Shown here: positions 1 to 64,000 of the stretch, piece by piece
Layout: each line of letters starts with the position of its first letter
How positions within the stretch are numbered: position 1 is the first letter of the stretch
Source of the DNA: Halorussus amylolyticus
Lineage (GTDB): Archaea; Halobacteriota; Halobacteria; Halobacteriales; Haladaptataceae
Direction: 5' to 3'
Length of the DNA: 64,000 nt
Assembly: GCF_004143485.2 (NCBI RefSeq)
Contig: NZ_ML974133.1
Location: 124,001 to 188,000, forward strand
Program-made: the position numbers and the translations under genes
The notes under the pieces: model-generated
Seen by the model: the letters and a program-made list of their open reading frames with translations, nothing else
Databases searched by the model: none
Told to the model about the DNA's origin: nothing

Positions 1-2
1 TC

Positions 3-1178
3 ACGAGCGTCGTCCTCGCGGTCGCGGTCGTCGGCTACCCCTTCTTGAAGTCGCAGGTCGGCCCGTTCGCGTTCGCGCTCGGCGTGGTCGCCATCGTCGC
101 CTCGCTCGGTCTGTTCTCGCTCGTCAATCGGCTGTACGCGGGTATCGGCCACCCCGGGGCCTCGTTCTGGACCGACACGATTCGGAGCGTCCTGACGCTG
201 GTGGCGCAGGTCGCGTTCCTCGTCGCGGGGCTGAACGTCCTCGGTCTCATGGGTGGTCTCGTCCTCGCGACCCTCGTGACGACGGTGGGCGTGGCGGTAC
301 TGACGAACGTCCGACCTCGAATCCCGACGCGCGAGACCGCAGAGCGAGTCTCGACGTTCGCCAAGTGGAGCGTTCCGAACGCCCTGTTTCAGAACCTCTA
401 CATGCGCCTGGACGTGCTCATCCTCGGCTTCGTCGTGAGTAACGCCGCGGTCGGTCTGTACGAACCCGCGATGCGACTGACCGTTCCGGCGGCGTTCATC
501 GCGACCGGCATCGGCGACTCGCTCACGGTGAAAGCGAGCGGCCTGAGTTCGCTCGACCGCGACGTGGGCGAAGACCTCCGAAACGCGCTCTCGTACGCCT
601 GTCTGTTCGCGATACCGATTTTCTTCGGGGCGCTCGCGATTCCGGAGGCGCTGATGGTGGTCATCTACGGCGAGGAGTTCCGCGCGGGCTGGGTCGCGCT
701 CGTCGGTCTCGCGCTGTTCCAATTGTTCAACACGTATCGGCTCCCGTTCGACAACGTCGTGAGCGGAATGAACCGCCCCGACCTCCGGTTCCGAGTCAGC
801 GTCTTCACGCTCGCCATCAACGCGCCGCTCGCGATTCTGCTCGGCCTCGAATACGGTCTCGTCGGTGTCGTGGTCGCGACTGTCATCGCAGAGACGGTCA
901 GAGTCGTCACCTACCTGCTCATCGCTCGCCGACTGTTCGACGACGTGTTGCTCCCGCGCCCGCTGTTCGAGCAGTTCGCCGCTGGCGCGGTCATGTTCGG
1001 GGTCGTCTACGGAGCGTCCGAAGCGGTCGCGATAACCGACGCGATAACGCTCGCCGCTGTCGTCGGTCTCGGCGCGGTCACGTACTTCGGCGTCCTGCTC
1101 GCGGTTAGCTCCCACTTCCGCGTGACGATTCGAGGCGTCCTCGCGGACTTCGGTATCGAGCGCGCGCCCGGCCTGTAG
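3..1178 (+). CDS. Polysaccharide/oligosaccharide flippase, 5' end cut by window edge
   Basis: Integral membrane protein of the Wzx/MATE-like polysaccharide exporter type, expected to flip lipid-linked glycans across the cytoplasmic membrane. The frame is open to the left edge and has no convincing internal start (the first candidate is a TTG at 45), so the N-terminus lies outside the window. The visible ~391 residues are a chain of hydrophobic helices with short charged loops; a stretch reading WSVPNALFQNLYMRLDVLIL is typical of the family. It lies 82 bp upstream of aglB on the same strand, which fits a role in delivering the lipid-linked glycan to the oligosaccharyltransferase. Substrate is inferred from context only. 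Confidence 0.85.
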   Translation, partial: TSVVLAVAVVGYPFLKSQVGPFAFALGVVAIVASLGLFSLVNRLYAGIGHPGASFWTDTIRSVLTLVAQVAFLVAGLNVLGLMGGLVLATLVTTVGVAVLTNVRPRIPTRETAERVSTFAKWSVPNALFQNLYMRLDVLILGFVVSNAAVGLYEPAMRLTVPAAFIATGIGDSLTVKASGLSSLDRDVGEDLRNALSYACLFAIPIFFGALAIPEALMVVIYGEEFRAGWVALVGLALFQLFNTYRLPFDNVVSGMNRPDLRFRVSVFTLAINAPLAILLGLEYGLVGVVVATVIAETVRVVTYLLIARRLFDDVLLPRPLFEQFAAGAVMFGVVYGASEAVAITDAITLAAVVGLGAVTYFGVLLAVSSHFRVTIRGVLADFGIERAPGL

Positions 1179-1260
1179 TGTAACGAGTCGGACACGCGGG
1201 CGAGTTCGCCCGTCCCGAGATGACAAGGCTTATGCGCGTTTTGCCAGTTCTTTCGAGTCA

Positions 1261-4200
1261 ATGAGCCAGCAGACTGAGCAGGTCGAAGACTCGACGGACT
1301 CCGTCGAGTCGTTCCTCGACGCAGTCGAGGACTGGTATCACGTCCCCGTGCTGGTCGCCGCGTTCGCGTTCATGCTCTGGGTACGTCTCCAGTCGTACGA
1401 CCGATTTATCCAGAACGGCGAGGTGTTTCTCGCCGGAAACGACGCGTGGTATCACCTCCGTCAAGTGACCTACACCGTGGCGAACTGGCCACAGACGATG
1501 CCGTTCGACCCGTGGACCTACTTCCCGTTCGGGACGAGCGTCGGACAGTACGGGACGCTGTACGACCAGCTCATGGCGACGGCCGCGCTCGTGGTCGGTC
1601 TCGGAAGCCCCTCCGAGCAGACCGTCGAGATGACTGTCTTGGTCGCGCCCGCCGTGTTCGGCGCGCTCGTTTTGATTCCGACGTATCTCATCGGCAAGCG
1701 CCTCGCCGGTCGTCTCGGCGGGGTGTTCGGCGTGGTCGTGCTCGCGCTCCTGCCGGGCACGTTCCTCCGGCGCGGCCTCGTCGGATTCGCCGACCACCAC
1801 GTCGCGGAGGTCCTCTTCCAGGTAATCGCGGTTCTCGCGATGATGGTCGCGCTGACCGTCGCCGAGCGCGAGAAACCGGTGTACGAACTCCTCGTGGACC
1901 GCGACTTCGAGGCGCTTCGCAGACCGGTCGGCTACAGCGCGCTCGCGGGTCTCGCGACCGCGTTCTACCTCTGGACGTGGCCGCCGGGCGTCCTCATCGT
2001 CGGCATCTTCGGCGCGTTCTTCGCGGTCAAACTCAGCGCCGACTACGTCCGCGGGGTCAGCCCCGACCACCTCGCGCTCGTCGGCGCGGTCAGCATGGGC
2101 GTGACCGGCTTCCTCCTGCTGGTCCCGCTCGGAACGCTCGAATTCAGCCCGACGAAGTTCTCGCTGCTTCAGCCACTGCTGGCGTTCGCTGTCGCTGGCG
2201 GCTGTGTGTTCATGGCGTGGCTCGCCCGCGAGTGGGACGACCGTGACCTCGCGAAAACGCTCTATCCCGCCACTATCGGCGGTATCATCGTCGCCGTCGT
2301 GGGCGCGGTCGCGGTCGCGCTCCCGAACGTCTTCGACCTGATTCGGAACAACGTCATCCGGGTCGTCGGGTTCAGCACCGGCGCGCGAACCCGGACCATC
2401 GGCGAGGCCCAACCGTTCCTCTCCAACGCCCGGCCGCAGTGGGGAATCGAGTGGTACGACGTGATTCTGCAGGAGTACGGGCTGATGCTGTTCACCGCGA
2501 TTATCGGCGCAGTCTGGCTCGTGTGGCGCACCTACCGCACCGGCGACCACCGCGCCGAGAACTTCCTCGTGTTGGTGTGGGCCGCGTTCATCTTCGCCGC
2601 GGCGTTCACCCAGGTCCGATTCAACTACTACCTCGCGGTGCCGGTCGCGGTGCTGAACGCGTATCTGGTCAGTCGGACGTTCGGCCTAGTGGACCTCACC
2701 GACCGGAAATCGGTGACTGATATCGAGGGGTACCAGGTGATGGTCGTCGTAGTGGTCGTACTGCTCGTCCTCCCGGTCCTCGTCTTCCCCGCGACGTTGG
2801 GGACGACCGGCAATCCGCAAATCGACGAGACCCGAACCGCGATGGTGGAAGGCCAGACCACCCCCGGTGCCGTGACCCAGTGGGACGGGACGCTCGACTG
2901 GATGGCGAACGAGACGCCCGAGGAAGGAACGTACGGCGGTGCAGACAACGAGATGGAGTACTACGGCACCTACGGTCCCGACGAGGGCGACGACTTCGAG
3001 TATCCTGAGGGAGCCTACGGCGTGATGTCGTGGTGGGACTACGGCCACTGGATTACCACGCAGGGCGAGCGCATTCCGAACGCGAACCCGTTCCAGGAGG
3101 GCGCGACGAGCGCCGCGAATTACCTCCTCGCGCCGAGCGAGGCCGAGGCGAATCAGGTCCTCGACAGGCGCGGCGAGGACCACGAGGAGACCCGATACGT
3201 GATGACCGACTGGCAGATGGCCGAGCCGAGTTCGAAGTTCTCGGCTCCCACGGTGTTCAACGACAACGTGAGCCAGACCGACTTCACGACCCAGATGTAC
3301 CAAGAGGGTCAGAACGGGTATCAGCCCCTGTTCCAGGTGAAAGACCAGCGCTACTACGACAGTCAGGTGGCGCGACTCTACCTCTACCACGGGAGCGCGG
3401 TCGAACCGAGCCCCGTCGTGGTGGACTACGAGCGACTCGGTCAGTACTCGACCGACGAGCTAGTTAGCGCGCCGACCGGCGAGAACGCGAGTCCCGTCCA
3501 GCAGTTCGAGTCGATGGAGGAGGCCCGGGCGTACGTCGAGAACGACACGACCGGCACCGCCCAAATCGGCGGTATCGGCCCGTTCCCGAGCGAGCGCGTG
3601 CCCGCGCTCGAACACTACCGCCTCGTCAAGCAGAGCGAGGCCTCGGGCACCAACTCCCAGGACTACGTTCAGACGCTCCAGACCGAGATGCAACTCCTCC
3701 AGCAGGCTGGCATCAACCCGAACGCGCTGTTCCGCACGTCGCCGTCGTGGGTCAAGACGTTCGAGCGCGTGCCCGGCGCGACGGTCGAAGGAACCGGTCC
3801 CGCGAATACGACCGTGACCGCGACGGTCGAGATGGCACCCGCCGGAGCCAACTCGACGTTCCCCTACACCCAGCAGGCCGAGACCGACGAGAACGGTGAG
3901 TTCACGATGACCCTGCCGTACTCCTCGACCGGCTACGACGAGTGGGGCACCGACGAGGGCTACACGAACACCAGCGTCCGCGCGACCGGCCCGTATCAGT
4001 TCAACACGCCCCAGTCGTTCGAGGACGGGAACGTCACCTTCTCGAACGCCACCGCGCACGTGAGCGAGGGGCAGGTCGTCGGCGAGAACGAGTCCGCCAC
4101 GCAGGTCGAACTGACCGAGCAGTCCGTGGAACTCGGACAGGACGAGAACAACTCGACCGCCGACGCGAACGAAACCGACGTGACGGACGGCAACGAGACG

Positions 4201-4395
4201 GCCGACGCGAACGAGACGCAGGCCGACTCGACGAACGACTCCGAGAACGCCTCCGCGCTCGACTCGCCCGAGTCGTCGGGCGTCGAGTCGGTGTCTCCCG
4301 ACGAGGCGCTTCCGCCCCGCGAGCAGACGACCGCCGCGCGCGCCGGACTCGTCGGTGCGTTCGCGCTCGCGGCCGTCGGCATGAAACGAGACTGA
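1261..4395 (+). CDS. aglB: Oligosaccharyltransferase AglB (STT3 family)
   Basis: Transfers a dolichol-phosphate-linked glycan to Asn in N-X-S/T sequons on the outer membrane face. The 1044-residue protein has about a dozen N-terminal membrane helices, then a soluble C-terminal domain. Visible STT3 hallmarks: a metal-binding Asp in GNDAWYH (D61), the FADHH motif (D178), and WWDYG at residues 591-595, which recognises the sequon Ser/Thr. Length fits haloarchaeal AglB. The last ~100 residues are acidic, low-complexity and themselves crowded with N-X-S/T sites, followed by a short hydrophobic segment ending GMKRD. A TATA-like stretch lies about 25 bp upstream of the ATG, so transcription may be nearly leaderless. 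Confidence 0.96.
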   Translation: MSQQTEQVEDSTDSVESFLDAVEDWYHVPVLVAAFAFMLWVRLQSYDRFIQNGEVFLAGNDAWYHLRQVTYTVANWPQTMPFDPWTYFPFGTSVGQYGTLYDQLMATAALVVGLGSPSEQTVEMTVLVAPAVFGALVLIPTYLIGKRLAGRLGGVFGVVVLALLPGTFLRRGLVGFADHHVAEVLFQVIAVLAMMVALTVAEREKPVYELLVDRDFEALRRPVGYSALAGLATAFYLWTWPPGVLIVGIFGAFFAVKLSADYVRGVSPDHLALVGAVSMGVTGFLLLVPLGTLEFSPTKFSLLQPLLAFAVAGGCVFMAWLAREWDDRDLAKTLYPATIGGIIVAVVGAVAVALPNVFDLIRNNVIRVVGFSTGARTRTIGEAQPFLSNARPQWGIEWYDVILQEYGLMLFTAIIGAVWLVWRTYRTGDHRAENFLVLVWAAFIFAAAFTQVRFNYYLAVPVAVLNAYLVSRTFGLVDLTDRKSVTDIEGYQVMVVVVVVLLVLPVLVFPATLGTTGNPQIDETRTAMVEGQTTPGAVTQWDGTLDWMANETPEEGTYGGADNEMEYYGTYGPDEGDDFEYPEGAYGVMSWWDYGHWITTQGERIPNANPFQEGATSAANYLLAPSEAEANQVLDRRGEDHEETRYVMTDWQMAEPSSKFSAPTVFNDNVSQTDFTTQMYQEGQNGYQPLFQVKDQRYYDSQVARLYLYHGSAVEPSPVVVDYERLGQYSTDELVSAPTGENASPVQQFESMEEARAYVENDTTGTAQIGGIGPFPSERVPALEHYRLVKQSEASGTNSQDYVQTLQTEMQLLQQAGINPNALFRTSPSWVKTFERVPGATVEGTGPANTTVTATVEMAPAGANSTFPYTQQAETDENGEFTMTLPYSSTGYDEWGTDEGYTNTSVRATGPYQFNTPQSFEDGNVTFSNATAHVSEGQVVGENESATQVELTEQSVELGQDENNSTADANETDVTDGNETADANETQADSTNDSENASALDSPESSGVESVSPDEALPPREQTTAARAGLVGAFALAAVGMKRD

Positions 4396-4463
4396 GAACG
4401 AGCGCCCCGACGCCGAACCCAAAAGCCGAACTGTTTTCCGCGCGGTCGGTGTACGTCACATTA

Positions 4464-5438
4464 ATGCGAGCGTGGCTCTCCGTCTACCTCAAGGGCATCT
4501 TCATGGGTGCCGCCGACGCCGTACCCGGCGTCTCCGGCGGGACCATCGCGCTGATAACCGGCATCTACGAGCGACTCGTCGGCGCTATTGCGGCGTTCGA
4601 CCCGCGAGTGCTGGCCGACCTCCCGCGGGCGTACGACCCCGACGCCCGTGCCCGCGTGGTCGGCCTGCTTCGGGAGATGGACGTGGCGTTTCTCGCGGTC
4701 CTCGGCGCGGGCGTCATGACTGCGATTATCGGGGTTACGGGGGTCGTCTCCGCGCTCGAAGCGTCGAACCCCGCGGTGCTGTTCGCGTTCTTCTTCGGTC
4801 TCATCGCGGCGTCGGCGGTCGTCCTCTGGAGCGAGGTCCGACTCGACACCCACGCCGAGCGCGCGGCGGCAGTGGTCGGATTCACCGTCGCGTTCGCGCT
4901 CTCGGGCGAGGCGGCGGGGGCCGCGATTTCCCACGCGCCTCCGGTCCTCTTCGTTGCGGGGGCGATAGCCATCTGTGCGATGATTCTCCCCGGCGTGTCG
5001 GGGTCGCTTCTGCTCGTCCTGTTCGGCCAGTACGTCTTCATGTCGAACACCCTCCACGCGTTCATCGACGGCGCGGTCGGCGTGGCCCGGGGCGAATCGC
5101 TCAGCTCGCTGGTCGGGCCGGGCGTCTCGATAGTCTCGTTCGTCGCGGGTGCGGCGGTCGGCATCCTCACGTTCGCCCGCGTCGTGAAGTGGGCGCTCGC
5201 GAATCACCGCGAGGTGACGCTCACCTTCCTGGTCGCGCTGATGGTCGGCGCGCTGAGGCTCCCGGTCGAGCGCGTCGTCGGCTCGGGCGGCGCGTGGCCG
5301 TCCGAGCGCGTGGCAGCGGTGTTGGTCGCAGGCCTCGTCGGAGCGTTCGCGGTCCTGCTCATCGACTACTACACCGACGACTTGGAGTACATCGAGGACG
5401 AGTCCTCCGGGGCGTCTGTGGCGGCTCGGAACGACTAG
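4464..5438 (+). CDS. DUF368 membrane protein, candidate polyprenyl-phosphate translocase
   Basis: 324-residue DUF368 protein. The start is placed at the ATG of MRAWLSVYLKG, because upstream codons in this frame are only the shadow of aglB. Two related motifs, PGVSGGTIALITGIYE near residue 18 and PGVSGSLLLVLFGQY near residue 175, show the internal duplication of the family. Bacterial DUF368 proteins (PopT) have been linked to recycling undecaprenyl phosphate across the membrane. Here the gene follows aglB by 68 bp. That position suggests return of dolichol phosphate released by glycan transfer; this is inference from the family and the neighbourhood. Confidence 0.88.
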   Translation: MRAWLSVYLKGIFMGAADAVPGVSGGTIALITGIYERLVGAIAAFDPRVLADLPRAYDPDARARVVGLLREMDVAFLAVLGAGVMTAIIGVTGVVSALEASNPAVLFAFFFGLIAASAVVLWSEVRLDTHAERAAAVVGFTVAFALSGEAAGAAISHAPPVLFVAGAIAICAMILPGVSGSLLLVLFGQYVFMSNTLHAFIDGAVGVARGESLSSLVGPGVSIVSFVAGAAVGILTFARVVKWALANHREVTLTFLVALMVGALRLPVERVVGSGGAWPSERVAAVLVAGLVGAFAVLLIDYYTDDLEYIEDESSGASVAARND

Positions 5439-6058
5439 TCGACGGCGAGAACAGTACTAATATTTGATATAACAGCACTACTGCCGGACCGTGTTCTCCT
5501 CCGTCAAATGGAGTTTCCAGTCTTCCCCGACGAGAACAGCACTACTGCCGGCACATATGAGAACCGCACAGCACCGCGACCGCGGGCCACACCCTCCCCA
5601 ACCGACTGCGTTTCTCAGTCAGTCGCTCCCGTCGGTCGCTCCTTCCCTGCGATACTCATCCACTGGAAGACAAACCGCGTCTTCCAAGCCTGCGCTCGCT
5701 TCGCTCGCGCAGACCTCGCGCGATTGTGTCGCGCCACAAGAGCGCGACCGCACGCGCCACGGATTTAGTCGAATTTCGCGAAATCCGATCTTGGGTCACG
5801 GCGCGCGCTGGCGCGGCTTTATGCCGCGCCGTCGTTCGCGCGAGGGATGAGCAAACGAGCGACCGCAGGGAGCGAGTGAGCGAATCGGCTGGGGAGGGTG
5901 TGGCCTGCGGTCGCGGTGCGGTTTCATAGGTGACGTGCGAGCAGGTAGCTCACGAACTAAACAAAACAGATAGGCGGAACGCTTCACGAACCAAACAAAA
6001 CGATGCCGGAGCAGGGACAGTCACAAAAACAGAGCACTCCACAAACCGCGTTCTATCT
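5439..6058. other. 620-bp gene-free interval with direct and inverted repeats
   Basis: No credible gene. The left part carries two exact 17-bp copies of AACAGCACTACTGCCGG (5471-5487, 5535-5551) and a related partial copy near 5447. The middle is a large inverted repeat listed separately. The right end (5936-6058) shows nothing recognisable apart from downstream DNA of glpC, which is encoded on the opposite strand and ends at 6059. Confidence 0.7.
5555..5930. repeat. Inverted-repeat element (arms 5555-5658 and 5838-5930)
   Basis: The left arm (containing CACCGCGACCGCGGGCCACA) and the right arm (containing TGGCCTGCGGTCGCGGTGCG) are imperfect reverse complements of about 95 bp. The centre includes a small hairpin around 5813-5830 (GGCGCGGC, then GCCGCGCC). 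A third copy, in the orientation of the right arm, occurs at 15925-16078. No reading frame is conserved between copies, so this is a non-coding dispersed repeat. Mobility is possible but no target duplication was seen. Confidence 0.75.
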
Positions 6059-7450
6059 CTAATCCACCAACGCCTCTTCCAGCACCTCGAGCGGGTGGCG
6101 AATCTCGTAGCCCGTGCCGTGTTCCATCTGCATCGCGCAGGTCGGGCATTCGGTCAGTCCCGTCTCGCCCTCGACAGACTCCATGTGGTCGAACATCTCC
6201 GCGCCGATTTGCATCGAGGTATCGTACTTCTCGTCCTTCCAGCCGTAGGTGCCCGAGATTCCCGAACAGGAATCGCCAACGTCCTCGGCGTTCGCGCCCT
6301 CAAGCCGGTCGAGGAGTTCGACCGCCTGTCCCGCGAGACCCTGATTTCGGGCGTGACACGGCGCGTGGTACGCGAAGTTCTCGCTCTCGGCGTCGCCCTC
6401 ACCGTCGATTTCGGCGTCGTCCAGCGCGCCTTCGAGGTCCTCGTGGACGCGGAGGTATTCGAGCGCCTCGTAGGTCCGGGCCGCCACGCTCGCGGTCCCC
6501 TCGAAGTCGAACAGTTCGGGGTACTCCTGGCGGAGCGACATCGAACAGGAGGTACACGAGGCGACGATATCAGCGCCGTCCTCGATGGCGGCCGCGAGTT
6601 CCCGGACGTTGACTTCGGCGGCGCGCTCGGCGTCGTCGAGCATCCCGTTGGCGAACATCGGCGTGCCCGAACACCGCTGTGGCGGGACCATCACCTCGTA
6701 GCCGAACCGCTCGAACACCCGGACCATCGCCTTGCCGACCGCGGGGGTGTTGTAGTTCGAGTAACACCCGTGGAAGTACGCCACGCGCTTGTCGTCGCTC
6801 TCGACGTTCGCGCCGTCTCGCTCTGCTCGCGCATCCTGCGCTCGCTTTTTCGAGGCGGCAACGCCGCCTCGCCTCTTCCACCACGTCCGAAACGTCTCGT
6901 CGGCGAACGCCGGAAAGTCGCGCTCGCTCGTGATTCCGAGGAGTTTCTCGTTGAATTTCTGGACGACCGAGTTGCCCATCACGAAGTTAGTGAGTCGGGG
7001 GACTTTGCTCCCAAGTCGGGCGAGCGCGCCGTAGTTCGCCAGAATCCGGTTCCGGACGTACTCGCGCGAGAGTTTGTCCATCTGATTCTCGACGAACGAC
7101 CCCCGAGCCGTGTTGTGCATCTGCGAGAGCGGAACGTCAGAGGGGCAGGCGTCGTCACACCGCATGCAGTTCGAGCAGGACATCACCGAGTCGTCGATGT
7201 CGTGGTCGTCCTTGCGCTTGAGTCGCCACTGTTCGGGTCCTTGGAACTTCGGGCCGGGGAACTCGTCGTCCACCGCGGCGACCGGGCAGTTGGTGTCGCA
7301 CGTCGAGCACTTGTAGCAGTCGTCGCTCCCCGGCCGGAGGTCCATCTCCTCGCTCTCGGGGAACACCTGTATCGGCTCGAACTCGTCGGCTTCGACGGTG
7401 TTCTCGGTCCGTACCTCGCTCGCGGTCTCGGGATTCTCTGTGTCGCTCAT
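6059..7450 (-). CDS. glpC: Anaerobic glycerol-3-phosphate dehydrogenase subunit C
   Basis: 463-residue iron-sulfur subunit that passes electrons from GlpAB towards the membrane quinone pool. Two ferredoxin-like [4Fe-4S] motifs are near the N-terminus (CYKCSTCDTNCP and CSNCMRCDDACP), followed by two CCG domains with CYSNYNTP, CSGTPMF, CTSCS, CHARNQG, CSGISGTYG and CPTCAMQ. It is last in a glpABC operon, three bases after the glpB stop. Residues about 195-220 form a charged insert (KRRGGVAASKKR region) that includes a 9-bp G+C palindrome in the DNA at 6851-6871; this looks like a lineage-specific insertion. Confidence 0.95.
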   Translation of the reverse strand: MSDTENPETASEVRTENTVEADEFEPIQVFPESEEMDLRPGSDDCYKCSTCDTNCPVAAVDDEFPGPKFQGPEQWRLKRKDDHDIDDSVMSCSNCMRCDDACPSDVPLSQMHNTARGSFVENQMDKLSREYVRNRILANYGALARLGSKVPRLTNFVMGNSVVQKFNEKLLGITSERDFPAFADETFRTWWKRRGGVAASKKRAQDARAERDGANVESDDKRVAYFHGCYSNYNTPAVGKAMVRVFERFGYEVMVPPQRCSGTPMFANGMLDDAERAAEVNVRELAAAIEDGADIVASCTSCSMSLRQEYPELFDFEGTASVAARTYEALEYLRVHEDLEGALDDAEIDGEGDAESENFAYHAPCHARNQGLAGQAVELLDRLEGANAEDVGDSCSGISGTYGWKDEKYDTSMQIGAEMFDHMESVEGETGLTECPTCAMQMEHGTGYEIRHPLEVLEEALVD

Positions 7451-7453
7451 GAA

Positions 7454-8836
7454 TCAGTCTCGAACCTCCTTCGCCGCGGTCCGCCCCGCAAATCGTCCCG
7501 TCGCCAGCGAGACGCCCGCGCCCGACTTCTCGGCCGCGAAATCGTGGCCGCCCAACACCGCTCCGGCCGCCCGCAGATTCGGGAACTCGGAGCCCCCGCG
7601 AGCGTCGAGCGGTCGCAACTCCCCATCAACTTCGACGCCGAATCGGGCGAACGCGTGGTCGCCGAAGGCGTCGTCTTCGAACCAGTCGTACCGGTCGCTC
7701 GGGTGGGCTACTCGGCAGTCGAAAATCGGTTCTCGGACCCCCTCGCGGTCGGAGTCGATTCCCTTCCCGACGAGGCCGCCGGTCGCCAGCACGAACTGGT
7801 CGGCGTGGAACGGAATCGCCGCGCCGTTTCGCTCGACTCGGACCGCCCGGACGCGCCCGGACGAGTCGGTCTCGTAGCCGACCGCGGGATTCCCGGTCGT
7901 GAATCGCACGCCCGCCTCGCGACAGGCCGCCACGAGCGCGCCTTCGAGTCGCATCCCCGGCAGACTCGGCGGTCCCATCGGCACCTCGAAGACGGCCGCG
8001 CCGAGTTCGGCTTCGAGGTCCGCGCGCACTTCCGCGGGCGCGTGCTGGCCGAGGAGCGCCGGGAAGCCGACGCGCTCGGCGTCCCCGAGGTGGTCTTTCA
8101 CGGTCTCGGCGAGCGCCTCCCGGGCCGGAAGCGTCTCGGTGTATCCCGCCCCGCCGACGCGTTCGACGCGCTCGTTCGCGTCGAGCGCGTCGGCGAACCG
8201 CGTGAGTTTCGCGTCGGCCCGGAAGCCGCCGGGGAACCGGAGGGTGACGCCCTCCGCGTCGAAGGGCACCCCCACCGATTCGAGGTGGTCGGCGACCAGC
8301 GGCGCGTCGAAGTCCGTGACGGTCTCGAAGCCGACGAGGAGCGCGTCCCGGTCGTCGCTCGCCAGTCCGGCCGCGGCGCTCGCGGGGTAGCGGGCGGTGG
8401 GCTTGACGCGCCCGCCGTGAGTCGGGACGAGCGCGTTCCGGTCGGTGTGACCGCCGCGATACAGGTCGCCGGTCGCGTCGTCGAACAGCGCGAGGCCTTC
8501 GCGAACACCCGCCTCGCCCACGATTCTGTAGGGGTGCGAATCGGGGAGGTCGGGGATGGCGTCGAAGGGGTTCGAGAGGGGCGTCTCCGGCGCTCGATTT
8601 TCCGCGTCGTCCGCGCCGTGACTTTGGCCATCGCCAGCGCCGCGACCCGCGGCCGAAGCCGCGGGTCGCGGCGCGTACCCCAGCACGTCTATCAGTCCGC
8701 TCGCGCTCTTGAGCGTCGAGTCCTTGTGCGAGAGCACGCGGACGCGGCCGCCCGCGCCCTCGCGGGCTGCCGCGAGCGCCGCGGTCATCCCGGCGATGCC
8801 GCCGCCCACGACGAGCACGTCGTCCTCAATCGCCAT
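7454..8836 (-). CDS. glpB: Anaerobic glycerol-3-phosphate dehydrogenase subunit B
   Basis: 460-residue flavoprotein subunit of the GlpABC complex. The N-terminal Rossmann motif [18 protein letters not shown] (residues ~8-25) binds [13 protein letters not shown] and [14 protein letters not shown] are family signatures. Between those two signatures lies an insert of about 25 residues rich in Ala, Gly and Asp, whose DNA carries a perfect 17-bp palindrome (8637-8674). The gene overlaps glpA by 11 bp and is followed by glpC, a translationally coupled operon. Confidence 0.94.
8637..8674. repeat. 17-bp perfect palindrome inside glpB
   Basis: Arms 8637-8653 and 8658-8674 are exact reverse complements, separated by the 4-nt loop CGAA. 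It lies in the DNA encoding the variable insert of GlpB and adds Ala/Gly/Arg-rich residues without breaking the frame. Confidence 0.9.
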
Positions 8837-10523
8837 GGTTCACCTCCTCGTGAAGGTCGTCCGCGCCGGAATCGAACGCCCCGAAATCCACGGTCGCGTC
8901 TCCGGGGTCGCGGTCGCGGTTCATCGTGGTCGCGTGGAGCGCGTAGTTCAAGGCGGCCTGCGAGAGCTGTTCGCCCCAGAGCGCGTGGCGCTCGCCCTTC
9001 CACCGCTCCTCGAACAGTTCGTCGAGCGCGGCGTCGGCCTGCGGCGCGTCGTACTCGGGGTGAAGTTCGGACGCCATTCGATGACAGCAGAAGCCGCCCT
9101 GACAGTTGCCCATCGAGGCTCGCGTCCGGATGCGGACCGCGTTGAGGTCGGTGCCAGACTGGTCGATTGCGTCCCGGATTTCGGCGCGGGTGACGGCCTC
9201 GCAGTCACAAAGGACGGGGTTCGGCTCGCCGGTCTTCAGCACGTCGTCGGCGCGCGAGCCGAGCCGCTGGACGCTCCGGCGACCGATTGGCGACCGGAGA
9301 CCGAACTCCTCCATGTAGTCTCTGAGGACCGAGAAGTCCTCGCTCCCCGGCAGGGGTTCGTCTGCGGTCCGGCACGTCGCCGAGACGCCGAACTTCTCGC
9401 AGACGTGGTCGGAAATCTCCTCGGCCATCATCCGGTAGGTGGTGAACTTCCCGCCGACGATGCTCGTGAACCCCGCGAGGTCGTCGCGGTCGTCGTGGTC
9501 GAGCAGGAAGTAGTCGCGGGTGATGTCGGTCGGGTCGGCGGTTCCGGTCCCCGGCGGTTCGTACAGCGGGCGCACGCCCCAGAACGACCGGACGGTGCGG
9601 GCCTCCCGGAGGATGGGCACCAGCTTCGAGAGTTCGTCTATCATCAGGTCCACCTCCCACTGTTCCTCGGGGTAGTCCTCGGGGTCCTCGACCTCCACGT
9701 CGGTCGTCCCCAAAATCGCGGTCGTCTCGTGGGGAACCACGATGTCGGCGTCACCTTTCGGGACGCATCGGTTCACGACCGTATCGACCTGCCGACAGTT
9801 CATCACGACCATCGCGCCCTTCGAGGGTCGGACCGCCACGTCCACGCCCGCCATCGCACCGATTTGCCCGGCCCACGCGCCCGCGGCGTTTATCACGTAG
9901 TCGGCGTCGATTCGCTCGCGCTCGCCCGGCGTGACGTGTTCGCGCTTGCCCGGTCCGGAGTCGTGGCGCACCTCGACGCCCGTCACCTCGGTTCCGTCGG
10001 TCAGCACGTCCACGACCTCGGCGTGGGTCTCGATGCGCGCGCCGTGGCGCTGCGCGTCGGCGGCGTTCGCCACGCAGAGTCGGAAGGGGTCCACGGCACC
10101 GTCCGGCACGCGAATCGCGCGCTTCACGTCCTTCGTCAGGTACGGCTCTTCCTCGCGGGCCTCCTCCGCGGAGAGGACCTCTGCCGGGATGTCGCAGTCT
10201 CGACAGCCCTGAAGCTTCTCCTCGAAGTATTCGTCGGGGTCGTCCTCCAACTGGACGAACTGGCCGCCGGTCAGCTCGACGCAGTGGGAGGCGATGTCCC
10301 GGAGGACGCGGTTCTCCTCGATGCACTCTCTGGCGCTCGCCTGGTCGGAGACCGCGTACCGACCCCCGCTGTGGAGCAGCCCGTGCATCCGACCCGTCGT
10401 GCCGTGGGTGAGGTTTCCCTTCTCGACGAGCGACACGTCTACGCCGCGCATCGCGAGGTCGCGCGCGATACCGCAGCCGGTCGAGCCGCCCCCGACGACG
10501 ACGGTGTGGGGTGTCGATGCCAT
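8826..10523 (-). CDS. glpA: Anaerobic glycerol-3-phosphate dehydrogenase subunit A
   Basis: 565-residue FAD-dependent catalytic subunit oxidising sn-glycerol-3-phosphate to dihydroxyacetone phosphate. The N-terminal nucleotide motif is [20 protein letters not shown]. The C-terminus carries a BFD-like [2Fe-2S] region with Cys residues in [11 protein letters not shown] and [11 protein letters not shown]. It is the first gene of glpABC and diverges from glpK across a 230-bp promoter region, the usual haloarchaeal glycerol arrangement. Haloarchaea live on glycerol leaked by Dunaliella, which fits a dedicated cluster. Confidence 0.96.
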
Positions 10524-10753
10524 CTACGCGTCCTTCGGAGTCGACGCACTTTACTTCATCGACAGGGTCGTGTCGAGAGTAAACTTCCATCGCGTTCCGG
10601 CATTGATTCCGTCGTCCGTCGTCTATCGGATTTCTCGCCGGTATATCGGCGGTATTTATCGAACCGGGGAGCAACATTTATAATGATTCACCATATTGTT
10701 TATTAGTAGGTCGGTGGCAACAGTAAACTGCCGTCACACGAACCTACAGAACA
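10524..10753. promoter_or_regulatory. Divergent glpABC / glpK promoter region
   Basis: 230 bp between the two divergent operons, markedly A+T-rich around 10674-10707. TGTTTATTAG (10698-10707) is a plausible TATA element for glpK, placing a start about 25 nt before the ATG. GATAAATAC-type sequence read on the minus strand near 10652-10660 is a candidate for glpA with a ~100-nt leader. The A+T-rich stretch between them is the likeliest regulator-binding zone; no clear palindrome was found. Confidence 0.5.
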
Positions 10754-12286
10754 ATGGTAGACAGCTATATTGGGGCGATAGACCAGGGGACGACTGGCAC
10801 TCGGTTCATGGTGTTCGACCACGGCGGGCAGGTCGTCGCGAACGCGTACGAGCGTCACGAACAGATATACCCCGAACCGGGGTGGGTCGAACACGACCCG
10901 CTCGAAATTTGGGAGAACACGAAAGCGGTGGTCACGCGCGGTCTCGCCGACGCCGATTTGGACGCCGAACAGCTCGAAGCGCTCGGCATCACGAACCAAC
11001 GCGAGACGACCGTCGTCTGGGACGCCGACACCGGCAGACCGGTCCACAACGCGCTCGTCTGGCAGGACCGCCGGACCACCGACCGGGTCGAGGAACTCGA
11101 AGCCGCCGACAAGGTCGAGTGGATACGCGAGACCACCGGTCTCGAAGCCGACGCCTACTTCGCGGCCACCAAGGTCGAGTGGATACTCGACAACGCCGAA
11201 CCGCTGAAGCTCTCGTCGTCCCGGACCGAGAACCTCCGCGACCGCGCCCGCGACGGCGAACTCATGATGGGCACCATCGACGCGTGGCTCATCTACAATC
11301 TGACGGGCAACCACATCACCGACGTGACGAACGCCTCGCGGACGATGCTGTACGACATCGAGGACCTCTCGTGGGACGACGACCTCTTGGAGGAGTTCGG
11401 CGTCCCCGAGAGCATGCTCCCGGAGGTCCGGCCCTCCTCGGACGAGGAGACCTACGGAACGACCGACCCCGACGGCTTCCTCGGTGCTGAGGTGCCGGTC
11501 GCGGGCGCGCTCGGCGACCAGCAGGCCGCGCTGTTCGGCCAGACCTGCTTCGACGAGGGCGACGCCAAGAACACCTACGGGACCGGGTCGTTCTACCTCA
11601 TGAACACCGGGTCGGAGGCCGTGAGTTCGGACCACGGTCTGCTGACGACCATCGGTTTCCAGCTCTCGGGCGAACCCGTCCAGTACGCGCTCGAAGGTTC
11701 GATATTCATCACCGGGGCTGCCATCGAGTGGCTGGAGGACGTGGACCTCATCAACAACGCGGCCCAGACCGCGGAGCTGGCCCGGTCGGTCGATTCGACC
11801 GACGGCGTCTACATGGTCCCCGCATTTACCGGACTGGGCGCGCCCCACTGGGACGGCCGCGCGCGCGGCACCATCGTCGGAATGACCCGCGGCACGAGAA
11901 AGGAACACATCGTCCGGGCCACCCTCGAATCCATCGCGTACCAGACCCGCGACATCGCCGAAGCCATGGAGGCCGATTCGGGCGTCGAGACGACGAGCCT
12001 CCGCGTCGACGGCGGGGCCGTCAAGAACAACTTCCTCTGTCAGCTTCAGTCCGACATCATCCAGACCGAAATCGTCCGCCCGCAGGTGGACGAGACGACC
12101 GCGCTCGGGTCGGCGTACGCCGCCGGTCTGGCGGTCGGCTACTGGGACACGGTGGACGAACTCCGGTCGAACTGGCAGGTAGACCGGGAGTTCGCCCCCG
12201 AGATGGCGGCGTCGAAGGCCGATACGATGTACGGTCGGTGGGACGACGCCGTCGAGCGGTCGCTCGACTGGGCCCAAGAGGAGTGA
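10754..12286 (+). CDS. glpK: Glycerol kinase
   Basis: 510-residue FGGY-family kinase converting glycerol and ATP to sn-glycerol-3-phosphate, the substrate of GlpABC. The phosphate-binding N-terminal motif is GAIDQGTTGTRFMVFDH; the second ATPase-fold motif includes YGTGSFYLMNTG, and GGAVKNNFLCQLQSDI is the C-terminal family signature. Length is standard. It is followed after 3 bp by a membrane protein, so the two are probably co-transcribed. Confidence 0.97.
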   Translation: MVDSYIGAIDQGTTGTRFMVFDHGGQVVANAYERHEQIYPEPGWVEHDPLEIWENTKAVVTRGLADADLDAEQLEALGITNQRETTVVWDADTGRPVHNALVWQDRRTTDRVEELEAADKVEWIRETTGLEADAYFAATKVEWILDNAEPLKLSSSRTENLRDRARDGELMMGTIDAWLIYNLTGNHITDVTNASRTMLYDIEDLSWDDDLLEEFGVPESMLPEVRPSSDEETYGTTDPDGFLGAEVPVAGALGDQQAALFGQTCFDEGDAKNTYGTGSFYLMNTGSEAVSSDHGLLTTIGFQLSGEPVQYALEGSIFITGAAIEWLEDVDLINNAAQTAELARSVDSTDGVYMVPAFTGLGAPHWDGRARGTIVGMTRGTRKEHIVRATLESIAYQTRDIAEAMEADSGVETTSLRVDGGAVKNNFLCQLQSDIIQTEIVRPQVDETTALGSAYAAGLAVGYWDTVDELRSNWQVDREFAPEMAASKADTMYGRWDDAVERSLDWAQEE

Positions 12287-12289
12287 CCG

Positions 12290-13363
12290 ATGTACGGAAC
12301 GATACTCCAGATTCCGGTCCTCGAACTCGGAATCGAGGAGTTTCTCGTGCTGTTCGTCACGGCGCTCGCCGGTGGCGCGTTCGGTGCCGCCATCGGCGCG
12401 CTCCCCGCGTTCATCTTCACCGGCTTCGTCGTCTTCCTCGGCGAGGGACTCGCGATTCTCCAGCGGGAAATCGCCGCACTCGATGGAGTCTCCGGAGGCG
12501 CGCTCGCGGTCGACCTCACGGGCGTCATCGGGTTCGGGATGGTTACCGGCCCGCACATCGCGTTCGCGGGCGGCGTGGCGGCGTCGGCCTTCGCCGGGAA
12601 GAAGTACCCCGAGATGGAACCCGACGGCTGGGACTACCACTTCGGGAAGGACATCCTCTACGCGTTCGGGACCAAGCCCGACGTGCTCGCGGTCGGCGCG
12701 GTCTTCGGCGCGCTCGGGATGCTGATTGCCCGCCTCGCGGGGGGTCTCGGCGTCCCGACCGACGGCATCGCGCTCTCGGTGGTCGCGACCGCGTTGCTCG
12801 CCCGAGTCGCCTTCGGCTACCCGCTCGTCGGCACCCCTCGCGGCTCGAATCTGCTCGACATGACGCCGTTCGAGCGCGAGGAGGAGCGCGTCGTGACCGA
12901 CGGCGGGACCGGGGAGACCCGACTCGCGACCGAACCGTGGCTCCCCCACCAGTACCGGTGGTCCGGGGTCACGGCCATCGGTCTCGTGGGCGGCATCCTC
13001 GCGGGCTACATCTGGCTGGAGACGGGGAGCATCTTCATGGGCTACGCGATTTCGGCGATGAGCCTGCTGTTCCTCCAACTCGGCGTCGAGAAGATTCCGG
13101 TCACCCACCACATCACGCTCATCGGGTCGGTCGGGGCCGTACTCGCGCTTCCGCTCGTCGGGAGCGAACCCGCCGCCCTGCTGGTCGCGGGGGGGTTCGG
13201 CGCGCTCGCGGGGGTCGTCGGCGAGGTCAGCCAGCGAATCTTCTACGCTCACTCCGACACCCACGTGGACCCGCCAGCGATGGCAATCGCGTTCGTCATG
13301 CTCGTCGTCGGCGTCCTCTACCTGTTCGGTCTCCTCCCGAGCGCGGGGTATCTGGCAATTTAG
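12290..13363 (+). CDS. Membrane protein downstream of glpK (GlpX-like putative glycerol transporter)
   Basis: 357-residue polytopic membrane protein with about eight to ten hydrophobic helices and an acidic cytoplasmic loop near residues 195-215. It follows glpK by 3 bp. In Haloferax volcanii the gene after glpK encodes a membrane protein proposed to be a glycerol facilitator and called GlpX; this protein occupies the same position. It has no aquaporin NPA motifs, so the transport role rests on synteny. It should not be confused with the bacterial GlpX fructose-1,6-bisphosphatase. Confidence 0.75.
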   Translation: MYGTILQIPVLELGIEEFLVLFVTALAGGAFGAAIGALPAFIFTGFVVFLGEGLAILQREIAALDGVSGGALAVDLTGVIGFGMVTGPHIAFAGGVAASAFAGKKYPEMEPDGWDYHFGKDILYAFGTKPDVLAVGAVFGALGMLIARLAGGLGVPTDGIALSVVATALLARVAFGYPLVGTPRGSNLLDMTPFEREEERVVTDGGTGETRLATEPWLPHQYRWSGVTAIGLVGGILAGYIWLETGSIFMGYAISAMSLLFLQLGVEKIPVTHHITLIGSVGAVLALPLVGSEPAALLVAGGFGALAGVVGEVSQRIFYAHSDTHVDPPAMAIAFVMLVVGVLYLFGLLPSAGYLAI

Positions 13364-13433
13364 GCGACCGCGTGACTCCCCGTTGTTTTATCGGCACGGG
13401 CCGAATTATCGACACCACTCACTGCAAACGGAC

Positions 13434-14609
13434 ATGGACATCGACGCGAGAATCAAACGACGACAGCACAGAACCGACGAACCGCGACTCGTGGAGGACT
13501 ACGAATCGCTCGCGCCCGTTTCGCACGTCTCCGAACCGTCCGACCGGGGACCCGTGTTCGAGCGACTGCTCGACCACCTCGACCCGGTGTTCGACGGTCA
13601 GCTACCGCCCAACGCCTACGTCTACGGCCCGTTCGGGTCGGGGAAGTCCGCAATCGTGACGGCGCTGTTCGCGCACCTCGACCGACTCTCGACCGAAAAT
13701 TCGTCCGTCATCCACACGAGCACGCGGGCTTCGACGCCGGTCTCGCCCGCGTTTGCCTACCTCGACCTGCGCGAACTCGCGAGCGAGTTCGCGCTGTATG
13801 GTGGTCTCCTCGACGCCGTCGTCGATGATTCGGTTCCGGACCACGGCGTCAGCACCGAGGAGTTACGCGAGCGCCTCCGCGACGTTCTCGGGGGGTCGCG
13901 AGCGGGCATCGTCGTCGCGGTGGACCACGTCTACGAGAGCGACGACATCGGCGCGGCCGAACTCCTCGACGTGTTCGCGGGGTTGCCGAGCAATCTGAGC
14001 TGGCTCGCGGTCGGCCGAAACCGCCCCGAAGAGGTCGCGCTCACCGAGCACACCGCGAACACGATTCGAGTCGAGCGCTACCGGCGCGAGACGCTCGTGG
14101 ACGTGCTGATGACCAGAGCCTCGCTCGGTCTCACACAGCAGGCGCTCGACCACGAACTCGCCCGCCGGATTGCCGACTGGGCCGACGGGAACGCACACCA
14201 CGCGCTGGCGGCGCTGTTCGTGGCGACCGACCGCGCGACCACCGCGAATCGAACCCACCTGACCGAGTCGGACGTGGCGTCCGCATTCGAGGAGTTTCCC
14301 GGGTCGTCGGTCTCGCTTGGGCGCGTGCTGGCGCTTCCCGCGAACAAACAGTTCGTCCTTCGAAAGCTCATCGACCTCGACGCCGACGAGTGTGCGTCCG
14401 TGGCCGCGACCACGGAGGCGATTAGCGCCGACCCCTCGGTGGACCTCTCGCGGGGAACCGTCAAGCGGTACCTCTACGAGATGGCAGAAACCGGGGTGGT
14501 CGAGCGCGTCGAGTCCGAGAGCGCGACCGGGAAGGGGCGGCCGCCGAGCAGGGTGGAACTCCGATTCCCTCCGACCGCGTTCCGTCGCCTCTACGACCTC
14601 AATCGGTAG
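13434..14609 (+). CDS. Orc1/Cdc6-family AAA+ ATPase
   Basis: 391-residue AAA+ protein with a C-terminal winged helix, related to archaeal Orc1/Cdc6. Walker A is GPFGSGKSA (residues ~64-72); the Walker B region reads IVVAVDHVYE, with a less acidic end than the canonical motif. The last ~80 residues form a winged helix (RGTVKRYLYEMAETGVVERV). The start was placed at the ATG of MDIDARIKRR, 17 codons into the open frame, because the preceding residues do not resemble the family. There are no origin-recognition-box-like repeats next to it, so it may be an orphan paralogue or a regulator instead of an origin-linked initiator. Confidence 0.78.
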   Translation: MDIDARIKRRQHRTDEPRLVEDYESLAPVSHVSEPSDRGPVFERLLDHLDPVFDGQLPPNAYVYGPFGSGKSAIVTALFAHLDRLSTENSSVIHTSTRASTPVSPAFAYLDLRELASEFALYGGLLDAVVDDSVPDHGVSTEELRERLRDVLGGSRAGIVVAVDHVYESDDIGAAELLDVFAGLPSNLSWLAVGRNRPEEVALTEHTANTIRVERYRRETLVDVLMTRASLGLTQQALDHELARRIADWADGNAHHALAALFVATDRATTANRTHLTESDVASAFEEFPGSSVSLGRVLALPANKQFVLRKLIDLDADECASVAATTEAISADPSVDLSRGTVKRYLYEMAETGVVERVESESATGKGRPPSRVELRFPPTAFRRLYDLNR

Positions 14610-14651
14610 CGTTCCCCGTCTGCGACTCGGCCGACCGAGACTCGTTTCGGC

Positions 14652-14686
14652 GGAGCGAGGGAGCGAGGGAGAGAAGGAGAGAAAGG
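14652..14686 (+). other. Polypurine tract
   Basis: About 35 nearly all-purine bases (GGAGCGAGGGAGCGAGGG then AGAAGG and AGAAAGG) between the Cdc6-like gene and the ArsR gene. It could unwind or form a triplex; no function is assigned. Confidence 0.5.
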
Positions 14687-14716
14687 CGATGATGCCGAGA
14701 CGAAACCATTATCTGA

Positions 14717-14732
14717 ACAGTTGTGCAATTGT
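14717..14732. promoter_or_regulatory. Imperfect palindrome, candidate ArsR operator
   Basis: ACAGTTGTGCAATTGT is an imperfect 8+8 palindrome (ACA-TTG..CAA-TGT) ending 6 bp before the ArsR start codon. Position and form suit autorepression by an ArsR/SmtB dimer, and TTATCTGA just upstream is a possible TATA element. Confidence 0.45.
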
Positions 14733-14738
14733 CGTGAG

Positions 14739-15134
14739 ATGGCTCACCCCGACGACCGGCTCAGGCGACTGCTCGACGACCAACTCGGCGAGTGTTCCGA
14801 TGCCGACGTGGAACGCCGCAAGGACGAACTCCACGCGCTCGCCGAGGAGGCTCCCGACCGCTCGGCGGACGTGGCGGCGCTCTCGGCGCTGGCGAACGAC
14901 ACCCGGTACCGCATCGTGCGACTCCTCTCATCGGCCGACGGCGAACTCTGCGTCTGCGAACTCGCGCCGCTCGTCGCGGTGAGCGACAGCGCCCTGAGCC
15001 ACGCGCTCTCGGACCTGACGAACGCCGGACTCCTCGCGCGCTCGAAGGACGGCAAGTGGCGCTACTACGTCACGACCGACCGCGCAGAGGCGCTCCTCGA
15101 CGCGCTCGACGCGACCCGAGAGGTGGCCGAGTGA
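14739..15134 (+). CDS. ArsR/SmtB-family metal-responsive repressor
   Basis: 131-residue winged-helix repressor. The helix-turn-helix follows the motif ELCVCELAPL (residues ~68-77), the classic alpha-3 Cys-X-Cys site that binds As(III)/Sb(III) or soft metals in the ArsR type. The start is placed at ATG 14739 instead of an upstream alternative, because the palindrome at 14717-14732 would otherwise fall in the coding region. No arsenic transporter or reductase adjoins it; the next gene is a phosphoglycolate phosphatase. Targets are therefore unknown beyond probable autoregulation. Confidence 0.9.
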   Translation: MAHPDDRLRRLLDDQLGECSDADVERRKDELHALAEEAPDRSADVAALSALANDTRYRIVRLLSSADGELCVCELAPLVAVSDSALSHALSDLTNAGLLARSKDGKWRYYVTTDRAEALLDALDATREVAE

Positions 15135-15214
15135 CTTGCGACCGGGAGAGTGGAACCGCCGCGTCCGACACCGAGAACGACCGCTTTTTCTACCCGACTC
15201 GCCTTCGGTGAGAC

Positions 15215-15889
15215 ATGGTTCCGCCGCTCGTCCTCGACATCGACGGCACGATGACGCTTCCCGACGACTCCATCGACCCGCGATTCTTCGAAGTGCTTCC
15301 CGCGTGGGACGCCCCGGTGGTCGTGGCGACCGGGAAGTCGTTTCCCTACCCGGTCGCGCTGTGTCACTTCATGTACCTCGAACAGAACGTCGTCGCCGAG
15401 AACGGCGGCATCGTCCTCGCGCGCGAGCAGGTCACGAAGAACGGCGACGCCGCGGCCGCCCGCCGGGTCGCCGAGGCGTACCGCGAAGCGGGCTACGACC
15501 TCGGATGGGGTCCCGCCGACCTCACGAACCGGTGGCGCGAGACCGAACTCGCGGTCGCGCGCGACCAACCGCTCGGCCCGCTCGAAGAAATCGCGGCCGA
15601 ACACGGCCTGGAGGTCGTGGACACCGGCTACGCCTACCACGTCAAATCGCCCGGCGTCGAGAAGGGTCGCGGGCTGAAGTCGGTCGCGCGACTTCTCGAC
15701 CGCGATCCCGAGGAGTTCGTCGCCATCGGCGACTCGGAGAACGACGTGTCCACCTTCGGCGTGGCGGGCGAGTCGTACGCGGTCGCAAACGCCGATGCGA
15801 AGGCCGCGCGCGCCGCCGACGTGGTGCTGGAGCAGTCGTACTCCGAAGGCACGCTGGCGGTGCTAGACGACCTCCGGCGGCGGGGGTGA
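15215..15889 (+). CDS. Phosphoglycolate phosphatase, archaeal HAD type
   Basis: 224-residue HAD phosphatase of the archaeal phosphoglycolate phosphatase group, hydrolysing 2-phosphoglycolate to glycolate. The catalytic motif DIDGTMT is at residues 7-13; the Cof-type cap domain fills the middle; GDSENDVSTF near the C-terminus is the metal-binding motif IV. Length matches the family. It sits alone between the ArsR gene and a repeat element. Confidence 0.88.
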   Translation: MVPPLVLDIDGTMTLPDDSIDPRFFEVLPAWDAPVVVATGKSFPYPVALCHFMYLEQNVVAENGGIVLAREQVTKNGDAAAARRVAEAYREAGYDLGWGPADLTNRWRETELAVARDQPLGPLEEIAAEHGLEVVDTGYAYHVKSPGVEKGRGLKSVARLLDRDPEEFVAIGDSENDVSTFGVAGESYAVANADAKAARAADVVLEQSYSEGTLAVLDDLRRRG

Positions 15890-15924
15890 TACCGGCGCTT
15901 TTCGGCGTACCGTCCTTCTATTCC

Positions 15925-16078
15925 GGCGCGCGCTGGCGCGACCTCGTGTCGCGCCATCAGTCGCGCGAGGGATGAGGACCGCAGGGAAGGAGCGACCGGA
16001 GGGAGCGACTGACCGAGGACCGCAATCGGTTGGGGAGGTGTGTGGCCTGCGGTCGCGGTGCTGTGCGGCCCTCATAGG
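15925..16078 (+). repeat. Third copy of the 5.5-5.9 kb repeat
   Basis: Same orientation as the right arm of the element at 5555-5930. It shares the hairpin TGGCGCGAC/GTCGCGCCA, then CGCGCGAGGGATGAG, then TGTGGCCTGCGGTCGCGGTG, ending in CATAGGT. It occupies most of the gap between the phosphoglycolate phosphatase gene and cutA. Confidence 0.75.
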
Positions 16079-16140
16079 TACCGGGAGTAGCTAGCTCCGC
16101 TCACCGTTCCATCAGGTCAATCAGTAGCCACTCCCGTCAC

Positions 16141-16443
16141 TTACTCGACCGTGTCCTCCCGCCACTCCCCAAACGCATCGAGCACATCATCCTCCTCGAA
16201 TCGCTCGACGCAGGGCACGTCGTAGGGATGGCTCTCCTCGACCCGCGCTTCGAGGCGGTCGTAGGCCTCCTCGGTGGTCTTCGCCAGCAGGACCACCTCC
16301 TCGTCGCGGTGGACCTCGCCGTCCCACCGGTAGACCGAGGTGCAGGGGAATCGGTTGACGCAGGCCGCGAGGCGCTCCTCTACGAGCAACTCAGCAAGGT
16401 CTTCCGCTCCATCCGGCGGTGCGGTGATGTAGGCGGTCGGCAT
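16141..16443 (-). CDS. cutA: CutA1 family divalent-cation tolerance protein
   Basis: 100-residue trimeric signalling-fold protein. Family signatures are present: AELLVEERLAACVNRFP, SVYRWDGEVHRDEEVVLLAKT and SHPYDVPCVERF. The start is placed at MPTAYITAPP; the longer open frame upstream runs into the dispersed element and has no CutA similarity. CutA binds divalent cations in vitro, but its cellular role is unsettled. It diverges from pyrB. Confidence 0.93.
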   Translation of the reverse strand: MPTAYITAPPDGAEDLAELLVEERLAACVNRFPCTSVYRWDGEVHRDEEVVLLAKTTEEAYDRLEARVEESHPYDVPCVERFEEDDVLDAFGEWREDTVE

Positions 16444-16472
16444 ACCCGTCACTCCGGTGTCGGGGATTGTAA

Positions 16473-16584
16473 GGCTCAGCCCTTGCGGGCTATTCGGACT
16501 GGTGGTTCCCATCAGACAGACCGGGCGGGAACCGATACAGAGCGTCCGTGCAGGGTTGGTCCCGGCTTGGTATTTGAAGGTTCG
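16473..16584 (+). repeat. Two-block dispersed element, copy 1
   Basis: Block A (16473-16507) and block B (16543-16584) recur at 56514-56548 and 56711-56752, with 31/35 and 37/42 identical bases. The spacer here is 35 nt against 162 nt in copy 2. Block A contains the hairpin AGCCC-TTGC-GGGCT; block B contains GCAGGGTTGGTCCCGGCTT. Block B ends 116 bp before pyrB. It may be a structured RNA, a leader, or the ends of a decayed IS200/IS605-type element. Confidence 0.65.
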
Positions 16585-16700
16585 TGTCGGAATCGACGCT
16601 CGACGGACGACCGGCCGCAAGCCATTCGGAAACCGACGACGAACGCGATTCCGAACTCACTCCGAGAGATTCAAGGCCGACCCGATACCCCACTCTACCA

Positions 16701-17615
16701 ATGCGGCACGACCACCTCATAACTGCAAAACAACTCTCGCGCGAGGACATCGAGGAGGTCCTCGACCGCGCGGCCGAAATCGACGCCGACCCGGCCGCGT
16801 TCGGGGACCGCCACGCCGACACGGTGCTCGGACTCTGTTTTTACGAGCCGAGTACGCGCACCAAGATGAGCTTCGAAACCGCCATCAAGCGCCTCGGCGG
16901 CGACAGCGTGGACATGGGAACCGTCGAGTCGTCGTCGGTCAAGAAGGGCGAAAGTCTGGCCGACACCGCGCGCGTCGTCGCGGGGTACGCCGACGCGCTC
17001 GTGTTGCGCCACCCGAGCGAGGGCGCGGCCAAGATGGTCGGCGACTTCGTGGACGTTCCCCTGCTCAACGCCGGGGACGGCGCGGGCCACCACCCGACTC
17101 AGACCCTGCTCGACCTCTACACGATTCGGGAGAACGCCGGACTCGACGACCTCACGATAGGCATCATGGGCGACCTGAAGTACGGCCGGACGGTCCACTC
17201 GCTCGCCCACGCCCTCACCAACTTCGACGCCCGCCAGCACTTCGTGAGTCCCGAGAGCCTGAAACTCCCGCGGAGCGTTCGCTACGACCTCCACGAGTCG
17301 GGCGCGAACGTCCGGGAACACACCGACCTCGACGACGTGCTGCCCGAACTCGACGTGCTGTACGTGACCCGGATTCAGCGCGAGCGGTTCCCCGACGAGA
17401 ACGAGTACCACGCCATCGCGGGCGAGTACGGCATCGACCTCGAAACGCTGGAGGACGCGAGCGACGACCTGACCGTGATGCACCCGCTTCCGCGCGTGGA
17501 CGAAATCGCCTCGGAAGTGGACGACACCGAGTACGCCGCGTACTTCGAACAGGCCCACAACGGGGTGCCGGTTCGGATGGCCCTGCTGGATTTGATGATG
17601 GAGGGACAACAATGA
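16701..17615 (+). CDS. pyrB: Aspartate carbamoyltransferase catalytic chain
   Basis: 304-residue catalytic subunit condensing carbamoyl phosphate and aspartate in pyrimidine synthesis. The carbamoyl-phosphate loop [11 protein letters not shown] is near residue 50 and [12 protein letters not shown] near residue 132; HPLPRVDEI is also diagnostic. The start is placed at [12 protein letters not shown] because longer upstream starts would add a non-homologous tail from the dispersed element. The stop overlaps the pyrI start (ATGA), coupling catalytic and regulatory chain synthesis. Confidence 0.97.
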
Positions 17616-18073
17616 GCGACCACGAACTCCGCGTCAGCAAGATTCGAAACGGCACCGTCATCGACCACATCCGCGCCGGGCAGGCGCTCAACGTCCTCGC
17701 CATCCTCGGCATCGACGGGACCGGCGGCGAGACGGTCAGCGTCGGCATCAACGTCCCGAGCGACCGGATGCACCACAAGGACATCGTGAAGGTCGAGGGC
17801 AAGGAACTCAGTCAGGACGAGGTGGACGTGCTCTCGCTCGTCGCGCCCGAGGCGACCATCAACATCATCCGCGAGTACGAGGTCGCCGAGAAACAGCATC
17901 TCGAACGCCCCGACCGCGTCGTCGGCGTCCTGTCGTGTCCGAACCACAACTGCATCACGAACGCCGACGAACCGGTCGAGACCAAGTTCGAGGTGTTAGA
18001 CGACGGCGTCAGGTGTGAGTACTGCGAGACGATACTCCGCGACAGCATCGCGGCCCACATCGCGGTCGAGTAG
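17612..18073 (+). CDS. pyrI: Aspartate carbamoyltransferase regulatory chain
   Basis: 153-residue regulatory subunit that binds nucleotide effectors and forms the dodecamer with PyrB. The allosteric domain contains [15 protein letters not shown] and VSVGINVPS; the C-terminal zinc domain has four Cys in CPNHNC and CEYC. It overlaps pyrB by 4 bp. Length and motifs are canonical. Confidence 0.97.
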
Positions 18074-18180
18074 CGCCGTCGTATAAGTGGCAAGTAATCG
18101 TCTGGAAACCGCGCGTTACCCGCGAAAACGGTCAGAACGGTCGGTTTCGTTTATCTCTCGGCTCTGCATACGACCCGAGA

Positions 18181-18951
18181 ATGAGTACACGAAGCGCGGT
18201 CGCGCTCGGTCTCTCCGTAGTGGTCCTGCTGGCTGGCGTCGGGCCGGTCGCTGGCGGCGCTCCGACCGAGCGCGCGGTCGATGGCGAGACGGCAGTGGGC
18301 GCGGACGGGACGGGCGCGGACCGAATGGGCGCAAGCGCGGACGAGACCGATTCGGACGAAGCGGTAGACGACCGAGCGGCCCAGTACGAGGTGTCGCTCA
18401 GGAACGTCACCGTCGATACGTGGCTCCTCCGAAATTCGACGGTTCGGAACGCGACGGTCCGTGAGGTCCGCATCCGGAACGCCACGACGCCCGACGGGAC
18501 GAAAGAGAACGTGACGCTCCGGAACGTCACTGTCGGCGAGTTCGTCATCGACAGGGGACGACTCCGGAACGTGACCGCCCAGACGCTCGTGATTCGGAAC
18601 AAATCGATACTCGACGTGCCGGGCGGCGACTTCATCGACCCCGACGTTCGGGACCGAACCCTCGAACGCCACGTGACCAGAAATCAGACCGTCTCGGGCG
18701 TCGTCATCGACACGCTCGAAGTCGAGGCGGGCATCATGGGAGACAACGCCGCGTTCGGCGTAGAAGCCGACGACGCGGCCGAGTTCTCACCCGTCGCGGC
18801 CGAGAACGACCCCGACATCACGATAGAGAACGGGGCCGTCCGCGAGGCGCTCGTCAGAAACGGGACCGCGAACGACTGGTCGGTCGAGTCGATAGACGGA
18901 GACGCCGGGGACGACTCCGGACCCGAAAAGCGCGAGTCCGACAACAGATAG
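18181..18951 (+). CDS. Secreted pentapeptide-repeat-like protein crowded with N-glycosylation sites
   Basis: 256 residues with an N-terminal signal peptide (VALGLSVVVLLAGVGPVAGG). Residues ~70-160 show five-residue periodicity in units such as LRNVT, LRNST, VRNAT, IRNAT and IRNKS, as in a right-handed beta-helix of the pentapeptide class. Ten N-X-S/T sequons are present, eight of them inside that stretch, so Asn would recur at the same position of successive rungs. The C-terminus is acidic and hydrophilic with no membrane anchor. TTTATC (18149-18154) fits a TATA box for a near-leaderless transcript. Function unknown; extracellular location is inferred. Confidence 0.75.
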   Translation: MSTRSAVALGLSVVVLLAGVGPVAGGAPTERAVDGETAVGADGTGADRMGASADETDSDEAVDDRAAQYEVSLRNVTVDTWLLRNSTVRNATVREVRIRNATTPDGTKENVTLRNVTVGEFVIDRGRLRNVTAQTLVIRNKSILDVPGGDFIDPDVRDRTLERHVTRNQTVSGVVIDTLEVEAGIMGDNAAFGVEADDAAEFSPVAAENDPDITIENGAVREALVRNGTANDWSVESIDGDAGDDSGPEKRESDNR

Positions 18952-18990
18952 AGCGAACGACTTACCCCGGTCGCTCCCGAACCGGACGGT

Positions 18991-19812
18991 ATGTTCGGCG
19001 TCGTCACTCGAAACGAGGAGGAGTTGGAGTGGTCGGAGTTCGATTTGGGCTTCTACGAGGTCAAGGACGTGACCGGCCGGGCCGCCGAACCGGTCGAGTC
19101 CGGTGTGAACATGGTGTCGTGTTTCGGCGACAACGCCGCGGTCGATGCCAGCCCCGAACTCGCCCCACTCTCCGAAGACGGCGAGCGCGCCACCCGCGAC
19201 CGACCGTACTTCGACTGGGCGTACGTCTGTCCGACCCGCGAGGACTACCGCGAGGGCGTCCTCGAAATCGTCGCCGACTGCGCCGAAGTGAACCCCGACG
19301 TGCGACTCGACGACATCGGGTTCCCGCGCGCGGAGTACTGCTACTGCGACCGGTGCAACGAGCAGTTCGAAGAGAGCGAGTACGACGACCGCTTCGAGTG
19401 GCGCGCGAGCGTCATCACCGAGTTCGTCGCCGACGCCGCCGACCGGATTCCGGGCAAGACGTATCTCACGCTCTACCCCGACCCGTATCCGGGCCACCTC
19501 TCCGAGCGTGCCGGTCTCGACCTCGACGCCCTCGCCGAGTACGTGGACGAGTTCGTGGTCCCGCTGTACGACATGGCGTACTTGACCACCTACTGGCTCG
19601 AAGTCATCGCAAGCGGCTTCGAAGACGCGCTCGACGTGCCGTTCAGCATCGAACTCTACGCGGTAGACGTGGACATCGACTCGCTGATTCAGGCGACCGA
19701 AGTCGCCGATGCCTACGCCGACGACGTGTTCTTCGGCTACGACGCGAGCAACGCCCGCGCCGCGCTCCGGCGCTTCGAGGCCGAGGCGCGGGACGGCGTC
19801 TCTCACGGGTGA
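18991..19812 (+). CDS. Conserved haloarchaeal protein, TIM-barrel hydrolase-like
   Basis: 273 residues. The pattern of alternating strands and helices (DDIGFPRAEYCYCDRCNEQF, GKTYLTLYPDPYPGHL, DEFVVPLYDMAYLT, VPFSIELYAVDVDI) resembles the TIM barrels of glycoside-hydrolase-like proteins. The CYCDRC motif near residue 118 could hold a metal or structural zinc. No signal peptide, so it is probably cytoplasmic. I do not recognise a characterised relative; the fold assignment is inference. Confidence 0.7.
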   Translation: MFGVVTRNEEELEWSEFDLGFYEVKDVTGRAAEPVESGVNMVSCFGDNAAVDASPELAPLSEDGERATRDRPYFDWAYVCPTREDYREGVLEIVADCAEVNPDVRLDDIGFPRAEYCYCDRCNEQFEESEYDDRFEWRASVITEFVADAADRIPGKTYLTLYPDPYPGHLSERAGLDLDALAEYVDEFVVPLYDMAYLTTYWLEVIASGFEDALDVPFSIELYAVDVDIDSLIQATEVADAYADDVFFGYDASNARAALRRFEAEARDGVSHG

Positions 19813-19821
19813 GTCGCGGGG

Positions 19822-20142
19822 CTACTCCGGCGGGCGAATCTCGATTTCGCCGGTCGCGCTCACGGCGATTCGATGCTCGGCGAACGGGAACTCCACCGAC
19901 CCCGCTCGGCGCGGGTGTCCGGTGGACGTCGGCGCGAAGATGTCGTCGAGCGCGTCGGGGTCCACCGACTCGCGCAACTGCGGGAGGTCGAGCGCGTTGG
20001 TTTTCGTGATGGTGCCGACTGCGGCCACGACCACGATACTCAGCGCCTCGTCGGCGTCCCAATCGTACTGGGCGCGATAGACGCCCGCCGCGTCGTCGTG
20101 TTCGAGTTCCAGACCGTCCGGCAACCGTGTCGTGTCATCCAT
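19822..20142 (-). CDS. HalOD1 output-domain protein
   Basis: 106-residue stand-alone HalOD1 domain, a haloarchaeal signal-output module found alone or after response-regulator receivers. Visible features are YRAQYDWDADEALSIVVVAAVG, LPQLRESVDPDALDDIF, and a closing strand VEFPFAEHRIAVSATGEIEI. The start is placed at MDDTTRLPDG because longer frames upstream lack similarity and cross a strong hairpin. Molecular function of the domain is unknown. Confidence 0.85.
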   Translation of the reverse strand: MDDTTRLPDGLELEHDDAAGVYRAQYDWDADEALSIVVVAAVGTITKTNALDLPQLRESVDPDALDDIFAPTSTGHPRRAGSVEFPFAEHRIAVSATGEIEIRPPE

Positions 20143-20198
20143 TGGTATCTGTCGGTCGGTATCGACCGCCGCACTGGACGAGGACCACGACCGGACGA

Positions 20199-20235
20199 GA
20201 GGCCCCAATCGGGTCGGCGACCCGATTGGGGCCTC
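20199..20235. repeat. 17-bp perfect palindrome with GGC loop
   Basis: Arms 20199-20215 and 20219-20235 are exact reverse complements around a 3-nt loop. Flanking DNA adds CTGGACGAGG (20174-20183) matching CCTCGTCCAG (20232-20241), and a second 10-bp hairpin CGCTCGGGCG/CGCCCGAGCG lies near 20262-20294. It sits between two same-strand genes, so it could be a terminator for the NUDIX gene or a processing signal. Confidence 0.85.
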
Positions 20236-20378
20236 GTCCAGAGTCGTCCGGCGAATTTCACCGCTCGGGCGAGGAGTATTTCCCCGCCCGAGCGAGGAAG
20301 TCGATACCGCGCGTTGACATTGATTGTACGTCCGGCGCGTAGATAAAACCCGACCTTCGTTGCGATTTCGAGCGGGAG

Positions 20379-20939
20379 TCAGTCGAACGCCCGCTCGCGC
20401 CACGCCCGCAGGTCCTCGCGGTCGCGGGTGTTCTCGGGGAGGTCGTCGAACCACTGCGCGTCGGTGATTTCGCCGTCCGGGTCCGCGACGGTGGTCGCGG
20501 TCGTCTCGGCCCGCGCCTCGAACAGCGGCAGGACCCCCCACGTCGAGTAGTCGTCGCACTCGACCGCGACCCGAATCGACATCGCGAGTCCGTCGTACGT
20601 CGCCTCGATGCCGGCTTCCTCGCGGAGTTCGCGCTCGGCGGCCTCGCGGAACGACTCGCCCGACCGAATCCCGCCGCCGGGGACGACCCACATCTCGACG
20701 CCCTCGTGCCAGACCAACAGGAGTTCGCCCGAGTCGCGGTACACCACCGAGTGCGCGCCGAACGGCGCGCCCGTCTCGCTGATTCGGTCGGCGAGCGTCC
20801 GGAACCGCCGCCGGGAAACTCGGTGTCTGTGATTTCGTTCGAGGAAGTCGGCGTGCCCCTCGACGAGACTGTGATACGTCTGCTCGGCCTGCTGTTCGGC
20901 CCGCGTGGCGAGGTACCAGAGGTCGTCGAGCGTCGTCAT
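20379..20939 (-). CDS. NUDIX hydrolase
   Basis: 186 residues. The NUDIX box is intact: GGGIRSGESFREAAEREL followed by REEAGIE. An N-terminal helical region of ~55 residues precedes the NUDIX fold, a layout common in haloarchaeal NUDIX proteins. Substrate cannot be told from sequence; candidates are nucleoside diphosphate derivatives or oxidised nucleotides. Confidence 0.92.
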   Translation of the reverse strand: MTTLDDLWYLATRAEQQAEQTYHSLVEGHADFLERNHRHRVSRRRFRTLADRISETGAPFGAHSVVYRDSGELLLVWHEGVEMWVVPGGGIRSGESFREAAERELREEAGIEATYDGLAMSIRVAVECDDYSTWGVLPLFEARAETTATTVADPDGEITDAQWFDDLPENTRDREDLRAWRERAFD

Positions 20940-21101
20940 CGCCCCGGAGTCGCGGGCGGGTCGGCCGGAAGCGATTGGAGAGCGGACAGCAGATGCGTGG
21001 GAGGGGTACTCATAATCCGAGGGTTTGTCCGGCCGTCCGAATAAGCCTTCGGTCGCACTAATCGAGTTCGGCCATCGCTGTCGGGGTTTTACTCGGGCAG
21101 C

Positions 21102-21765
21102 TCATCTGACGAGCGCCGCGTCCACGAGCGCCCGCTCTGCCTTCCGGAGCAACGCCGACGCCGTACTCTCGGTGCAGTCGAGTTCGGCAGCCACGTCCGC
21201 CAGTTCGGCCTCGCGCGGCACGTGGTAATACCCGAGGTTGCGGGCTACCTCGATAGCCTCGAACTGCCGCATCGTCAACCGGCCGGCGAGCGACCCCGCG
21301 AGATGTCGGTGTTCGCCCACGCGGTCAACCTCGACTTCGACCGCACTCGGGAAGTCCGCGACGACCCGCCGAAGTTCCTCAGGGTCCCCGAGAACCGTCA
21401 GCGCGATAGCTCCGTCCGGCCCGAACACCATCGGCGGGACGAGGACGATTCGCCGCCCGGCCATCGCCTCGCGCCACGCCCGGTCCTCGGGGCGAAGTTC
21501 CATAGTGACGTAGGCGTAGAAGGTGTGGTCGTCCACCGGCGTGAGGTCGAACGAACGAACGAACCGCGTCAACAGCGCCGATAGCCTCCCGGACTGCGTC
21601 GATATCGCCGACGACCAGCGAGAGGAAATAATCGACGCCTTCCTCCTCGTGAGTGTGCCACGACAGAAGTTCTTCACGCTCGAAGTCGTCGCCGGGCGCG
21701 ACGCCCTTGGGGACTGACAGTCGCATTTCCGGCGGAAGCCGGATGGTCACGTCGAGAGATTTCAC
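21102..21765 (-). pseudogene. Bat-like HTH regulator (HTH_10 family), frameshifted
   Basis: The N-terminal third (from MKSLDVTIRLPPEMRLSVP) and the remainder (from SFDLTPVDDHTFYAYV to the C-terminal HTH) lie in different frames. They meet at four tandem TTCG units (CGAA x4 on the plus strand, 21548-21563). With three units, one frame would encode 219 residues, the normal length, reading AVDAVRSFDLTP across the joint. The C-terminal HTH (LTMRQFEAIEVARNLGYYHV, then VAAELDCTESTASALLRKAE) is intact. Relatives are transcription regulators resembling Bat. It faces the P450 gene across a short divergent promoter, which suggests control of that gene if functional. Confidence 0.85.
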
Positions 21766-21784
21766 GCGTCAACGAGGTGACTCG

Positions 21785-21796
21785 ATATATAAAAAG
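21785..21796 (+). promoter_or_regulatory. TATA box of the P450 gene
   Basis: ATATATAAAAAG is a strong archaeal TATA element. It would start transcription near 21815-21822, leaving a ~30-nt leader before ATG 21849. It also rules out the in-frame codon at 21777 as the start of the P450 gene. Confidence 0.7.
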
Positions 21797-21848
21797 CCTC
21801 AGTGCTTCGCGGCAACGGGGAGGCGGCACCCGCCCCAACGTTCATTCG

Positions 21849-23303
21849 ATGACACTACTCGACCGCGCTGACGGTGAGAGCGCACGGCCAAGCGAACAAA
21901 CCGACGACGGAACGGTAGCCGACTTCCCGCCCGGCCCGTCCGGACTCCCGGTCGTCGGTTCGACCATCGCGGTCGGACGCGACGGAGTCGGGTTCAGCGA
22001 TTCCATCGCATCACACGGCGACCTCGTCTCCTACAGCGCCTTCGGTCGGGATATCGTCGCCGTCTTCGACCCCCAGGTGGTCGAGACGGTGCTGGTCTCG
22101 AACAACGACGCGTTCGAGAAGGGCGAGTTCGAGATGGCGTTCGGCGACCTCATCGCACCGGAGGGGGTCGCGTTCACGGAGGGCGAGCGCTGGCGACGCC
22201 AACGGACCGCGCTCCAGTCGGCGTTCACTCCCGAGCGCATAGAGAGCTACGCCGACGAGATGGTCACCGGAACCGCCGCGATGGCCGACAACTGGGCCGA
22301 CGGCGAAGTGGTCGAACTCAGTGACGCCTTCGCCACGCTGACGCTTCGAATTCTGACGCGAGCGCTGTTCGACCTCGACTTCGACGCCGAGCGCGGTGTC
22401 GTCGTCCGCGAAGCCACCCGAGCGCTCGGCACCGTGATGGACCGATTCGGCCTGCTCTCGTTCCTTCCGAACTGGGTTCCGACGAGGACCGAGCGCCGGT
22501 ACGAGCGAGCGATGGCCGACCTCGGCGACCTCGTAGACGCGTTGATAGCGGAACGCCGCGACGATGTCGCACCCAACGCGACAGACGCTGCACCCGATGA
22601 CGAACCCCGAGCGGGCGCCGACCGCGACGACTTACTCTCGTTGCTCGTCGCCGCTACGGACGCCGACGAGACCGGCATGGACCCCGAGGCGGTTCGCGAC
22701 CAACTCGTGACCTTCCTCTTTGCGGGCCACGAGACGACTTCGACCGCGCTGACCTACACGTGCTGGCTTCTCGTGGGACATCCGGATGTGCGCGAGCGCC
22801 TCAACGCCGAACTCGACGCGGTGCTGGGCAGTCGGGACCCGACCTTCCGAGACGTGTCGTCGCTCGACTACACTGAGCAGGTGATTCGCGAAGCGCTGCG
22901 CCTGTACCCGCCGGTCTACTCGCTCTATCGCCAGCCGAGGGAGGATACCGTTCTTGACGGCTATCGAATCCCAGCGGACACGACGCTTCAGCTTGCAACC
23001 TACAACGTTCAGCGCGACCAGCGCTGGTGGGACGACCCTGAAGCGTTCCGGCCCGAGCGGTGGGACGCCGAGGTTCGAGGAAGCAACGAGAGCGACCGCC
23101 CCGAATACGCATACTTCCCGTTCGGCGGCGGGCCGCGTCACTGCATCGGCATGCGATTCGCGATGATGGAACTTCAATTGGTGCTGGCGACGCTCGCCCA
23201 ACGAGTCGCGTTCGAACGAGTCACCGAAGCGCTGAACCCCTCGATGGGGCTGACGCTGGACCCTGGACCGGTGAAAGTACGAGTGTCGAAGAAGGGGGCG
23301 TAG
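21849..23303 (+). CDS. Cytochrome P450 (1)
   Basis: 484-residue haem-thiolate monooxygenase. Motifs: I-helix AGHETTSTAL, the ExxR pair in REALRLYPP, a PERF-like FRPERW, and the haem loop FPFGGGPRHCIG with Cys432 as axial ligand. There is no membrane anchor, so it is soluble. The start follows from the TATA box position. A second P450 lies at 36269-37660. Redox partner and substrate are not evident from neighbours; haloarchaeal P450s of this class are often suspected of carotenoid or fatty-acid oxidation, which is only a guess here. Confidence 0.95.
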   Translation: MTLLDRADGESARPSEQTDDGTVADFPPGPSGLPVVGSTIAVGRDGVGFSDSIASHGDLVSYSAFGRDIVAVFDPQVVETVLVSNNDAFEKGEFEMAFGDLIAPEGVAFTEGERWRRQRTALQSAFTPERIESYADEMVTGTAAMADNWADGEVVELSDAFATLTLRILTRALFDLDFDAERGVVVREATRALGTVMDRFGLLSFLPNWVPTRTERRYERAMADLGDLVDALIAERRDDVAPNATDAAPDDEPRAGADRDDLLSLLVAATDADETGMDPEAVRDQLVTFLFAGHETTSTALTYTCWLLVGHPDVRERLNAELDAVLGSRDPTFRDVSSLDYTEQVIREALRLYPPVYSLYRQPREDTVLDGYRIPADTTLQLATYNVQRDQRWWDDPEAFRPERWDAEVRGSNESDRPEYAYFPFGGGPRHCIGMRFAMMELQLVLATLAQRVAFERVTEALNPSMGLTLDPGPVKVRVSKKGA

Positions 23304-23307
23304 CCGG

Positions 23308-23565
23308 TCAGAACCGGTCGGTTCGGCCCGACGCGGTCCACGCGTCCGTGGGCGCGTCCGCGGGCACCCGCCCCGCCCGCCCCTGCAAACCCCGGAGTCG
23401 CCCCGCGAACGACCACCGCTTGCCGCCCCACGATTCTTCGCGGTCGCTCTCTGCGGCGGCCGCGGCGGCCTCCTGCGCTCTCAGGTGTGCGCCGATTGCG
23501 GCCGCGATGGCGGCGGCCTCCTCGTCGGTGGCGTCGTCGGGAATCCGAATATTCGGGTCGGCCAT
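23308..23565 (-). CDS. pccX: Acyl-CoA carboxylase small subunit, PccX-like
   Basis: 85-residue protein resembling the epsilon-type small subunit of acyl-CoA carboxylases. It has [15 protein letters not shown], an Ala-rich linker, then a Trp-containing tail ([18 protein letters not shown]). In Haloferax mediterranei a small subunit, PccX, is required for propionyl-CoA carboxylase and is encoded beside pccB, as here. The start is placed at [10 protein letters not shown], 4 bp past the pccB stop; a longer start would overlap pccB by 20 bp. Confidence 0.8.
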
Positions 23566-23569
23566 CGGC

Positions 23570-25120
23570 TCAGAGCGGGATGTTGCCATGCTTCTTGTCC
23601 GGCTGTTCGTCGCGCTTGCTCGCGAGCATTTCGAGGTCGTCGATGAGTCGCGGGCGGGTGTTCTGGGGTTCGAGCACGTCGTCCACGAAACCGCGGTCCG
23701 CGGCGGTGTAGGGGTTGGCGAACTCCTCGCGGTACTCGTCGATGAGTTCCTCGCGGCGGGCCTCGGTGTCGTCGGCCGCCGCGAGTTCGTCGCTGTAGAG
23801 GATGTTGACCGCGCCCTTCGGTCCCATCACCGCGATTTCGGCGGTCGGCCACGCGTAGTTCACGTCCGCGCCGATGTGCTTGGATGCCATCACGTCGTAG
23901 GCTCCGCCGTAGGCCTTCCGGGTGATGACCGTGAGCAGGGGCACCGTGGCCTCCGAGTAGGCGTACAGAAGCTTCGCGCCGTGTCGGATGATGCCGCCGT
24001 GTTCCTGGTCGGTGCCGGGCATGAAGCCGGGCACGTCTACGAAGGTCAGAATGGGGACGTTGAACGAGTCGCAGAACCGCACGAACCGGGCGGCCTTCTC
24101 GGAGGCCTCGATGTCGAGCGTCCCGGCATTGACTCGGGGTTGGTTCGCCACGACGCCGATAGAGCGCCCGTCGAGTCGCGCGAAGCCGATGACGATGTTC
24201 TTGGCGTAGCCCTCTTGGACCTCGAAGAACGAATCTTCGTCCGCGACACCGCCGATGACCCGAGTCATGTCGTAGGGCTTTTTCGGCTGGTCGGGAACCA
24301 CGGATTTCAGTTCCTCGTCGCGTCGCTCGGGGTCGTCCCACGGTTCGACGCGGGGCGGATCCTCGACGTTGTTCTGCGGGACGTACGACAGCAGGCGGCG
24401 GATGTCGTCCAGCGCCTCCTTCTCGTCGGCCTCCGAGAAGTGGGCGACTCCGCTCGTGGACTCGTGGGTCTTCGCGCCGCCCAGTTCCTCGAACGACACC
24501 TGCTCGCCCGTCACCGTCTCGATGACGTCCGGGCCGGTGATGAACATGTGGCTGGTGTCGTTCACCATGAAGATGAAGTCCGTGATGGCGGGCGAGTAAA
24601 CAGCACCGCCCGCGCACGGACCCATGATGGCCGAAATCTGGGGGATAACTCCGGAGGCTTCCGTATTTCTGCGGAAGATTTCGGCGTAGCCCGCGAGCGA
24701 CGAGACGCCCTCCTGAATTCTGGCTCCCGCTGAGTCGTTCAGGCCGATGACCGGTGCGCCGACCTCCATTGCCTTGTCCATCACCTTACAGACTTTCTCG
24801 GCGAACACCTCGCCGAGCGACCCGCCGAAGACGGTGAAGTCGTGGGCGAACACGAACGTCTTCCGGCCGTTGACCTCGCCGTAGCCCGTCACCACGCCGT
24901 CGCCCTTGATTTGCTTTTCCTCCATCCCGAAGTTGTGGCTCCGGTGAGTCCGGAGTTGGTCGAACTCGTTGAAGGTGTCGTCGTCGAGGAAGTAGTCGAT
25001 GCGCTCGCGCGCGGTCATCTTGCCCTTGTCGTGCTGGGACTCGATGCGGTCTTCCCCGCCGCCCTTCAGCGCCTCCTCGCGGAGTTTCCGGAGTTCGTCT
25101 ACTTTGTCCTCCATCGTCAT
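23570..25120 (-). CDS. pccB: Propionyl/acetyl-CoA carboxylase carboxyltransferase subunit
   Basis: 516-residue carboxyltransferase subunit that moves the carboxyl group from biotin to propionyl-CoA (methylmalonyl-CoA path) or acetyl-CoA. Signatures: [62 protein letters not shown] and the tail [20 protein letters not shown]. The biotin carboxylase/carrier subunit is not in the window and must be encoded elsewhere. It forms an operon with pccX. Confidence 0.95.
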
Positions 25121-25230
25121 GGTCGTCCGTCCCTCCGATGGCTACTCATTGAACGAGTAGAGGGCCACGAGGCGGAAAAAATTTCCTAAAATGAAGTTCG
25201 ACGCGCGTCGAATTTCGACCGTTTTTGCGA

Positions 25231-25257
25231 GGAGCGGTCGCCGGAGGCGACCGCTCC
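25231..25257. repeat. 12-bp perfect palindrome with GGA loop, possible terminator
   Basis: GGAGCGGTCGCC-GGA-GGCGACCGCTCC lies between the pccB promoter and the end of the NSS transporter gene, 30 bp downstream of a TTTTT tract on the plus strand. It may mark a transcript end, though archaeal termination mainly uses T-runs. Confidence 0.6.
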
Positions 25258-25287
25258 GAGATACTGCTACCTCGGAACACCGTCGGC

Positions 25288-26622
25288 TCAGAACACCGAC
25301 ACGCCCGCGAGCGCGAGCAGATTCAGCGCGAGCGTGGCGAGTAAGAACAGCGGCAGAATCGTCCGCACGCTCCAGAGCCACGCCGGGCCGAGCGACTTCG
25401 TGGCCCGTCCCGCGCCGGAGTCGAACTCCGCGAGCGCGTCCCTGCCGAGGACCCACCCGACGAACACGAGGAACCCGGCGAGCCCGGCCGTCAGCATCAG
25501 GTCCACGAGCGGGCCGGAGACGAAGGTGAACAGGCCGGGATTCAGCGCGTTCACGCTCCCGGTCAGCAGGACGAGACCCGCGAGTCCGAGGGTCGCACTC
25601 CGTCGAGATGCACCGTGTTCGTCCACGAGGTATGCGACCGGAATTTCGAGCATGCTAATCGACGACGACAGCGCCGCGAGCGCGATGACGCCGAAGAAGA
25701 GGACCGCGAGGACCTCGCCGAACGGGACCTGCGAGAACGCGCCCGCGATGCTCACGAACAGCGCGCCGGGACCGCCGCCCGCCGCCGGGCCGGTGAGTTC
25801 GCCGAACGTCGCGAACAGGAGCGGGAAGACGACCAAGCCCGCGAGGACGCCGACGCCGGTGTTCAGCACGGCGATGGCGGCCCCGTCGAACGCGAGGTCG
25901 TGGTCGTCGCCGAGGTAGGAGGCGTAGGTAATCATCGTTCCGACGCCCAGCGAGAGCGTGAAGAGCGCCTGTCCCGCGGCCGCGCCCACCACGTCGGCGA
26001 AGTTGTCCTGCAGGTACGCGGCATCGAAGTCGAGGTAGAACGACAGGCCCGCGCCCGCGCCCGGTTGCGAGACCGCCCACGCCGCGAGCGCGACGAGCAG
26101 GACGACGATTGCTGGCATCATCACCTTCGTCGCCTTCTCGATACCGTCTCGGACCCCGCCGAGGACGATGAGCGCGGTCAGGCCGAGGAACGCGACGTGG
26201 TATCCGACTGCGGAAGCGCCGAAGTCGATAGCTTCGAAGTACGCGCCGGGCGACCCGAAGTACGACCCGGTGAAGCTCGCGAGGAAGTACCGGAGAATCC
26301 ACCCGCCGACGACGCTGTAGAACGACAGCAGGACGATTCCGGTCACAACGCCGAACAGGCCGACCGCGCCCCACGACTTCGACCCGGACAGCCGATAGAG
26401 CGCGCCAGCGGGGTTTCGCTGCGAGCGCCGCCCGATGACGAACTCCGCGAGGAGTCCCGGAACCCCGACCAGCAGGATGATTGCGAGATACACCACCAGA
26501 AACGCGCTCCCGCCGTTCTCGGCGGTCATCCACGGGAAGCGCCAGATGTTGCCCAGTCCGACCGCGCTCCCGACCGCCGCGAGGATGAAGCCGACGCGGG
26601 TGTGCCACGATTCGCGTGTCAT
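25288..26622 (-). CDS. Sodium-dependent transporter, NSS/SNF family (1)
   Basis: 444-residue secondary transporter with the LeuT-type fold of about 11-12 membrane helices. The N-terminal signature GSAVGLGNIWRFPW forms the Na+/substrate site in TM1. Prokaryotic NSS members take up amino acids. A paralogue lies directly upstream (26762-28105), separated by 139 bp, so the pair arose by duplication. The substrate is not predictable; branched-chain or aromatic amino acids are typical. Confidence 0.94.
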   Translation of the reverse strand: MTRESWHTRVGFILAAVGSAVGLGNIWRFPWMTAENGGSAFLVVYLAIILLVGVPGLLAEFVIGRRSQRNPAGALYRLSGSKSWGAVGLFGVVTGIVLLSFYSVVGGWILRYFLASFTGSYFGSPGAYFEAIDFGASAVGYHVAFLGLTALIVLGGVRDGIEKATKVMMPAIVVLLVALAAWAVSQPGAGAGLSFYLDFDAAYLQDNFADVVGAAAGQALFTLSLGVGTMITYASYLGDDHDLAFDGAAIAVLNTGVGVLAGLVVFPLLFATFGELTGPAAGGGPGALFVSIAGAFSQVPFGEVLAVLFFGVIALAALSSSISMLEIPVAYLVDEHGASRRSATLGLAGLVLLTGSVNALNPGLFTFVSGPLVDLMLTAGLAGFLVFVGWVLGRDALAEFDSGAGRATKSLGPAWLWSVRTILPLFLLATLALNLLALAGVSVF

Positions 26623-26761
26623 TGGAAACCACTCGCCAATCCCGGCGTAAGAGGGTTTCGAACCGAGGAACCGTCAATCGGCTACAATCACGACGTAAAT
26701 CGACTGAAAGACCATTATGGACTCTCTGACGAGACGGAAAATTAGTCGGCGGCGTCGATTC

Positions 26762-28105
26762 TTAGACCGACGGAATCGGCGGCATCTCGTAGAGGGTGTT
26801 CACTCCGAGCAGGAGGGTGGCGAGCACCGCGACCAGCACGAACGTCCGGACCATCCAGAGCCACGCCGGGCCGACCGACGCGAGGCCGCCGGTCCCGTTT
26901 CGGAGTTCGTCGAGCGCGACCGGGCCGAGGACCCACCCGACGAAGAAGACGCCGAGCAGGACCGACACCGGGAGCAGGAACTTGTACGCCACCGTGTCGA
27001 ACCACCCGAGCCACGCGGTGTCTCCGGCCGGGAGCGTGCCGACGACGAACAGCGCCCCGGCGAACCCGAACGCGGTCGTCTTCCGGTCGAAGCCGTACTT
27101 GTCCACGACGTAGGACGTGACGACTTCGAGCAGGCTGATGGCCGACGACAGCGCCGCGATGAGGACGACGCCGAAGAACAGGACACCGGCCGCTCGACCC
27201 GCCATCCCGAGGTCGGCGAACGCCCCCGCGACCGCGACGAACAGCGCGCCCGGCCCGCCGCCAGCGGCGGTCTCGGAGACCCCGCCCTGCTGGGCGAACA
27301 GGAGCGGAAGCACGACGAACCCGGCGAGCAGGCCGACAAGCGTGTTCAGCACGACGATGGTCGCGCCGTCGGCCGGGAGGCTCTCGTCGCCGTCGATGTA
27401 CGACGCGTAGGTAATCATCGCGCCCATCCCGAGCGAGAGCGAGAAGAACGCTTGGCTCACCGCGAACGGAACCACGTCGCCCAGATTGGCGAACAGGTAC
27501 TCGAAGTCGGGGTTGAGGTAGTACGCGTAGGCGTCGGCCGCGCCCGGCAGGGTGGCGGCGTAGATTGCGAGCGCGAGGAGGATGACGACGATGCTCGGCA
27601 CCATGAGTTTGGTCGCCTTCTCGATGCCGTCCTCGATGCCGAACGCCACGATGGACGCGGTGAACAGCATGAACAGGCCGTGGAGCGCAATCGCGTCCGG
27701 TCCCATCGAGACCGCGGCGAAGTACTCGCCCGGACTCCCGAAGTACGCGCCGGTCGCGCTTCCGAAGATGTACCGGACGACCCACCCGCCGACCACGCTG
27801 TAGTACGACAGAATCCACATCCCGGTGAACAGACCGAGCGCACCCACGATGGTCCACTCGGGGCGTTTCAGCCGACCGAACGCCTCGATGGCGTTGAGTT
27901 TCGACCGGCGACCGATGACGAACTCGCCCAGAATCGCGGGCAGGCCGATAAGGACCGCCGCGAGCAGGTAGACGAACACGAACGCCGCGCCCCCGTTGGT
28001 CGCGGTTTTGAACGGGAACTGCCAGATGTTCCCCAGTCCCACTGCGCTTCCGACGGCCGCGAGGATGAATCCGGCCCTCGTCGCCCACGTCTCTCGTTGT
28101 GACAT
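26762..28105 (-). CDS. Sodium-dependent transporter, NSS/SNF family (2)
   Basis: 447-residue paralogue of the downstream transporter, with GSAVGLGNIWQFPFKTA in TM1 (Gln for Arg and Phe for Trp at the extracellular gate relative to the first copy). The Gly-rich stretch TAAGGGPGALFVAVAGAF is shared. GGTATTTATC read on the minus strand (near 28130-28142) fits a TATA box for a near-leaderless transcript starting at ATG 28105. The gate differences may indicate a different substrate. Confidence 0.94.
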   Translation of the reverse strand: MSQRETWATRAGFILAAVGSAVGLGNIWQFPFKTATNGGAAFVFVYLLAAVLIGLPAILGEFVIGRRSKLNAIEAFGRLKRPEWTIVGALGLFTGMWILSYYSVVGGWVVRYIFGSATGAYFGSPGEYFAAVSMGPDAIALHGLFMLFTASIVAFGIEDGIEKATKLMVPSIVVILLALAIYAATLPGAADAYAYYLNPDFEYLFANLGDVVPFAVSQAFFSLSLGMGAMITYASYIDGDESLPADGATIVVLNTLVGLLAGFVVLPLLFAQQGGVSETAAGGGPGALFVAVAGAFADLGMAGRAAGVLFFGVVLIAALSSAISLLEVVTSYVVDKYGFDRKTTAFGFAGALFVVGTLPAGDTAWLGWFDTVAYKFLLPVSVLLGVFFVGWVLGPVALDELRNGTGGLASVGPAWLWMVRTFVLVAVLATLLLGVNTLYEMPPIPSV

Positions 28106-28467
28106 GCGTGACGGTGGCTTGCGAACTGCCGCGGATAAATACCACGATTCGACCGCTGTAGTGCAATTTCGCCCGAAATATTTTGAATATGTACACTATT
28201 ACGGATTCGAATCGACGAACAGTCACTCCCGTCGGTCCGGGCGACTCGACTCGGACCCGCGCCGACCGGCATCGCGCTCACACACGGGTCGTTACGTCGC
28301 GGAAACGACCGATAAATCGGACCGACTACAGGGGTCCCGGAGTCAGCGTCGGTGACGTCCGCGTCGAGCGAAACGAGCGATTACGGTCCGTTCCACCGCG
28401 AACGCCGGGGAGTGAGTCATGTGAACGTATGTCGGTATTTATCGGCTCCGAAGTGGTGGCTCGTCGT
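28106..28467. other. 362-bp divergent intergenic region
   Basis: Contains the TATA element of the second NSS gene near 28137 and an A+T-rich stretch around 28166-28203 (AAATATTTTGAATATG). No gene is supported; small open frames here have no start context or familiar sequence. TATTTATC at 28435-28442 belongs to the promoter of the next gene. Confidence 0.55.
28435..28442 (+). promoter_or_regulatory. TATA box of the permuted binding-protein gene
   Basis: TATTTATC sits about 26 bp upstream of ATG 28468, placing the transcription start at the start codon (leaderless). This favours 28468 over the in-frame ATG at 28429, which would overlap the TATA box. Confidence 0.55.
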
Positions 28468-29763
28468 ATGGCGGGAACTGTCAACAGACGCGAAGCACTG
28501 CGACGAATCGGCGCGCTCGGGGCTCTCGGAGGTCTCACCGGATGGGTCGAACGCGATACCGGAGCGCGCGGTGCGACACAGCAAGGTCCGGACCTGCTCA
28601 ACATCATCGGGTATCCGGAGAGCGGAATTCAAATCTTCCGGGACTACTACGGCAACTTCCAGCCGACCCACGACATCATCGTCCCGGACGGGCTTCAGGA
28701 CTCCTCGCTCCCCGGCGAGGTAGGCGACCCCTTGCAGGAGGTCCGGGGCACCGCGCCGGGGTCCGAGGGACCCAACGAGGACGCGTTCAATCAACTGTTC
28801 GAGGACCAGTACGACCAGACGCCGGGGGTGTTCAATTCCCACACCTACGACGCGGTGGCGGTCTGCATCCTCGCGAACGTCGCGGCCGGCGAGAACGACG
28901 GCGAGGCCATCCGCGGTCAGATGCGTCGGGTCGCCAATCCGGAGGGCGAGGAGTACGGGCCGGGCGAATTCGTCGAGGCCGCCGAAGCGGTCGCCAACAG
29001 CGAGGAAATCAACTATCAGGGCGCGTCGAGCAGCGTGAACTTCGACGACGTGGGCGACCCTGCAGACACGGCGTACGACGTTTGGCAGTTCTCCGACGGC
29101 AACGTCGAGGTCATCGATACAATCGAGTTCGAGGGCGAGGGACCCGGCGGGGAGATGGCCGACGAGAGTCCCGGCGGTCTCGGCCGCGAGGTCAGAGTCG
29201 CGATACTCCTGCCCCGGACGGGCGACCTCGGTTCGGTGGGGACGCCGATGATTCAGGCCGGACAGCTTCCGGCCCAACAGATTAACGACTCCGACCTCGA
29301 CCTGAGCGTGGACTTGACCGTCGAGGACACGCAGACCGACCGCGAAGCCACGCTGAGTTCGGGCGAAGCGCTCGTGAACGCGGGCTACCCGGCTATCGTC
29401 GGCGCGGCGTCCTCCGGGAACTCGGTTCCGCTCGTGGACGTGACCTCGTCGGCTGGCGTCGTCCAGTGTTCGCCAGCGAGCACCGCACTCAGCCTCTCGG
29501 AAATCGAGGACGACGACTACTTCTTCCGGACCGCGCCGAGCGACCTGCTGCAGGGGCAGGTGATGGCACAGGTCGCCGCCGAGCGCCTCGGCGCGCAGAC
29601 CGCCTCGACGCTCTACGTCAACAACGACTACGGCCAACAGCTTTCGAATCAGTTCGTCGAGTCGTTCCAGAGCGACCAGGGCGGCGAGGTGTTGCGGGAG
29701 GTGTCGTTCGAAATCGGTCAGGGGTCGTACACTGCGCAGCTCGAATCCGCGCTGGCTCCGTGA
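28468..29763 (+). CDS. Circularly permuted LivJ-type substrate-binding protein
   Basis: 431 residues. A twin-arginine signal (NRREALRRIGALGALGGLTG) lacks the usual lipobox Cys. Next comes what is normally the C-terminal half of a branched-chain amino-acid binding protein (PDLLNIIGYPESGIQIFRD, GVFNSHTYDAVAV, INYQGASSSVNFDDVGD). A Gly/Glu/Asp-rich linker (~residues 224-243) then leads into the normal N-terminal half (VRVAILLPRTGDLGSVGTP, DTQTDREATLSSGEALVNAG, AAERLGAQTASTLYVNNDYG). The protein stops at SYTAQLESALAP, exactly where PDLLNIIGYPESG should follow. Both halves are complete and in one frame with no stops. It is convergent with livGMH at 31094-34370. It may bind amino acids in permuted form or be a rearrangement relic still kept open. 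Confidence 0.85.
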   Translation: MAGTVNRREALRRIGALGALGGLTGWVERDTGARGATQQGPDLLNIIGYPESGIQIFRDYYGNFQPTHDIIVPDGLQDSSLPGEVGDPLQEVRGTAPGSEGPNEDAFNQLFEDQYDQTPGVFNSHTYDAVAVCILANVAAGENDGEAIRGQMRRVANPEGEEYGPGEFVEAAEAVANSEEINYQGASSSVNFDDVGDPADTAYDVWQFSDGNVEVIDTIEFEGEGPGGEMADESPGGLGREVRVAILLPRTGDLGSVGTPMIQAGQLPAQQINDSDLDLSVDLTVEDTQTDREATLSSGEALVNAGYPAIVGAASSGNSVPLVDVTSSAGVVQCSPASTALSLSEIEDDDYFFRTAPSDLLQGQVMAQVAAERLGAQTASTLYVNNDYGQQLSNQFVESFQSDQGGEVLREVSFEIGQGSYTAQLESALAP

Positions 29764-29939
29764 GGCCGACCTGACCGGCCTCGTCGAAACTCTCGTGGCG
29801 GTCCACTTTCGGGCAGAAGCACCCGAATACAGACCGACCACCAACGGATTCGGACCGGATATGCATCGGACGAAGCAGCGACGCGGAACGGTGTCTTACG
29901 GTGAACAAGTGCTTTGGGTTTCGACCCCGACGACTCTGT

Positions 29940-30449
29940 ATGGGACGCGACCTCGATGACGTGGACCGAAGCATCCTCTATCTGCTTCAGACAGACGCCC
30001 GAAACACGACCGCCCAAGAGATTGCCGACCAGGTCGGGGTCTCGGCCAGTACCGTCCGCAACCGTATCGACACTCTCGAAACCGACGGGATAATCCAAGG
30101 GTACCATCCGGAAATCGACTACGAAGCGGCCAACCTCCCCTTGCAAGTGTCCTTCGTCGTGACTGTGCCGCCGACCGAACTGACCGACTACTCCGAGCAG
30201 GTCCGGGGGATTCAAGGCGTGATTGACGTTCGAGAGATGCTCACCGGTCGTCGGAACATCCACGTCGATGTGGTCGGGACGAGTACGCGCGATATCACAA
30301 GAATCACTGACGCTATCCACGACATCGGCGCTGAAATCGAGAGTTCGGAGATGATGCGTCGGCGGCACGTCCAGCCGTTCAACCACTTCTTCCTGCAAGG
30401 AACGGATGATATGAGCGCGCGCGGCGACGATTCTGAAGGCGAACGATGA
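29940..30449 (+). CDS. Lrp/AsnC-family transcription regulator
   Basis: 169 residues. The N-terminal winged HTH reads LDDVDRSILYLLQTDARNTT and IADQVGVSASTVRNRI, then a RAM-like ligand-binding domain (VSFVVTVPPTELTDYSEQV, VREMLTGRRNIHVDVVG). The C-terminal tail is longer than average and polar. It lies between the binding-protein gene and livGMH, so amino-acid-responsive control of that locus is likely, but this is inferred from position. Confidence 0.9.
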   Translation: MGRDLDDVDRSILYLLQTDARNTTAQEIADQVGVSASTVRNRIDTLETDGIIQGYHPEIDYEAANLPLQVSFVVTVPPTELTDYSEQVRGIQGVIDVREMLTGRRNIHVDVVGTSTRDITRITDAIHDIGAEIESSEMMRRRHVQPFNHFFLQGTDDMSARGDDSEGER

Positions 30450-30478
30450 CCGACGGGGTGAGCGCCAACTGATTGCGA

Positions 30479-30565
30479 GATTCCGCAGAATACGACGGCT
30501 ATATTCGGAATCACTCATTTCACAATCTGAAATGCACAGGTCCCACACCAGTTTTCTGCGGAATC
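30479..30565. repeat. 87-bp A+T-richer segment bounded by 12-bp inverted repeats
   Basis: GATTCCGCAGAA (30479-30490) and TTCTGCGGAATC (30554-30565) are exact reverse complements. An inner CATTTCA/TGAAATG hairpin lies between them. GCGCCAACT occurs on both sides (30462-30470 and 30610-30618). It could be a tiny MITE-like insertion or a terminator/operator between the Lrp and wHTH genes. Confidence 0.55.
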
Positions 30566-30685
30566 CATAATATACCCATTTGTGTTCACAATACCGTTAT
30601 CCGTGCTTTGCGCCAACTACTACGAGAGGACGTGACCGCCGAAGGTATCGGCTGTCCTTCAGGGGCACATCTTCGGAGACACAGT

Positions 30686-30979
30686 ATGAACGACAAATCC
30701 TTCGATGCGCTACGGAACGAACACCGCCGAGAGCTGTTGCTCGCGCTCCTCGAACACAATCCCCAGACGGTCACCAAACCAATCCCTGCGGGTGGGGAGG
30801 TAGCGCCTGCGGATGCCGACCGGCAGTTCCAGACCGCGATGTACCATCAACACCTCCCCAAACTCGAAGAGTACGGCTTCATTGGGTGGGATAGGGACTC
30901 GCACGAAATCGTCAAGGGGCCACAATTCGACGACATTCGCCCCTTGCTTGGGTGCATACACGACCACACGGAGCGCTGA
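30686..30979 (+). CDS. Small winged-helix-like protein (haloarchaeal ArsR-like/DUF7344 type)
   Basis: 97 residues: FDALRNEHRRELLLALLEHN, a disordered Pro/Gly/Ala segment, then YHQHLPKLEEYGFIGWDRDSHEIVKGPQFDDIRPLL. This is the layout of the small haloarchaeal DUF7344-type winged-helix proteins, in which an HTH is followed by a beta wing. It is probably a DNA-binding regulator. The start is the ATG at 30686; no other frame competes. Neighbours are the Lrp regulator upstream and convergent livG downstream. Confidence 0.75.
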   Translation: MNDKSFDALRNEHRRELLLALLEHNPQTVTKPIPAGGEVAPADADRQFQTAMYHQHLPKLEEYGFIGWDRDSHEIVKGPQFDDIRPLLGCIHDHTER

Positions 30980-31093
30980 GTGCCGACAGGAGTCGAACGT
31001 CTGATTCGACCGAACAGTCGCAGTTGTACACGCCCGAACGCACGTCCGAGTCCGTCGAAACCCTATTCTGTGCCAGCACAGAGCCGCCCGACT

Positions 31094-31927
31094 CTATATC
31101 TCGCTCCCGAGATACGCTTCGATGACCTCCTCGTCGGCCTTGATGTCGGCGGGGGTTCCCTCCGTGAGCACCCGACCCTGATACATCACGATGATGTGTT
31201 CGCAGTGGTTCATGATGAGGTCCATGTCGTGTTCGACGACGAGGAACGTCCGCCCCTCGTCGTTGAGTTCCTCGACGCGTTCGAGAAGCTTCTTCTGGAG
31301 CGTGGGGTTGACCCCCGCGAACGGTTCGTCGAGCATGAGCATCGTCGGGTCGAGCATCAGTGCCCGCGACAGTTCGAGGAGCTTTCGCTGGCCGCCCGAG
31401 AGATTGCTGGCCTTCTCCTCGGCGAGATGCGCTATCTCGAAGAATTCGAGAACCTCCCAGACGCGGTCCCGGAGCGCGCGCTCTTCGTCCACCACCCGGC
31501 GTCTGAATCCGGGGAGCACCGACCGCCAGAGCGCCTCGCCGCCCTGGGCTTTCGCCGGGAGCATCAGATTCTCGAACACGGTCAGATTCGGCAGTTCGCG
31601 CACGATTTGAAACGTCCGGACGAGACCTCGGTTGGCGACTTGGTACGGTCGTAGACCGGTGATGTCCTCGCCCTGAAACCGCACGGTGCCCGCGTCGGGG
31701 TCCTCGATACCCGTGACGAGGTTGAACACTGTCGATTTGCCCGCGCCGTTCGGACCGATGAGTCCGGTCATCGAACCTCGCTCGACGCCGAACGTCGCGC
31801 CATCGACCGCGGTGATTCCGCCGAAGTTCTTGTGGAGGTCCTCGACCCGGAGTACCGCCTCGACGCCCTCCCCGGTTCGTTCCGATTCGGCGCTCGACTC
31901 GTCCTCGTGGGCGAGCGTCTCGCTCAT
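31094..31927 (-). CDS. livG: Branched-chain amino-acid ABC transporter ATPase LivG
   Basis: 277 residues. Walker A GPNGAGKST, signature LSGGQRKLLELSRAL, Walker B LMLDEPFAGV; the LivG-type stretch YQVANRGLVRTFQIVRELPN is present. The start is placed at MSETLAHEDESS (ATG overlapping the livM stop by 4 bp); the longer open frame is a shadow of livM. It is the last gene of livHMG; a LivF ATPase is not found in this window. Confidence 0.93.
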   Translation of the reverse strand: MSETLAHEDESSAESERTGEGVEAVLRVEDLHKNFGGITAVDGATFGVERGSMTGLIGPNGAGKSTVFNLVTGIEDPDAGTVRFQGEDITGLRPYQVANRGLVRTFQIVRELPNLTVFENLMLPAKAQGGEALWRSVLPGFRRRVVDEERALRDRVWEVLEFFEIAHLAEEKASNLSGGQRKLLELSRALMLDPTMLMLDEPFAGVNPTLQKKLLERVEELNDEGRTFLVVEHDMDLIMNHCEHIIVMYQGRVLTEGTPADIKADEEVIEAYLGSEI

Positions 31928-33246
31928 CGGTCGCTCGCCTCCTCGGTCTCCTCGCGGGCGAGCGCCTCTGCTGTCTCGTCGGAGCGCCTCCTGAGCGGGA
32001 CGGCGGCCGCGGTCTCGGTCCGATGGCCGAGCAGTCCCTCGGGTCGGTTCTGCATCAGCCAGACGAGGACCACACCCATGAAGACGAACTGGAGCGTCAG
32101 CATGTTGTTGAACAGGTACGCGACGATGGGCTGGAAGTTGAGTGCGAACATCGGTCCGACCGCGTCGGCGAACGTGCCGGGCGGCTGGCCGACCGAAATC
32201 TGGCTTCCGATGACTCGCCGAAGGTACTGGGGACCCTCGAACAGTCCGGCGGTGAAGATGCCCGCACCGAGGATGCTCCCGGTGTTCGACCCCGCGCCGC
32301 CGATGATGAGCGCAATCCAGATGTAGAACGTGACGTGCGGGCGGAATGCGCTCGGCGTGATGCCCGCGCGGCGGAACTGCCAGAGGATGCCCGCCAACCC
32401 CATCAGCGCACACCCGAGCATGAAGGACTTGATTTTGAACGCGCTCGTGTTCTTCCCGAGCGCGTTGGTCGCCTCCTCGTCCTCGCGAATCGCCTTGAGG
32501 ACCCGTCCGAACGGCGACTCGCCGGTCCGCTTCAACAGGAGGTAGTAGGCGGCGAGCACGACCACGAGGACCGCGGTGTAGAGGACCGCTTGGGCCTGTG
32601 ACGGGCTGAACTCGATGAACCGATTCACGAACGCCGTCGCCCCCTCGAAAATCGGGAGTTCGTAGAGTCCCACCATCGGGTCGCGGAAATTGAACAGCAG
32701 TCCCCGGCCGCCCCCGGTTCCGGTCGTGTAGCCGAAGATGGTGAACTCCTGAAACGGGGCCGCGGTGTAGAGCAGGCGAACGATTTCGGCGAACGCGATG
32801 GTGACGATGGCGAAGTAGTCCGCCCGGAGTCGGAGCGCCGGGAGCGCGACCACGAAGCCAGCGAGCGCCGCGGCGACGACACCGCCGAGGATGGCTATCG
32901 GTATCGGGAGTCCGAGACCCGCGTACTGGGCACCGCCGGTCGGAACCGCGGGCTTTGCCAGCATCGCCATCGTGTACAGTCCAACCGCCATGAACCCGGC
33001 GACGCCGATGTTGAACAGGCCGGTGTACCCCCAGTGGAGATTGAGCGCGAGCGCGACCATCGAGTAGATGGCGACGAGAAAGGTGAGTCGGCGAAGCGTG
33101 TTCACCATCCCACCGGGCGAATAGCCGAGAATCACGCCGACGAGGATGTAGGTGACGTAGATAGCGAGCATGAGCCCCGCGATTTTCGCCGCATCGGCCG
33201 CCAGAAGGTCGCTCGCGAGCGTTCGGAGGTCGGGGCGCTCGGTCAT
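31924..33246 (-). CDS. livM: Branched-chain amino-acid ABC transporter permease LivM
   Basis: 440-residue permease with ~9-10 helices. The family motif region is LRLRADYFAIVTIAFAEIVR, and the cytoplasmic coupling loop GRVLKAIREDEEATNALG contacts the ATPases. It overlaps livH and livG by 4 bp each. A hydrophilic acidic C-terminal tail of ~35 residues extends beyond the core. Confidence 0.93.
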   Translation of the reverse strand: MTERPDLRTLASDLLAADAAKIAGLMLAIYVTYILVGVILGYSPGGMVNTLRRLTFLVAIYSMVALALNLHWGYTGLFNIGVAGFMAVGLYTMAMLAKPAVPTGGAQYAGLGLPIPIAILGGVVAAALAGFVVALPALRLRADYFAIVTIAFAEIVRLLYTAAPFQEFTIFGYTTGTGGGRGLLFNFRDPMVGLYELPIFEGATAFVNRFIEFSPSQAQAVLYTAVLVVVLAAYYLLLKRTGESPFGRVLKAIREDEEATNALGKNTSAFKIKSFMLGCALMGLAGILWQFRRAGITPSAFRPHVTFYIWIALIIGGAGSNTGSILGAGIFTAGLFEGPQYLRRVIGSQISVGQPPGTFADAVGPMFALNFQPIVAYLFNNMLTLQFVFMGVVLVWLMQNRPEGLLGHRTETAAAVPLRRRSDETAEALAREETEEASDR

Positions 33247-34370
33247 GCTGTCGTCCTCCCGGCGAACAGCCCCTGCGGTTTGAGCAGCAAGACGAGAATC
33301 ATGATGCCGAACGCGGCCACGAGGTCGAAGTCACCCGTCGGAAGCCAGACCAGCGAGAGTCGCATCGCGATGCCGATGACCAGACCACCGAAGATAGCGC
33401 CGTACACCGACCCGATGCCGCCGAGGATGACCGCCGCGAAGATGAGCAGGAGGAGGAGCCACCCGAACTGGAAGTCGATGGTGCCCGTCCAGAGCACCAT
33501 CAGGTAGCCCGCCATTCCGGATAGCCCGCCGCCGATAATCCACGTCCACCGGATGACCCGCTCGGTCGGGATGCCCGTGATGAGCGCGAGGTCGCGGTTG
33601 TCCGACATCGCGCGCATCGCCTTCCCGAGTTTCGTCCGCTGCAAGAGCAGGTGGACCCCGACCATCAGCGCCACGGTGGCGACGAGCAACGTCGCGTCGT
33701 GGGCGTCCACCAACAGCGACCCGTCCACGAGTGGTATCGCGGTTCCGGGCTGTCGGAGCGTCGTCCCGCGGGTCCGCGCGGAGTAGACGAGGACGACGAG
33801 GTATCGGAGCGCGAACGCGACCCCGATACTGGCGATTAACAACGGGATGCCCCCGGCGTCGCGCATCGGGCGGTACACGATTCGGTCGAGCAGTAGCACC
33901 AAGAGAATCGTCGCGAGTCCGGCCGCGACCAAACCGACGAGAACCGCGAACGGCGTGCTCGTGATGCCGATTTCGAGCAGGCCGCCGGTCACGTTTCCCT
34001 GCGGAGCGACGAGCAGGAGGTGGCCGAAGTTCGCGGACCCCCAGCCAGCGATGACGTAGGTGATTCCCCACCCCATGAACGCGCCCGAGGTGATGTAATC
34101 CCCGTGAGCGAAGTTGGCGAACTGGAGGATACCGTAGGTCAGCGACAGACCGATGCCCGCCAGTCCGATGATTAGGCCGTACATCAGCCCGTCCCAGACG
34201 AATCGCCCGATGCGCGAGACGCTGTACCGTCCGGTCGCCATCCCGCTCACCAAGTCGAACAGGAGGAGCAGACCGGCGAGTCCGACTAGCACTTCGAACG
34301 GTCGCTCCTCGACGACGGTCCGACCCCGCGAATACGATTCCCCGATGGCCGCCATAAGCGGACCCCCCAT
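33243..34370 (-). CDS. livH: Branched-chain amino-acid ABC transporter permease LivH
   Basis: 375-residue permease. Signatures: LTYGILQFANFAHGDYI, and the coupling loop TKLGKAMRAMSDNRDLALITGI. An upstream start at 34418 is possible but would add non-homologous residues; ATG 34370 (MGGPLMAAIGESY) or 34355 is more likely. It is first of the livHMG operon, transcribed away from the SDR gene. Confidence 0.9.
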   Translation of the reverse strand: MGGPLMAAIGESYSRGRTVVEERPFEVLVGLAGLLLLFDLVSGMATGRYSVSRIGRFVWDGLMYGLIIGLAGIGLSLTYGILQFANFAHGDYITSGAFMGWGITYVIAGWGSANFGHLLLVAPQGNVTGGLLEIGITSTPFAVLVGLVAAGLATILLVLLLDRIVYRPMRDAGGIPLLIASIGVAFALRYLVVLVYSARTRGTTLRQPGTAIPLVDGSLLVDAHDATLLVATVALMVGVHLLLQRTKLGKAMRAMSDNRDLALITGIPTERVIRWTWIIGGGLSGMAGYLMVLWTGTIDFQFGWLLLLLIFAAVILGGIGSVYGAIFGGLVIGIAMRLSLVWLPTGDFDLVAAFGIMILVLLLKPQGLFAGRTTA

Positions 34371-34451
34371 ACCTATGCTAATTGTGTACAAACACCAATA
34401 CCTATCGGATACAGTCATCTCCGGGAGAGGAACGCACCGGACGAGAATCGT

Positions 34452-35162
34452 TCACGCCTCGCCGTACACCGGGACTGCAGCGCCGCTCGTCACTCCGGCG
34501 GCATCCGAGCAGAGGAACAGAATCACGGCCGCGATTTCGCTCGGTTCGACCCACTTGTCGTGGTCGGAGTCCGGCATCATCTCGCGGTTCGCGGGCGTGT
34601 CGATGACGCTCGGCATCACCGCGTTCGCCCGGACCTCCCCGGAGTTCTCCTCGGCGAGCGTCTCGGTCAGCAGGCGGACTCCGGCCTTCGACGCGCGGTA
34701 GGGGCCGTCGCCCTCGCCGCCTTCGAGCGACGACCGGGCCGATACGGAGACGATTGCTCCCGACTCCTCGCGGAGGTGGGGCAGGGCGTGCTTGCTCGCC
34801 AGAAACATCGTCTTGAGGTTCACGTCGAACAGGAAGTCGAAGGTGTCCACCTCAGTCTTCTCGATTGGAGTTCCGCCCTTCCACGTCCCCGCGACGTTGG
34901 CGAGGTAGTCGAGACGCCCGTGGTCGGAGACGATTTCGGAGACGACGCGCTCGACATCGGCCTCGTCGGTGAAGTCGCCCTGATAGAAGTGAATCCCCTC
35001 GTCGGCGTCGAGCAGGGCGTCATCGTCGTCGGGTTCGACCACGTCGGCGGCCGCGACGGTCGCGCCCGCGTCGGCGAATGCCTCGCAGACCGCGCTTCCG
35101 AGCGCGCCGCTCGCGCCCGTGACGAGTGCGACCGAATCGGTGAAGTCGAAGGTGACGTTCAT
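34452..35162 (-). CDS. Short-chain dehydrogenase/reductase
   Basis: 236-residue classical SDR. Cofactor motif TGASGALG at residues 15-22, NVAG for fold stability, active site Ser in IVSVSARSS and YRASK (Tyr and Lys). Acidic residues after the second strand (ADVVEPDD) favour NAD(H). Substrate unknown. It is followed on the opposite side by an MDR oxidoreductase and a P450 in the same direction. Confidence 0.93.
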   Translation of the reverse strand: MNVTFDFTDSVALVTGASGALGSAVCEAFADAGATVAAADVVEPDDDDALLDADEGIHFYQGDFTDEADVERVVSEIVSDHGRLDYLANVAGTWKGGTPIEKTEVDTFDFLFDVNLKTMFLASKHALPHLREESGAIVSVSARSSLEGGEGDGPYRASKAGVRLLTETLAEENSGEVRANAVMPSVIDTPANREMMPDSDHDKWVEPSEIAAVILFLCSDAAGVTSGAAVPVYGEA

Positions 35163-35239
35163 ATCTCACGCACGCGCGATTCGACCATAAAATTCGGGGG
35201 CGTATCGCGCCCGACCGTCCGGACGATGCCGCTGGCGTC

Positions 35240-36196
35240 TCAGAGTTCGAGAATCAGCTTTCCGAGGAAGCTGTCGTCGAGCACCGCGCGCTGTGCGTCG
35301 GCCGCCTCCGCCAAGTCGTAGCGCCGGGCGATTTCGGGACGGAGGTCGCCGTCGTCCAGCAGTCGCGCCAACTTCTCCAGCACCGCGGCCATCTCCGGCG
35401 TGTTGAACATGCTCATCAACTGCAAGCGCATCTCCGTTCCGCGGGCCGCCGCGATGTTGTCGAATCCGGCTTCGGGTTGGGTGTTTCCGATGCCGACGAC
35501 TCGCACGCCCTGCGTCCCGACCTCGGCGTCGAAGTCGAGGTAGTCGTCGAGTCGGTGGTCGAGAATCGCGTCCGGGCGACCCGCCGCCACGACCGCGTCC
35601 GCGAGGTCGTCCCGGCCGTAATCGAGGGGCGCGTCGGCTCCCAACTCCGCGAGGTCGTCGTGGTACTCCGGGTCGGCGGTGGTGATGACTCGCGCGCCAG
35701 CGGCTTCCGCGATTTGGACCGCGATGTGGCCCACACCGCCGCTCCCGCCGTGGACCAGACACGTCTCGGCGGGTTCGAGCGCGGCGTGGTCCACGAGCGC
35801 GCGCCACGCGGTCACGCCCACGAGCGCGACCGCCGCGCCCTCCTCGAAGGTCGCGTTCTCGGGGAGATGTGCAACCCGGTCCGTCGGCGCGACGGCGTAC
35901 TCGGCGTAGGTCCCCTGTCGGTCGTTGCCGAGGCCGGTCGCGAACACTCGGTCGCCTTGCGCGAATTTCTCGACGCCCTCGCCCACCGCGTCCACGATGC
36001 CCGCGACGTCCGACCCCGGAATCATCGGGAGTTCCGGCGGCGGATAGCTCCCCTCTCGGAAGTAGGTGTCCACCGGATTGACGCCCGCGGCCCGGACCTC
36101 GATTCGAATCTCGCCCGCGTCGGGAGCCGGTTCGTCGATGTCGTCGATTTGGAGCGTCTCGGGACCGCCGTGCTCGTGGTAGCGAACTGCGCGCAT
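35240..36196 (-). CDS. NADPH:quinone oxidoreductase-like MDR enzyme
   Basis: 318 residues of the medium-chain dehydrogenase/reductase superfamily without the zinc-binding Cys residues, hence the quinone-oxidoreductase branch. Features: AAGVNPVDTYFREG, GSDVAGIV, the Rossmann motif HGGSGGVGHIAVQIA. The start is at MRAVRYHEHGGP; upstream residues in the open frame are not homologous. Substrate cannot be inferred. Confidence 0.92.
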   Translation of the reverse strand: MRAVRYHEHGGPETLQIDDIDEPAPDAGEIRIEVRAAGVNPVDTYFREGSYPPPELPMIPGSDVAGIVDAVGEGVEKFAQGDRVFATGLGNDRQGTYAEYAVAPTDRVAHLPENATFEEGAAVALVGVTAWRALVDHAALEPAETCLVHGGSGGVGHIAVQIAEAAGARVITTADPEYHDDLAELGADAPLDYGRDDLADAVVAAGRPDAILDHRLDDYLDFDAEVGTQGVRVVGIGNTQPEAGFDNIAAARGTEMRLQLMSMFNTPEMAAVLEKLARLLDDGDLRPEIARRYDLAEAADAQRAVLDDSFLGKLILEL

Positions 36197-36268
36197 GGCG
36201 CGAGGTATACCGGGACGGCGCATAAAGTGGGCGGAAACCGGAACGGAACGCTCGGACCGTTTTCGCAA

Positions 36269-37660
36269 TCACTCCGCCACGGAGTCGCCGACCGCGTTCG
36301 CGGTCGGCGACGAACGCTCCTCGCGGTCGTGAATCCGCATCTCGACCGGATTCCGGGGGCGGGCGGTGATGCTCGGCCGGAGGTCGAGGCTCGGCGACGA
36401 CACGAGTTCGAGGTGGAATCGCGGGAGAATCGTCGCCAGCACGAGTTTGGCCTCCAGCAGCGCGAACCGGTCGCCGATACACCGGCGCGGCCCCGCGGAG
36501 AACGGGAAGTACGCGAGCCGAGGCAGGGAGTCTCGGAGGTCGTCGGTCCACCGTTCCGGCCGGAACGCCATCGGGTCGTCGTACCACCGCGGGTCGCGGT
36601 GGACGACGTGCTGGCTCATCGACACCGTGACGCCCGCGGGAATCCGGTACTCGCCCATTCGGTCGTCTGCGACCGGTTCGCGGATGATTCCGGGGACCGG
36701 CGGGTAGAGTCGCATCGACTCGGTGACGACTCGGTCGAGAAACGGGAGGTCGGGCAGGTCCGCGAACGTGGGGGTGCGGTCGCCGACCTCCTCGCGGAGT
36801 TCGGCGACCAGTTCGCGCTCGACTTCGGGATGCTGGGCGAGCAGGAAGAAGGTGAACGTGAGCGCGAGCGCGGTGGTCTCGTGGCCCGCGAGCAGGAGTG
36901 TCATCACTTCGTCGTGAATCTGTTCGTCGGTCATCCCCTCGCCAGATTCGTCCCGGGCGGCCAGCAGCATCGACACCACGTCGTCGTCGGTCGGGTTCTC
37001 GCGGCGCTCGGCCACGATTCGCTCGACCACCGATTCGAGGTCCTCGACTGCGCGCTCGAAGCGTCGGCGCTGGGGCGTCGGCACCCACACCGGAAGCACG
37101 TCGGTCAGCGAGAACTCCGAGGCCGCCATCACCACGTCGAGCGCGTCGCCGACGCGCGAGGCCGTCCCGCTCACGTCCACGCCGAACAGCGTCCGCCCCA
37201 CGATTTCGAGGGTGAGCGCGCTCATCTCGGCGTGGACGTTCCGGCGGTCGCCGTGGCTCCACGGCTCGATTCGGCGCTCGGTCGCGTCGGTCATCATCCC
37301 GGCGTATGTCGAGATGCGGTCGGGACCGAACGCTGGCTGGATGAGGTGGCGCTGTCGCCGCCAGAACTCGCCCTCGCTGTTGAGGATGCCGTTGCCGGTC
37401 ACCGGGCCGAGCGTCTCCTGAAACGCCTCGCCCTTGACGTAGTTCTCGTTGTTCTGGACGAGGACGCGCTCGATGTGGTCGGGGTGGGCGAGGTGGTACA
37501 TCCACCCGCCGGGGACCCGCCACCGGACCACGTCGCCGTACTCGGCGACCGCGTCGCGCTCGAACGCGAACGGGTCGCTCGCGTACGCGGGGAGACTGCC
37601 GACGACCGGGAGGCCGTCGGGACCGGGCGGGTCAGCGCCGCGCTCGCTCGGAGGAGTCAT
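36269..37660 (-). CDS. Cytochrome P450 (2)
   Basis: 463-residue P450 with I-helix AGHETTALAL, ExxR in TESMRLYPPVPG, and haem loop FPFSAGPRRCIG (Cys394). The start is set at MTPPSERGADPP; longer frames lack similarity. It differs from the P450 at 21849-23303 in the haem loop (FSAGPRR against FGGGPRH), so the two are distant paralogues. The C-terminal residues are encoded over a 13-bp palindrome (36284-36311). Confidence 0.94.
   Translation of the reverse strand: MTPPSERGADPPGPDGLPVVGSLPAYASDPFAFERDAVAEYGDVVRWRVPGGWMYHLAHPDHIERVLVQNNENYVKGEAFQETLGPVTGNGILNSEGEFWRRQRHLIQPAFGPDRISTYAGMMTDATERRIEPWSHGDRRNVHAEMSALTLEIVGRTLFGVDVSGTASRVGDALDVVMAASEFSLTDVLPVWVPTPQRRRFERAVEDLESVVERIVAERRENPTDDDVVSMLLAARDESGEGMTDEQIHDEVMTLLLAGHETTALALTFTFFLLAQHPEVERELVAELREEVGDRTPTFADLPDLPFLDRVVTESMRLYPPVPGIIREPVADDRMGEYRIPAGVTVSMSQHVVHRDPRWYDDPMAFRPERWTDDLRDSLPRLAYFPFSAGPRRCIGDRFALLEAKLVLATILPRFHLELVSSPSLDLRPSITARPRNPVEMRIHDREERSSPTANAVGDSVAE
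36284..36311. repeat. 13-bp palindrome with TT loop at the end of the P450 gene
   Basis: Arms 36284-36296 and 36299-36311 are exact reverse complements, in the coding DNA for the last residues (TANAVGDSVAE) of the second P450. Confidence 0.8.
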
Positions 37661-37766
37661 GTGTCGTGCTACGAACCGTATCATCAAGAAACCCGCGTCC
37701 CGTCCGAACACGTCCCGAACCCGACCGCCCGAACGAGTCATGTGTGCGCGCGACTCACTACGGAGT

Positions 37767-38066
37767 ATGGGGGACGACGACATCAGCTCCGTCTCGGGGC
37801 TTCCGGACGAACTGGGTATCGACGACGACCTCGGCCGGGCCGAACAACGCCTCACGGTCCGGGTCGAGAAGCGCACCTACGGCAAGGCGGTCACCATCGT
37901 CGAGGGGTTCGACCCCTCGGGGGTGGACCTGAAGGAACTCTCCTCGGAGTTGAAGCGCAAACTCGCCACCGGCGGGACGGTGGACGACGGCCGAATCGAG
38001 TTGCAGGGCGACCACGCGAATCGCGTGCCCGAGATGCTGCGCGAAGAGGGGTTCGCCGTGGAGTGA
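37767..38066 (+). CDS. Translation initiation factor aSUI1 (eIF1-like)
   Basis: 99-residue SUI1/eIF1 homologue that supports start-codon selection on the small ribosomal subunit. Conserved core: VEKRTYGKAVTIVEGFD, LKRKLATGGTVDDGRIELQG and the C-terminal PEMLREEGF. The start is the ATG of MGDDDISSV. The stop codon overlaps a very large G/C hairpin. Confidence 0.93.
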   Translation: MGDDDISSVSGLPDELGIDDDLGRAEQRLTVRVEKRTYGKAVTIVEGFDPSGVDLKELSSELKRKLATGGTVDDGRIELQGDHANRVPEMLREEGFAVE

Positions 38067-38115
38067 GCGGTGGGGGGGGGGGGGGGGGCCCCGCCCCCCC
38101 CCCCCCCCACCGCTC
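38065..38115. terminator. G17/C15 giant hairpin after the aSUI1 gene
   Basis: GAGCGGT plus 17 G, then CCCCG, then 15 C plus ACCGCTC. Arms of 22 bp (38065-38086 and 38094-38115) are exactly complementary with a 7-nt loop. It begins inside the stop codon of the aSUI1 gene and lies between convergent genes, where it could stop both transcripts. G-quadruplex (G strand) and i-motif (C strand) are also possible. The exact homopolymer lengths may be uncertain in the assembly. Confidence 0.7.
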
Positions 38116-38191
38116 ATCGGTGTAGACGGCGGCAAGACCGCTCGTGCGGAGACGGACGGCGCGACCGCTCACGCGTAGACGGACCGTGCAA
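38109..38191 (+). repeat. Three imperfect 27-28 bp tandem repeats
   Basis: Units 38109-38136, 38137-38163 and 38164-38191 each begin ACCGCTC and contain a GTAGACGG/GGAGACGG core. The first unit shares its beginning with the right arm of the giant hairpin. Confidence 0.65.
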
Positions 38192-38194
38192 TCG

Positions 38195-39856
38195 CTACGC
38201 CCCGAACATCTGTTCTTCGCGCTCTCGAAGCTCTATCCGGCGAATCTTCCCGCTCGACGTTTTCGGGAGCTCATCCACGAACTCGATTCTGCGCGGATAC
38301 TTGTAGGGGGCCGTCTCGGATTTCATGTACGCCTGTAGCTCCGCCGCGAGGTCGTCGCTTCCCTCGCGGCCGTCGGCGAGGACGACGTAGGTCTTGACAA
38401 CGTTGCCGCGCTCGTCGTGGGGGCTGGCGACTGCCGCGGCCTCGGCAACCGCCTCGTGGCCGATGAGGGCGTCCTCAACCTCGAACGGGCCGATGCGGTA
38501 GCCCGCCGAGATGATGATGTCGTCGGCCCGCCCCTCGAAGAAGAAGTAGCCGTCGTCGTCGCGCGAGGCGAGGTCGCCCGTCCGGTAGTAGTCGCCGTGG
38601 AAGGTCTGTTCGTCTAGATTCGGCTTCTCGTAGTAGCCGTCGAAGATGCCGGGACAGTCGATGGGGACCGCGATTTCCCCGATTTCGCCCGGTTCGACCT
38701 CCTGCTCGTCTTGGGTGTCGATGATGGTCGTCCCCATGCCGGGCGCGGGCTTGCCCATGCTTCCGGGCTTCACGTCGATTCCGGGGTAGTTGGTGACGAG
38801 CGCGACCGTCTCGGTCTGGCCGTAGCCGTCGCGGGGCGTGACGCCGAATGACCCCTCGAACGCCTGAATCGGCTCGCGGTTGAGTGGTTCGCCAGCCGAG
38901 ACGGCCTCTTCGAGCGCGAGGTCGTAGTCGGCGAGGTCGTCGCGCTGGGCGAACATCCGGTACTGGGTCGGCACCGCACAGAGCCGCGTGACCTCCTCCT
39001 CGGCCATGATGTCGAGGAACGTCCCGGCGTCGAACTCCCCTTCGTAGACGAACTGGGGCGCACCGGTGGTGAGCGCGACCCCGACCGGACTCCAGAACCA
39101 CTTTGCCCACCCCGTCCCGGTGGTCGCCCAGAGGAGTTCGTCCGAAAAGTCGTCGCCCTGCTCGACGCCCCACCAGTACGGGCCGTTGACGAGTTCGAAA
39201 CACCGGACCCAGCGGTGGCGGTGGAGGACGGGCTTGGGCTGGCCGGTGGTCCCGCTCGTGTAGTTAATCGACATCGGGTCGTCGGCCCCGAGGTCCGGGC
39301 CGTCGTGGTCGGCGTCGTGGGCGTCGAGCAGGTCCGCGAAGACGTGCCACCCCTCGTCGTCGGCGTGGGCGCTGTCTTCCTCGGAGTCGGCGTCTTCCCC
39401 GTCGAGGACGACCACGCGCTCGATTGGCGTCTCGTCGAAAACGGGTTCGACCATCTCGGTCAGGTCGGCGTGACACACCACGGTTTCGGCCCCGCAGTCG
39501 TTCGCGCGGAACGCGATGTCCTTCGGCTTGAGCATGGCCGAGCAGGGGACGAGGAGCGCCCCGCGAGCGAGCGCGCCCACCTGCACCGCGAACGCGTCGG
39601 GGTGGCGCGGGAACAGGTGCATCACACGGTCGCCCTTCCCCACGCCGAGGTCGGCCAGCGCGTTCGCAAACCGGTTCGCGTCGGCGTCTACGTCGTGGTA
39701 CGTTCGCTCTGCTTCGCCGCCGTCCTCGTCGCGGTACCGAACCGCGAGTCGGTCGCCGAACGCTTCGGCGTGGTCGGCGACGACCGCCGGGAGATTGTAC
39801 TCGTCGGGAATCATCCACTCGAAATCCGCCAGTTCGCGCTCGTAATCGAGCGACAT
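38195..39856 (-). CDS. AMP-forming acyl-CoA synthetase
   Basis: 553-residue adenylate-forming ligase converting a carboxylic acid to its CoA thioester. Motifs: P-loop YTSGTTGQPKP, DGYGQTETV (A5), YYRTGDLASRDDDGYFFFEGR (A7/A8), and the catalytic Lys region KYPRRIEFVDELPKTSSGKIRR. It resembles the medium-chain/benzoate-type branch rather than acetyl-CoA synthetase. Acid substrate undetermined. It converges with the aSUI1 gene. Confidence 0.93.
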   Translation of the reverse strand: MSLDYERELADFEWMIPDEYNLPAVVADHAEAFGDRLAVRYRDEDGGEAERTYHDVDADANRFANALADLGVGKGDRVMHLFPRHPDAFAVQVGALARGALLVPCSAMLKPKDIAFRANDCGAETVVCHADLTEMVEPVFDETPIERVVVLDGEDADSEEDSAHADDEGWHVFADLLDAHDADHDGPDLGADDPMSINYTSGTTGQPKPVLHRHRWVRCFELVNGPYWWGVEQGDDFSDELLWATTGTGWAKWFWSPVGVALTTGAPQFVYEGEFDAGTFLDIMAEEEVTRLCAVPTQYRMFAQRDDLADYDLALEEAVSAGEPLNREPIQAFEGSFGVTPRDGYGQTETVALVTNYPGIDVKPGSMGKPAPGMGTTIIDTQDEQEVEPGEIGEIAVPIDCPGIFDGYYEKPNLDEQTFHGDYYRTGDLASRDDDGYFFFEGRADDIIISAGYRIGPFEVEDALIGHEAVAEAAAVASPHDERGNVVKTYVVLADGREGSDDLAAELQAYMKSETAPYKYPRRIEFVDELPKTSSGKIRRIELREREEQMFGA

Positions 39857-39900
39857 ACCGTAGATATCAACGGGCGATTATTTGGATTTATCGCCGGTTT

Positions 39901-40083
39901 TCACACCGCCCGCCCGCGCTGAGAGAGACCGACCAACAGCGCGCCGACCGCCAATCCCAACACTCCGATGACGAGCAACACGAAGGTGTACTCGGCCGCG
40001 ATGACCAGCGGCGCGAACAGCAGAATGCCCGCGAGGACGATAATCCCGGCCCCGCCCCAGAACTCCAGTGTTTCCCGATTCAT
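39901..40083 (-). CDS. 60-residue two-helix membrane protein (a)
   Basis: MNRETLEFWGGAGI... two hydrophobic helices and a C-terminus VGLSQRGRAV. A second 60-residue protein of the same layout lies 80 bp upstream. No known domain. Both probably insert as hairpins with termini in the cytoplasm. Confidence 0.65.
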   Translation of the reverse strand: MNRETLEFWGGAGIIVLAGILLFAPLVIAAEYTFVLLVIGVLGLAVGALLVGLSQRGRAV

Positions 40084-40163
40084 CTCTGTGGTCCTATCAT
40101 CCCGGAGGCACTTAGCTCCCGTTGCCGGTCGTCGATGTGGCGGTCCGATAGTCGGGCAGACGC

Positions 40164-40346
40164 TCACACCGGGCGGCCCTCGGTTGAGAGTCCGACCAGC
40201 ACCGCACCCGCGTACGCCGCGACCACCGAAACCGCGAGTATCGCGTCGAGGTACGGCATCGATGCGACCAGCGGTGCGAACAGCAGTGCGCCCGCGATTG
40301 CGAGCGTGGCGACACCGGCCCAGAACCGAGGTTCGTTCCCTCTCAT
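40164..40346 (-). CDS. 60-residue two-helix membrane protein (b)
   Basis: Paralogue of the 39901-40083 protein: same length, an FWAG/FWGG motif after the N-terminus, LLFAPLVA in helix 1, and C-terminus VGLSTEGRPV. The pair is probably a tandem duplication. Function unknown. Confidence 0.65.
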   Translation of the reverse strand: MRGNEPRFWAGVATLAIAGALLFAPLVASMPYLDAILAVSVVAAYAGAVLVGLSTEGRPV

Positions 40347-40440
40347 CTCGATAGAACGGTCGTTCTCGGAAATCGTAGAGATGCTCGCGAACGTGTTCGG
40401 GCGGGCGCGACGAGGTCGTTCGAACCCGAATGAATAACTT

Positions 40441-40456
40441 TTTAGGCCTGCCTAAA
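40441..40456. promoter_or_regulatory. DtxR-type palindrome before the RGP-like gene
   Basis: TTTAGGC-CT-GCCTAAA, a perfect 7+2+7 palindrome, ends 17 bp before ATG 40474 and overlaps the expected TATA position. It resembles the TTAGG...CCTAA core bound by DtxR/IdeR-family metal repressors. A near copy precedes the iron transporter gene. Confidence 0.7.
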
Positions 40457-40473
40457 CCAATCCGGAGTAACGA

Positions 40474-41634
40474 ATGACGAGTCCAGACATCTGCGTGGTG
40501 GTCCCGACGATTCGAGAGTACGAGTGCATGCGAGCGTACTTCGAGAACGCCCGAACCCACGGTTTCGACTTGGACCGCCTCCACGTCGTCCTCGTGACCG
40601 AGGACTTCTGTGACACCGACGCGATGGCCGAGATGCTCGCCGAGGAGGGCGTCTCGGGCGAAGTGTTCGACGGCTCCCGGCGCGAGGAGTGGTACGACGA
40701 ACGCGGCATCGCGGAGTACGACCACGTCGTCCCCGCCGCGAGCCACGCCGAGACGAGTTTCGGCCTGCTCTACCTCTGGGCCAACGACTTCGAGTACGGC
40801 TTCTTCATCGACGACGACACCCTGCCCCACGACGACGCCGACTTCTTCGGCCAGCATATGCGGAACCTCGACTACGAGGGCGAAATCGAGGAGGTCTCCT
40901 CGGACGAGCAGTGGGTCAACGTCCTCTACCAGAACTACGACGAGCACGGGCTGTACCCCCGGGGCTACCCCTACTCCGCGATGGACGAGACGGTTGACAC
41001 CGACACGACCGAGATATCCGACGTAGTGGCCTCCCAGGGCCTCTGGACCAACGTTCCGGACCTCGACGCGGTCCGAATCCTGATGGACGGCGACCTGCAG
41101 GGGCAGGCCCAGACCCGGACGACCGCCGACGACTACGCCGGCGACTTCGTGGCCGCGCGCGGGAACTACCTCACGGTCTGCTCGATGAATCTCGCGTTCC
41201 GCCGCGAAATCGTCCCGGCGTTCTACCAGCTTCCGATGGACGAAAATCGGTGGGACGTGGGCCGATTCGACGACATCTGGAGCGGCGTGTTCCTCAAGCG
41301 CGCGTGCGACCTGCTCGGCAAGCGAATCTACAACGGCGGCCCGCTCTGCGAACACAACAAGGCCCCGCGCTCGACGTTCGACGACCTCAACAACGAGGTG
41401 CCGGGTCTCGAACTCAACGAGCACCTCTGGGAGGTGATAGACGACGCAGGAGCCGACGCCGACTCCTACGCGGCCGTCTTCGAGGCGATGGCGACCGAAC
41501 TCGCCGAGGGCGACTTCGAAGCCTACAACAACGGCGCGTTCTTCAACTACGTCGGGGAGTACATGCTCGACTGGCTCGCGGCGCTCGACGAACTTCGCAC
41601 CCTCCGAACCGCGCCCGCACCCGCCGACGACTGA
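40474..41634 (+). CDS. Reversibly glycosylated polypeptide-like protein (RGP/UDP-arabinopyranose mutase family)
   Basis: 386 residues with a GT-A-like N-terminus (DICVVVPTIREYECMRAYF) and an acidic cluster YGFFIDDDTLPHDDADFF that matches the DDD metal/nucleotide-sugar site of the RGP family. Other stretches: AARGNYLTVCSMNLAFRREI, and WDVGRFDDIWSGVFLKRACD. Plant RGPs interconvert UDP-arabinose ring forms and self-glycosylate; archaeal relatives are uncharacterised. A DtxR-type palindrome lies directly upstream, and the Fe(III) transporter operon follows with the same palindrome, so iron-linked expression is likely. A role in a surface glycan is inference. Confidence 0.8.
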   Translation: MTSPDICVVVPTIREYECMRAYFENARTHGFDLDRLHVVLVTEDFCDTDAMAEMLAEEGVSGEVFDGSRREEWYDERGIAEYDHVVPAASHAETSFGLLYLWANDFEYGFFIDDDTLPHDDADFFGQHMRNLDYEGEIEEVSSDEQWVNVLYQNYDEHGLYPRGYPYSAMDETVDTDTTEISDVVASQGLWTNVPDLDAVRILMDGDLQGQAQTRTTADDYAGDFVAARGNYLTVCSMNLAFRREIVPAFYQLPMDENRWDVGRFDDIWSGVFLKRACDLLGKRIYNGGPLCEHNKAPRSTFDDLNNEVPGLELNEHLWEVIDDAGADADSYAAVFEAMATELAEGDFEAYNNGAFFNYVGEYMLDWLAALDELRTLRTAPAPADD

Positions 41635-41661
41635 GACGCGGAAACCGGTAGTTATAAGAGT

Positions 41662-41677
41662 TTTAGGCCAGCCTAAT
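41662..41677. promoter_or_regulatory. DtxR-type palindrome before the iron transporter
   Basis: TTTAGGCCAGCCTAAT lies 7 bp before ATG 41685 and just downstream of the TATA-like GTTATAAG (41651-41658), the expected position for a metal-dependent repressor. Confidence 0.75.
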
Positions 41678-41684
41678 TTTACGT

Positions 41685-42842
41685 ATGAGCGAGCATCAGC
41701 GATGGACGAGACGCCGACTCCTCCAGAGCGGCGCAGTCGCAGGCACGATTGGACTCGCGGGCTGTGTGGACCTCGACCAACTCACGCCAGGAAACGGTGA
41801 CGGCGACGGCGGAAGCCTCTCGATTTCCGATTTCCGCGGCTCCGGCCCGATGGTCGAGAGTCGCGACGCGCCGGGCGGCACCTCGATGGACGACCTCCCG
41901 GACCTCGAAGGCGAACTCAACGTCTACCTCGGCGGCGGGGAGGGCGGTATCTACGCGAATCTCATGGACCTCCTCGAACAGAAGTACTCCGACTTCACGG
42001 CCAAGACGCGGTTGGACTCCTCGTCCGCGCTGGCCAACACCATCATCGAGGAAAAGAAGGGCGGCGAGAGTCCCGCAGACGTGTTCTGGTCGATAGACAG
42101 CACCTCGCTTGGCGTTGCGGCCGACGCCGGCGTGACCGCAACCCTTCCCGACCGCGTGCTCGACCCGGTCCCGGAGGGCTTCCGGGACGGCGACGGCAAC
42201 TGGGTCGGCGTGGCGGGGCGGGCCCGAGCGATTTCGTACAACACCGACGAGCTCTCGGAATCAGACATCCCGACCGATATCCACGAGTTCCCCGAGGTGG
42301 CGGCCCTGGAGGACGCAGTGGGGTGGGCACCCACTTACGGCGCGTTCAAATCGTTCGTCACCGCGATGCGACTCATCGCGGGTGAGGACGACGCCCGTCA
42401 GTGGCTCGAAGGGATGATTGATCACGGCGCGACCGACTATCAGAGCGAGTTCCTCGCGTCGAACGCTGTCGCCGACGGCGAAATCTCGGCCGCGTTCGCC
42501 AACCACTATTACGCCATTCGGGTGATGGCGTCCCGCCCCGACGCCCCCATCGACCTCGCGTTCACCGAGAACGACGCGGGTGCGCTGGTCAACGTCTCCG
42601 GTGTCGAGATGATAGAGGGTACCGACAAGTCCGAACTCGTGGCCGACTTCGCGCAGCATCTACTGTCGTCGGAGGCTCAAGAGTTCTTCGCCACTCGGGC
42701 GTTCGGATATCCGATGATTCCGGGTGTCAAGCCGGTTGGAGGTCTGCCGACGGTGGACGAACTGTCGCCGCCAGACGTGGACCTCTCGGAGCTATCGGAC
42801 CTCGAACCGACCGACGAACTCCTCGACGAAGTTGGACTGTAG
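41685..42842 (+). CDS. Fe(III) ABC transporter substrate-binding lipoprotein (FbpA-like)
   Basis: 385 residues. Tat signal TRRRLLQSGAVAG followed by the lipobox LAGC, giving a membrane-anchored lipoprotein. The mature part is a type-II periplasmic-binding fold; FANHYYAIR carries the adjacent Tyr pair that ligates ferric iron in FbpA/FutA. It is the first gene of a three-gene operon with zero spacing to the permease. The operator upstream supports iron as substrate over thiamine or spermidine. Confidence 0.9.
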   Translation: MSEHQRWTRRRLLQSGAVAGTIGLAGCVDLDQLTPGNGDGDGGSLSISDFRGSGPMVESRDAPGGTSMDDLPDLEGELNVYLGGGEGGIYANLMDLLEQKYSDFTAKTRLDSSSALANTIIEEKKGGESPADVFWSIDSTSLGVAADAGVTATLPDRVLDPVPEGFRDGDGNWVGVAGRARAISYNTDELSESDIPTDIHEFPEVAALEDAVGWAPTYGAFKSFVTAMRLIAGEDDARQWLEGMIDHGATDYQSEFLASNAVADGEISAAFANHYYAIRVMASRPDAPIDLAFTENDAGALVNVSGVEMIEGTDKSELVADFAQHLLSSEAQEFFATRAFGYPMIPGVKPVGGLPTVDELSPPDVDLSELSDLEPTDELLDEVGL

Positions 42843-44477
42843 ATGGCAACGAGTGACCGCCTCCGAAAGGTCGTCGGGGATGTTGGCGACGACGAGGCGC
42901 CGCCTCGAGTCGCGCTGATTCTGTTGGCGGGAGCCGTCGCCGCCGCGGCCAGCTTTCCGGTGGCGTGGCTCGTTATGCGGTCGCTCGAAATCGGCACGGA
43001 ACAAGCACTCGAACTCCTCGTTCAGCCCTCCACGCTCGAAATCGTCACCAACAGCATCCTGCTCGTCGCGGGAGTCACCGCGGGGTCGGTCGTAATTGGC
43101 GTCCCGCTCGCGGTCCTGACGGTCCAGACCGACCTCCCGTTCCGTCGGTTCTGGACCGTCGTGGTGTCGCTCCCGCTCGTCGTGCCGAGCTACATCGGCG
43201 CGTTCGCGTTCGTCTCGGCGTTCGGGCCGCGGGGCGAACTCGCCCAACTCCTCGCGCCGCTCGGAATATCCGAGATTCCGACCATCTACGGTTTCCACGG
43301 TGCCGTGTTGGTACTGACGCTGTTTACCTACCCCTACGTCTTCCTCACGACGCGAGCCGCACTCATCTCGTTCGACGGCACTCTCATCGAGGCCGCCAGA
43401 ACCCTTAATCACGGCCGGTGGGACGCGTTCAAGAAAGTGACGTTCCCGCAAATCGCGCCGGGCATCGCGGCCGGGAGCCTGCTGGTGGCGCTGTACGCGC
43501 TCTCGGACTTCGGCACGCCCGCAATCATGCAGTTCCCGGTGTTCACCCGCGAGATATACGTCAACATGTGGGACCGAAACTTCGCGGCATTGTTGTCGCT
43601 CCAGCTGCTGGCGCTCGCCGCTGTCATCCTCGCGCTCGAAAATCGGGTCAGCGCGAGCGACGAGGGCGCACACGTCTCGCGCGGGTCCGGGTCGGTCCGA
43701 TTCTCGCTCGGCGTCTGGAAGTTCCCCGCGCTCGCGTTCTGTACGCTCGTCGCAGTGGTGTGTCTCGTCGTCCCGGTCGGTATCTTGTTCGTGTGGCTCA
43801 CCCGACCTGGACCGGGGTACGCTGGCGGCGGCTTCGAGTTCTCGTGGCTCTACGGTCTCAGTTCGGTGTACGTGGCCGTGCTCGCCGCCGGAGTCGCTAC
43901 CCTCGCGGCGCTCCCCGTGGCGTACCTCTCCGGGCGGTCGGACGCCGCACTCGCCACGCTGTTCGAGCGCGCGAGCTACGTCGGGTACGCGACCCCCGGC
44001 GTGGTGCTGGGGCTTGCGCTCGTCTACTTCGGGTCGGCAAACGTACCCGGACTCTACCAGACGATTCCGCTCCTCACGTTCGCCTACGTCGTTCGGTTCC
44101 TGCCCCAAGCGGTCGGGTCGGTCCGGTCGTCGGTGTTGCAGGTGGACCCCAAACTCACCGAGGCCGCACGGACGCTCGGCGAGACGCCCGGCCGAACCTT
44201 CCGGCGAGTGACCCTGCCGCTCATCGCGCCGGGCGTGGTCGCGGGCGCGGCGCTCGTGTTCCTCACGACGATGAAAGAGCTTCCCGCGACCCTCATGCTG
44301 CGTCCGACAGGTTTTGAAACCCTCGTCACGTACATCTGGAACGTACAGGAAGCGGGCTACTACGGACAGGCCGCCGTCCCCGCGCTCGTCCTCGTGGGCG
44401 TCTCGGCGCTCTCGATGCTCGTCCTCCTCAGACAGGACGGCAGTCTCGTGGGACAAGAAGGAAAAAACGATGGATAG
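42843..44477 (+). CDS. Fe(III) ABC transporter permease (FbpB-like, fused two-domain)
   Basis: 544-residue permease with about 12 helices and two EAA loops, DGTLIEAARTLNHGRWDAFKK in the first half and EAARTLGETPGRTFRRVTLP in the second. This is the duplicated permease of the FbpB/ThiP class. The gene starts directly after the binding-protein stop and overlaps the ATPase gene by 8 bp. Confidence 0.93.
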   Translation: MATSDRLRKVVGDVGDDEAPPRVALILLAGAVAAAASFPVAWLVMRSLEIGTEQALELLVQPSTLEIVTNSILLVAGVTAGSVVIGVPLAVLTVQTDLPFRRFWTVVVSLPLVVPSYIGAFAFVSAFGPRGELAQLLAPLGISEIPTIYGFHGAVLVLTLFTYPYVFLTTRAALISFDGTLIEAARTLNHGRWDAFKKVTFPQIAPGIAAGSLLVALYALSDFGTPAIMQFPVFTREIYVNMWDRNFAALLSLQLLALAAVILALENRVSASDEGAHVSRGSGSVRFSLGVWKFPALAFCTLVAVVCLVVPVGILFVWLTRPGPGYAGGGFEFSWLYGLSSVYVAVLAAGVATLAALPVAYLSGRSDAALATLFERASYVGYATPGVVLGLALVYFGSANVPGLYQTIPLLTFAYVVRFLPQAVGSVRSSVLQVDPKLTEAARTLGETPGRTFRRVTLPLIAPGVVAGAALVFLTTMKELPATLMLRPTGFETLVTYIWNVQEAGYYGQAAVPALVLVGVSALSMLVLLRQDGSLVGQEGKNDG

Positions 44478-45669
44478 CGAACTGTCGAACGACACGCAGG
44501 ACATGGTACGAAAACGCGAACGAACGCCGGACGACCCCGGGGAGTCGAGTCCAGACGCCGACCGAGTGCTCGAACTCGACGGCGTCACCAAGACCTACGG
44601 CTCCGAGACCGCGGTGGACTCGCTCTCGCTGTCGGTTCACGAGGGCGAACTGCTCACCCTGCTCGGGCCGTCCGGGTGCGGGAAGACCACCACGCTCCGG
44701 ATGATGGCCGGACTCGAGCGCCCGGATTCGGGGTCGGTCCGACTCGACGGCGAGGTGGTCGCCGACGGGACCACCAGCGTCTCGCCCGAGAACCGAAACG
44801 TGGGGCTGGTGTTCCAGGACTTCGCGCTGTTCCCGCACCTCACGGTTGCCGAGAACGTCGCGTTCGGACTCACCGACGCGACCGACGAGGAAATCGACGA
44901 GAAAATCACGTCCCTTCTCGACCTCGTGAATCTCTCGGCCCACCGCGAGGCCAAGCCAGACGAGTTATCGGGCGGCCAGCAACAGCGGGTCGCGCTCGCG
45001 CGGTCGCTCGCGCCCGAACCCGCCATCCTCCTGCTCGACGAACCCTTCTCGAACCTCGACGTTCGCCTCCGGGTCGAGATGCGCGAGGAGGTCCGCGCGA
45101 TTCTGAAGGAGGCGGGCGTCACCGCCGTCTCGGTGACCCACGACCAGGAGGAGGCGCTCTCCATCTCCGACCGCGTGGCCGTGATGAACGACGGCGACGT
45201 CGAGCAGGCGGGCCGCCCCGAGAGCGTGTTCGAACACCCCGAATCGCGGTTCGTCGCCTCCTTCCTCGGGCAGGCAGGGTTCCTCTCGGGTCGGTACGAG
45301 GACGACGCCATCGAGACCCCAATCGGCGTGTTCACGCCCCAGCGTCTCAACGGTCTCTCCGAGGAGTACGCCGGCACCGACCTCGACGTACTGGTCCGGC
45401 CCGACGACCTTCAGGCGACCGTCGTGAGCGAGCGCGAGGCCGACGGCCACATCATTCACCGCCAGTACACCGGTCCGTCGTTCGTCTACCGCGTCGAACT
45501 CGGAAACGGCGACGTGGTCCACTGCCAGCACAACCACGTCAAGGAACTCGACATCGGTAAGCCCGTGACGGTCGAACTCGACGCCGACCACACGCTCGCG
45601 TGGTACCCGCCGCGCGAGGACGCCCCGGAAGGGACCGAACGACGCGCAGAGGCCCCGCGAACTCAATGA
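44470..45669 (+). CDS. Fe(III) ABC transporter ATPase (FbpC/PotA-like)
   Basis: 399 residues. Walker A GPSGCGKTT, signature LSGGQQQRVALARSL, Walker B LLLDEPFSNLD, H-loop VTHDQEEAL; the last ~110 residues are a TOBE-type domain. The start is MDSELSNDTQD; ~30 unconserved polar residues precede the ABC core. It overlaps the permease gene, and its stop overlaps the following gene by 4 bp. Confidence 0.94.
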   Translation: MDSELSNDTQDMVRKRERTPDDPGESSPDADRVLELDGVTKTYGSETAVDSLSLSVHEGELLTLLGPSGCGKTTTLRMMAGLERPDSGSVRLDGEVVADGTTSVSPENRNVGLVFQDFALFPHLTVAENVAFGLTDATDEEIDEKITSLLDLVNLSAHREAKPDELSGGQQQRVALARSLAPEPAILLLDEPFSNLDVRLRVEMREEVRAILKEAGVTAVSVTHDQEEALSISDRVAVMNDGDVEQAGRPESVFEHPESRFVASFLGQAGFLSGRYEDDAIETPIGVFTPQRLNGLSEEYAGTDLDVLVRPDDLQATVVSEREADGHIIHRQYTGPSFVYRVELGNGDVVHCQHNHVKELDIGKPVTVELDADHTLAWYPPREDAPEGTERRAEAPRTQ

Positions 45670-47776
45670 ATCGCCGACGGTTTCGCCTGCTGGCCGGGGC
45701 GCTCGCCCTGCTCGCGGGCGGGGTCGTTCTCTTTCTGGCAACCGAACTGTTTCCGTACCACACGCCCAACCACGACGAGGGCGTCTATCTCCAGCAGGCC
45801 ACGATGCTGTTGGAGGGGAAGCTGTTCGTCCGGCCGCCCGTGCCCGATGCGTTCAGACCGTGGTTCTTCGTCGAAGACGGCGCGCAGTTGTACCCGAAGT
45901 ACGCGCCGATTCCGGCCGCGATGTTCGCTGTCGGGGAGCTTCTGGGCGGCTACCGAACCGCGCTCGCGCTGGTCGCCGCGGGGAACGTCGGCCTGACGAC
46001 TCTGCTTGTCGCCGAGGCGTTCGACCGCCGGACCGGTCTGCTCGCGGGAGCCTTTCTGCTCGCGTCGCCGCTGTTCCTCGTGGACTCCTCTATCTTCCTC
46101 CCCTACGCGCCCACGACGTTCTGGAATCTGGTGTTCGCGGTGGCGTACGTCCGGGGCGCGCGCGCGGAATCCCGAAACACACCGAGAACCGCCTCGCGCG
46201 GGCGAGCGCCGCAGGCGCTCGCCCGCGCGAGCTACGGGTACGCCGCGCTCGCGGGCCTCGCAATCGGCATCGCGTTCTTCTCGCGACCCTACACCGCCGT
46301 ACTGTTCGCGGCCCCGTTCATCGCACACGCGCTGTACTCGCTCGTCCGCGGCTTTTCGTCCCGGTCCGACTCGCCCGACTCTCGATTACCGCCGTCTTCG
46401 GCCTCGCGGGCGTCGGGACCACGCTGGCGTACAACGCCACAGTGACCGGGTCGGCGCTGACGTTCCCCTACGAGGCGTTCGCGCCGCGCGACGGTCTCGG
46501 CTTCGGCTACCGCGAGATTCTTGGCTACGGTCGGGAGTACACCCCGGCGCTCGCGCTCCGGGCGAACGCCGAGGTGGTCTCGGTGCTGTTCGCCGAGTGG
46601 GTCGTCGCCGGACCGGTCGGCGCGCTGCTCGCGCTCGTCGGTGTCGGCGCGTTCCTCCGGCGGGCCGACCCTAACTGGTCGCCCGAGTTCACCGACGCGC
46701 AGACCCGCGCCGTGCTCGCCGGACTGTTCGTCTCCGTCGTCGCGGGCAACGTCTACTTCTGGGGGAACCTCAACATCCTCGGCGACCTCGCGGACCCCGC
46801 GGACGGACTCGTGGACACGCTCGGGCCGTACTACCACTTCGACCTGCTCGTGCCGACCGCGGCGTTCGCGGCCCACGCGACCGTACTCGGATTCGACCGC
46901 GTGCGTGCGCGGACGACCCGCACGGTACGCCCGCGGGCGACCCTCGCGGCGGTCGCGGTGGTCGGAACGCTTCTCCTCGCTGGCGCGGCCGGGGGTACCC
47001 TCGCGCCGACGCTCGCCGAGAACGCCGAAATAACGGGCGCGTACGAGCAGTCCTACCAGCCGTTGGAGGACCGTGACCTCTCGAACGCGGTGGTGTTCCT
47101 CCCGACGCCGTACGGCGACTGGCTGAATCACCCGTTCCAGCACCTCCGAAACGACCCCGGTTTCGACGGCGAGGTGGTCTACGCGATGGACGGACCCGAT
47201 ACGGCCGAAGTCGCCGCCGAGTACCCTGACCGCACCTACTACCGCTACGTCTACCGCGGCGAGTGGACGCCCTTCCTCGGCCAGTCGGTGGACTCGGCCC
47301 TCCGCGAGGTCCGGGTCGTCCGTGGCGACTCGGTCGGAGTGGGCGCTTCGTTCGGCGTCCCCGACCACGCAGACCGCGTTTCGGCGCGGCTCTCGACCGC
47401 CGAGGGCGCGAGCTACTACGCGATGAACGGCACCGGGAACGTCTCGCTCGACCTTCGAGTCGCGAACGGTTCGGCTCGCGTCGTCGGGTCGGAAATCAGC
47501 CCGGTCGGCGAAAACGGGTCGGTTCCGGTCGATTCCGACGACGAGGTACTCCTGCAGGTGTTCGTCAGCGACGCCGCAGGCGGGGGCTTTTCCTACCGGC
47601 TCGAACTCCCGGTCCGCGACGACGACGGCGAGTTAGTCGCGCTCTCGCCCTACCGCGAGGCGTGCTTCGTCGCCGACGAGTGCGGTGGCGAGGCCGCGTA
47701 CGTACCCGGCGCGGTTCCCTCCGGCGTCCACGTGGAGACGGATATTTATTCGTCGGCGAGCGAGTCGGATTCGTGA
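45666..47776 (+). pseudogene. GT-C membrane glycosyltransferase (PMT/GT39-like), frameshifted
   Basis: Starts MNRRRFRLLAGALALL, with the acidic GT-C motif NHDEGVYLQQA in the first loop and several membrane helices. The frame is lost around a run of four T (46353-46356); adding one base there joins YSLVRGF to the continuing helices (LSITAVFGLAGVG) and a soluble C-terminal domain, giving 703 residues. Either a one-base deletion has broken the gene or the sequence has an error there. The DNA also carries an 18-bp perfect palindrome (46193-46231). Relatives transfer sugars from dolichol phosphate donors. It is coupled to the iron ABC operon by an ATGA overlap. Confidence 0.8.
46193..46231. repeat. 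18-bp perfect palindrome within the GT-C gene
   Basis: Arms 46193-46210 and 46214-46231 around the loop GCA. It encodes SRGRAPQALARAS, a polar loop not expected to be conserved. Confidence 0.9.
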
Positions 47777-48267
47777 CTCGAATCGATTTGCTCCGCGACC
47801 GCGAATCGGTGTCGACGAGCGAGGAGACGATTCGGCTCGACTCCGAATCGTTCGAAACTGTCCGAGAGAACGTCACCTCGGGACTCGACCGATGGGTCGG
47901 GGCACTCGTCCGCGACGACGACAACCGAATCGCGCTCGTCCGAAACCGCTGGAGCGACGGCTGGGTGCTTCCCGGCGGGAACGTCGAGTCCGGCGAAACC
48001 CTCCGCGAAGCAGTCGCGCGCGAGGTACGCGAGGAGACCGGTCTCGCCGCGAGCGTCGAGCGACCGGTGGAGGTGGTCGAACAGACGTTCGTCTCCGGAG
48101 ACGACGCTGTTCGGGGCCACTTCGTCGTCTTCGATGCCCGCACCGAAGACGCCGAACTCGGCGACGACCTCGGCGTAGACGACTCGGAAATCGAGGCTGC
48201 GGGGTGGTTCGCAGATGTGCCCGACGACGCCCGCGACCCCGCTCTCCTGCGTCGCCACTTCGGGTGA
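47773..48267 (+). CDS. NUDIX hydrolase with GTG start
   Basis: 164 residues. The NUDIX box is complete: GGNVESGETLREAVAREV followed by REETGL. The start is a GTG whose last bases overlap the upstream stop (GTGA), matching the coupled starts in this operon. Substrate not predictable. Confidence 0.9.
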   Translation: MTRIDLLRDRESVSTSEETIRLDSESFETVRENVTSGLDRWVGALVRDDDNRIALVRNRWSDGWVLPGGNVESGETLREAVAREVREETGLAASVERPVEVVEQTFVSGDDAVRGHFVVFDARTEDAELGDDLGVDDSEIEAAGWFADVPDDARDPALLRRHFG

Positions 48268-48378
48268 TGGCTCGGCCCTTTCGGACTACGCGGACTGTCG
48301 GTTCGGGAGCGACGACCGACCCGTGAGGAGCGCCCGCGCCGAGTTAGCTCCGTCTTCGTATATAAAATCCCGGGCGGC

Positions 48379-49098
48379 TCACTGCCGTCGCTCTTCGAGA
48401 CACACCTTCACGATGGACTTCGCGATGGCCAGTCCGCCCTTTATCGGGTCGAGTTTGGTCTCGCCCGCGCGCTCGTCGTACTCGATGGGGACTTCGCGCA
48501 CGTCGTAGCCTCTCATTAGGGGCCGAATCAGTAGTTCGGCCGACAGCCCGGTGTTCTCGGTCCACGCCACGTCCTCGATGACCCTCCGGCGGTACGCGCG
48601 CATTCCTGTCGTGGTGTCGTGGACGCGTTCGCCCATCAGCGCGCTCGCCAGCAGGGCGAACGCCTGATTCCCGAACCGATTGAAGTCCGGCATCGCGTCG
48701 GCTCCCCAGTAGAGGCGGTCGCCGCTCACCACGTCGTAGCCGCGGTTCACGTAGTCGAGGAACTCCGGAAGCTGTTCCATCGGATACGTGTCGTCGCAGT
48801 CGGTCGTCACGACCACCGGGCGGTCGGCCGCGAGCAGGGCCTCCCGAACCGCGACGCCGTAGCCCTGCGGCTCCTGTTTGATGACCCGTGCGCCGTGTTC
48901 GCGAGCGATTTCGGGAGTTCGGTCGCTCGACCCATCGACGCAGACGACCTCCGCGCGACCGTCGGTGATTCGGTCGATGTCGGACAGGACCGCCTCGATA
49001 GCGGCCTCCTCGTTGTAGGTGCCCATGACGACACTCAGGTCGTCGAAGGTGTACTGTTCAGTCGCCTCGGCATCCGTACCGACCGCGTCCGTACTCAT
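48379..49098 (-). CDS. GT2 glycosyltransferase, dolichol-phosphate-sugar synthase-like
   Basis: 239 residues of the DPM1/GT2 family. Motifs: SVVMGTYNEEAAIEAVL, VVCVDGSSDRTPEIA, the metal-binding VVVTTDCDDTYP, and NRFGNQAFALLASALMG. There are no C-terminal membrane helices, as in the short DPM1-type enzymes. It should load a sugar on dolichol phosphate for AglB-type glycosylation or the GT-C enzyme upstream. A degenerate DtxR-type palindrome lies 35 bp upstream. Confidence 0.9.
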   Translation of the reverse strand: MSTDAVGTDAEATEQYTFDDLSVVMGTYNEEAAIEAVLSDIDRITDGRAEVVCVDGSSDRTPEIAREHGARVIKQEPQGYGVAVREALLAADRPVVVTTDCDDTYPMEQLPEFLDYVNRGYDVVSGDRLYWGADAMPDFNRFGNQAFALLASALMGERVHDTTTGMRAYRRRVIEDVAWTENTGLSAELLIRPLMRGYDVREVPIEYDERAGETKLDPIKGGLAIAKSIVKVCLEERRQ

Positions 49099-49132
49099 CT
49101 TGCTGAACGCTTGTATCGGCCCGTATTTGTAC

Positions 49133-49150
49133 TTTTAGGTTCGCCAAAAA
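49133..49150. promoter_or_regulatory. Degenerate DtxR-type site before the GT2 gene
   Basis: TTTTAGGTTCGCCAAAAA resembles the two palindromes at 40441 and 41662 in one half (TTTAGG) and partly in the other (GCCAAA). GTACAAATACGG just downstream on the minus strand is a possible TATA element. Confidence 0.4.
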
Positions 49151-49299
49151 ACACACTCGGTATCTGTCACTATCACGCTCCGAGACCGGATGAGATGTCA
49201 CTGAATCGGGTATCTCCGACCAGTCGATTCCGAATCCGTCGTTTTCACCGATTTCACCCGTCTGCGAGTTCCCCCGAACGAGAGAAATTCCGTATAGCA

Positions 49300-49314
49300 G
49301 TATACCATGTATAC
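49300..49314. repeat. Paired GTATAC palindromes in the 3' flank of the integrase gene
   Basis: GTATAC-CAT-GTATAC, two copies of a 6-bp palindrome, in an A+T-richer 272-bp gap (49099-49370) otherwise without a gene. It could be a recombination or operator site; nothing confirms either. Confidence 0.4.
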
Positions 49315-49370
49315 GTTCGATCGGGAACGTCGAACTCTCGAAAAGGATACAAAAGCAAGATACCTCGAAC

Positions 49371-50429
49371 TCAGAGAAGCGAGTAGATGTTCTCCTCGTA
49401 CACTTCCCGGACGCGGTCGCCCCAGTTGTGGGTGTACGTGTCGATGATGTCGGTCGCCACGTCCCCGCGAAGGTACTTCACGATTCCCCGGTCGCCGGTG
49501 CGGTCCCGGAGGTGGGTCGTGAAGAAGTGTCGAAAGTAGTGCGGCGTGACGTTCTCCTCCGCGCCGCCGCCCCGTCGGTACCACCCCGCTTCGCGGGCGT
49601 GAGTCTCGACGACGTTCCGAACCATCTGAGGAGTGAGTCGGCGTCCCCACTTCTTGCTGGTGCTGACGAACAGCGGTTCGGCGTCCGAGACGGCGTCGGG
49701 ACGGACGGCCAGCCACCGAGTCAGTACCGACGCGAGTTCTCCGTCCACCGGGACGACGGTCGGGCGCTTGCGCTTGTTCGCCGCCGTCCGCTCTTCGCCG
49801 TTGACCACGTCGCCGCGCCCCGCGTCCGAACCGACGAACAGCGCGTCTCCGCGGCCGTCGAGCTGTGGTCGCGTACCGAGTTCGTACGCCTCGCTCGCCT
49901 CGCCCGAAAGTCGAACGTCCCGGAGGTCGAGGTTGCAGAGTTCGCCGACCCGAACCCCGGTTTTGAGCAGGGTGACGACCACCGCCCGCTCCAGCGGGTG
50001 TGAAATCTCGCCGACGAACGCCCGCATCTGCGGGACCGAAATCTCCCGGCGAGTCGGGTCCTTGTCGATGGACTCGTTCATCTCCTCGACCACGAGCGCC
50101 ATCGGATTCGAGTCGAACGCGCCGACTTGCGTCATGTACGCATAGAATCGGTGGAGGTACGACGCGTACGTGGCGACGGTGCTGTCCGCGAGATCGCCCC
50201 GGTGGCCGTGGACCCACGCCATGCACTCGCGCTGGGCCGCGTCGCCCGGAGGGAGCGACTCCCCGCGAGGATTGCGCTCGGGTGCGTCGAGAAACGACTC
50301 GAACTCCCGAAGGACGCGCTCGTAGGCTTCGCGAGTCCGGTCGCTCTTGCCGTGGTACCGGAGGTCTTCGAGGAAGTATCTCACCGGGTCGTCGGGGTCG
50401 ACTTCCTCGGTGGCCCGACTACTCGCCAT
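49371..50429 (-). CDS. Tyrosine recombinase/integrase (XerC/D-like)
   Basis: 352 residues. The N-terminal SAM-like DNA-binding domain is followed by the catalytic domain with Arg160 in KTGVRVGELCNL, HYFRH (His297, Arg300) and the nucleophile Tyr332 in TYTHNW. Length suits XerA/XerC-type recombinases. It overlaps its upstream partner by 11 bp. No att duplication, phage genes or tRNA target were found nearby, so a housekeeping or domesticated role is as likely as a mobile one. Confidence 0.92.
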   Translation of the reverse strand: MASSRATEEVDPDDPVRYFLEDLRYHGKSDRTREAYERVLREFESFLDAPERNPRGESLPPGDAAQRECMAWVHGHRGDLADSTVATYASYLHRFYAYMTQVGAFDSNPMALVVEEMNESIDKDPTRREISVPQMRAFVGEISHPLERAVVVTLLKTGVRVGELCNLDLRDVRLSGEASEAYELGTRPQLDGRGDALFVGSDAGRGDVVNGEERTAANKRKRPTVVPVDGELASVLTRWLAVRPDAVSDAEPLFVSTSKKWGRRLTPQMVRNVVETHAREAGWYRRGGGAEENVTPHYFRHFFTTHLRDRTGDRGIVKYLRGDVATDIIDTYTHNWGDRVREVYEENIYSLL

Positions 50430-50832
50430 CGTCCACCGTCGTGTAGCCTCCCCGGCGGCCGCTGTACTGGACTCGGTTCTCGTTCTGGAGTCGCTGGAGG
50501 GTCTCCTCCAGTCGGTCCTCGAAGTCGCCCGCGAGTTCGTCTACCAGTTGGTCCCACGACAGATGGCCTTCCGAATCGAGGCGGTCGAGAAGGCGCGTTT
50601 CGAGGCCGCCACCCCCGGGGTTCGACCCTTCAAGACCACCTTCCGCGGGGTTCTCCGTCTCACCCGCCCCGGATTCGAGGTCGAACCCGCGTCTCCCGGC
50701 CTGTACCATCGTTCTGACGAACTCGCTCTGGCTCATGTCGAGTTCGTCGGCGTGACGCTTCCACTTTTCTTTCTGGTACGCTGGCACGAACGTCTTCACG
50801 GCCGTCCGGTCGGTGTCAACCTCGTCGTTCAT
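50419..50832 (-). CDS. DUF5805-type protein paired with the recombinase
   Basis: 137 residues. The N-terminal part (VKTFVPAYQKEKWKRHADEL, MSQSEFVRTMVQAGRRGF) looks like a ribbon-helix-helix DNA-binding module. After a Gly/Glu linker, the C-terminus resembles a winged helix (LSWDQLVDELAGDFEDRLEE). Haloarchaeal genomes commonly place a DUF5805 gene before an XerC-like integrase. It is likely a regulator or accessory factor of the recombinase. The start is ATG 50832; the upstream extension is not conserved-looking. Confidence 0.75.
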   Translation of the reverse strand: MNDEVDTDRTAVKTFVPAYQKEKWKRHADELDMSQSEFVRTMVQAGRRGFDLESGAGETENPAEGGLEGSNPGGGGLETRLLDRLDSEGHLSWDQLVDELAGDFEDRLEETLQRLQNENRVQYSGRRGGYTTVDDGE

Positions 50833-51436
50833 CGCTCGCTTGGTGCGTCTCACCCTCAGTATATGAATGTGTCCCAATTACGGGGATAAAGTATCTTATT
50901 TGCGTGTATAGTACCACCAGCCAGTGATTTTGAGTACTAAATGGAGAGGTTTACTAATTAGAAGTCCTGCAAAGAGAGATTATAATTTTGGTAGGGGTGG
51001 GCCTGCTTAGAGAGATTACTAACTAGGCCGTGCATCCTTCGAGAAATTGACCGCTGAAGGCGATGCCGTTCGGCGATGATTTGCTCCGGTAACAGAGTCT
51101 CGTTCGGGTCGTCGGTACCCGGACCTACTCGAACCGAGTCGGCCAATCGACGATATTTCGAAATGTGATTTGTCGGTGTCGCGACAAATCCGTCGCGGCC
51201 TCGACCGCCGACCTATTTCGTAGGGAGAATTGAAACAACAAAAGAGGAAACAGTCGCGTGCTCTCGACCAGGGGATTTTTGGCCCGTCGCGAGGGCTATC
51301 TCGAACCACCTCGAAAACGCTCCGAACCGGCGTGGAACCGCGAGGCCGAAACGGGCGAGCAAGCCGCCGAACTGATACACGCTATTTTGCGATATCTCTC
51401 GGTCGGGTCGAACCACAGGCGAGACGCGAACCCCTG
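50833..51436. other. 604-bp gene-free, A+T-rich tract
   Basis: The left half is distinctly A+T-rich for this genome, with repeats of AGAGAGATTA (50973-50982, 51009-51018), each near a TTACTAA-type sequence. The right half returns to ordinary composition. No credible gene or tRNA was found; small open frames overlap on both strands without start context. It may be a decayed insertion next to the recombinase. Confidence 0.6.
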
Positions 51437-52336
51437 TCAGTGAATCGCCATCTCGGTCTCGGTGTCGGCTCGTAAGAAGACTTCCTTCGCGCGCTCGACA
51501 CCCGTACTGGCCTCCGAGCAGTTTTCCATCAGCACCGTCTCGCTCGGGAACAGTTCCTCGCCCACGACGAGACCGTGTTCGCGGGCGGTAGAGCCGGTGA
51601 CGGTCAGGTACACCCCGACCTCGGTCTCCGCGATGGCGGCTTCTTCCTCTTGGTCCTCTCCGGGGTACTCGAAGTCGAGCGCCCCGGTGTTTCGCGTGCC
51701 GAGGACCGCTTCCACGAGTCGCTCGTAGCGCGGCGAGATACAGAGACCGCCTTCGTACTCGCTCAAAAACGCTCGCGTCGGGCGCTCGCCCTGCGGGAGC
51801 GCCTCGGGGGCCGCCATCAGCGTGTGGTACACCGTATCGCCCATCCCGGCGACCACCCGAACGTCGGTGTCGTGGGGGTCGATGCGGGCGTTCACGTCGG
51901 CGATTCGGGTCAGCGGGTCGGGACGGAGTTCCACGACCTCTTCGAGCACGAGGTCGGCGCTGTCGAAGCCGAGCGCGAACTCGTGCTTGCGGAGCGCGCG
52001 AAACGGCTCCTCGCGTCCCACGAGTCGGAGTTCCACGTCGCCGACGGGCACGGTGAGGCTATCGAAGACGATTCGGCGCGGCTTTCCGGCCCGGTCGTCC
52101 CGAAGAAGGGTGTAATCGGGTTCGGCGCTGTCGTCGGGATGGCTGTAGTCGGCGAGTCGAGCGTAGGGCCCTCGCTCGGGAGTCTGGCTTCCCTTGGTGA
52201 CGGCCTTCTCGTATCGGAGCGTCGAGATAACGTCGTCGGCGACTCGCTCGGCGTCGGCCTCCTCGGCGACCCGCTGGAGGACCGCCTCCAGCGGTCGCCC
52301 TTTGCGCGGTACCGCGACCGGAATCGTCTCAGTCAT
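51437..52336 (-). CDS. HisG-like conserved haloarchaeal protein
   Basis: 299 residues. The beginning, IPVAVPRKGRPLEAVLQRVA, resembles the first strand and loop of ATP phosphoribosyltransferase HisG (AVPNKGRL), and later strands suggest a periplasmic-binding-like fold. The canonical PRPP-binding loop is not recognisable. The protein is probably a divergent relative without HisG activity. No histidine genes adjoin it. Confidence 0.65.
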   Translation of the reverse strand: MTETIPVAVPRKGRPLEAVLQRVAEEADAERVADDVISTLRYEKAVTKGSQTPERGPYARLADYSHPDDSAEPDYTLLRDDRAGKPRRIVFDSLTVPVGDVELRLVGREEPFRALRKHEFALGFDSADLVLEEVVELRPDPLTRIADVNARIDPHDTDVRVVAGMGDTVYHTLMAAPEALPQGERPTRAFLSEYEGGLCISPRYERLVEAVLGTRNTGALDFEYPGEDQEEEAAIAETEVGVYLTVTGSTAREHGLVVGEELFPSETVLMENCSEASTGVERAKEVFLRADTETEMAIH

Positions 52337-52381
52337 TAGGCCAAACGTGGCACGGCGGGAGTAAACGCGTTGCGTTTCCGG

Positions 52382-53431
52382 TCAGTTCTCGCGGGCGTCG
52401 AGAAACTCGAATCGCGCCCCGCCCACTTCGCTGTCGGTGATGCGGATTCGCCAGTCGTGGGCTTCGGCGATACGACGCACGATGGCGAGACCGAAGCCCG
52501 TTCCGTCGGGGCGCGTCGAGTAGCCGCCTTCGAACACTCGCTCGCGGTCGGCGGCCGGGATTCCCGGCCCGTCGTCGGCGACGTAGAACCCGGAGTCGAA
52601 GCTCCCGACCGTGACCTCCTCGCCGCCGTGTTCGACCGCGTTTCGAAAGAGGTTCTCGAACAGCGCGCGCAGTCGCCGCTCGTCCGAACGTACGGTCTCA
52701 TCGGCAGCGGCGTGGAGCGTCATCTCGGGCGTCTCGACCGTACCCCACGCGTCGCGTGCGACCGTATCGAGGTCCACGCGCGCGAGGTCGCCCACTGTCT
52801 CACCCTGCCGCGACAGCGCGAGCACCTCGTCGACGAGTCGCTCCATGCGCCCGTGAGCGCGCTCGACCGCCTCGAAGTGGTGTTCGTCTCCCGTCTCCCG
52901 CGCGAGTTCGAGGTGGCCCTGCGCGACGTTCATCGGATTGCGGAGGTCGTGGGAGACGATGCTCGCGAACTCGTCTAACCGATTTCGCTGTTCGGCCAAC
53001 TCCGCGGTGCGCTGCTGAACGCGACTGTAGTAGACACCGAGCAGACCGCCACCGAGCGCCCCGAGAGTGACTTTCGTGAGAGCGATGGTCTCCGGTTGGA
53101 GCATCGGTCGGCCCTGCATCGACTGGAGGACCGACACCCATCCCGAGAGCAGGCCCATCACGGTCGCGCCACCCACGCTCCAGAGGAGAACCGCGGTCAC
53201 GAGGTCGGCCGGAGTGTCGTCCAGTCGAAGCCAGACGCCGAGCGCGACCAGAAACAACGAGAGACCGATTGGGAGACTGAGTTGGACGACTTCCGGGGAC
53301 AACACCTCGTCGGAGACGAACACGTGACTCACCGAGACGGCGAGCAAGCTACCGCCGAACCCGGCGACCGACCACTCCCGAAGCGACACTGCGGTTGGCG
53401 TCGCATCGGATACGTCAAACCCGGAGCACAT
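52382..53431 (-). CDS. Sensor histidine kinase
   Basis: 349 residues. Five or so N-terminal membrane helices act as sensor, followed by a short coiled coil and HisKA with the phospho-acceptor in ASIVSHDLRNPMNVAQGH. The HATPase domain has the N box LFRNAVEHGG, G1 DDGPGIPAADRERVF and G2 GTGFGLAIVRRI. Receiver partner not in the window. Confidence 0.93.
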   Translation of the reverse strand: MCSGFDVSDATPTAVSLREWSVAGFGGSLLAVSVSHVFVSDEVLSPEVVQLSLPIGLSLFLVALGVWLRLDDTPADLVTAVLLWSVGGATVMGLLSGWVSVLQSMQGRPMLQPETIALTKVTLGALGGGLLGVYYSRVQQRTAELAEQRNRLDEFASIVSHDLRNPMNVAQGHLELARETGDEHHFEAVERAHGRMERLVDEVLALSRQGETVGDLARVDLDTVARDAWGTVETPEMTLHAAADETVRSDERRLRALFENLFRNAVEHGGEEVTVGSFDSGFYVADDGPGIPAADRERVFEGGYSTRPDGTGFGLAIVRRIAEAHDWRIRITDSEVGGARFEFLDAREN

Positions 53432-53446
53432 GCGAGCAGTCGTCGA

Positions 53447-55414
53447 TTAGTTGCCGAACACGTCGCTAATCCGGTCGCGCCACTCCTGAATCCCTTCGAT
53501 TTCGTCGCGGATGTCGGTGATGTCGCCCTCGACGCTCTCGACGCGCGCGGTGAGGTTCTCCTCCATCGCGTCGAGGTCTGACGACAACGAATCGACGTCT
53601 TCGGAGACGTTCCCGACCTCCTCGGAGACATTTCGGACCTCCTCGGAGACGCTCTCGACTTCCTCGGACACGTCGGCCACGTTTTCGAGTTCGGAACGAA
53701 CCGCGTCGAGTTCGTCCGTGAGCGTTTCGAGTTCGTCGCCGACGGCCGTCACGTCTTCGGTGTTCGCGCCCACCAGTCCTTCGAGGTCGTCGAGACCCGT
53801 TTCGAGCGCTTCGACCTCGTCGCCGAGGTCTTCGAGGTCGCCGACCGCTTCCAGTTGGCTTTCGAGCGCCTGCACGTCGTCGCCGAGGTCTTCGAGCGCC
53901 TGTACGTCCTCACGGAGGTCTTCGAGCGCCTGTACGTCCTCACGGAGGTCCGCAACCGCGTCGAGGTCGTCCTCGAGGTCGCCGACCTCCGTGCGGAGGT
54001 CGGCGACCGCGCCGAGTTCGTCCTCGACCGCCGAAACGTCCGCACGCAGGTCCTCGACCGTTCCGAGGTCCGATTTCACGGTGTCGAGGTCGGACTCGAC
54101 CGCCGTGAGACTCGTCTCGAACGTCGAGATATCGGCTTCGACCGCCGAGAGGTCGGCGTCGAGTTCCTCGACTCTGTCGTCGGTGTCGGCGGTGTCGGTG
54201 CGAACCGCCTGTAACTCGTTCTCGAACGCCTCGATGTCGGCGCGGACCTGCGCGAGGTCGGTCTCGAAACCGCCGAGGATGTCGTCGGCGACCCCGTTCT
54301 CGTCGATGAACTCTTCGAGCGCCTCGGTGTACGCCGAGAGGTCCTCGACCCGCGACTGGAGGTGGCGGATGCGGACGTTCGTGCTCTCTGGCGTCTCGAC
54401 GTCGAGTTCGCGCTGAATCGCCCGCAGGTCGTCGTCGGCCACCTCCCCCGACCGAATCTCCTCGGCGAGCGTCGCGGCCACGCTTCCGGGACTCGGCGGC
54501 GAGACTTCGGGTTCGACGGCCGAGGGTTCCTCCGTGGTCTCCGAGGGACCGTCTTCCTCGAAGTCGTCGAACGTCTCTTCGTCCTGGAACGTCTCCTCGC
54601 CGTCGAGCACTCCTTCGTTTTCTAACGCGTCGTCCTCGGCTTCGGGGGCGAGGTCGGCTTCGCCGTGGTCGAACTCGTCGTCTCCGAAGTCGTCGTCCCT
54701 GGCCAGCGGGTCGTCGTCACGCGACTCCTCCGAGTCGCCGGAGTCGGCGTCCGCGGCGAGCGGGTCCGAATCTGTCGCGAGCGGGTCGTCTCCCTCCTCG
54801 GCGAGCGGGTCGGAGTCGGCCGCGAGCGGGTCGTCCGCGGCGGCTTCGTCGTCGAGATCGAGGTCGTCCTCGCCCGCGACCACGTCGCGGACGAGCTGGC
54901 TGTCCTCCTCCGAAACGATGTCGGTGATGGTGTTTCCGTCGGGGCCGCCGACTTCGCCGCCGAGGGCGTCGGCGCTCGGACTCGATTCCGCCTCGGGTCC
55001 GGAGTCCGAGACGGGTGAGTCGGCCGATTCGGATGCGCCCGAATCGACCGTGACCGGTGCGACCTCCTCGATGGTCGGTGCAGCGAGGAAGTTCCCTGGG
55101 TCGTCGTCGTCGCCGAGTCGGACGCCGTAGACCGTGACGAACTCCTCGTCGGCGTCGATTTCGCGCTCGAACTGGACCCGGTGGTCCTTGTAGGCGGTCC
55201 AGTTGTCGTTCTCGTAGTCGGGGTGAAAGCCCACGTTATCCATCGGGAACGTTTCTGGAATGTCGTCAATGAGACGGAAGCTCGCGCGCTCGTCGCGCTG
55301 GCTCCGTACCACGAACTTGATTGCGGGGACCGCGAACTCGTCGCCCTCGAAGGACTTCTCGACAACGACGCCGCTGTCCTCCGCGGTCACGACTTCGGTC
55401 ATACTATCGCTCAT
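53447..55414 (-). CDS. Large acidic coiled-coil protein
   Basis: 655 residues. N-terminal ~115 residues form a globular domain (VVVEKSFEGDEFAVPAIKFV, FPMDNVGFHPDYENDNW) seen in haloarchaeal coiled-coil proteins. Residues ~115-310 are acidic and disordered with DDPLA(A/T)DSDPLA repeats. Residues ~330-640 are a long coiled coil with 10-residue units such as LREDVQALED. Identical 30-bp units at 53885-53914 and 53915-53944 encode two of them. The start is MSDSMTEVV (55414); a GTG at 55423 is an alternative. Possibly a scaffold or cell-structure protein; function unknown. Confidence 0.8.
   Translation of the reverse strand: MSDSMTEVVTAEDSGVVVEKSFEGDEFAVPAIKFVVRSQRDERASFRLIDDIPETFPMDNVGFHPDYENDNWTAYKDHRVQFEREIDADEEFVTVYGVRLGDDDDPGNFLAAPTIEEVAPVTVDSGASESADSPVSDSGPEAESSPSADALGGEVGGPDGNTITDIVSEEDSQLVRDVVAGEDDLDLDDEAAADDPLAADSDPLAEEGDDPLATDSDPLAADADSGDSEESRDDDPLARDDDFGDDEFDHGEADLAPEAEDDALENEGVLDGEETFQDEETFDDFEEDGPSETTEEPSAVEPEVSPPSPGSVAATLAEEIRSGEVADDDLRAIQRELDVETPESTNVRIRHLQSRVEDLSAYTEALEEFIDENGVADDILGGFETDLAQVRADIEAFENELQAVRTDTADTDDRVEELDADLSAVEADISTFETSLTAVESDLDTVKSDLGTVEDLRADVSAVEDELGAVADLRTEVGDLEDDLDAVADLREDVQALEDLREDVQALEDLGDDVQALESQLEAVGDLEDLGDEVEALETGLDDLEGLVGANTEDVTAVGDELETLTDELDAVRSELENVADVSEEVESVSEEVRNVSEEVGNVSEDVDSLSSDLDAMEENLTARVESVEGDITDIRDEIEGIQEWRDRISDVFGN
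53885..53944 (-). repeat. Two exact 30-bp tandem repeats in the coiled-coil gene
   Basis: 53885-53914 and 53915-53944 are identical and in frame, each encoding ten residues. A degenerate third unit precedes them. Copy number may vary by slippage without frameshift. Confidence 0.85.
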
Positions 55415-55540
55415 ACGATTCACATCCCAGAACGGCCATATAAATCACACGCAGACAGAACAGATTTGTGAGAGGAATCGTTCCCGAAGGCGTCGCACTC
55501 GACACCGGAATTTAGGGCGTTTCGGCCCGTGTGTCTTCGT

Positions 55541-56485
55541 ATGCTGCTCGTGGGAACGTACGACGGCGTGTATCGCGCAGATAGGCCGCGGTTCGAGTCC
55601 GCGGAGCGAACCCTCGATTCGGGACGAGTCCTCCGGGTTCGGCGGTTCGACGACTGGCGCGGCGTCTTCGCCGCGACCAAGACGGGACTGTATCGCTCGA
55701 CGGACGAGGGGGCTTCGTGGACGGACCTCGGCGTGCCGCGCGAGGAAGTCTACTCGGTCGTCGGGGACCCGGACGGAGAGCGCCTCTACGCGGGTACTCA
55801 CCCCGCACATCTCTACGTTTCGGAGGACGACGGAGAGTCGTGGACGGAGTTGGAGGGGTTCCAGGACCTCCCTTCGCGAGAGGAGTGGTACACCCCCCGC
55901 CACCGAGACGAGGCCCACATTCGAAGTCTCGGCGCGCACGCGGACGCCCGCGACCGCGTGGTCGCGGGCGTCGAAGTCGGCGGCGTCCACGTCAGCGACG
56001 ACAGGGGCGAGACGTGGACCGAGCGAAAGCAGGGCGTTCACGACGACGTGCACCACGTTCTGATTCTCGGTCCGGGCGAGTACGTCGCCTCCTGTGGCGG
56101 CGGTCTCTACCGAACTCGGGACGCGGGCGAGACGTGGATGCGACTGGACGAGGCTCTCGACCACACCTACTTCCGCGAGGCGTTCTTCCACGGGGGCGAC
56201 ACCGACGACGGCGTGCTGTACGCCGCGGCGGCGCGCTCCTCGCCCGGAACGTGGAGCGGCGAGACCGGAGCGGACGCGGCGCTGTTCGAGTCCCGCGATG
56301 GGGGCGACACCTTCGAGGCGCTCGACTATCCGGGCCGCCCCGAGGAGGTCGTGCTCGCGTGGACGGCCCACGACGGCGGTGTCGTCGCCGGAACGAACGA
56401 CGGTCGGGTCCTCGTGCGCGAGACCGACGGGTGGGTCACCGGTGGCGAGGTTCCCGCTGGCGTATCGTCGCTCTGTGGCGTGTAG
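55541..56485 (+). CDS. BNR/Asp-box beta-propeller protein
   Basis: 314 residues with repeated Asp-box motifs (STDEGASWTDL, SEDDGESWTEL, SDDRGETWTER, TRDAGETWMRL, SRDGGDTFEAL) typical of sialidase/Vps10/photosystem-assembly-type propellers. No signal peptide, so cytoplasmic. No catalytic residues can be assigned; a binding or scaffold role is as likely as an enzymatic one. Confidence 0.85.
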   Translation: MLLVGTYDGVYRADRPRFESAERTLDSGRVLRVRRFDDWRGVFAATKTGLYRSTDEGASWTDLGVPREEVYSVVGDPDGERLYAGTHPAHLYVSEDDGESWTELEGFQDLPSREEWYTPRHRDEAHIRSLGAHADARDRVVAGVEVGGVHVSDDRGETWTERKQGVHDDVHHVLILGPGEYVASCGGGLYRTRDAGETWMRLDEALDHTYFREAFFHGGDTDDGVLYAAAARSSPGTWSGETGADAALFESRDGGDTFEALDYPGRPEEVVLAWTAHDGGVVAGTNDGRVLVRETDGWVTGGEVPAGVSSLCGV

Positions 56486-56513
56486 ACCGCTGGCTCGTGC
56501 AACGCTCTGTGTT

Positions 56514-56752
56514 GGCTCAGCCCTTTCGGGGTAGTCGGACTGGCGGTTACGAGGTAGGGCGGTTTCGCCGCCGGACGGCGGCGAAACCGCTTGATGACAC
56601 TGCTGGCTGACTCGCCAGCTATCTGCTCGCAACCGCAAGAGGACAGTTCACGTCCTCCGCGTCGCGCTCGCGCCGTCGGACTCCGACGGTGCGAGCGGGA
56701 CCGCGCGAAACGTCCGGGCAGGGTTGGTCCCGGCTTCGTACTTCAACGTTCG
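56514..56752 (+). repeat. Two-block dispersed element, copy 2
   Basis: Block A (56514-56548) and block B (56711-56752) match the pyrB-upstream copy, but the 162-nt spacer here contains extra hairpins. In one shared frame block B reads VRAGLVPA(S/W)Y(F/L)(N/K)VR, and most differences fall at third codon positions, hinting at a decayed coding end. Block B ends 121 bp before the YlbF-like gene. Confidence 0.65.
56559..56590. repeat. 14-bp palindrome, loop GGAC
   Basis: Arms 56559-56572 and 56577-56590 are exact reverse complements inside the spacer of the two-block element. Confidence 0.85.
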
Positions 56753-56777
56753 GACCGTACCGTGAGACTCCGCACAC

Positions 56778-56812
56778 CGCGGGGCCGCCGCCCAGCGGGC
56801 GGCGGCCCCGCG
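56778..56812. repeat. 16-bp perfect palindrome, loop AGC
   Basis: Arms 56778-56793 and 56797-56812 are exact reverse complements, pure G/C, 61 bp before the YlbF-like gene. Confidence 0.9.
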
Positions 56813-56873
56813 ATATCAGCAAGTCGGTGCGTATCCGGCAGGTCTAAAACGCCACAGACCCAATTCGGAACAC

Positions 56874-57275
56874 ATGAGCATCGAAACCGACGTGGACGCG
56901 ACGACCAGCGAGCGGTCCCACCTCGAAACGCTCGGTACGGAACTCGGCGAGGCCATCGCCGAGTCGGCCGAGTACGAGGCGTTCCAGAGCGCGAAGGAGG
57001 CCGTCGAGGAGGACGACGAGGCCCAGGAACACGTCCGGGAGTTCGAACAGCTTCGCCAGGAGTTCATGCTCGCGCGCCAGACCGGCGAGGCGACCCAAGA
57101 GGACGTACAGAAGGTCCAGCGCGCCCAGCAGGAGCTTCACGAACTCCCCGTGATGGCCGAGTATCTCGAAGCCCAGGCCGAACTGGAGGCGAAGCTCGAA
57201 ACCATCAACGAGGCCATCTCCGAGCCGCTCGCGGTCGATTTCGGCCAGCAGGCTGGCGGCTGCTGCGAGGACTGA
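56874..57275 (+). CDS. YlbF/YmcA-family protein
   Basis: 133-residue helical protein of the YlbF family (SAEYEAFQSAKEAVEEDDEA, LRQEFMLARQTGEATQEDV, ELHELPVMAEYLEAQAEL). The C-terminus ends GGCCED, a paired-Cys tail that could bind an iron-sulfur cluster or metal. In Bacillus, YlbF relatives join a complex that modulates RNase Y; the archaeal role is unknown. Confidence 0.85.
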   Translation: MSIETDVDATTSERSHLETLGTELGEAIAESAEYEAFQSAKEAVEEDDEAQEHVREFEQLRQEFMLARQTGEATQEDVQKVQRAQQELHELPVMAEYLEAQAELEAKLETINEAISEPLAVDFGQQAGGCCED

Positions 57276-57367
57276 ACGGTTCCGAGCCGATTTTCGTCTG
57301 ATTCTTTCGAGTCGGTTTCACCCGCGAGTGGCAACCACGCCTAAGTCGATGCCCGACGACATCTCCG

Positions 57368-58822
57368 ATGGTGGGGGAAATGGAAGACAACACATCGACA
57401 GAGACCGAGATAACGACAGACCGAGAAACCATACGGACGTGGGTGGAAGACAGCGGCACGCAACCGGGTTACATGACGGACGAGGCGGGCGAGCGACGGC
57501 TTCACATCTACCACCCCGAACGGGACTCGACCGAGTCAGTCGAGGAGACGACGTGGGACGAATTTTTCGACCGACTCGAAGACGACGAGATGGTGCTGGT
57601 CCGGCACGCCGACCGGCCGAGCGAGGGGGCCGACCAGTTCGAACTCCTCTCGCGGACCGAGGCGATGGAGCGCGCGACCCTCGACGACGAGGAAGTCGAG
57701 CAGGCGCTGTTGGAGGGCGAGGTCGTCACGAGCGAAATCGTGGAGACGAAAGTAGTCGAGCGCACGGTCCGGGAGACCGAGACCATCGAGAGCGAAGTCG
57801 TAGACAGCGAAGTCGTTCGCGACGAGGTCATCGATAGCGAACTCGTTCGGCGCGAAATCGCGGGCATCCACCTCGGCGAGGAGGAGACCGGCGTCGCGGT
57901 GGTCGAAGACAGCGAGACCGTCGGGTGGGACGAGGAGATGATGGAAATCGAGCAGGAGGTCATCACCGTGGACGTGGACGAGACGAGGCAGGTCACGCGC
58001 GAAATCATCGAGCAAAAGACGGTCGAGAGCCGGGTCGTGGACCGCGACGTGGAGGGAACCGAAACCCTCGAATCCGACACGCTGGAGGGTCACGTGGACC
58101 TCGAAGGCGTCCATCGGACCATCGTGGAGAGCGACATGCTCGGCGGCGAGATGGTGACTGAGGACGTCATCGAGGGCGGCCACCTCGAAAGCGAGTTCAC
58201 GGACGAGGAGACCATCCTGACCGAACTCTACGAGCGCCGACTGGTCGAGGACGAGGTCCTCGACCGCAAGCGCCTGACCTTCGAACTCGTGACCGAGGAG
58301 GTCGTCAGCACCGAGACGATGGGGACGCGGACGGTCGAGAGCGAACTCATCGGCTCGGACATGGTCACCGAGATAGTCGAGATGGGAGGTGCGACCGCGG
58401 CCGGAACCGAAACGACGACTACGACCGAGACGACTGCGACCGAAACGGAAACGACGACTGCGACGACGAGCGAAGAAACCGCCTCGATGGGGGACGCCCC
58501 GGCGACCGACGAGACAGCCGCGATGAGCGACGAGACGGCCGGAATGGGCGACGAGACCGGAGCCGAGACATCGACCGCCGCGGTCACGTTGGACGACGAC
58601 GACGTGGGCAAGACGGTTATCGACGCTAACAACGAGGACGTCGGCGTCATTAGCGAGGTGGACCAAGACGCGAATCTGGTGTACGTGGACCCGCACCCCG
58701 GACTCGCCAAGCGCATCCGGACTCGACTCGGGTGGGAGGGCCACGACGACGACGACTACACCGTCGAACCCGACCGCATCGAGGAGATTACCGACGACGA
58801 GATTCGACTCCGGAGCCTCTGA
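57368..58822 (+). CDS. PRC-barrel protein with long pentad-repeat region
   Basis: 484 residues. After a 110-residue N-terminal domain, residues ~115-345 repeat every five residues (ESEVV, DSEVV, RDEVI, DSELV; later DEVLD, SELIG), as in a beta-helix with acidic faces. A Thr/Glu/Ala-rich linker follows, then a PRC-barrel domain (DVGKTVIDANNEDVGVISEV and IRLRSL end). PRC barrels often bind RNA or partners at the membrane. The start could be 57368 or the ATG at 57380. Function unknown; haloarchaeal stress-type association is inference. Confidence 0.82.
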   Translation: MVGEMEDNTSTETEITTDRETIRTWVEDSGTQPGYMTDEAGERRLHIYHPERDSTESVEETTWDEFFDRLEDDEMVLVRHADRPSEGADQFELLSRTEAMERATLDDEEVEQALLEGEVVTSEIVETKVVERTVRETETIESEVVDSEVVRDEVIDSELVRREIAGIHLGEEETGVAVVEDSETVGWDEEMMEIEQEVITVDVDETRQVTREIIEQKTVESRVVDRDVEGTETLESDTLEGHVDLEGVHRTIVESDMLGGEMVTEDVIEGGHLESEFTDEETILTELYERRLVEDEVLDRKRLTFELVTEEVVSTETMGTRTVESELIGSDMVTEIVEMGGATAAGTETTTTTETTATETETTTATTSEETASMGDAPATDETAAMSDETAGMGDETGAETSTAAVTLDDDDVGKTVIDANNEDVGVISEVDQDANLVYVDPHPGLAKRIRTRLGWEGHDDDDYTVEPDRIEEITDDEIRLRSL

Positions 58823-58867
58823 ACGCGGAAGACAACACTTACCTCCCTTCTCGGCCCAGTTCGGCGC

Positions 58868-59701
58868 ATGGCGATACACTCAGACTGGGGAGACTGGCTC
58901 CCGCGCGCTGTCGAGGACGCAGACCCCGAGGGCATCGCGGTCTGGTATCTCGGCTGTAACGGCTTCGTGCTCACGGCCGACGACACGACGGTTTTCGTGG
59001 ACCCATACCTCGGAACGGGCGACCCGCCGCGAACCGTCCGGATGGTACCGATTCCGTTCGACCCCGAGGACGTGGCCGAGGCCGACGCGGTGCTGGCGAC
59101 TCACGAGCACACCGACCACGTTCACGGGCCGAGTCAGGCCCCGATTCTCGAACGGACGGGGGCGACCTTCTACGCGCCCGACGACAGCCTCGCCGTCGCG
59201 CGCGAGGAGGAAAACTGGACCGACGAGTGGGACGTGACCGACGACCAGTTCGAGGAAGTCGCAGAGGGCGACACCTTCGAGGTCGGCGCGTTCACGATTC
59301 ACGTCGAACCCGCGAACGACCCCGATGCGACACACCCGGTGAGCTACGTCTTCGAGTACGAGGACCGGACGTTCTTCCACGGCGGCGACACCAAGCCGAG
59401 CGACGAGTTCGCGCGAATCGGCGAGGAGTACGACATCGACCTCGGCGTGCTGGCGTTCGGCACGGTCGGCAACATTCCCGACAAGCAGACCCGCGAGCCG
59501 AAGCGTACCCGGTGGTACAACGACGAGAATCAGGCGGTCGAGGCCGCGAGCGACCTTCAGTTCGATAGATTCCTGCCGAGCCACTGGGACATGTGGAAGG
59601 GGCTGACCGCCGACCCGAAGGCGCTCCACCACCACGCCCGGAGTTTCGAGTACCCCCGTCAGCTCGAAATTGTGGAAATCGGTGACAGAGTCAGTCTGTA
59701 G
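58868..59701 (+). CDS. UlaG-like metallo-beta-lactamase-fold hydrolase
   Basis: 277 residues. The metal site THEHTDHVHG (HxHxDH) and a later Asp in FFHGGDTKPS are intact; HWDMW supplies a further His near the C-terminus. This is the UlaG/RNase Z-like group (UlaG is an L-ascorbate-6-phosphate lactonase), so lactonase or phosphodiesterase chemistry is possible. Substrate unknown. Confidence 0.88.
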   Translation: MAIHSDWGDWLPRAVEDADPEGIAVWYLGCNGFVLTADDTTVFVDPYLGTGDPPRTVRMVPIPFDPEDVAEADAVLATHEHTDHVHGPSQAPILERTGATFYAPDDSLAVAREEENWTDEWDVTDDQFEEVAEGDTFEVGAFTIHVEPANDPDATHPVSYVFEYEDRTFFHGGDTKPSDEFARIGEEYDIDLGVLAFGTVGNIPDKQTREPKRTRWYNDENQAVEAASDLQFDRFLPSHWDMWKGLTADPKALHHHARSFEYPRQLEIVEIGDRVSL

Positions 59702-59753
59702 CCCGATTCGGAGAACACCGTCCTTAAGCGTCCGCGCCAACAAAACAGTTCCA

Positions 59754-60812
59754 ATGAGCCAAGAGACCGAGTACAGCGAAGGGGACCTCCGGAACACCGG
59801 GATGTCCCTCAAACACGACCGGGAGTGGGACTACGAACTCGACCGAATCGTGGAGGCGGTCGAGGAGCGCGACGCCACCAAGGTCGGCCTCCAGTTCCCC
59901 GAGGGACTCAAGCGCCGCGGCCCGAAGGTCGCCGACGACATCCGCGCGCTCGTCCCCGACGACGTGACCGTGATGCTGTCGGGCCAACCGTGTTACGGAG
60001 CCTGCGACCTCGACACCTTCCTGATGAAGCGGACCGACGTCTTCGTCCACTTCGGCCACTCGCCGATGAAGAACACGGACAAGGTCATCTACGTCCCCCT
60101 CTTCTCGAACGTGGACGTGTTCCCCATCATGGAGGAGTCGCTGGAGGAACTCCCCGACTCGGACGCGTCCGACGACCGACCGAGCGTCGGTCTCGTCACG
60201 ACCGCCCAGCACATGAACCGCTTCGAGGAGATGAAAGACTGGCTCGATGAACGCGGCTTCGACGTGAAGACTCGGCGCGGCGACGACCGACTCACCCACG
60301 AGGGGCAGGTCCTCGGGTGTAACTACGCCAGTGCCGACATCGACGCCAACCACGTACTGTACGTCGGTGGCGGGAAGTTCCATCCGCTCGGACTGGCGAT
60401 GGAGCATCCCGACAAGAAGGTCGTCATCGCCGACCCCGTGAACAACGTCGTGACCGTGGCCGATACCGAAAAGTTCCTCAAGCAACGCTACGGCGCGGTC
60501 CACCGCGCGATGGACGCCGAGAAGTGGGGCGTCATCTTCTGCACGAAAATCGGACAGGGCCGGTGGGAGCAGGCCCAGGAGATTCTCGACGGCAACGACG
60601 ACGCCTATCTCATCACGATGGACGAGGTCACGCCCGACCGCCTGCGGAACTTCGATATGGACGCCTTCGTGAACACCGGATGTCCGCGCATCACGACCGA
60701 CGACGGCCCGCAGTTCCACAAGCCGATGCTCACGCCCGGCGAGTACGAAATCGCGGTCGGGAACAAACCGCTCGAAGACCTGAGCTTCGACACCTTCCAC
60801 GGGACCTGGTGA
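59754..60812 (+). CDS. dph2: Diphthamide synthase Dph2 (2-(3-amino-3-carboxypropyl)histidine synthase)
   Basis: 352-residue radical enzyme that begins diphthamide formation on the elongation-factor-2 histidine, using SAM and a [4Fe-4S] cluster held by three Cys from separate domains: GQPCYGACD (near residue 80), LGCNYAS and NTGCPRI. Length and order match archaeal Dph2. The start is MSQETEYSEG at 59754. Confidence 0.95.
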   Translation: MSQETEYSEGDLRNTGMSLKHDREWDYELDRIVEAVEERDATKVGLQFPEGLKRRGPKVADDIRALVPDDVTVMLSGQPCYGACDLDTFLMKRTDVFVHFGHSPMKNTDKVIYVPLFSNVDVFPIMEESLEELPDSDASDDRPSVGLVTTAQHMNRFEEMKDWLDERGFDVKTRRGDDRLTHEGQVLGCNYASADIDANHVLYVGGGKFHPLGLAMEHPDKKVVIADPVNNVVTVADTEKFLKQRYGAVHRAMDAEKWGVIFCTKIGQGRWEQAQEILDGNDDAYLITMDEVTPDRLRNFDMDAFVNTGCPRITTDDGPQFHKPMLTPGEYEIAVGNKPLEDLSFDTFHGTW

Positions 60813-60858
60813 CGACGACTCCCTGACTTTTTTTCGTCTGCTGCCCGATACGCCCTGC

Positions 60859-61377
60859 ATGGTCGGCTTGGAGCGCGGGACGGTCGAACTTCGGCCCTAC
60901 GATTCGAAGTGGAAACGTCACTACGAGGCGGAGGTCAGGCGACTCGACGCGGTCGCTGGCGACCGCCTGCGCGAGTTCGCACACGTCGGCAGCACCGCCG
61001 TCGAGGGTCTGGCCGCGAAACCCATCATCGACATGCTGGCGGTCGTCGCGGACCTCGACGCCGCCAGCGACCTCGTCCCGCTTCTCGAATCACACGGCTA
61101 CGAGTTTCGGCCAAACGACGACGTACCGGGACGGCTCTTTCTCGCCAAGGGACCCCGGACCGAACGCACTCACTACCTCTCGCTCGTCGAGCGCGACGGC
61201 GACTGCTACCGGGAGGCCGTCGCGTTTCGCGATTATCTGCGCTCGCACCCCGAAACTGCGGCGGAGTACGAAGACGTGAAACGCGAATTGGCCGAGGCCC
61301 ACCCCGACGAACGCGAGAAATACACCGAGAAAAAGGGGGAGTTCGTCCAGCAGGTCCTTCAGCGCGCGCTGGCGTGA
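60859..61377 (+). CDS. GrpB/UPF0157 family protein
   Basis: 172-residue nucleotidyltransferase-like protein. Family motifs: VELRPYDSKWKRHYEAEV, HVGSTAVEGLAAKPIIDMLAVV, and YREAVAFRDYLRSHPETAAEYEDVKREL. The fold is a minimal nucleotidyltransferase, often a partner of toxin or CoA enzymes; activity not established. Confidence 0.92.
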   Translation: MVGLERGTVELRPYDSKWKRHYEAEVRRLDAVAGDRLREFAHVGSTAVEGLAAKPIIDMLAVVADLDAASDLVPLLESHGYEFRPNDDVPGRLFLAKGPRTERTHYLSLVERDGDCYREAVAFRDYLRSHPETAAEYEDVKRELAEAHPDEREKYTEKKGEFVQQVLQRALA

Positions 61378-61445
61378 GTCCCGGCTCACGCCGACCTTCG
61401 TGCGAGTGACGGGGAAATCAGTCTCCGCCGTACTGAATCAGTAGC

Positions 61446-62354
61446 TCAGAACTCCGAAACCACGTCTGCCATACAGCCGTCGCCGGGTTCGTGGTACGAG
61501 AAGTGGTCGGGCACGTAATCGACGTTGTGGTCGGTGTAGTTCACGGGCGGCGTGCCCTCACACCCCTCCTCGCCGACCGCCGAGTCGAACTCGGCGGTCG
61601 AGTACGCCCAGTCGAGCACGTCGTCGTCGGACTTCCAGAAGTTATCGACCGATTTGGCGACCGCCGCGACGCTCTCGCCGTACTCGCCGTCCACGGCCAC
61701 GGCGTCGTTGTCGGTGGCCGCGCCGAGCAGGGTCGCCGACTCGACGTAGTCAGTCTTCCCCAATTCGTAGAGCGCCTTGAGCGTCGCGGAGACCACGCGA
61801 CCGCCCATCGAGTGGCCGACGAGTCGGACGCGCGCGCCGGTCTCCTCGCGGTAGTCGGTGACGAAGTTCGCGAGCTTCTTGCCGTTTCGTTCGGCGATGT
61901 CGGTCGCGGGCCACCAGTCGTCGAGGCTCGTGTCCGAGTCGTAGCTGAAGCCGATAACGGGGGAGTCGTAGCCGTTGTCCCGGAGCGACTGCTTCACCGT
62001 GGCGAAGTGGTCGGGCGCGTCCGACTCCTCGACGAGCCACCCGTGAACCGAAATCACGACCTCGTCAGGCGCGCTCCCGTCGTAGCCCGGGATGTCGCCG
62101 ACCGTGTCGTAATCCTCCTCGGTGTGGCCGTCGGTGAGCTGGTCGCCGTCCCACCAGTGGATGTCGAAGTGGCCGCGGGTGGTGGCTCGCGGAAAGTCTG
62201 CCGGACCGGTGATGTCGCCGTCGTCACCGTCGAACGCGGCCGCCGATCCCGCGAACCCGGCGAGACCGACCGCGGCCGCACCGCCGCGAAGGACCGTGCG
62301 GCGGCCGATTCGGGTCGTCTCGGGTCCGTTCTCTCGATGGTCGTCTGAGTCCAT
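61446..62354 (-). CDS. Tat-exported alpha/beta hydrolase (lipase-like)
   Basis: 302 residues. Twin-arginine signal IGRRTVLRGGAAAVGLAGFAG with cleavage near AAAFDG. The nucleophile elbow is GHSMGGRV; the His region is VDYVPDHFSYHEP near the C-terminus. No lipobox Cys, so it is secreted freely. Substrate probably esters or lipids. Confidence 0.9.
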   Translation of the reverse strand: MDSDDHRENGPETTRIGRRTVLRGGAAAVGLAGFAGSAAAFDGDDGDITGPADFPRATTRGHFDIHWWDGDQLTDGHTEEDYDTVGDIPGYDGSAPDEVVISVHGWLVEESDAPDHFATVKQSLRDNGYDSPVIGFSYDSDTSLDDWWPATDIAERNGKKLANFVTDYREETGARVRLVGHSMGGRVVSATLKALYELGKTDYVESATLLGAATDNDAVAVDGEYGESVAAVAKSVDNFWKSDDDVLDWAYSTAEFDSAVGEEGCEGTPPVNYTDHNVDYVPDHFSYHEPGDGCMADVVSEF

Positions 62355-62467
62355 ACCGTCAGCACGAACTCACAGAAATTAAATTTTGCTAGAGAGTGGT
62401 TGATATTAATAGGCCGTCTGGATTTCATTCGGACGCTCGGCCGCCGACGTGACAACCCCGCACCGAG

Positions 62468-62477
62468 AATATTACTA
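62468..62477 (+). promoter_or_regulatory. TATA element of the 62502 gene
   Basis: AATATTACTA lies 25-34 bp before ATG 62502, the spacing expected for a leaderless archaeal transcript. It supports the start at 62502 over the later ATG 62529. Confidence 0.55.
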
Positions 62478-62501
62478 TTGGGCATTCACAAACCTTTTTG
62501 T

Positions 62502-62930
62502 ATGAGTAAATGGAATGGTCGGGTAACGATGAGCGCCACCCGTTCCGCCGATGTCCGAACTGCCATCGACCGTTGTCGCGTCGAGGACGCCACGCCCGTC
62601 TCGCTCGACGCCGAATCTATCACTTCGACCGCGCCCGACCACCTCCGCGAACTCAAGCAGGAGCTCGTGGCCGACGACCTCGTGCCCGCTCGCGTGGTCG
62701 TAGACGCCTGCTTCGGCGAGGACTGCTCGTTCGCCACGCAGGACGAGGCCGACCGCGTCCGGGAGTACGTCCGCGCGGCCGCCTTCCTCGGCGCGAACAC
62801 GGTCACGGTCGAGTTCGGGAGCGTCGGCGACGAGTCGAAGGTCCGACCCGCGCTCGCGGCGGTCGCGGAACGCGCCCGCCGCGAGGGCGTCGCGCTCGAC
62901 GTGGCCGGTCCCATCACGCTCGACGCCTGA
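62502..62930 (+). CDS. Conserved haloarchaeal protein, half TIM-barrel-like
   Basis: 142 residues. Strands and helices (ARVVVDACFGEDCSFATQDE, GANTVTVEFGSVGDESKVRP, REGVALDVAGP) resemble two to three units of a xylose-isomerase/AP-endonuclease-type barrel, but only half of one. It may pair with another subunit or act alone. Not recognised as a named family. Confidence 0.65.
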   Translation: MSKWNGRVTMSATRSADVRTAIDRCRVEDATPVSLDAESITSTAPDHLRELKQELVADDLVPARVVVDACFGEDCSFATQDEADRVREYVRAAAFLGANTVTVEFGSVGDESKVRPALAAVAERARREGVALDVAGPITLDA

Positions 62931-63281
62931 GACTGCTTCTGCGATTTGCTCTCTTTCCTACGCTCGCCCACACAGCTACCGCGAATCGGACGGTGACGCA
63001 TTCCACCGAAACAGACGGTGACGCAATCAATGGGTGGGAATGAAAGGGGCCGCCCGGTCGCGTTCATCTTGGTCGCCTGACCGACCTCTATCCGCGCGGG
63101 TGGTGCGGAGAGCGCGGATATGTCGGTCAGAGACCGCGAGCGGGCGGGGGCTTTCTGGCCGTTCTCGGTTCTGGTAATTGCGGTTCGAAGCAAAATACCC
63201 GAAATCCGAATCGCCTCATTCGGACCACCACCGGCCGATAGAATCCGAACGTTCTCCTTTACAGAATCGCTATCCACCCAT
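62931..63281. other. 351-bp intergenic region with structured-RNA candidate
   Basis: Carries direct repeats of GACGGTGACGCA (around 62990 and 63014) and the long hairpin listed below. A TTG/GTG-started extension of the METTL5 gene is possible across part of it but would add non-homologous residues. Confidence 0.5.
63050..63147 (+). ncRNA. Candidate structured RNA (long hairpin)
   Basis: Outer arms 63050-63062 and 63135-63147 pair with one mismatch; inner arms 63077-63097 and 63112-63130 pair with a small internal loop; the apical loop is 63098-63111. Two stems in series with complementary changes of sequence content suggest a folded RNA. It may be a leader of the METTL5 gene or an independent small RNA. 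Confidence 0.4.
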
Positions 63282-63911
63282 ATGAGCAGGGCCGCCCTCG
63301 AACGCCGCCTCTCCCAAGTAGCGGGCTTCGAAGACCCCCGCGTCGAGTACGAGCAGTACCCGACGCCCGCCGACCTCGCGGCCCACCTCGTCCACCTCGC
63401 CGACGTGCAGGGCGACCTCGCCGGAAAGACGGTGGTCGATTTGGGGACCGGGACCGGGATGCTCGCGCTCGGGGCCGCGTGTCGCGGCCCCGAGCGCGTG
63501 CTCGGACTCGACCGCGACCGCGCGGCGCTCGCGCAGGCCCGCGAGAACGAGCGCCGCGTCCGGCCCGAAATCGAGGTCGAGTGGCTCGCCGGGGACGCGA
63601 CCCGCCACCCGTTCTGTCCCGGTGGCGTCACCGACGGCACGGTGCTGATGAATCCACCGTTCGGCGCACAGCGCGGCAACGAACACGCCGACCGCGCGTT
63701 CCTCGAAACCGCGGCGGAACTCGGCGGGGTGTCGTACTCGATTCACAACGCCGGAAGTCAAAGGTTCGTGGAGGCGTTCGCCGACGACGAGGGCGGCGAG
63801 GTGACTCACGCCTTCCGGGCGGAGTTGGCGCTGGCGCGGCAGTTCGACCACCAGACCAGCGAGCGCGAGGTCATCGACGCCGAGGCGTTCCGGGTGGTGT
63901 GGGACGGGTAG
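63282..63911 (+). CDS. METTL5-type RNA methyltransferase
   Basis: 209-residue class-I methyltransferase. SAM motif DLGTGTGMLALGAACRG, acidic loop VLGLDRDRAAL, and catalytic NPPFGAQRGNEHADR typical of N6-adenine enzymes. Human METTL5 methylates 18S rRNA; archaeal homologues are proposed to act on 16S rRNA. The start is MSRAALERRL. A 16-bp perfect palindrome (63464-63498) lies within motif-I DNA. Confidence 0.92.
   Translation: MSRAALERRLSQVAGFEDPRVEYEQYPTPADLAAHLVHLADVQGDLAGKTVVDLGTGTGMLALGAACRGPERVLGLDRDRAALAQARENERRVRPEIEVEWLAGDATRHPFCPGGVTDGTVLMNPPFGAQRGNEHADRAFLETAAELGGVSYSIHNAGSQRFVEAFADDEGGEVTHAFRAELALARQFDHQTSEREVIDAEAFRVVWDG
63464..63498. repeat. 16-bp perfect palindrome, loop TGT, in the METTL5 gene
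   Basis: Arms 63464-63479 and 63483-63498 are exact reverse complements. Unlike the palindromes in glpB and the GT-C gene, it encodes a conserved motif, so it was created without altering key residues. Confidence 0.9.
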
Positions 63912-63936
63912 GCCCCCACCGTCGCCCGAGGTCGCT

Positions 63937-64000
63937 CAGTTGTAGGTCTCCTTCGACGCGACTCGGACGCGGGTCCCGTCGAACGCCGCGAACACGCGAT
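63937..64000 (-). CDS. C-terminal end of a gene running off the window
   Basis: Minus-strand frame open from the edge, ending RVFAAFDGTRVRVASKETYN and TGA. Only 20 residues are visible, so no family can be named. It converges with the METTL5 gene. Confidence 0.45.

Follow-up and report, generated by a model that had tools for sequence, protein, structure and literature searches.

A circularly permuted LivJ-type binding protein in Halorussus amylolyticus and the apparent recurrence of its permutation in haloarchaea

A single reading frame of the archaeon Halorussus amylolyticus raises a question of protein topology: the two halves of a branched-chain amino acid binding protein stand in reverse order, and one must ask whether this order is genuine, what such a protein does, and how the order came about. 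The frame lies in a window of 64,000 nucleotides (the whole stretch of DNA analyzed here; contig NZ_ML974133.1, positions 124,001 to 188,000), where it occupies positions 28468–29763 of the plus strand and encodes, unbroken in translation, a protein of 431 residues. Pfam and PDB sequence searches identify this protein as a LivJ-type binding protein of the Peripla_BP_6/HAAT family. A sequence-only reading of the same DNA had claimed swapped halves in this frame and at these coordinates, and the translation and the split profile matches described below bear this out. The chain runs from a Tat signal to a C-half (residues 40–222), a linker (223–239), and an N-half (240–430), encoded as follows:

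28436..28443, plus strand: TATA-like box TATTTATC, ~28 nt 5' of the ATG; candidate leaderless promoter, seen by eye
28468..28584, plus strand: Tat-type signal region NRREALRRIGALGALGGLTGW..., without a lipobox Cys in this copy; read in the sequence by eye
28585..29133, plus strand: canonical C-terminal half, residues 40–222, equivalent to LivK 193 onward
29134..29184, plus strand: 17-residue linker GEGPGGEMADESPGGLG, residues 223–239, bridging the ancestral C- and N-termini
29185..29763, plus strand: canonical N-terminal half and stop codon, residues 240–431, equivalent to LivK 1–192

A spacing of ~28 nt between such a box and the start codon is typical for haloarchaeal leaderless genes, and the leaderless promoter proposed earlier for this gene looks plausible by eye. 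A twin-arginine export signal can also be read by eye in the window protein. The lipobox Cys, reported missing, is indeed absent from the window copy and its nearest relative, the only two proteins to lack it, but the observation does not extend to most permuted relatives, which carry a Tat lipobox (RR...LAGC) with a Gly/acidic tether behind it. In the main permuted clade, the linker is conserved as G[ED].P.G.MADESPGG.

When the sequence is rotated back to the canonical order, it scores higher than the native sequence in all three comparisons made, as swapped halves imply. The Pfam profile Peripla_BP_6 matches the native ORF in two pieces, the best being residues 241–428 against profile positions 1–186, with a score of 91.9 bits, whereas the rotated sequence reaches 108.7 bits in a single stretch spanning profile positions 1–312 of 343; the cut-off is 31.7 bits, which the native order also passes, as two stretches. 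The best solved relative, Thermotoga maritima 3td9, aligns to the native sequence in two stretches of swapped order (69 bits; 51.3 + 16.5) and to the rotated sequence in a single stretch, 3–353 (87 bits). Against a profile of normal-order haloarchaeal proteins, the native sequence is matched as two domains (255 and 248 bits) and the rotated sequence as one (519 bits), and a scan over all rotations with this profile has its maximum at residues 224–240, i.e., at the linker. The window protein is a permuted variant of the Peripla_BP_6/HAAT family that does not follow the canonical N-then-C order. As the native chain scores below its rotated version against its own Pfam family, profile annotation splits or overlooks permuted proteins of this kind.

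Structure prediction gives a confident fold, in agreement with the earlier proposal. The AlphaFold model of the mature permuted protein (topology CP1) has a pLDDT of 91.5 and a pTM of 0.90, and its N-half (residues 205–396) matches 4n0q and 3ipc with a Z-score of 14 and 1.8–1.9 Å over 190 residues; only this half is placed because the aligner is sequential and the chain order differs. The model of a second topology discussed below (CP2) has a pLDDT of 93.6 and a pTM of 0.91, and its residues 7–345 match 3td9 with a Z-score of 33.8 and 2.0 Å over 307 residues. A further structural match, 5er3 (row 2–368), was considered as a permuted relative and set aside (Z-score 13.4, rmsd 4.8 Å, 11% identity). 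Alignment with E. coli LivK/LivJ places the pocket of the window protein at S316, A337, T339, D359, Y388, Y49, and D74, equivalent to LivK S79, G/A100, T102, D121, Y150, Y202, and E226, with D74 representing a change from E to D; we take these LivK residues to contact the ligand. The pocket residues S, A/S, T, D, Y, Y, and D are nearly invariant in permuted and normal-order relatives. Judging from the models and the alignment, the two-lobed Type I fold and the amino acid pocket are predicted to be intact despite permutation.

The genomic setting of the gene links it to normal-order proteins. Relatives with normal order and ~50% identity are found in many haloarchaea (e.g., Halogranum, Halobium, Halobaculum, Natronomonas), and the permuted genes, together with most normal-order ones, are convergent with livF, livG, livM, and livH. 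The window (permuted) and locus L128 (normal order) have a common block that contains a carboxyltransferase, an SNF transporter, the binding protein, the liv genes, an SDR, and an oxidoreductase (QOR). Where the linker of a permuted protein begins and ends, a normal-order protein has its termini: it ends in ‘...TIQFE-A’ and starts with ‘RTIQYG’, and the permuted chain reads ‘...TIEFE-linker-REVRVA’. In the window, the binding-protein gene is followed by:

29901..30449, plus strand: Lrp/AsnC-like regulator, at the livF position of relatives; family from sequence reading, not from a profile
31097..31933, minus strand: LivG-type ATPase, convergent with the window binding protein
31927..33246, minus strand: LivM-type permease, from locus comparison and ORF translation
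33243..34418, minus strand: LivH-type permease, from locus comparison and ORF translation

In this cluster, livGMH adjoin the binding-protein gene and livF is absent (29901–31097 region). The same contig carries a complete livHMGF set that lacks a binding protein, 60-odd kb away (G000:C4:86.3–90.4 kb, L242), and the second permuted binding protein of the genome (C5, L113) has no liv genes nearby. The two liv systems of this genome may be split and mixed, and the window copy may be specialized, partly decoupled from the complete importer, or using components in common with the other one. Halobacteriales archaeon SW_6_65_15, the closest relative, has its permuted gene and the oppositely oriented livG overlapping at their 3' ends (L033, 11251–11287), which looks as if an intervening livF had been deleted. 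Elsewhere in the window, two adjacent SNF (sodium:neurotransmitter symporter)-like genes lie on the minus strand at 25288–26622 and 26762–28105 and adjoin a carboxyltransferase gene at 23570–25120, all three families being assigned by sequence reading only.

We favor, with considerable confidence, the reading that the window gene encodes the binding protein of a HAAT (LivHMGF) importer, permuted by duplication and fusion on three or more occasions, each at the same cut and locus. The permuted protein would act as the extracellular substrate-binding component of a branched-chain-amino-acid-type ABC importer, exported in folded form via Tat and lipid-anchored in most relatives. We infer that an amino acid or similar small molecule is its most likely ligand, bound between the lobes and then handed to LivHM. 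An alternative that we consider unlikely is a free extracellular sensor or scavenger with no part in transport, at least in the window genome, where the protein lacks a lipobox and an adjacent livF and an Lrp/AsnC-like gene lies directly downstream. Against this, the pocket residues and the adjoining livGMH are conserved, and most relatives are lipoproteins encoded beside a complete livFGMH.

The swapped order is shared by many related genes. The same genome encodes, on another contig, a permuted paralogue with 58% identity that is collinear over residues 5–430 and has a normal Tat lipobox. A search for the same order in related genomes, suggested by the sequence-only reading, found collinear permuted copies in at least 146 of the 391 haloarchaeal (class-level) genomes sampled, or ~167 of 391 if genomes read from the best-E column only also count. 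Carriers with confirmed order include Natrialba, Natronorubrum, Haloterrigena, Halorubrum, Haloferax, Halobellus, Haladaptatus, Halorussus, and Halogeometricum, and many isolate genomes of Natrialbaceae have permuted genes at ~70% identity. No match outside haloarchaea was found at E ≤ 1e-60 among 295 genomes sampled across the phylum, plasmid records yielded normal-order relatives only (judged from two-piece matches), and the proteome and glycoproteome papers on Haloferax volcanii contain no identifiable mention of this protein.

Phylogenetic trees were built after re-ordering all sequences to the canonical order. In the binding-protein tree, the permuted sequences do not group together but branch at several points from among normal ones: a main permuted clade comprises the window protein, Natrialbaceae, Haloferacaceae, Haladaptatus, and others; a second lineage is formed by genus g21 of family f4 and relatives; and a third, mainly genus g7 of family f5, has normal-order proteins as its nearest relatives. 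A single permuted clade is rejected in this tree (AU p = 0.0057, where the grouping is by chain order, an observed trait, but the tree had already been inspected beforehand). Deep nodes are weakly supported, and trees of the N-half and the C-half require three to four order changes each. The tree of the linked LivHMG proteins, whose genes are not permuted, gives the same three placements independently of the binding protein; it requires at least three changes on starred branches and rejects both a single permuted clade (p = 1.7e-41) and the joining of the two minor permuted lineages (p = 1.1e-9). The f4/g21 lineage and genome G217 may represent one origin.

The junctions can be compared along the same lines. 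The linker reads G[ED]NP.G.G.MADESPGG in the main clade,.SG.IPQPEP.GSGSDSG in the second lineage, and NELSDED.NATAADPVGVD in the third, and these sequences are mutually unalignable. The cut, at LivK 192/193 (...SALS / PDxLxVxGYP), is identical across lineages to within a few residues, and the outgroup proteins, from Halanaerobium and cyanobacteria, have the normal order. These data are read most simply as three or more separate permutations at a single loop. The TCCG repeats that had been pointed out at both junctions of the window gene, as a possible microhomology, are uninformative because TCCG occurs 15 times within the gene and the junctions are old and clade-wide.

The shared cut and the poorly resolved deep branches of the binding-protein tree would also suit a single ancient permutation, followed by several reversions or by gene conversion obscuring the tree. 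This account is improbable in our estimate: the binding-protein and LivHMG trees independently agree on three places and reject one clade, the linkers of different lineages do not align, and the outgroups are in normal order. Moreover, each reversion would amount to a new permutation, restoring the exact original termini without a linker, which is less likely than a repeated forward event.

The second topology, CP2, was seen in only three of the 391 genomes (L147, L148, L149). Its order is N(36–191)-C-linker-N(1–35), so that only β1-α1 is shifted to the C-terminus, with a cut at about LivK 35/36. The CP2 genes have the same convergent livFGMH synteny. They lie inside the main permuted clade, carry the main-clade linker, and have the first cut healed to the normal ‘ALSGDPDTLVVIGYP’; for these three reasons, CP2 must go back to a gene that was already permuted, the simplest path being its duplication in tandem with subsequent fusion and trimming. 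The LivHMG tree fails to reject a clade consisting of CP2 only (p = 0.055), which is compatible with one or two origins. In a wider scenario, the lobe-2 loop would have been the site of three or more permutations, and a lineage already permuted would have been re-cut once or twice at a second site; the drivers would be frequent duplication in tandem and selection acting on which lobe bears the tether. We consider this scenario about as likely as not.

In general terms, the proposed route to the permuted gene can be divided into three steps. (i) The gene would duplicate in tandem. (ii) The neighboring copies would fuse in frame, turning the old C-terminus and a remnant of the tether into the linker. 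(iii) The outer N-half and the outer C-half would be lost. The new chain starts at the loop before a lobe-2 strand (LivK 193) and ends just before that strand (LivK 192), and the N-terminal lipid tether is thereby relocated from lobe 1 to lobe 2, a position that may be of advantage. Support for duplication comes from tandem pairs of permuted genes in Haladaptatus and relatives (L006, L007, L010, L011, L013–L016, L041), from tandem triplets of normal-order genes in Halorussus (L115, L116), and from CP2; the tandem copies are mostly ~100–280 bp apart. Among the loci examined, there was no fused double copy (N-C-N-C) and no frame with two copies of one half; since a full-length fused double copy was not found, the route stands without its central intermediate. 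A long open frame in genome G165 proved to be an ordinary permuted gene with a stop-to-stop extension rather than a fused double copy.

Fission followed by fusion, in which two once independent half genes were joined again in the opposite order, would likewise account for intact halves and for a linker placed exactly at the old termini. We regard it as quite improbable, given that the loci contain full or damaged copies only and no free-standing half genes, that the cut falls inside lobe 2 rather than at the lobe boundary, and that CP2 moves only β1-α1 and has a scarless first junction, as duplication and truncation give directly.

Selection on the window gene can be gauged against an orthologue of 86% identity in another genome, from which it differs by a dS of 0.55 and a dN of 0.076 (dN/dS ~0.14). 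The dN is low in the C-half and the N-half alike, indicating that purifying selection acts on the permuted frame. This ratio, the paralogue, and the uninterrupted frame uphold the view that the gene is not random debris and, with the rotation scores, the collinear orthologues, and the confident fold, identify it as a genuine, seemingly expressed, natural circularly permuted LivJ-type protein. A rearranged pseudogene or an assembly artefact, which the loss of the lipobox and of the neighboring livF might suggest, is extremely improbable in view of the intact frame, the confident predicted fold, the conserved orthologue with low dN in both halves, the ~70% identical permuted genes in many Natrialbaceae isolates, and the 58% identical paralogue on another contig.

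How does this protein compare with known systems? It shares with LivJ/LivK (3td9, E. coli LivK; Cluster B/Type I) the family, the lobes, the pocket, and the neighboring LivHMG(F), but differs in the order C-linker-N instead of N-C, in the tether on lobe 2, and in the extra 17-residue linker. The permutation had been thought undescribed; this holds for LivJ/HAAT proteins in the literature searched, but not for periplasmic binding proteins overall (PMC4990184, PMC2395249). TpMglB-2 (Tp0684) of Treponema pallidum and relatives is a natural permutant named ‘Type Ic/Cluster Bc’, a membrane-tethered protein of an ABC importer that binds glucose and changes conformation (PMC4990184). Its cut moves the first three strands of lobe 1, its permuted part has diverged too far (13%) to point to a clear ancestor, and the authors of that study speculated on tethering (PMC4990184). 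Both TpMglB-2 and the haloarchaeal protein are circularly permuted Type I/Cluster B binding proteins; however, the former belongs to the sugar (MglB) family of spirochaetes and Gram-positives, whereas the latter is LivJ-type, is cut in lobe 2 at LivK ~192/193, has ~50%-identical normal-order orthologues at the same locus, and has several origins by our reading.

Glycine-betaine-binding OpuAC and ProX were reported as a circular permutation family by CPSARST (PMC2395249). As with the haloarchaeal proteins, they have a common fold and are related by permutation, but their identity is <24%, they were found by structure comparison only, and they offer no recent orthologue pair. They belong to another fold class, Type II. 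In DNA methyltransferases and other families, several natural permutations arose by duplication, with more than one topology per family (PMC3320104). Those rearrangements are ancient and lie between diverged classes, in contrast to the haloarchaeal proteins, which are orthologues within one class of archaea that differ in topology at a conserved locus and have a recurring cut. A LivJ-type, archaeal, widespread, and recurrent permutation was not found in the literature searched, a scope that leaves out most subscription journals. Thus, permuted binding proteins are already known, and the surprising part is the recurrence at one site.

Natural permutation is usually inferred between distant proteins, where neither its route nor its benefit is open to test. 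In the present case, normal and permuted orthologues of ~50% identity are found beside the same transporter genes in culturable archaea, which makes testable the duplication-truncation route, the reuse of certain loops, and the functional effect of moved termini and tether. The tandem duplicates are likely living precursors, and CP2 is a candidate second-generation topology that has kept the first linker. If true, repeated permutation would be a natural, repeatable evolution experiment on protein topology.

Damaged permuted copies were observed at L150/L232 (genome G108), L151 (G381), and L234 (G348); the damage among them includes an N-half split by ~1.4 kb, a frameshift with truncation, and a truncated second copy.

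Follow-up and report, generated by a model that had tools for sequence, protein, structure and literature searches.

Predicted DtxR-family iron boxes at a ferric transporter operon and at glycosylation genes of Halorussus amylolyticus

The locus described here raises the question why the gene for a sugar-nucleotide enzyme of Halorussus amylolyticus carries the same promoter palindrome as an adjacent ferric-iron transporter operon. The window, which is the whole stretch of 64,000 nucleotides analysed (G000:C4:124001-188000), is part of a 3.78 Mb genome of 20 contigs, and its relevant features are collected in Table 1. First-pass annotation of the window had placed palindromes of the DtxR type at or just after the TATA box of an RGP-like gene and of an Fe(III) transporter operon, and had proposed that the sugar-nucleotide enzyme would be part of the iron regulon. 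Both palindromes were found where they had been annotated, TATA-like elements lie directly 5' of each of them, and the genes that they front were identified by homology as a GT75/RGP gene and a gene for an FbpA-class binding lipoprotein (SBP). The palindromes have the form TTTAGG-N4-CCTAAA, the copy of the transporter operon having one end mismatch, and are located 17 bp (RGP, ATG 40474) and 7 bp (SBP, ATG 41685) before the start codon. When orthologous RGP promoters were aligned, an A-rich region appeared near the offset of the TATA-like element. A third, weaker box was found 35 bp before a GT2 gene. On balance, the palindromes are probably operators of a DtxR-family iron regulon that would control the transporter together with a trio of extracytoplasmic glycosylation enzymes (RGP, GT-C, and GT2) induced upon iron starvation.

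Table 1. Coordinates of the promoter elements and genes of the locus within the window
Feature	Position	Strand	Basis
TATA-like element AATAACTT, RGP promoter	40433..40440	+	Predicted, read from sequence
DtxR-type palindrome TTTAGGCCTGCCTAAA, RGP promoter	40441..40456	.	Read from sequence; kept in 79/80 orthologous loci
RGP-like protein, GT75 NDP-pyranose-mutase family (RGP)	40474..41634	+	PF03214 E 1.4e-20; MtdL 7yua E 2.6e-24
TATA-like element TTATAAG, transporter operon	41652..41658	+	Predicted, read from sequence
DtxR-type palindrome TTTAGGCCAGCCTAAT, transporter operon promoter	41662..41677	.	Box with at most 2 mismatches in 70/77 orthologous SBP upstream regions
FbpA-class Fe(III)-binding lipoprotein (SBP)	41685..42842	+	7w3w E 4.3e-52; NHYY invariant 27/27
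ABC permease, fused, two BPD_transp_1 stretches	42843..44477	+	Domain match
ABC ATPase with TOBE_2 domain	44470..45669	+	Domain match; ferric transporter ATPase model among the below-cut-off NCBIfam matches
GT-C membrane glycosyltransferase, PMT_2/DUF7846 type	45666..47776	+	Two frames; orthologue matches Pfam PMT_2 and DUF7846
GT2, polyprenyl-phosphate-sugar-synthase-like	48379..49098	-	PDB 5mlz DPMS E 1.7e-13; ArnC-type 5e-07
Third, weaker box TTTAGGTTCGCCAAAA, 2 mismatches, upstream of GT2 gene	49134..49149	.	Orthologous GT2 box exact in 24/26 evaluable loci

The box in the genome and among relatives

Within the 64 kb of the window, seven matches with at most three mismatches were found against 3.3 expected, and nine of 100 shuffles reached seven as well, so that the excess of the loose pattern lacks significance; as this chance test was too weak, genome-wide and cross-species tests were used. 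A search of the whole genome, as suggested by the first-pass annotation, returned nine sites of the strict core TTAGGCNNGCCTAA, against one site of the reversed-pattern control and a base-composition expectation of 0.12. The motif is thus not equally common in random DNA, an outcome that the first-pass annotation had named as refuting its proposal, and all nine sites are followed by a start codon within about 40 bp. Loosening of the pattern brought the counts near the control level, both for the form TTWGGNNNNCCWAA (17 sites versus 10) and for a pattern with two mismatches (17 sites versus 12), so that only strict or conserved sites can be considered safe in this genome; the loose pattern was rejected as proof. 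The strict sites front the genes for three Peripla_BP_2 lipoproteins, the ferric SBP, RGP, and DUF7552, GSDH, and Gluconate_2-dh3 proteins, the ninth separating a 38-aa ORF from a gene in divergent orientation. Most of them are at iron-uptake genes, among which are genes for binding proteins of the siderophore and ferric types. Looser sites are located before a FecCD operon and before genes for a DUF7551/DUF7552 protein, a SufC-like ATPase, and, in locus L054, a ferritin-like protein.

Some of these sites deserve a separate mention. The strict box G000:C2:415506-415521 (L028, around position 4507) lies just 5' of the basic 38-aa ORF, possibly an iron-controlled microprotein; an AIM24-like gene follows, and a lipoate-ligase-like gene is oriented divergently, the latter two being named from a look at the sequence. 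Boxed genes for DUF7552 and DUF7551/DUF7552 proteins occur in both Halorussus and Haloferax (L029:13707-14162, L036:5942-6973, and L155:1599-2576). Proteins of a sugar-oxidising type are boxed too, namely GSDH and Gluconate_2-dh3 (L027:4463-5821, L029:4058-4585, and L160:892-1506), the Gluconate_2-dh3 protein in both Halorussus and Haloferax. Finally, the gene for the SufC-like ABC ATPase, again named from a look at the sequence (L169:2349-3248; G000:C13:81833), starts 1 bp after the palindrome TTAGGTGAACCTAA.

Concerning the regulator, three distinct DtxR-family genes were present in the genome, one of which combines Fe_dep_repress, Fe_dep_repr_C, and FeoA domains. They gave five matches, as the 8.9 kb contig G000:C18 duplicates the end of C6 in inverted orientation (L040 and L038), probably by assembly redundancy, and two of these genes were counted twice. 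This number of candidate regulators, the ZIP transporter genes near looser sites, and the Mn2+ used by GT75 enzymes (PMC9937993, in part) would fit boxes that respond to manganese or another metal instead of iron. Such a response is very improbable, considering that the strict sites are at siderophore-type and ferric binding proteins and that looser ones are at the FecCD operon, the SufC-like ATPase, and the ferritin-like protein of L054.

An iron regulon of this type is known. The box presumably corresponds to the FerR consensus, and Leyn and Rodionov reportedly described the FerR / DtxR-family iron regulon of Halobacteriales in 2015. Excerpts of PMC11349517 place a FerR/DtxR-family signal of Halobacteriales upstream of siderophore transporter genes and name Idr1/Idr2, FerR, and TroR as known haloarchaeal regulators of this regulon type. 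Also, HVO_1705 is termed an iron(III) transporter, with reference to Leyn and Rodionov 2015 (PMC10869688, in part), and via this protein as a candidate SBP orthologue, the ferric transporter probably belongs to the known regulon already. Boxes at iron-uptake genes are what the known regulon and the present locus have in common; the latter adds a three-enzyme glycosylation set with boxes of its own.

Conservation was assessed in the best 80 of 146 confirmed relatives, all 80 of which were used, a set that leans to closer relatives. Counted over the 12 defined box positions, the RGP boxes of these 80 loci displayed zero, one, two, and three mismatches in 67, 11, 1, and 1 loci, respectively, so that a box with at most two mismatches was retained in 79 of 80, while no palindrome made from any of the 59 other half-site orderings was found in more than two of the 80 RGP promoters. 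In the aligned RGP boxes, the central 4 bp and most flanking positions were variable. Corresponding counts for the orthologous SBP and GT2 genes are given in Table 1, the evaluable GT2 loci being the 28 found minus one at a contig edge and one in a run of N. In Haloferax massiliensis (G391), 35 boxes were counted against two for the reversed-pattern control; in three further relatives, the counts were 14 versus 10, 32 versus 4, and 20 versus 5. RGP, SBP, and GT2 of Haloferax massiliensis were boxed among siderophore-type binding proteins (34 of the 35 sites examined, called genes scanned in part). The retention of the RGP box in 79 of 80 loci and the position of strict sites mostly at iron-uptake genes support the earlier proposal that a sugar-nucleotide enzyme would be a member of the iron regulon. 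As far as sequences can tell, the assignment of the boxes to an iron regulon is well supported, binding of the repressor and a response to iron being predicted.

Alternatively, the glycosylation genes may owe their boxes merely to a position next to or within an iron operon and encode enzymes of ordinary S-layer or exopolysaccharide glycosylation that have no role related to iron. GT-C is indeed an internal operon gene that lacks a box of its own (0 of 78 loci; 0 of 41 for the ATPase and 2 of 54 for the permease). Further, L105 (Halocatena) and L115 lack the SBP gene and the GT2 box and have a degraded RGP box, yet RGP, GT-C, and GT2 remain, which indicates that the pathway can dispense with iron control in some haloarchaea. 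This explanation is nevertheless unlikely, since RGP and GT2 are boxed separately and GT2 is on the opposite strand, the boxed GT2 gene of Haloferax massiliensis is about 100 kb away from RGP, and conservation over many genera argues for selection.

The encoded proteins

The RGP-like protein matched the Pfam RGP family with 74.2 bits (cut-off 23.8) and, among PDB sequences, the GDP-pyranose mutase MtdL (Table 1) and rice UAM (E 1.5e-06); its closest named relatives were from Halorussus (85-87% identity). An AlphaFold2 model (pLDDT 84.5) was superposed on MtdL with Z 37.1 (356 aligned, rmsd 2.8) and on rice UAM2 with Z 27.9, the next entry reaching 14.8. The residues D113-115, R163, D196, R264, D267, and H294 were invariant in 38 sequences, and S237 is also among the kept residues that MtdL requires (PMC9937993, in part). 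The GT75 signature was present, comprising the DXD motif, the autoglycosylated Arg, an Asp, and the metal-binding His (roles according to excerpts of PMC9937993). Two positions differed, MtdL D87 and Q229 being H91 and M238 in RGP. On the evidence of sequence and model, RGP is a member of GT75 (RGP/UAM/MtdL) over its whole chain, and mutase activity is predicted for it. As autoglycosylation of GT75 proteins takes place at a conserved Arg (PMC9937993, in part) and this Arg, R163, is invariant in haloarchaeal RGP, the protein might instead be a reversibly self-glycosylated scaffold or sensor that ties the sugar-nucleotide status to iron uptake; this is improbable, given that the mutase-essential residues are kept too and that co-inheritance of RGP with two sugar-transfer enzymes points to metabolism. 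Compared with the known GT75 mutases (plant UAM/RGP and bacterial MtdL and Hyg20), the predicted haloarchaeal mutase shares the whole-chain fold and catalytic residues. The roles known for GT75 members are in the synthesis of plant cell walls or antibiotics (PMC9937993, in part), whereas the haloarchaeal RGP would represent an archaeal subfamily tied to iron control. One haloarchaeon contains a second, plant-type RGP (L122; G010:C2:1525556-1526527; E 1.1e-135), which also has M at the position of M238 and lies beside a glycosyltransferase-like frame; it was probably acquired separately.

The genes of the transporter unit abut or overlap, as the SBP stop ends at 42842 and the permease ATG is at 42843, and the ATPase stop ends at 45669 and the GT-C ATG is at 45666; SBP, permease, ATPase, and GT-C genes were hence taken to form a single operon behind the second box. 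By sequence, SBP is a ferric binding protein of the FbpA class, with a predicted ligand role for its NHYY, which is taken here to be the paired-Tyr ligand motif. A conserved GSG...R..PGGT motif follows the lipobox at the SBP N-terminus (window, around 41838-41883), possibly a modification or docking site.

In this assembly, a frameshift between about 46340 and about 46410 splits the GT-C gene over two reading frames, which counts against the pathway proposed below; relatives carry intact copies. A structural model was built on the copy of L047 (pLDDT 77). This model matched oligosaccharyltransferase (OST), ALG12, ArnT, and PMT structures with Z 23-27 and the mycobacterial AftD, AftA, AftB, and EmbB with Z 14-18. 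Fold comparison alone placed GT-C, as a sequence search of an orthologue against solved structures gave no match. From the fold and an NHDE motif invariant in 29 of 29 sequences, GT-C is predicted to be catalytic, with the acidic motif in the first extracytoplasmic loop. The GT2 protein, whose orthologue matched PF00535, is by sequence closest to dolichol-phosphate-mannose synthase and ArnC-type enzymes, and a corresponding activity is predicted.

Co-inheritance of the glycosylation enzymes

RGP was present in 305 of the 391 Halobacteria genomes sampled, nearly always as a single copy, and a GT-C profile (E 1e-60) was matched in 305 of 391 as well; the two sets consist of the same genomes. In a subset of 116 genomes, a GT2 profile (E 1e-40) was matched in 93, all of them RGP-positive. 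Among the 23 GT2-negative genomes, 20 were listed and were all RGP-negative, the other three following by exclusion. Both states, presence and absence, were mixed within at least nine genera (g1, g2, g7, g12, g17, g20, g27, g30, and g45), indicating that the genes were repeatedly gained or lost jointly. SBP alone (E 1e-50) was matched in 113 of the 116 genomes, so that it did not separate RGP-positive from RGP-negative ones; nearly all of its top scores go with RGP.

At the locus itself, RGP, SBP, and GT-C were retained in 80, 77, and 78 of the 80 loci, respectively, and the permease and the ATPase were found in 54 and 41, contig ends cutting some loci. Locus L093 was dropped as an example without SBP and GT-C, as its sequence has runs of N and counts as no information. 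The closest partners of RGP, besides the transporter, are two other glycosylation enzymes, which the first-pass annotation had overlooked.

Predicted pathway and known systems

Starting from the observed site conservation, gene families, synteny, and perfect co-occurrence of the enzymes, the following mechanism is proposed. At plentiful iron, a metal-loaded DtxR-family repressor would cover the promoters at or immediately 3' of the TATA region and block transcription of two adjacent units, namely RGP and the SBP-permease-ATPase-GT-C operon, the third box controlling the downstream GT2. Upon iron scarcity, the ferric-iron ABC transporter and the three-enzyme glycosylation pathway would be made together. 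In the predicted order of steps, RGP would convert an NDP-pyranose into an NDP-furanose, the presumed sugar; GT2 would load the furanose onto polyprenyl phosphate; and GT-C would pass it on, at the outer side of the membrane, to an acceptor on the cell surface. Candidate acceptors are the SBP lipoprotein encoded next to these genes and other glycoproteins of the surface; the SBP is the favoured one, as its gene accompanies the trio even where those of permease and ATPase have been lost. It is possible, albeit doubtful, that the three enzymes, acting as GT75 mutase, polyprenyl-phosphate-furanose synthase, and GT-C transferase, in this way attach a furanose to the cell surface or to the lipoprotein that binds ferric iron, surface glycosylation being a working part of iron acquisition. 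The data suggest that salt-loving archaea change their sugar coating at iron shortage.

To our knowledge, no GT75 enzyme has been found before to feed a membrane-carrier furanose route; if the proposal is true, RGP would be the first. A concrete function and partners would be provided for a conserved haloarchaeal gene family, and surface glycosylation would be linked to iron starvation in archaea, a question that can be tested in Haloferax, for which deletions and glycoproteomics are routine. Studies of haloarchaeal glycans would then have to control the iron status.

Two known systems resemble this proposal in part. In mycobacteria, polyprenyl-phosphate arabinofuranose is the donor for the GT-C transferases Aft and Emb, the furanose being made on the lipid by another route than that proposed here for GT75. 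The proposed common logic is furanose supply, a polyprenyl-phosphate donor, and GT-C transfer outside, whereas by fold the haloarchaeal GT-C fits OST, ALG12, ArnT, and PMT better than the mycobacterial Aft and EmbB. Similarly, siderophore glucosylation by IroB, yielding salmochelin, is under control of Fur. A sugar-transfer enzyme under iron-starvation control, predicted in the case of the haloarchaea, is common to both, but the IroB system acts without GT-C or polyprenyl carrier and its acceptor is a cytosolic small molecule.

In the open-licence literature, no report was found of an archaeal RGP or of its link to iron-dependent glycosylation, nor of RGP, GT-C, and GT2 as an iron-controlled glycosylation set. 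Within that literature, the glycosylation partners of RGP are thus a new result, the type of regulon being known. Excerpts of PMC11349517 on the iron-starvation proteome of Haloferax volcanii do not name RGP in the table of changes of at least 10-fold; they do list HVO_1859 (UPF0104) and HVO_0655 (GalE) as raised at least 10-fold. Genes of the UPF0104 and GalE types occur near RGP in some loci, the UPF0104 gene being boxed in 14. The induction of HVO_1859 and HVO_0655 was nonetheless dropped as support, because the sole UPF0104 match of Haloferax massiliensis, which lies in a 711-aa open frame, is at none of the listed boxes, which leaves the orthology unproven. In some genera, the gene directly 5' of RGP is boxed itself and encodes a UPF0104/LPG_synthase_TM membrane protein (L047:4785-5987 and L081:4804-5943), which may be a lipid-sugar partner.
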